NCBI GenBank assembly: GCA_019236485.1
Contig: JAFAIY010000282.1
Location: forward strand, 1 to 11,897
Direction of reading: 5' to 3'
Length of the DNA stretch: 11,897 nt
From: Comamonas sp.
Lineage (GTDB): Bacteria > Pseudomonadota > Gammaproteobacteria > Burkholderiales > Burkholderiaceae_C
In this document: positions 1 through 11,897 of the stretch, one piece after another
Position numbering within the stretch: the stretch's first letter is position 1
Layout of the letters: each line of letters opens with the position of its first letter
Made by a program: the position numbers and the translations under genes
The notes under the pieces: model-generated
Seen by the model: the letters and a program-made list of their open reading frames with translations, nothing else
The model's database searches: none
Told to the model about the DNA's origin: nothing

Positions 1-26
1 GGGCGGTCCGCCGGCCGGATTCAAAC

Positions 27-42
27 TGGCACAGAGCTTGTA
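27..42 (+). promoter_or_regulatory. Sigma-54 (-24/-12) promoter of the aldehyde dehydrogenase gene
   Basis: The sequence reads TGGCAC-AGAGC-TTGTA, against the RpoN consensus TGGCAC-N5-TTGC(A/T). The -24 element is perfect. The -12 element has one change (TTGT for TTGC), and the spacing between elements is exact. The predicted transcript would start near position 52-54, leaving a leader of about 45 nt before the ATG at 97. Any activator site would lie upstream, outside the window. The call is strengthened by three further -24/-12 matches in the window and by the encoded sigma-54 activator. Confidence 0.75.
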
Positions 43-96
43 TATGAGTTGCGAGCCGGCCCCTGTGCGTCGGTCTTCATCGACAAGGAGACATTC

Positions 97-1623
97 ATGG
101 ACATGTTCGAACTCAAGCGTTTCAACCTCGACATCGCTTACCCCTACAAGCAGCAGTACGACAACTTCATCGGCGGCAAGTGGGTCGCGCCGCTGGCGGG
201 CCGCTATTTCGACAATGTCTCGCCCATCACGGGCAAGCCTTTCTGCAAAGTGCCCCAGTCCGACGCCAACGACGTGAATCTGGCCCTGGACGCAGCCCAC
301 GCGGCCCAGGACAAGTGGGCCGCGACCTCGGTCACCGAACGCGCCAACATCCTGCTCAAGATCGCCGACCGCATGGAGCAGAACCTGGAGCTGCTGGCCA
401 TCGCCGAGACCATAGACAACGGCAAGCCGCTGCGCGAAACCATGGCCGCCGACATTCCGCTGGCCATAGACCACTTCCGTTATTTCGCGGGCTGCATACG
501 CGCCCAGGAAGGCGGCATCTCCGAGATCGACGCCAACACCGTGGCCTACCACTTCCACGAGCCCATAGGCGTGGTCGGCCAGATCATTCCCTGGAACTTC
601 CCGCTGCTGATGGCCGCCTGGAAGCTACCGCCCGCGCTGGCCGCCGGCTGCTGCGTGGTGCTCAAACCCGCCGAGCAGACCCCGGCCTCCATCATGGTGC
701 TGATGGAGCTGATCGCCGACCTGCTGCCCCCCGGCGTGGTCAACGTGGTCAACGGCTTCGGCAGGGAAGCCGGCGAGGCCCTGGCCACCAGCAAGCGCAT
801 CACCAAAATTGCTTTCACGGGCTCCACGGCCGTGGGCCAGCGCATTCTGCACGCGGCCGCCGACAATCTGATTCCCTCGACGGTGGAGCTGGGCGGCAAG
901 AGCCCCAACATCTTCTTCGCCGATGTGATGGACGCCGACGACGAGTTCCTCGACAAGGTCATGGAAGGCTTTTCCATGTTCGCGCTCAATCAGGGCGAAG
1001 TCTGCACCTGCCCCTCGCGCATCCTGATCCAGGAGTCCATCTACGAGCGCTTCATCGAGCGCGCCGTCAAGCGCGTGCAATCCATGAAGCAGGGCCATCC
1101 GCTGGACAAGAGCACCATGGTTGGCGCCCAGGTGTCGCAGGCCCAGCTCGATCGCATCCTCGGCTACATCGATGTGGGCCGCCAGGAAGGCGCGCAATGC
1201 CTGACCGGCGGCGAACGCCACCGCCCGGGCAGCGAGATCGACGACGGCTTCTTCATCAAGCCCACGCTGCTCTTCGGCCAGAACAATATGCGCGTGTTCC
1301 AGGAAGAGATCTTCGGCCCCGTGGCCTCGGTCACCACCTTCAAGACCATGGAGGACGCGGTACGCATCGCCAACGACAGCGAGTACGGCCTGGGCGCGGG
1401 CGTGTGGAGCCGCAACGGCAGCACGGCCTACCAGATGGGCCGCGCGGTCAAGGCTGGCCGCGTGTGGACCAACTGCTACCACCTCTACCCTGCTCATGCG
1501 GCCTTCGGCGGCTACAAGAAGTCGGGCATAGGTCGCGAGAACCACAAGTCGGCCCTGGCCAACTACCAGCAGACCAAGAACCTGCTGGTCAGCTACAACC
1601 CCAAGGCCATGGGCTTCTTCTAA
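97..1623 (+). CDS. NAD-dependent aldehyde dehydrogenase, ExaC/AcoD type
   Basis: This is a 508-residue cytoplasmic aldehyde dehydrogenase that oxidises aldehydes such as acetaldehyde to carboxylates with NAD+. The length matches the ExaC/AcoD group (about 506 residues). Visible landmarks are the Rossmann-region segment [14 protein letters not shown], the general-base motif VELGGKSPN with Glu264, and the catalytic nucleophile Cys303 in GEVCTCPSR. The late conserved segments EEIFGPV and [12 protein letters not shown] are also present. The start at 97 is chosen because AAGGAG lies just upstream and the mature-type sequence begins MDMFELKRF. An in-frame ATG at 49 lies close to the predicted transcription start and lacks a ribosome site. 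The gene sits 114 bp before two FMN-protein genes and is probably transcribed with them from the sigma-54 promoter at 27-42. Its likely role is to remove the aldehyde produced by the quinoprotein dehydrogenase encoded further on. The exact aldehyde range cannot be read from sequence. Confidence 0.93.
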
Positions 1624-1647
1624 GCACCTCCTGAGACGCTGCGCGCC

Positions 1648-1678
1648 TTCCCCCTCTCTCGCAGCGCGGGAGGGGGAG
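1648..1678. repeat. Intergenic hairpin between aldehyde dehydrogenase and FMN-protein genes
   Basis: TCCCCCTC (1649-1656) pairs with GAGGGGGA (1670-1677), and G-T wobbles extend the stem on both sides. The loop is about 7-13 nt. No T-tract follows, so it is not a convincing intrinsic terminator. It could be an mRNA-stabilising or processing element between the two coding regions, or one copy of a dispersed intergenic repeat. The window alone cannot decide. Confidence 0.4.
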
Positions 1679-1736
1679 ACAACCCCGGTGCGGGGCGCGC
1701 CAATGGACGGTGCGTAATGCGTAATCAAGGACTGCT

Positions 1737-2141
1737 ATGGCCGAGACTTCATTAGCCGCCCTCAAGTCCTGGCTAGAAGCCCAGCAGTTCTGTCTGCTGG
1801 GCTCGGCCAGCGCCGCGGGCGATTGCGACTGCTCCTATCGCGGCTGCGAGACCCGGGGCCTTGCCGAGCCCCTGCTGCAGGTACTGGACCACAGGCGGCT
1901 GCTGCTGCCCGACTACCCGGGCAACAATCTCTTCAACAGCATAGGCAATCTGCTGGAGCAGCCGCGGATCGCGCTGCTGTTCGTCGATTTCGAGCGGCAG
2001 TCCACCGTGCTGCTGCAGGGCCTCGCGCAGCTCGCCGGGCCTCATCCAAGTTGGCCGGCGGCACCGCGCACCATCGCCGTCGCGGTGGACCAGGTGCAGC
2101 GCGCTGCGGTCGCGGGGCTGCCGCCGCTGGTGCCGGCCTGA
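1737..2141 (+). CDS. Pyridoxamine 5'-phosphate oxidase-like FMN-binding split-barrel protein, short
   Basis: This 134-residue protein resembles flavin-binding split-barrel proteins of the pyridoxamine 5'-phosphate oxidase superfamily. The core pattern is visible: GDCDCSYRG near residue 30, then a VLD segment, then LPDYPGNNLFNSIGNLLEQP and ALLFVDFE. In relatives these elements form the FMN-contacting beta barrel. AAGGA lies five bases before the ATG. The C-terminal part is short and weakly conserved compared with full-length relatives of about 200 residues. It lacks the usual closing motif of the family (cysteine, proline, arginine, then tyrosine-isoleucine). The neighbouring gene at 2165 carries a related domain with that closing motif. 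Both probably belong to the aldehyde dehydrogenase transcript. The substrate is unknown; family members include oxidoreductases and flavin or haem binders. Confidence 0.72.
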   Translation: MAETSLAALKSWLEAQQFCLLGSASAAGDCDCSYRGCETRGLAEPLLQVLDHRRLLLPDYPGNNLFNSIGNLLEQPRIALLFVDFERQSTVLLQGLAQLAGPHPSWPAAPRTIAVAVDQVQRAAVAGLPPLVPA

Positions 2142-2164
2142 GTTCAGCCACGCCAGGAGTTGCG

Positions 2165-2698
2165 ATGCGCATCATTCTCGAAGATCCCTGCGAGCGCGAT
2201 ATCTTCCACCCCGGCGAGCGCGCGGCGCAGCGCCGCTTCGGCGTGGAGGCCGAGGCCCGCGAGATGAAGGGGACCATAGGCGACCGGCTGAGTGCGGGCC
2301 AGGCGCGCTTCATCGCCAGTCAGCCGTTTTTCTTTCTCAGCGTGCAGGACGGCGATGCCATCCACACACAGATGCTGGCCTGCGCGCAGACCGTGCAGGG
2401 CTGCTACCCGCTGCTGGCCTTTGGCGATGCGCAGACTTTTTTCTTTCTGCTGCTTGAGAACGAAGGCCGGCGCCTGCTGCAGCTGACCCACCAGAACGGC
2501 TGCCAGGCCGGCATGATCTTTGTGGACTTTGCGCGCGGCGCGCGTTTTCGCATCAACGGCGAGCTGCGCCAGGCTGCCGGCGAGGCGCTGCCCGACTTCC
2601 AGCATCCGGCCGGCTACCGGCTGATGGAAATGCGCGTGGCGCAGGCCTATGCGAATTGCGGGACGCGCATCGTGCGCCTGAAAAAAACCGCGGACTGA
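2165..2698 (+). CDS. Second pyridoxamine 5'-phosphate oxidase-like protein
   Basis: This 177-residue protein starts at an ATG preceded by AGGAG and follows the previous gene by 23 bp. Its opening (FHPGERAAQRRFGV) resembles the N-terminus of long FMN-binding pyridoxamine 5'-phosphate oxidase-like proteins. It continues with a barrel-like strand pattern: FIASQPFFFLSVQDGD near residues 47-62, then GMIFVDFARGARFRINGEL. It closes with AYANCGTRIVRL, which corresponds to the family's FxNCPxYI ending. The usual DxSYRG-type motif is not preserved after the first strand, so FMN binding is uncertain. Together with the gene before it, it may form a heteromeric barrel, since split-barrel flavoproteins generally act as dimers with flavin at the interface. 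That is inference. No function is claimed beyond the fold. Confidence 0.62.
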   Translation: MRIILEDPCERDIFHPGERAAQRRFGVEAEAREMKGTIGDRLSAGQARFIASQPFFFLSVQDGDAIHTQMLACAQTVQGCYPLLAFGDAQTFFFLLLENEGRRLLQLTHQNGCQAGMIFVDFARGARFRINGELRQAAGEALPDFQHPAGYRLMEMRVAQAYANCGTRIVRLKKTAD

Positions 2699-2746
2699 GC
2701 CCGCGCAAGAAACCACTGCTCCGCGCCGCCTGCAGGCGCTGGATGC

Positions 2747-2774
2747 AAAAAGGCCGCCGGCTGCAGCGGCGGCC
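2747..2774 (-). terminator. Intrinsic terminator of the pedF-type gene
   Basis: A perfect 8-bp GC stem (GGCCGCCG at 2752-2759, CGGCGGCC at 2767-2774) encloses a 7-nt loop. On the minus strand it is followed by five T residues (2751-2747). It lies about 20 bp beyond the stop codon of the minus-strand cytochrome gene. The plus-strand side has no T-tract, so it acts mainly on the minus-strand transcript, although it also separates the convergent FMN-protein gene. Confidence 0.85.
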
Positions 2775-2794
2775 CTGGTTGCCCATCCGGCCGC

Positions 2795-3280
2795 TCACTG
2801 ATCGCGGCGCACTTCGAGATAGGTACGTATGGCCCAGATGGCCTCCTGCGACAGCGTGCCCTCGAAGGGCGGCATGTAGACGCGCCCGTCGCGCGTGCGC
2901 CCGCGCCGCGCCGTGCCCACGTAGTAGTCGTCCATCTCCTTGTAGCAAGCGGCTTTTTTGCCGGCATCGGCCAGGCCGCTGCACTCCTCGTCGAATTTGC
3001 GCAGATCCGGTGCGATGCCGCCCGAGATCGCTTCCAGGCCATGGCAGCGCGCGCAGTTCTGGTTGTAGGCCGAACTGCCTATGCGCAGTGCCTCCTTGCG
3101 CGCCGGGCTGCTCTTGTCATAGGGATTGGCATCCAGCCATTTGCTGCCGAGCTGGGGCAGAGTGCTCGTATCTACGGCCTGGGGTACCACATCGCCATGG
3201 GCCATGGCAGCCGATACGCTGCAGGCCAGGCTCAGGGCCAGCAGAGCCTGCCTCGGCAGGCGCGGAAAGAATCGCTTCAT
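2795..3280 (-). CDS. pedF: Cytochrome c-550, PedF family
   Basis: This is a 161-residue exported monohaem c-type cytochrome, the likely periplasmic electron acceptor of the quinoprotein alcohol dehydrogenase. A signal peptide (KR start, hydrophobic core, AMA cleavage after residue 27) precedes the mature protein. The haem site is CARCH (Cys76, Cys79, His80), and Met136 in YMPPFEG is the probable second axial ligand. Cys100 and Cys112 are a further cysteine pair with the same spacing in the second cytochrome of this window, so a disulfide is likely. The start at 3280 follows GGAGA and gives a proper signal peptide. Longer frames upstream would bury it. The gene is transcribed away from the regulator gene under a sigma-54-like promoter 48 bp upstream. 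The PedF family is known as partner of PQQ ethanol dehydrogenases in pseudomonads. Confidence 0.9.
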   Translation of the reverse strand: MKRFFPRLPRQALLALSLACSVSAAMAHGDVVPQAVDTSTLPQLGSKWLDANPYDKSSPARKEALRIGSSAYNQNCARCHGLEAISGGIAPDLRKFDEECSGLADAGKKAACYKEMDDYYVGTARRGRTRDGRVYMPPFEGTLSQEAIWAIRTYLEVRRDQ

Positions 3281-3327
3281 CAGGGTGTCTCCGGTTTGGA
3301 ATTTTCGAAAAGCTTCCCTGAGCCAAA

Positions 3328-3343
3328 AGCAATATGCGGGCCA
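3328..3343 (-). promoter_or_regulatory. Sigma-54 (-24/-12) promoter of pedF
   Basis: Read on the minus strand the sequence is TGGCCC-GCATA-TTGCT. The only departure from TGGCAC-N5-TTGC(A/T) is C for A in the -24 box, and the GG and GC dinucleotides are correctly spaced. The predicted start lies near 3316-3318, giving a leader of about 36-38 nt to the ATG at 3280. Confidence 0.8.
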
Positions 3344-3376
3344 TGTCCGGGGCGTCGCCTCCGCCACCGGCCCCTC

Positions 3377-3393
3377 TGTCTCAAATTGCAGCA
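3377..3393. promoter_or_regulatory. Candidate activator-binding palindrome 1
   Basis: TGTCTCAAATTGCAGCA is a 17-bp imperfect palindrome with TGT/CA ends and a CAA-A-TTG core (5 of 8 positions symmetrical). It shares 11 of 17 positions with the element at 3418. Its centre is about 67 bp upstream of the predicted pedF start. The encoded AcoR-type activator is the obvious candidate to bind it, but this is inference. Confidence 0.45.
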
Positions 3394-3417
3394 AAACCGG
3401 TGTGCGCGGGGGCTCAC

Positions 3418-3434
3418 TGTCACAGTCTGGAACA
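3418..3434. promoter_or_regulatory. Candidate activator-binding palindrome 2
   Basis: TGTCACAGTCTGGAACA is a 17-bp imperfect palindrome (6 of 8 half-site positions symmetrical), matching the element at 3377. The common pattern is TGTC-n-CA-n3-TG-n-A-n-CA. The two elements start 41 bp apart, close to four helical turns, so bound proteins would face the same side of the DNA. This one lies about 108 bp upstream of the predicted pedF start. Confidence 0.5.
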
Positions 3435-3609
3435 GCCCTGGCCGGCCTGCGGCCCTGGCCGCCCCGGGATATCCATGTTGCCGGCAAGCCCCCGCGCCGG
3501 GACAATCCGTGCAGAAAAAAAAGATCGGGCCTGCTGCATGGACAGGCACACAGATCCGAACTGGCGGCAGCTCGCTGGAGACCTCGCCCTACAGCCCCCA
3601 GGAGACACT

Positions 3610-5604
3610 ATGAACACAGGTTCCTTCGGTAGCATCTCCGGGCATCGGAATGCTGCTTCAAGCCCGATATCGCTCGGGCACCATCACACCGAGGTGATAG
3701 ACAAGGCGCACCAGCGCTCCCAGGCCTATGGCGTGGCCATCCACGACGAGCCCGACTGCAGCAGCCTCGCCAAGGGCCAGCTCAGCGATATGCTCGAAGA
3801 AAGCCGCCTGCTGTTCCAGCATGCGGCGCCGGTGATGGAGACGCTGTACGAGCAGATTGCAAATACCCACAGCATGGTGCTGCTGACCTCGGCCAAGGGC
3901 ATGGTGCTGCACTCCCTCGGCGACAACGACTTTCTCGAAAAGGCCTCGCGCGTGGCCCTGATCCCCGGCATGGACTGGTCGGAGAAAACCAAGGGCACCA
4001 ATGCCATAGGCACGGCACTCAGCGAGGAAGAGCCCATCACCATCTACGGCGGCCAGCACTATATGAGCGCCAACAAGTCGCTGACCTGCTCGTGCTCGCC
4101 CATCTTCGATCCCTATGGCCAGGTCATAGGCGCGCTCGACGTCACCGGCGACCACCGCAGCCACCACCAGCATACGCTGGCGCTGGTGCGCATGTCGGCG
4201 CAGATGATAGAGAACCATATGTTCGCGGGCAGCTTTCCCAAGGCGGTGCGCCTGCACTTCCACTCGCGACCGGAGTTCCTCGGCACCCTGGTCGAGGGGA
4301 TTGCCGTTTTCACGCCCGAAGGCCGTTTTCTCTCGGCCAACCGCAGCGCCCAGTTCCAGCTCGGACTCTCATTCAACGCGCTGCAGGCGCATACTTTTTC
4401 CTCGCTGTTCAACCTGCCCATCTCCGCGCTGTTCGAGCTGTTCGGCGGCACGGTCCAGGCACCTCGGCAGTTGTGCATGCACAACGGCGTCTCGGTCTGG
4501 AGCCGCGCCGAGGTCAAGCCCGCCAGCCCTTGGGCCGCACCGCAGCTGGCACCCGTGCAGCCGACCGAACCGCCGCGCTCCGCCGTGCAACGCAAGCCGC
4601 ATTTCTCCTCGCTGCAGTATCTGGACACCGGCGACCCGCAGATAGCCGCCATCATCCACAAGCTGCGCCGGGTCGCGGACCGCGACATTCCTGTGATGAT
4701 CCTCGGCGAGACCGGCTCCGGCAAGGACCTGCTGGCCCAGGCCATACACAATGACTCCGCGCGTGCGGGCCAGCCCTTTGTCCCCGTCAACTGCGCTTCC
4801 ATCCCCGAGTCGCTGATCGAGGCCGAGCTCTTTGGCTACGAGGAAGGCGCTTTCACGGGCGCGCGCAAGAAAGGCGCCATGGGCAAGATCGCCCAGGCCC
4901 ATGGCGGCACCCTGTTCCTCGACGAAATCGGCGACATGCCCAAGCATCTGCAGGCGCGGCTGCTGCGCGTGCTGCAGGAGCGCAAGGTCAGCCCACTGGG
5001 CGCGGGCAAGGAGGTGGAGGTGGACGTCACGGTGATCAGCGCCACCCACAAAAACCTCAAGGAAATGATTGCGCGCGGCGAGTTCCGCGAGGACCTCTAC
5101 TACCGCCTCAACGGCCTGGTCGTGCGCTTGCCCGCGCTGCGCGAGCGCAGCGACTTCGAGCTGGTGGTGAGAAAAGTGCTGCAGTCGCTGTGCGCCAGCG
5201 GACAGCAGATGGACATCGCGCCCGCCGTCATGGAGCTGCTCGCGCAATATCACTGGCCCGGCAATGTGCGCCAGCTGCACAATCTGCTGCGCACGGCCGT
5301 GGTCATGGTCGGGGACGAGGGCTGCATAGGCCTGCATGATCTGCCCGACGATTTCCTCGAAGAACTGCAGGGCCGCAGCGCCTGGCCCGCGGCGCCGACG
5401 GCGGCACCCAGCGATACGCTGTTCCCCGCGACCGGCGAAGCGCTGACTGACAGCCAGCGCCTGCAGGATGTGACGCTCAACGCCATGGCACAGATGTTGC
5501 GTCTGCACAAAGGCAATGTGTCGGCGGCGGCCAAGGCGCTAGGCGTCTCGCGCAACACCATTTATCGCAAGAAGAATCTGCTGCCGCCCGACCTGCTCGA
5601 CTGA
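3610..5604 (+). CDS. Sigma-54-dependent transcriptional activator, AcoR-type (GAF-PAS-AAA+-Fis HTH)
   Basis: This is a 664-residue enhancer-binding activator that would hydrolyse ATP to open RpoN promoters. The N-terminal third (to about residue 205) matches the AcoR-type sensor and GAF region, including GMDWSEKTKGTNAIGTAL and CSCSPIFDPYGQVIGALDVTG. A PAS-like segment follows at about 220-300 (LVEGIAVFTPEGRFLSANRS). The AAA+ module has Walker A GETGSGKD (366-373), the sigma-54 contact loop GAFTGA (413-418) and Walker B LFLDEIGD (about 435-442). The C-terminal Fis-type helix-turn-helix is GNVSAAAKALGVSRNTIYRK, beginning at 635. The ATG at 3610 has GGAG six bases upstream; an earlier in-frame ATG at 3334 would add sequence unlike the family. 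There is no phosphorylatable receiver domain, so an effector (perhaps an alcohol or aldehyde) probably acts on the sensor region. It is transcribed divergently from pedF and stands among sigma-54 promoters. AcoR and BmoR are known relatives of this architecture. Confidence 0.92.
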   Translation: MNTGSFGSISGHRNAASSPISLGHHHTEVIDKAHQRSQAYGVAIHDEPDCSSLAKGQLSDMLEESRLLFQHAAPVMETLYEQIANTHSMVLLTSAKGMVLHSLGDNDFLEKASRVALIPGMDWSEKTKGTNAIGTALSEEEPITIYGGQHYMSANKSLTCSCSPIFDPYGQVIGALDVTGDHRSHHQHTLALVRMSAQMIENHMFAGSFPKAVRLHFHSRPEFLGTLVEGIAVFTPEGRFLSANRSAQFQLGLSFNALQAHTFSSLFNLPISALFELFGGTVQAPRQLCMHNGVSVWSRAEVKPASPWAAPQLAPVQPTEPPRSAVQRKPHFSSLQYLDTGDPQIAAIIHKLRRVADRDIPVMILGETGSGKDLLAQAIHNDSARAGQPFVPVNCASIPESLIEAELFGYEEGAFTGARKKGAMGKIAQAHGGTLFLDEIGDMPKHLQARLLRVLQERKVSPLGAGKEVEVDVTVISATHKNLKEMIARGEFREDLYYRLNGLVVRLPALRERSDFELVVRKVLQSLCASGQQMDIAPAVMELLAQYHWPGNVRQLHNLLRTAVVMVGDEGCIGLHDLPDDFLEELQGRSAWPAAPTAAPSDTLFPATGEALTDSQRLQDVTLNAMAQMLRLHKGNVSAAAKALGVSRNTIYRKKNLLPPDLLD

Positions 5605-5686
5605 GGCGGCTGGCGCGGCACGAACTGGATTTCCCAAGGCTGGCGCTGGTCCCCGCTCAAACCCTTGATGCAGGAGATCTAGAACA

Positions 5687-6220
5687 ATGGCGCAACCCCA
5701 CTACGACCGCGGCTCGGTGCTGCTGCACTGGCTCATGGCCGCTCTGCTGCTGGCCGAACTGGGCCTGGGCCTGTGGATGACGGAACTGCCCAAGAACGAC
5801 GGCGGCACGCGCGCTTACTGGTTCAACATCCACAAATCCCTGGGCATGCTGCTGGGCCTGCTGATACTGCTGCGCCTGGGCTGGAGCCTGCTGCGGCCGC
5901 GCGTGGTCGCCGCGCCCCAGAGCCCGGTGATGCAATGGCTGGCCGCCAGCGGCCACCGGCTGCTCTATGCCTTCATGCTGCTGCTGCCCCTGTCGGGCTT
6001 TCTGGGCTCGGTGTTCTCCGGCTATCCGATCCGTTTCTTCGGCCTGCGCCTGCCCCGGCTGGCCGAGCGCTGGGAAACTGCCAAGGAGTTGCTGAGCTGC
6101 CTGCATCAGCTCTCGGTCTACGCGCTGCTGCTGCTCCTGACCCTGCATCTGCTGGCCGTCGTCCACCACCAGTTCATTCTGCGGGACGGGCTGCTCCAGC
6201 GCATGCTGTTCCGTAAATGA
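5687..6220 (+). CDS. Cytochrome b561-type membrane protein
   Basis: This 177-residue, four-helix integral membrane protein belongs to the bacterial cytochrome b561 / di-haem b family. Hydrophobic segments lie at about 12-31, 48-69, 90-110 and 140-160. Histidines placed for haem ligation are His14 (LLHW), His49 (NIHKSLG), His140 (CLHQLS) and His154 (TLHLLAVVHH). The start has AGGAG eleven bases upstream. In this family the protein moves electrons between quinone and periplasmic partners. Here it might link the alcohol-oxidising cytochromes to the membrane quinone pool or serve an unrelated redox role; the sequence does not say which. It lies 82 bp after the regulator gene, and only a weak sigma-54-like sequence precedes it. 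Confidence 0.85.
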   Translation: MAQPHYDRGSVLLHWLMAALLLAELGLGLWMTELPKNDGGTRAYWFNIHKSLGMLLGLLILLRLGWSLLRPRVVAAPQSPVMQWLAASGHRLLYAFMLLLPLSGFLGSVFSGYPIRFFGLRLPRLAERWETAKELLSCLHQLSVYALLLLLTLHLLAVVHHQFILRDGLLQRMLFRK

Positions 6221-6328
6221 GCAGCTGTCGCAGCCCACGCTCCACATTTGAGCGTCTGCGCCATGCTGCGCCCCCCTCTGGCCAGCGCCTCACCGCAGCC
6301 TGAACCCGGCTTGCTCAGCAATCCACGG

Positions 6329-6344
6329 TGGCACGCGTCTTGCG
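6329..6344 (+). promoter_or_regulatory. Sigma-54 (-24/-12) promoter of the quinoprotein operon
   Basis: TGGCAC-GCGTC-TTGC-G matches the RpoN consensus at all core positions (TGGCAC, five-base spacer, TTGC). It is also followed by a G after TGGCAC, as in the extended consensus. The predicted start lies near 6354, about 38 nt before the ATG at 6392. This is the strongest of the four sites. Confidence 0.88.
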
Positions 6345-6391
6345 TTGATGAGTCTGCGATTCAAGCACCACAACACAAGGAGCAAACCACC

Positions 6392-8275
6392 ATGACCAAT
6401 CCGGCATCCCGCCCCCTGCGGCTCAGCACGCTGTGCCTGGCGCTCGCGGCCACCCTGTCCCTGCCCGCCCAGGCCGTCAAGCCCGTCACCTGGGAAGACA
6501 TCGCCAACGACGCCAAGACTCCCGGCGATGTGCTCACCTACGGCCTGGGCCTGACCGCGCAGCGCTACAGCCCGCTCAAGAAGCTGAACACCAAGAACGT
6601 GGCGGGCCTGCTGCCGGCCTGGAGCTATTCCTTCGGCGGCGAAAAACAGCGCGGCCAGGAAGCCCAAGCACTGGTGCATGACGGCGTGATCTATGTGACG
6701 GCCTCATACTCGCGCTTCGTGGCGCTGGACGCGCGCAGCGGCAAGCGTCTGTGGAGCTACGAGCACCGCCTGCCCGAAGACATCCGTCCCTGCTGCGACG
6801 TGGTCAACCGCGGCCCCGCTATCTATGGCGACAAGGTCTATTTCGGCACCCTGGATGCGCGCATCGTGGCGCTGGACCGTGCCACCGGCAAGGTGGTCTG
6901 GAACGAGAAGTTCGGCGACCACAAGGTGGGCTACACCATGACCGGCGCCCCCTTCATCGTCAAGGACCAGAAGACCGGCAAGGTGCTGCTGGTGCACGGG
7001 TCCTCGGGCGACGAGTTCGGCGTGGTCGGCTATCTCTATGCACGCGACCCCGACACGGGCAAGGAGGTCTGGGCCCGGCCCATGGTCGAAGGCCATGTGG
7101 GCCGCCTCAACGGCCAGCCCAGCACGCCCACGGGCGACCCCAAGGCGCCCAGCTGGCCCAATGACCCGAACTCCCCCACCGGCAAGGCCGAGGCCTGGAG
7201 CCAGGGCGGCGGCGCCCCCTGGCAGACCCCGTCCTTCGACGTGGAGACCAACACCATCGTGGTCGGCACCGGCAACCCCGCGCCCTGGAACACCTGGAAG
7301 CGCACGGCCAAGGGCGACGACCCGAGAAACTGGCCCAGCCTCTACACCTCGGGCCAGGCCTATGTGGACCCGGGCACCGGCGAGCTCAAGGGCTTTTTCT
7401 CGCACACGCCCAACGATGCCTGGGACTTCTCGGGCAACAACTCGGTGCTGCTGTTCGACTACAAGGACGCCAAGACCGGCAAGACCGTCAAGGCCTCGGC
7501 CCACGCCGACCGCAACGGCTTCTTCTTCGTGACCGACCGCAGCAAGCTCGCCGAAGCCACGGGCGGCCATCCCTGGAAGCAGAGCGCCATCATCAATGCC
7601 TGGCCCTTTGTCGACGGCATCACCTGGGCCTCGGGCTTCGATCTCAAGACCGGGCTGCCCATGGAGAAGAACAACCGCCCGCCCGAGCCCAAGGAAGGCG
7701 AGGAAAAAGGCGACAGCATCTTCGTCTCGCCGCCCTTCCTGGGCGGCACGAACTGGATGCCCATGAGCTACAGCCCCGACACCGGCCTGTTCTACATCCC
7801 CGCCAACCACTGGGCCATGGACTACTGGTCCGAGCACATCACCTACAAGCCCGGTGCGGCCTATCTGGGCCAGGGTTTCCGCATCAAGAAGCTGCACGAC
7901 GACCATGTGGGCACGCTGCGCGCCATCAATCCGCAGACCGGCAAGATCGTCTGGGAGCACAAGGAGCAGTTCCCACTGTGGGCCGGCACGCTCACCACGG
8001 CCGGCGGGCTGCTGTTCACGGGCACCTCGGACGGCTATGTGAAGGCCCTGGACCAGAGGACGGGCAAGGAGCTGTGGAAGTTCCAGACCGGCTCGGGCGT
8101 GGTCTCGGTACCCGTGACCTGGGAGATGGACGGCGAGCAATATGTGGGCATCCAGTCGGGCTACGGCGGCGCCGTGCCGCTGTGGGGCGGCGACATGGCC
8201 GAGCTGACCAAGCAGGTCTCGCAAGGCGGCTCCATGTGGGTCTTCAAGCTGCCCAAGCAGGTGGCCAGCAAGTGA
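6392..8275 (+). CDS. exaA: PQQ-dependent alcohol (ethanol) dehydrogenase, type I quinoprotein
   Basis: This 627-residue periplasmic quinoprotein of the ExaA/PedE group oxidises primary alcohols to aldehydes with PQQ and a metal ion. The signal peptide ends at LPAQA (residue 28). The mature protein shows repeated propeller-type tryptophan-docking motifs (such as LDARSGKRLWSYE, LDRATGKVVWNE and LDQRTGKELWKF). The adjacent Cys134-Cys135 pair (RPCCDVVNRG) forms the strained disulfide ring over PQQ in this family. The catalytic aspartate is Asp345 in NDAWDFSGNN. Residue 347, two positions on, is Ser rather than the Asp found in lanthanide enzymes such as XoxF and PedH, so Ca2+ is expected. There is no C-terminal haem c domain, so an external cytochrome is needed. 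AAGGAG precedes the chosen ATG. All 17 Ile codons are ATC, suggesting high expression. Substrate preference among alcohols is not readable. Confidence 0.93.
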   Translation: MTNPASRPLRLSTLCLALAATLSLPAQAVKPVTWEDIANDAKTPGDVLTYGLGLTAQRYSPLKKLNTKNVAGLLPAWSYSFGGEKQRGQEAQALVHDGVIYVTASYSRFVALDARSGKRLWSYEHRLPEDIRPCCDVVNRGPAIYGDKVYFGTLDARIVALDRATGKVVWNEKFGDHKVGYTMTGAPFIVKDQKTGKVLLVHGSSGDEFGVVGYLYARDPDTGKEVWARPMVEGHVGRLNGQPSTPTGDPKAPSWPNDPNSPTGKAEAWSQGGGAPWQTPSFDVETNTIVVGTGNPAPWNTWKRTAKGDDPRNWPSLYTSGQAYVDPGTGELKGFFSHTPNDAWDFSGNNSVLLFDYKDAKTGKTVKASAHADRNGFFFVTDRSKLAEATGGHPWKQSAIINAWPFVDGITWASGFDLKTGLPMEKNNRPPEPKEGEEKGDSIFVSPPFLGGTNWMPMSYSPDTGLFYIPANHWAMDYWSEHITYKPGAAYLGQGFRIKKLHDDHVGTLRAINPQTGKIVWEHKEQFPLWAGTLTTAGGLLFTGTSDGYVKALDQRTGKELWKFQTGSGVVSVPVTWEMDGEQYVGIQSGYGGAVPLWGGDMAELTKQVSQGGSMWVFKLPKQVASK

Positions 8276-8277
8276 GC

Positions 8278-8886
8278 ATGATGGCCGCGCCCCCCCTGCT
8301 CCGGTGCGCGGCCGTGGCGCTGGCCTGCCTGGCCGGCGTCACGGCCCCGGCCCAGACACCGGGCAATGCCGCCGATCCCGGCGAACCACTGGTGATCAAC
8401 GGCTGCCCCATCTGGCCCTATACCCGCTGCCCCGGCGCCGATCTGCGCCATGCGAACCTGGTCGGCAAGAATCTCGCGGGCGCGGACCTGCGCGGCGCCG
8501 ACCTCACGCGCGCCGACCTGCGCGCCGCGAATCTCGCGGCGGCCAACCTCGAAGGAGCGAACCTCACGGGTGCGCGCCTGGCCAAGGCCACGGCCGCCAA
8601 CACCGACTTCAAGCATGCGCGCTTCATAGGCGCGGACCTGGAAGGCGCGCGCCTGATGCGCTCGGACTTCTCGGGTGCCGAATTCATAGGTTCCAACCTA
8701 GAGATGGCGCGCTTCAACAACGCCTGGTTCGTGGGCGCGCGCTTCATCGCCAACGATCTGCAGGAAGCCAAGTTCGCCACCACCAATCTGACGAACGCGG
8801 TATTCGAGGGCAATTTCGTGCTCTACACCTTGTTCACCGAGGCGGCCATGGACGGCTGCCAGGGCTGCCAAGAAAGCTGGAAGTGA
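8278..8886 (+). CDS. Exported pentapeptide-repeat protein
   Basis: This 202-residue protein begins two bases after the quinoprotein stop (TGAGCATG), implying translational coupling; an ATG at 8281 is an equally possible start. A signal peptide (hydrophobic run ending near APAQ, residues 22-26) directs export. From about residue 52 to 180 it consists of A(D/N)Lxx pentapeptide repeats, for example ADLRGADLTRADLRAANL. These fold as a right-handed quadrilateral beta-helix in known structures. Four cysteines flank the helix: Cys43 and Cys51 before it, Cys194 and Cys197 after it. The last pair is CxxC without the following His, so it is not a haem site. The function is unknown. Its place between the dehydrogenase and its cytochrome suggests a periplasmic role in maturation, docking or stabilisation of this electron-transfer system. 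Confidence 0.87.
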   Translation: MMAAPPLLRCAAVALACLAGVTAPAQTPGNAADPGEPLVINGCPIWPYTRCPGADLRHANLVGKNLAGADLRGADLTRADLRAANLAAANLEGANLTGARLAKATAANTDFKHARFIGADLEGARLMRSDFSGAEFIGSNLEMARFNNAWFVGARFIANDLQEAKFATTNLTNAVFEGNFVLYTLFTEAAMDGCQGCQESWK

Positions 8887-9329
8887 TGCGCACCATTCTG
8901 CTGTTTGCTCTCGCGCTGGCCGGCCAGGCCCAGGCCTTCGAGCCCTTCGCCCCGCAGGTGGACACGGCGCCGCTGCCACCGGCCGCGCGCACCTGGACCG
9001 AACCCAATCCCCTGCGCGGCAACCAGGAGGCCATGGCCATAGGGCGCAGCGCCTTTAACCAGACCTGCGCTCACTGCCATGGCATGGATGCCAACGGCTC
9101 GCGCTCCCCGGCGCCCGATCTGCGGCGCATGGGAGCCGGCTGCAAGCGCATCGCGGACGACGCGCTGCGCCAGCGCTGCCTGGCCGATGCCGATGCCTTC
9201 TTCATCAAGTCGGTGCGCTACGGCAAGCAGAAATTCGGCATCGTCCATATGCCGCCCTGGGATGGCGTGCTGTCCCCGGAGCTGGTCTGGTCGCTGCGGA
9301 CCTTTGTGGAAAACGCTCCGGCGCGCTAG
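8886..9329 (+). CDS. Second cytochrome c-550, PedF-like
   Basis: This is a 147-residue exported monohaem cytochrome c. The start codon overlaps the preceding stop by one base (TGATG), so translation is coupled to the pentapeptide-repeat gene. The signal peptide ends at AQA (residue 17). The haem motif is CAHCH (Cys61, Cys64, His65), and Met122 in VHMPPWDG is the likely axial ligand. It aligns along its length with the minus-strand PedF homologue: VDT-x2-LP near the mature N-terminus, IG-S-A-NQ before the haem, APDLR after it, and a cysteine pair 12 residues apart (Cys86, Cys98). It is therefore a paralogue. Being in the same operon as the quinoprotein, it is the most direct candidate for its electron acceptor. 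The two cytochromes may act in series or under different conditions. Confidence 0.9.
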   Translation: MRTILLFALALAGQAQAFEPFAPQVDTAPLPPAARTWTEPNPLRGNQEAMAIGRSAFNQTCAHCHGMDANGSRSPAPDLRRMGAGCKRIADDALRQRCLADADAFFIKSVRYGKQKFGIVHMPPWDGVLSPELVWSLRTFVENAPAR

Positions 9330-9357
9330 CATCGGGAAATGCCTCAGAGTCCAATCG

Positions 9358-9397
9358 GCAGCTGGCGCTTGTGCTGCAAGCGCCAGCTGCTATTTTT
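9358..9397 (+). terminator. Intrinsic terminator of the quinoprotein operon
   Basis: A perfect 14-bp stem (9358-9371 with 9377-9390) has a 5-nt loop TGCTG and is followed by TATTTTT. It lies 28 bp after the cytochrome stop. The T-tract overlaps the TAA stop codon of the convergent minus-strand hydrolase gene, so the same hairpin sits immediately downstream of that gene. No T-tract serves the minus-strand direction. Confidence 0.93.
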
Positions 9398-10469
9398 ATG
9401 GAAGCACCAAGGGCGGCGCGGCAAGGCATTGGCACAAGGCCGCGCGCATCGCAGGCTCGTCGGCCAGATGGCCGCAGGACGGCAGCCGCAGGCTCACCGC
9501 TGCGCCGGCCGCCAGCCCCATGCGGGCCCAGCGCCGGCTGTTGGCGGGCGGGCAGATGGCATCGAAGCGCCCATGCACCCAATCCACGGCCACGCCTTGC
9601 TGGGCCAGCGCACGCACGGCGCCGTCAAGAGCGCCCGGCCGCACAAAACCCCGGTGCTGCAGATAGTGGGCCTGGACTCGATAGCGGGCCCATAGCAAGC
9701 GGTCGGCCCGGTTCGCCCGCGGCCGCAGCAGCTCCGCCTCGGCGCGGCGCTGCCGCCGGCGCAACACCGCCCATTCACGGCGCAGCGCGGCGGCTTTGCC
9801 GACCCGGGCATGAAGCAGGCTGCGCCTCAGTCCGGCCGCGGCATCGCGCATCTCGCGCAGCGCCCAGCCGCGCAAGGCGTGCAGCGATGCAACACCAGGT
9901 GTTCCGCTTTGAAGCAGTTGTGCCAGATCGACAAGCGCCCAGGCCAGCGGCGTCCCGGGCTTCACGGGCCAGACGGCATCGCTGCGGCCCAGTGCTTTTC
10001 CCTTGCGGGCCGAAGGCAGCAGCAGGCCGCCGATCTCGCGCCGCGTGAGGCGGAACGCGCCGCGCAACACCAGCCGCTGCACGCGCTGCGGATGCTGCCG
10101 CGCATAGCTGAGCGCCACCACCGTCCCCCAGGAACCGGCCAGTAGCGACCAGCGCTGCAGACCCAGATGCTCGCGCAGCGCTTCGAGATCGGCCACCAGC
10201 GCGACCGTATGGTTGGCCTGGATGCAGCCCCTGGGGCGCGATGCGCCGGCGCCGCGCTGGTCCGGTGCGATCACGCGCTGCCGTCCCAGATCGAAGGGCT
10301 TGAGCATGCCCGGCTGGCAGCCGCCGCCCGGCCCGCCGTGCAGCAGCAGCCAGCATTCACCGTCGGCATGGCCGAGCTCGCGCCAGGCCACGCGGTGCGC
10401 ACCGCGTGCCAGCCATCGCGGCGCTGGCCAGAAGGGCTTGGATGAGGTGGCATCGAACTTGCTTTTCAT
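9396..10469 (-). CDS. Alpha/beta hydrolase, proline iminopeptidase-type (S33)
   Basis: This 357-residue cytoplasmic hydrolase carries the hallmarks of proline iminopeptidases. The oxyanion motif HGGPGGG is at 44-50, and DQRGAGAS at 70-77. The nucleophile elbow AGSWGT has Ser113; family members usually read GGSWG. The acid Asp303 is in [10 protein letters not shown] and the base His334 in CGHLA. Such enzymes remove N-terminal proline or other residues from peptides. The central cap region is long and rich in Arg and Ala, so substrate range is uncertain. The ATG at 10469 is preceded by an AAGG sequence at moderate distance. The gene is divergent from pqqA, and its first codons contain the predicted sigma-54 promoter of pqqA. 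A peptidase beside a gene for a peptide cofactor precursor invites a link to PQQ maturation, but nothing here proves one. Confidence 0.85.
10448..10463 (+). promoter_or_regulatory. Sigma-54 (-24/-12) promoter of the pqq operon
   Basis: TGGCAT-CGAAC-TTGCT differs from TGGCAC-N5-TTGC(A/T) only at the last base of the -24 box. The spacing is exact. The predicted start is near 10473, about 72 nt before the pqqA ATG. The element lies inside the first codons of the divergent hydrolase gene. No palindrome like those at 3377 and 3418 was found in the preceding 200 bp, so the activator site, if any, is unidentified. Confidence 0.68.
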
Positions 10470-10544
10470 GCTTGCAGCCTTGGTGAACCTGTGTCATCGC
10501 AGCTGCAAACATGTTTCATGCCAACCCTATCCAAGGAGACCCTC

Positions 10545-10619
10545 ATGCAATGGACAGCCCCCACCTTCACCGATCTGCGTTTCGGCTTCGAAATCACCAT
10601 GTACATCGCCAACCGCTGA
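10545..10619 (+). CDS. pqqA: PQQ precursor peptide PqqA
   Basis: This gene encodes a 24-residue peptide, [13 protein letters not shown]... ending in MYIANR, preceded by AAGGAG nine bases upstream. It contains the diagnostic E-x3-Y pair, Glu16 and Tyr20 (FEITMY). Family knowledge says the radical-SAM enzyme PqqE joins these side chains and the crosslinked pair becomes the PQQ skeleton. Length and motif match PqqA throughout proteobacteria. It is the first gene of the pqq operon, and pqqB follows after 73 bp containing a hairpin. Confidence 0.97.
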
Positions 10620-10637
10620 GACCCGGCCACTGACCCC

Positions 10638-10673
10638 GGCAAAGCGCCTGCGCCACGGCTCTCGCGCTTTGCC
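10638..10673 (+). repeat. Hairpin in the pqqA-pqqB intercistronic region
   Basis: GGCAAAGCGC (10638-10647) and GCGCTTTGCC (10664-10673) form a perfect 10-bp inverted repeat around a 16-nt loop. A pyrimidine-rich stretch (CGCTTCCTTGTT) follows, but no true T-tract. It starts 18 bp after the pqqA stop and ends 19 bp before the pqqB start. It could act as a partial terminator or an mRNA 3' protector giving more pqqA than pqqB transcript, as the short peptide precursor would require. Confidence 0.7.
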
Positions 10674-10692
10674 CGCTTCCTTGTTCACCACC

Positions 10693-11610
10693 ATGCATCT
10701 GCGCGTTCTAGGCTCCGCCGCCGGCGGCGGCTTTCCCCAGTGGAATTGCAATTGCTCCAACTGCGACGGCCTGCGCCGCGGCAGCCTGCGTGCCCAGGCA
10801 CGCACCCAATCCTCGATAGCAGTCAGCGCCAATGGCCGCGACTGGCTGCTCGTCAACGCCTCGCCCGACATTCTTCAGCAGATCCGCGCCACGCCGCAGC
10901 TGCAACCCGCGCGTGCGGTACGCGACAGCGGCATTGCGGCCGTGCTGCTCATGGACGCGCAGATCGACCATGTGACCGGCCTGCTGATGCTGCGCGAGCG
11001 CCAGAGCCCGCTGCCGCTGCTGGCCACGCGCGAAGTACTGTCGGACATAGGCGCGGGCTTCCCGATCACCAAGATTCTTTCGCATTACTGCGGCGTGCAG
11101 CCCCAGCCCATTCCCCATGACGGCAGCGCCTTCGGCGTCCCCGGTCTGAAGGGCCTGGAGATACGTGCCGTGGCACTGTCGTCCAAGCCCCCGCCGTACT
11201 CGCCGTTTCGCGGTGCTCCGCGGCCCGGCGACAACATCGGCATCGTGCTCCAGAACCCGGCCACGGGAGCGCGCGCCTTTTATGCGCCGGGCCTGGGCGA
11301 GGTCACGCCCGAGCTGCAGACGCTGATGGCCGGCTGCGATGTGGTGCTGGTGGACGGCACGTTCTGGCGCGCCGACGAGATGCAGAGCCTGGGCCTGTCC
11401 GAGAAAAGTGCCGCCGACATGGGCCACCTGCCGCAAAGCGGGCCGGGCGGCATGCTCGAGCATTTTCGCCGCCTGCCCGCGCGCACGCGCAAGCTGCTGA
11501 TCCACATCAACAACACCAATCCCATCCTGGTCGAGGACTCGGCCGAGCGCGCCTTGCTGGACGAGCTGGGCATAGAAGTTGCACACGACGGCATGGACAT
11601 CCCACTCTGA
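10693..11610 (+). CDS. pqqB: PQQ biosynthesis protein PqqB
   Basis: This 305-residue protein of the metallo-beta-lactamase fold has the length usual for PqqB. The N-terminal signature is SAAGGGFPQWNCNC, followed by a third cysteine (Cys19, Cys21 and Cys24), a cluster typical of the family. The metal-site region reads DAQIDHVTGLLML instead of the canonical HxHxDH, also as in PqqB. Later family segments are PGDNIGIV, YAPGLGE, DGTFW, MGHLPQSGPGG and INNTNPIL. Family studies place PqqB in oxygen-dependent modification of the crosslinked precursor before PqqC acts. The ATG at 10693 has no good Shine-Dalgarno sequence, so translation may depend on local structure, but no alternative start fits the family N-terminus. 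It is followed after 9 bp by pqqC. Confidence 0.96.
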   Translation: MHLRVLGSAAGGGFPQWNCNCSNCDGLRRGSLRAQARTQSSIAVSANGRDWLLVNASPDILQQIRATPQLQPARAVRDSGIAAVLLMDAQIDHVTGLLMLRERQSPLPLLATREVLSDIGAGFPITKILSHYCGVQPQPIPHDGSAFGVPGLKGLEIRAVALSSKPPPYSPFRGAPRPGDNIGIVLQNPATGARAFYAPGLGEVTPELQTLMAGCDVVLVDGTFWRADEMQSLGLSEKSAADMGHLPQSGPGGMLEHFRRLPARTRKLLIHINNTNPILVEDSAERALLDELGIEVAHDGMDIPL

Positions 11611-11619
11611 AAGACCTGC

Positions 11620-11897
11620 ATGGACATCGCCACCACCGCCGCCGCGCAAGCCGATCAACCGGCCTGGAGCCGCGCCGAATTCGAAGCCCGGCTGCGCGAC
11701 AAGGGCCGCGCCTACCATATCCACCATCCTTTCAATCTGCGCATGAATGCGGGCGGCTGCACGCCCGACGAGCTGCGCTGCTGGGTGGCCAACCGCTTCT
11801 ACTACCAGATCTGCATTCCGCGCAAGGACGCCGCCATACTCGCCAACATGCCGGATCGCGCCCACCGGCGCCTGTGGGTGGAGCGCATACTCGACCA
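11620..11897 (+). CDS. pqqC: PqqC, pyrroloquinoline-quinone synthase (5' part; runs off the window)
   Basis: Only the first 92 codons are present; the frame is open to the window end. PqqC catalyses the last step of PQQ formation, a cofactor-free eight-electron oxidation with ring closure. The N-terminal signature is clear: [20 protein letters not shown] at about residues 25-44, then [22 protein letters not shown] at about 54-75. The start lies 9 bp after the pqqB stop with only a weak ribosome site (AAAGACC), consistent with coupling inside the operon. A short, variable, Ala-rich leader of about 20 residues precedes the conserved part. Confidence 0.95.

Follow-up and report, generated by a model that had tools for sequence, protein, structure and literature searches.

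A putative sigma-54 regulon for PQQ-dependent alcohol oxidation in Comamonas sp. with predicted control sites inside coding sequences

The locus and its activator

The window analyzed here, 11,897 bases long, is an entire contig (C450); the assembly it belongs to totals 4.08 Mb, is split into 672 contigs and is 87% complete. The window encodes the aldehyde dehydrogenase ExaC (ALDH), two small unassigned genes, pedF on the minus strand, a sigma-54 activator, a cytochrome b561, a PQQ alcohol dehydrogenase (adh), a pentapeptide protein, a second cytochrome c, an alpha/beta hydrolase on the minus strand, pqqA, pqqB and the start of pqqC (Table 1). The adh product was assigned to the PQQ methanol/ethanol dehydrogenase family by its TIGR03075 score, while the second cytochrome scored below the TIGR04494 cut-off and does not count as a PedF protein. 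A gene with a sigma-54 (rpoN) DNA-binding domain is present in the host genome, as are further sigma-54 activators besides the one in the middle of the locus. With the thresholds used, both the activator and pqqB were absent from three sampled genomes of the same genus, so that horizontal gain of the region or mis-binning of the contig is possible.

A sigma-54 activator amid four sigma-54 promoters had been proposed in an earlier note on this DNA, and GAF, AAA+ and Fis-type HTH domains were identified in this protein. Pfam families PF01590, PF00158, PF25601 and PF02954 were all found above cut-off; PF08448 exceeded it in total, although no individual stretch passed. The translation contains GAFTGA and, with an AAA+ sigma-54 interaction domain and an HTH, the protein qualifies as an enhancer-binding protein of the one-component type. 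Concerning a kinship with AcoR/BmoR, none of the NCBIfam matches listed (25 of 28) was over its cut-off.

Table 1. Genes, sigma-54 elements and palindromes in the window
Feature	Position	Strand	Evidence or remark
Sigma-54 element of ALDH gene	27..41	+	TGGCACAGAGCTTGTA; 11/12
Acetaldehyde dehydrogenase ExaC (ALDH)	97..1623	+	NCBIfam NF050026, 902.2 bits (cut-off 900)
Cytochrome c-550 PedF	2795..3280	-	TIGR04494, 200.6 bits (cut-off 122)
Sigma-54 element of pedF	3329..3343	-	TGGCCCGCATATTGCT, read from 3343; 11/12
pedF upstream palindrome 1	3377..3393		10/14; among top window hits of pedF-trained matrix
pedF upstream palindrome 2	3418..3434		12/14
Sigma-54 activator	3610..5604	+	GAF, PAS-like, AAA+ with GAFTGA loop, Fis-type HTH
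Fifth sigma-54 element, proposed b561 promoter	5486-5500	+	TGGCACAGATGTTGC; inside activator 3' coding sequence
Cytochrome b561-type membrane protein	5687..6220	+	PF01292
adh upstream palindrome 1	6207..6223		10/14
adh upstream palindrome 2	6238..6254		9/14; sister loci 10-11/14
Sigma-54 element of quinoprotein operon (adh)	6329..6343	+	TGGCACGCGTCTTGCG; 11/12
PQQ-dependent alcohol dehydrogenase (adh)	6392..8275	+	TIGR03075, 711 bits (cut-off 480)
Pentapeptide-repeat protein	8278..8886	+	PF00805
c-type cytochrome, PedF-like	8886..9329	+	TIGR04494, 105.9 bits (cut-off 122)
Alpha/beta hydrolase	9396..10469	-	PF00561; contains remote palindrome and, at its 5' end, pqqA -24/-12
Remote palindrome assigned to pqqA	9900..9916		TGTTCCGCTTTGAAGCA; 11/14; 531 bp ahead of -24
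Sigma-54 element of pqqA	10448..10462	+	TGGCATCGAACTTGCT; 11/12
pqqA	10545..10619	+	24-residue product read from sequence
pqqB	10693..11610	+	TIGR02108, 408 bits (cut-off 245)
pqqC, truncated by contig end	11620..11895	+	open frame; named from place after pqqB

The -24/-12 elements and their conservation

The four sites that had been claimed at 27, 3343, 6329 and 10448 were all found there. The claim of zero or one core mismatch held as well, with TGGC and TTGC intact in three elements and one mismatch (TTGT) in the ALDH element, and GG and GC are 10 bp apart as in the -24/-12 consensus. Between the last -12 base and the ATG lie 55 (ALDH), 48 (pedF), 48 (adh) and 82 (pqqA) bases, which agrees with the 36-72 nt given in the earlier note if transcription begins about 12 nt past the -12. 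When one mismatch was tolerated, the loose pattern TGGCN7TTGC was not enriched in the window (28 matches versus 22.7 expected; 27 of 200 shuffles reached 28). With the 12-position consensus TGGCAYRNNNNTTGCW, six window sites were obtained at 11/12 or better versus 0.58 expected from 100 first-order Markov sequences with GG and G held fixed, which contained at most 3. These six are the four elements, a site at 5486 (+) and a site at 11568 (+); the latter reads GGGC, lies within pqqB, is probably due to chance and was discarded.

To collect relatives, genome contigs were scanned for the activator, which gave 152 related loci; the 80 that ranked best were kept, and 29 loci from 299 family genomes were added. 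Since the activator served as bait, its presence at these loci proves nothing. Including that of the window, 110 activator genes were obtained, among them 10 duplicates at 98.5% DNA identity, and most counts include these duplicates. At least 98 of the 299 family genomes carry the activator; G137 and G245, each carrying it in two pieces, were missed.

Conservation between related genomes, on which the earlier note had let its proposal depend, was found for every element. At the expected place and with at least 10/12, the element was present in 85/85 pedF loci, 10/10 close adh orthologues, 23/24 ALDH loci (the sole miss being L061) and 35/35 pqqA loci; removal of duplicates left 78 pedF and 34 pqqA elements. 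Left out of these rows were L116 (54%) and L108 (cut) for pedF, and L012, L070, L076 and L092, all cut at the locus edge, for ALDH; the pqqA row comprises loci with pqqB on the strand of the activator and a pqqA that was found, with L035 omitted. Within the elements the core is constant while spacer and flanks vary, as for pedF, where GG and TTGC are conserved to 100% and the flanks mostly to 27-55%. Genes inside operons lacked an element (penta 0/5, cytc 0/5, ppox 0/4, orf177 0/5). The reverse strand of the pedF regions, an imperfect control, reached 10/12 in 45 of 85 cases, in part because many relatives carry a second element that faces the activator.

The first adh count was restricted to hits with at least 80% identity (10 of 53 loci), which left 43 homologues of 47-62% held out. 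With the motifs fixed beforehand, a -24/-12 element was detected in 25 of the 26 held-out loci that were distinct and had enough sequence to be scored. It is position together with conservation that is decisive for the -24/-12 elements. That they are chance or inactive matches, with true promoters of another type, would fit the lack of enrichment of the loose pattern in the window; we consider this very improbable, however, given the conservation at a fixed place around a free spacer, and a simple scan of the window for sigma-70-like promoters found none.

A shared palindrome and sites within coding sequences

The upstream regions of pedF, adh and ALDH have the palindrome TGTTCCA-N3-TGGAACA in common, which is probably the binding site of the activator. 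Its seed was originally picked by eye on these same regions. When 71 dereplicated pedF regions were searched for motifs without a seed, the two best of six runs yielded TGTTCCAAATTGGAACA (18.6 bits), the remaining four giving weaker motifs, while two runs on shuffled regions gave 6.8 bits. Exact 5-base dyads were also considered as the upstream site and were dropped, as no clear motif emerged. At a threshold of at least 10/14 and within 230 bp of the -24, the palindrome was present in 79/79 pedF, 11/11 adh and 18/22 ALDH distinct regions, and in 24 of the 26 held-out adh loci it lay within 230 bp of the -24/-12. Shuffled regions gave means of 8.05 for pedF (observed 86/86), 0.75 for adh (11/11) and 1.25 for ALDH (18/22). 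In the window itself the search covered the regions upstream of pedF, adh and pqqA, the region ahead of the ALDH element being cut off by the contig start at base 1.

Sixty palindromes with permuted half-sites reached the threshold in 7-9% of the regions on average; the near neighbor TGTCTCA did so in 65% of the pedF and 59% of the ALDH regions, and another permutation in 82% of the adh regions. A matrix trained on pedF only was weak on the others (p<0.01 in 0/11 adh and 4/22 ALDH regions; median p 0.037 and 0.018). The matrix proved too narrow to cover adh, and real sites were present among its control sequences; it was therefore abandoned in favor of the 14-position count and shuffles. Genome-wide scans were unspecific: the host yielded 50 matches per strand with three mismatches versus 29 for a reversed control, and four relatives scanned with two mismatches yielded 6 versus 6, 11 versus 0, 7 versus 1 and 4 versus 4. 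Therefore, a genome-wide regulon is not claimed.

For pqqA, a near palindrome (at least 10/14, within 230 bp of the -24) was found in 5/35 distinct loci only. A far palindrome of at least 10/14 was present in 34 of the 35, 522-597 bp from the pqqA -24 and within the divergent hydrolase gene, and in a wide scan the best match lay at -625 to -735 of the pqqA start codon in 35/36 loci. The exception, L068, in which no hydrolase was detected, has its palindrome 89 bp ahead of the pqqA -24. GC3 averages 0.82 across 35 hydrolase genes and, in windows of 5 codons, is lowest at the remote palindrome (0.21); the other columns of low GC3 belong to the embedded -24/-12. Among 339 hydrolase columns, 8 of the 11 most A/T-ending ones lie within 9890-9923, and 2 more belong to the -24/-12. 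When codons were shuffled synonymously in 34 distinct genes, the remote site scored 9.34 of 14 on average (sd 0.14, maximum 9.88), compared with 11.62 observed. This excess at 9900-9916 indicates selection on the DNA itself.

Upstream regions of pqqB, a gene present in 73 of the 299 family genomes, were examined for the linkage of palindrome and promoter. The 74 fetched regions, which exclude those of G052, G057 and the window itself, comprise 65 with a recognizable pqqA and 9 without. Where both the hydrolase and a -24/-12 were present, the far palindrome was found in 14/14, a set that includes the doubtful L186 and many genomes of the first set, versus 2/23 with the hydrolase but no -24/-12. 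Where the hydrolase was lacking, a near palindrome accompanied the -24/-12 in 6/6 regions versus 2/22 without it. Fisher tests, which ignore kinship, gave p values of 2e-8 (far) and 7e-5 (near); many of the positives repeat genomes of the activator loci, and only the negative regions are new. One might argue that sigma-54 acts at all promoters while pqqA, and perhaps b561, responds to a different activator of the sigma-54 type; the palindrome in the hydrolase gene would then serve another role or none. The rarity of a near palindrome at pqqA, the unusual enhancer distance and the further activators in the genome would suit this alternative, which we nevertheless judge unlikely, since the far palindrome accompanies the pqqA -24/-12 so consistently in the fetched regions and since L068 has a palindrome 89 bp ahead of the -24 instead.

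The site at 5486 represents a fifth element, proposed as the promoter of cytochrome b561, whose start codon lies 186 bases further on. It covers the codons of the peptide MAQMLR. An exact TGGCN7TTGC was found at this position wherever b561 follows directly, in 17 of 17 distinct loci. Where the same peptide was encoded and no b561 was seen next to it, the element occurred in 2 of 28 distinct loci, one of them the short locus L012, and the other 26 use other codons; these are raw counts that ignore kinship, and the b561-bearing loci may be one clade. Among 332 invariant amino-acid columns in 19 loci, only GCA at 5488 is a single A/T-ending codon throughout, and only the leucine at 5497 is TTG in all. 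GCA and TTG occurred together in 19/19 loci, compared with a mean of 0.08 and a maximum of 2/19 in synonymous shuffles. No palindrome was found just upstream of 5486; the nearest one of at least 10/14 in the window lies 721 bp downstream, and the adh palindromes, at this distance of about 720 bp, are candidate activator sites for the b561 promoter.

Both sites within coding sequences might merely mirror conserved protein, as LLQSGT and MAQMLR are conserved peptides and the hydrolase site already reaches 9.3/14 under synonymous shuffling. We regard this as improbable, because the observed 11.6 exceeds the maximum of 300 shuffles (9.66; the run on distinct genes is given above), the codons at 5488 and 5497 are uniform far beyond their shuffles, and MAQMLR is mostly written in other codons where b561 is not its neighbor. 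Selection on the DNA thus remains the preferred reading. The picture given in the earlier note needs two amendments: its four elements stand, but the fifth at 5486 is added, and pqqA departs from the other genes in that its palindrome lies about 530 bp off, in the hydrolase gene.

Proposed regulon and comparison with known systems

Taken together, these results make it very likely that the locus forms one sigma-54 regulon, in which the GAF-AAA-Fis activator in its middle would drive ALDH, pedF (cytochrome c550), b561, the adh operon and pqqA with PQQ synthesis. A single RpoN regulon of enzyme, electron acceptor, second enzyme and cofactor synthesis had been suggested before and is supported by the conservation of the elements and the common upstream palindrome; the palindrome adds a link to one regulator that the earlier note lacked. 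In the proposed mechanism, the GAF domain would meet an alcohol or aldehyde as the signal that switches the pathway on, and the activator would bind TGTTCCA-N3-TGGAACA. DNA looping could then bring the bound activator into contact with the sigma-54 holoenzyme, and the promoters of ALDH, pedF, cytochrome b561, the adh operon and pqqA would be opened. The putative sites are at an ordinary enhancer distance for pedF, adh and ALDH and about 530 bp away for pqqA, and the predicted b561 promoter would lie within the coding sequence of the activator itself.

Judged from sequence comparison, it also appears likely, at a somewhat lower level of confidence, that these controls in coding sequence, the pqqA enhancer in the hydrolase gene and the b561 promoter in the activator gene, are kept by selection on synonymous codons, and that a single sigma-54 activator governs cofactor synthesis together with the dehydrogenases and electron carriers across the Comamonadaceae. 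If true, joint induction of enzyme, electron carrier and cofactor would be fully accounted for without a two-component cascade. A remote enhancer in a neighboring gene is of a kind that short-range promoter scans overlook.

Sigma-54 activators of the AcoR/BmoR type control alcohol, acetoin and alkane catabolism as one-component GAF-AAA-Fis proteins encoded beside the oxidation genes they regulate. The present activator has the same layout and the same kind of neighborhood, a likeness of layout, but is tied to the PQQ alcohol pathway and to cofactor synthesis. Enhancers of the NtrC/NifA type are upstream palindromes that act by looping, usually over about 80-200 bp; palindromes and looping would be alike here, whereas the pqqA site is 522-597 bp off and within coding sequence. 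Ethanol oxidation by the exa/ped system of Pseudomonas is under the control of LuxR-type two-component regulators. ExaC, PedF, the quinoprotein alcohol dehydrogenase and the pqq genes are common to both systems, with families assigned by profile match, but the window encodes none of these regulators. In Azospirillum brasilense, the quinoprotein alcohol dehydrogenase is reportedly sigma-54-dependent and acts with a LuxR-type regulator. A PQQ alcohol dehydrogenase governed by sigma-54 would be common to this organism and the present locus, although the partner in the former is said to be of the LuxR type; the shared palindrome and the remote pqqA site described here are not known from A. brasilense.

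Activator-facing elements in Hydrogenophaga-type loci

Many Hydrogenophaga-type loci (L039, L042, L043 and others) carry a TGGCN7TTGCT element that faces the activator gene and lies approximately 208 bp before its start. As this element shares the pedF palindromes, the sequences suggest that the activator may turn on its own gene there. No activator-facing element of this type was seen in the window.

Additional genes in the window and in related loci

Upstream of additional genes in Limnohabitans-type loci (L064, L075, L093 and similar), a -24/-12 element was observed together with the palindrome. In the window, one of two small genes encodes a PPOX-like flavoprotein, and the 177-residue product of the other had no match in Pfam or NCBIfam.

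Additional genes and the positions noted with them
Feature	Position	Context
Two small genes	window 1737-2698	between ALDH and pedF
TonB-dependent receptor	L064 20079	preceded by -24/-12 and palindrome
4Fe-4S membrane protein	L075 1024	preceded by -24/-12 and palindrome
Membrane protein without Pfam match	L093 13289	preceded by -24/-12 and palindrome

Other PQQ-related loci and pqqA arrangements

The genome of the window harbors a further PQQ-dehydrogenase gene (L223, G000:C446), divergent from another GAF-type regulator gene. A 12/14 palindrome was located between the two (L223 2667-2683), and a convincing -24/-12 element was not found there. At the thresholds used, activator and pqqB were both absent from three sampled same-genus genomes (G128, G219, G289).

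In L133, pqqA has a 13/14 palindrome at -165; a -24/-12 element of 10/12 was not found for this gene, nor an activator match in the genome at E 1e-100. An alternative layout, in which a relative of the activator (54-62%) is encoded immediately 5' of pqqA, was observed in L172, L180, L181 and L182, and these four loci contain a CGGCAC...TTGC element and near palindromes.
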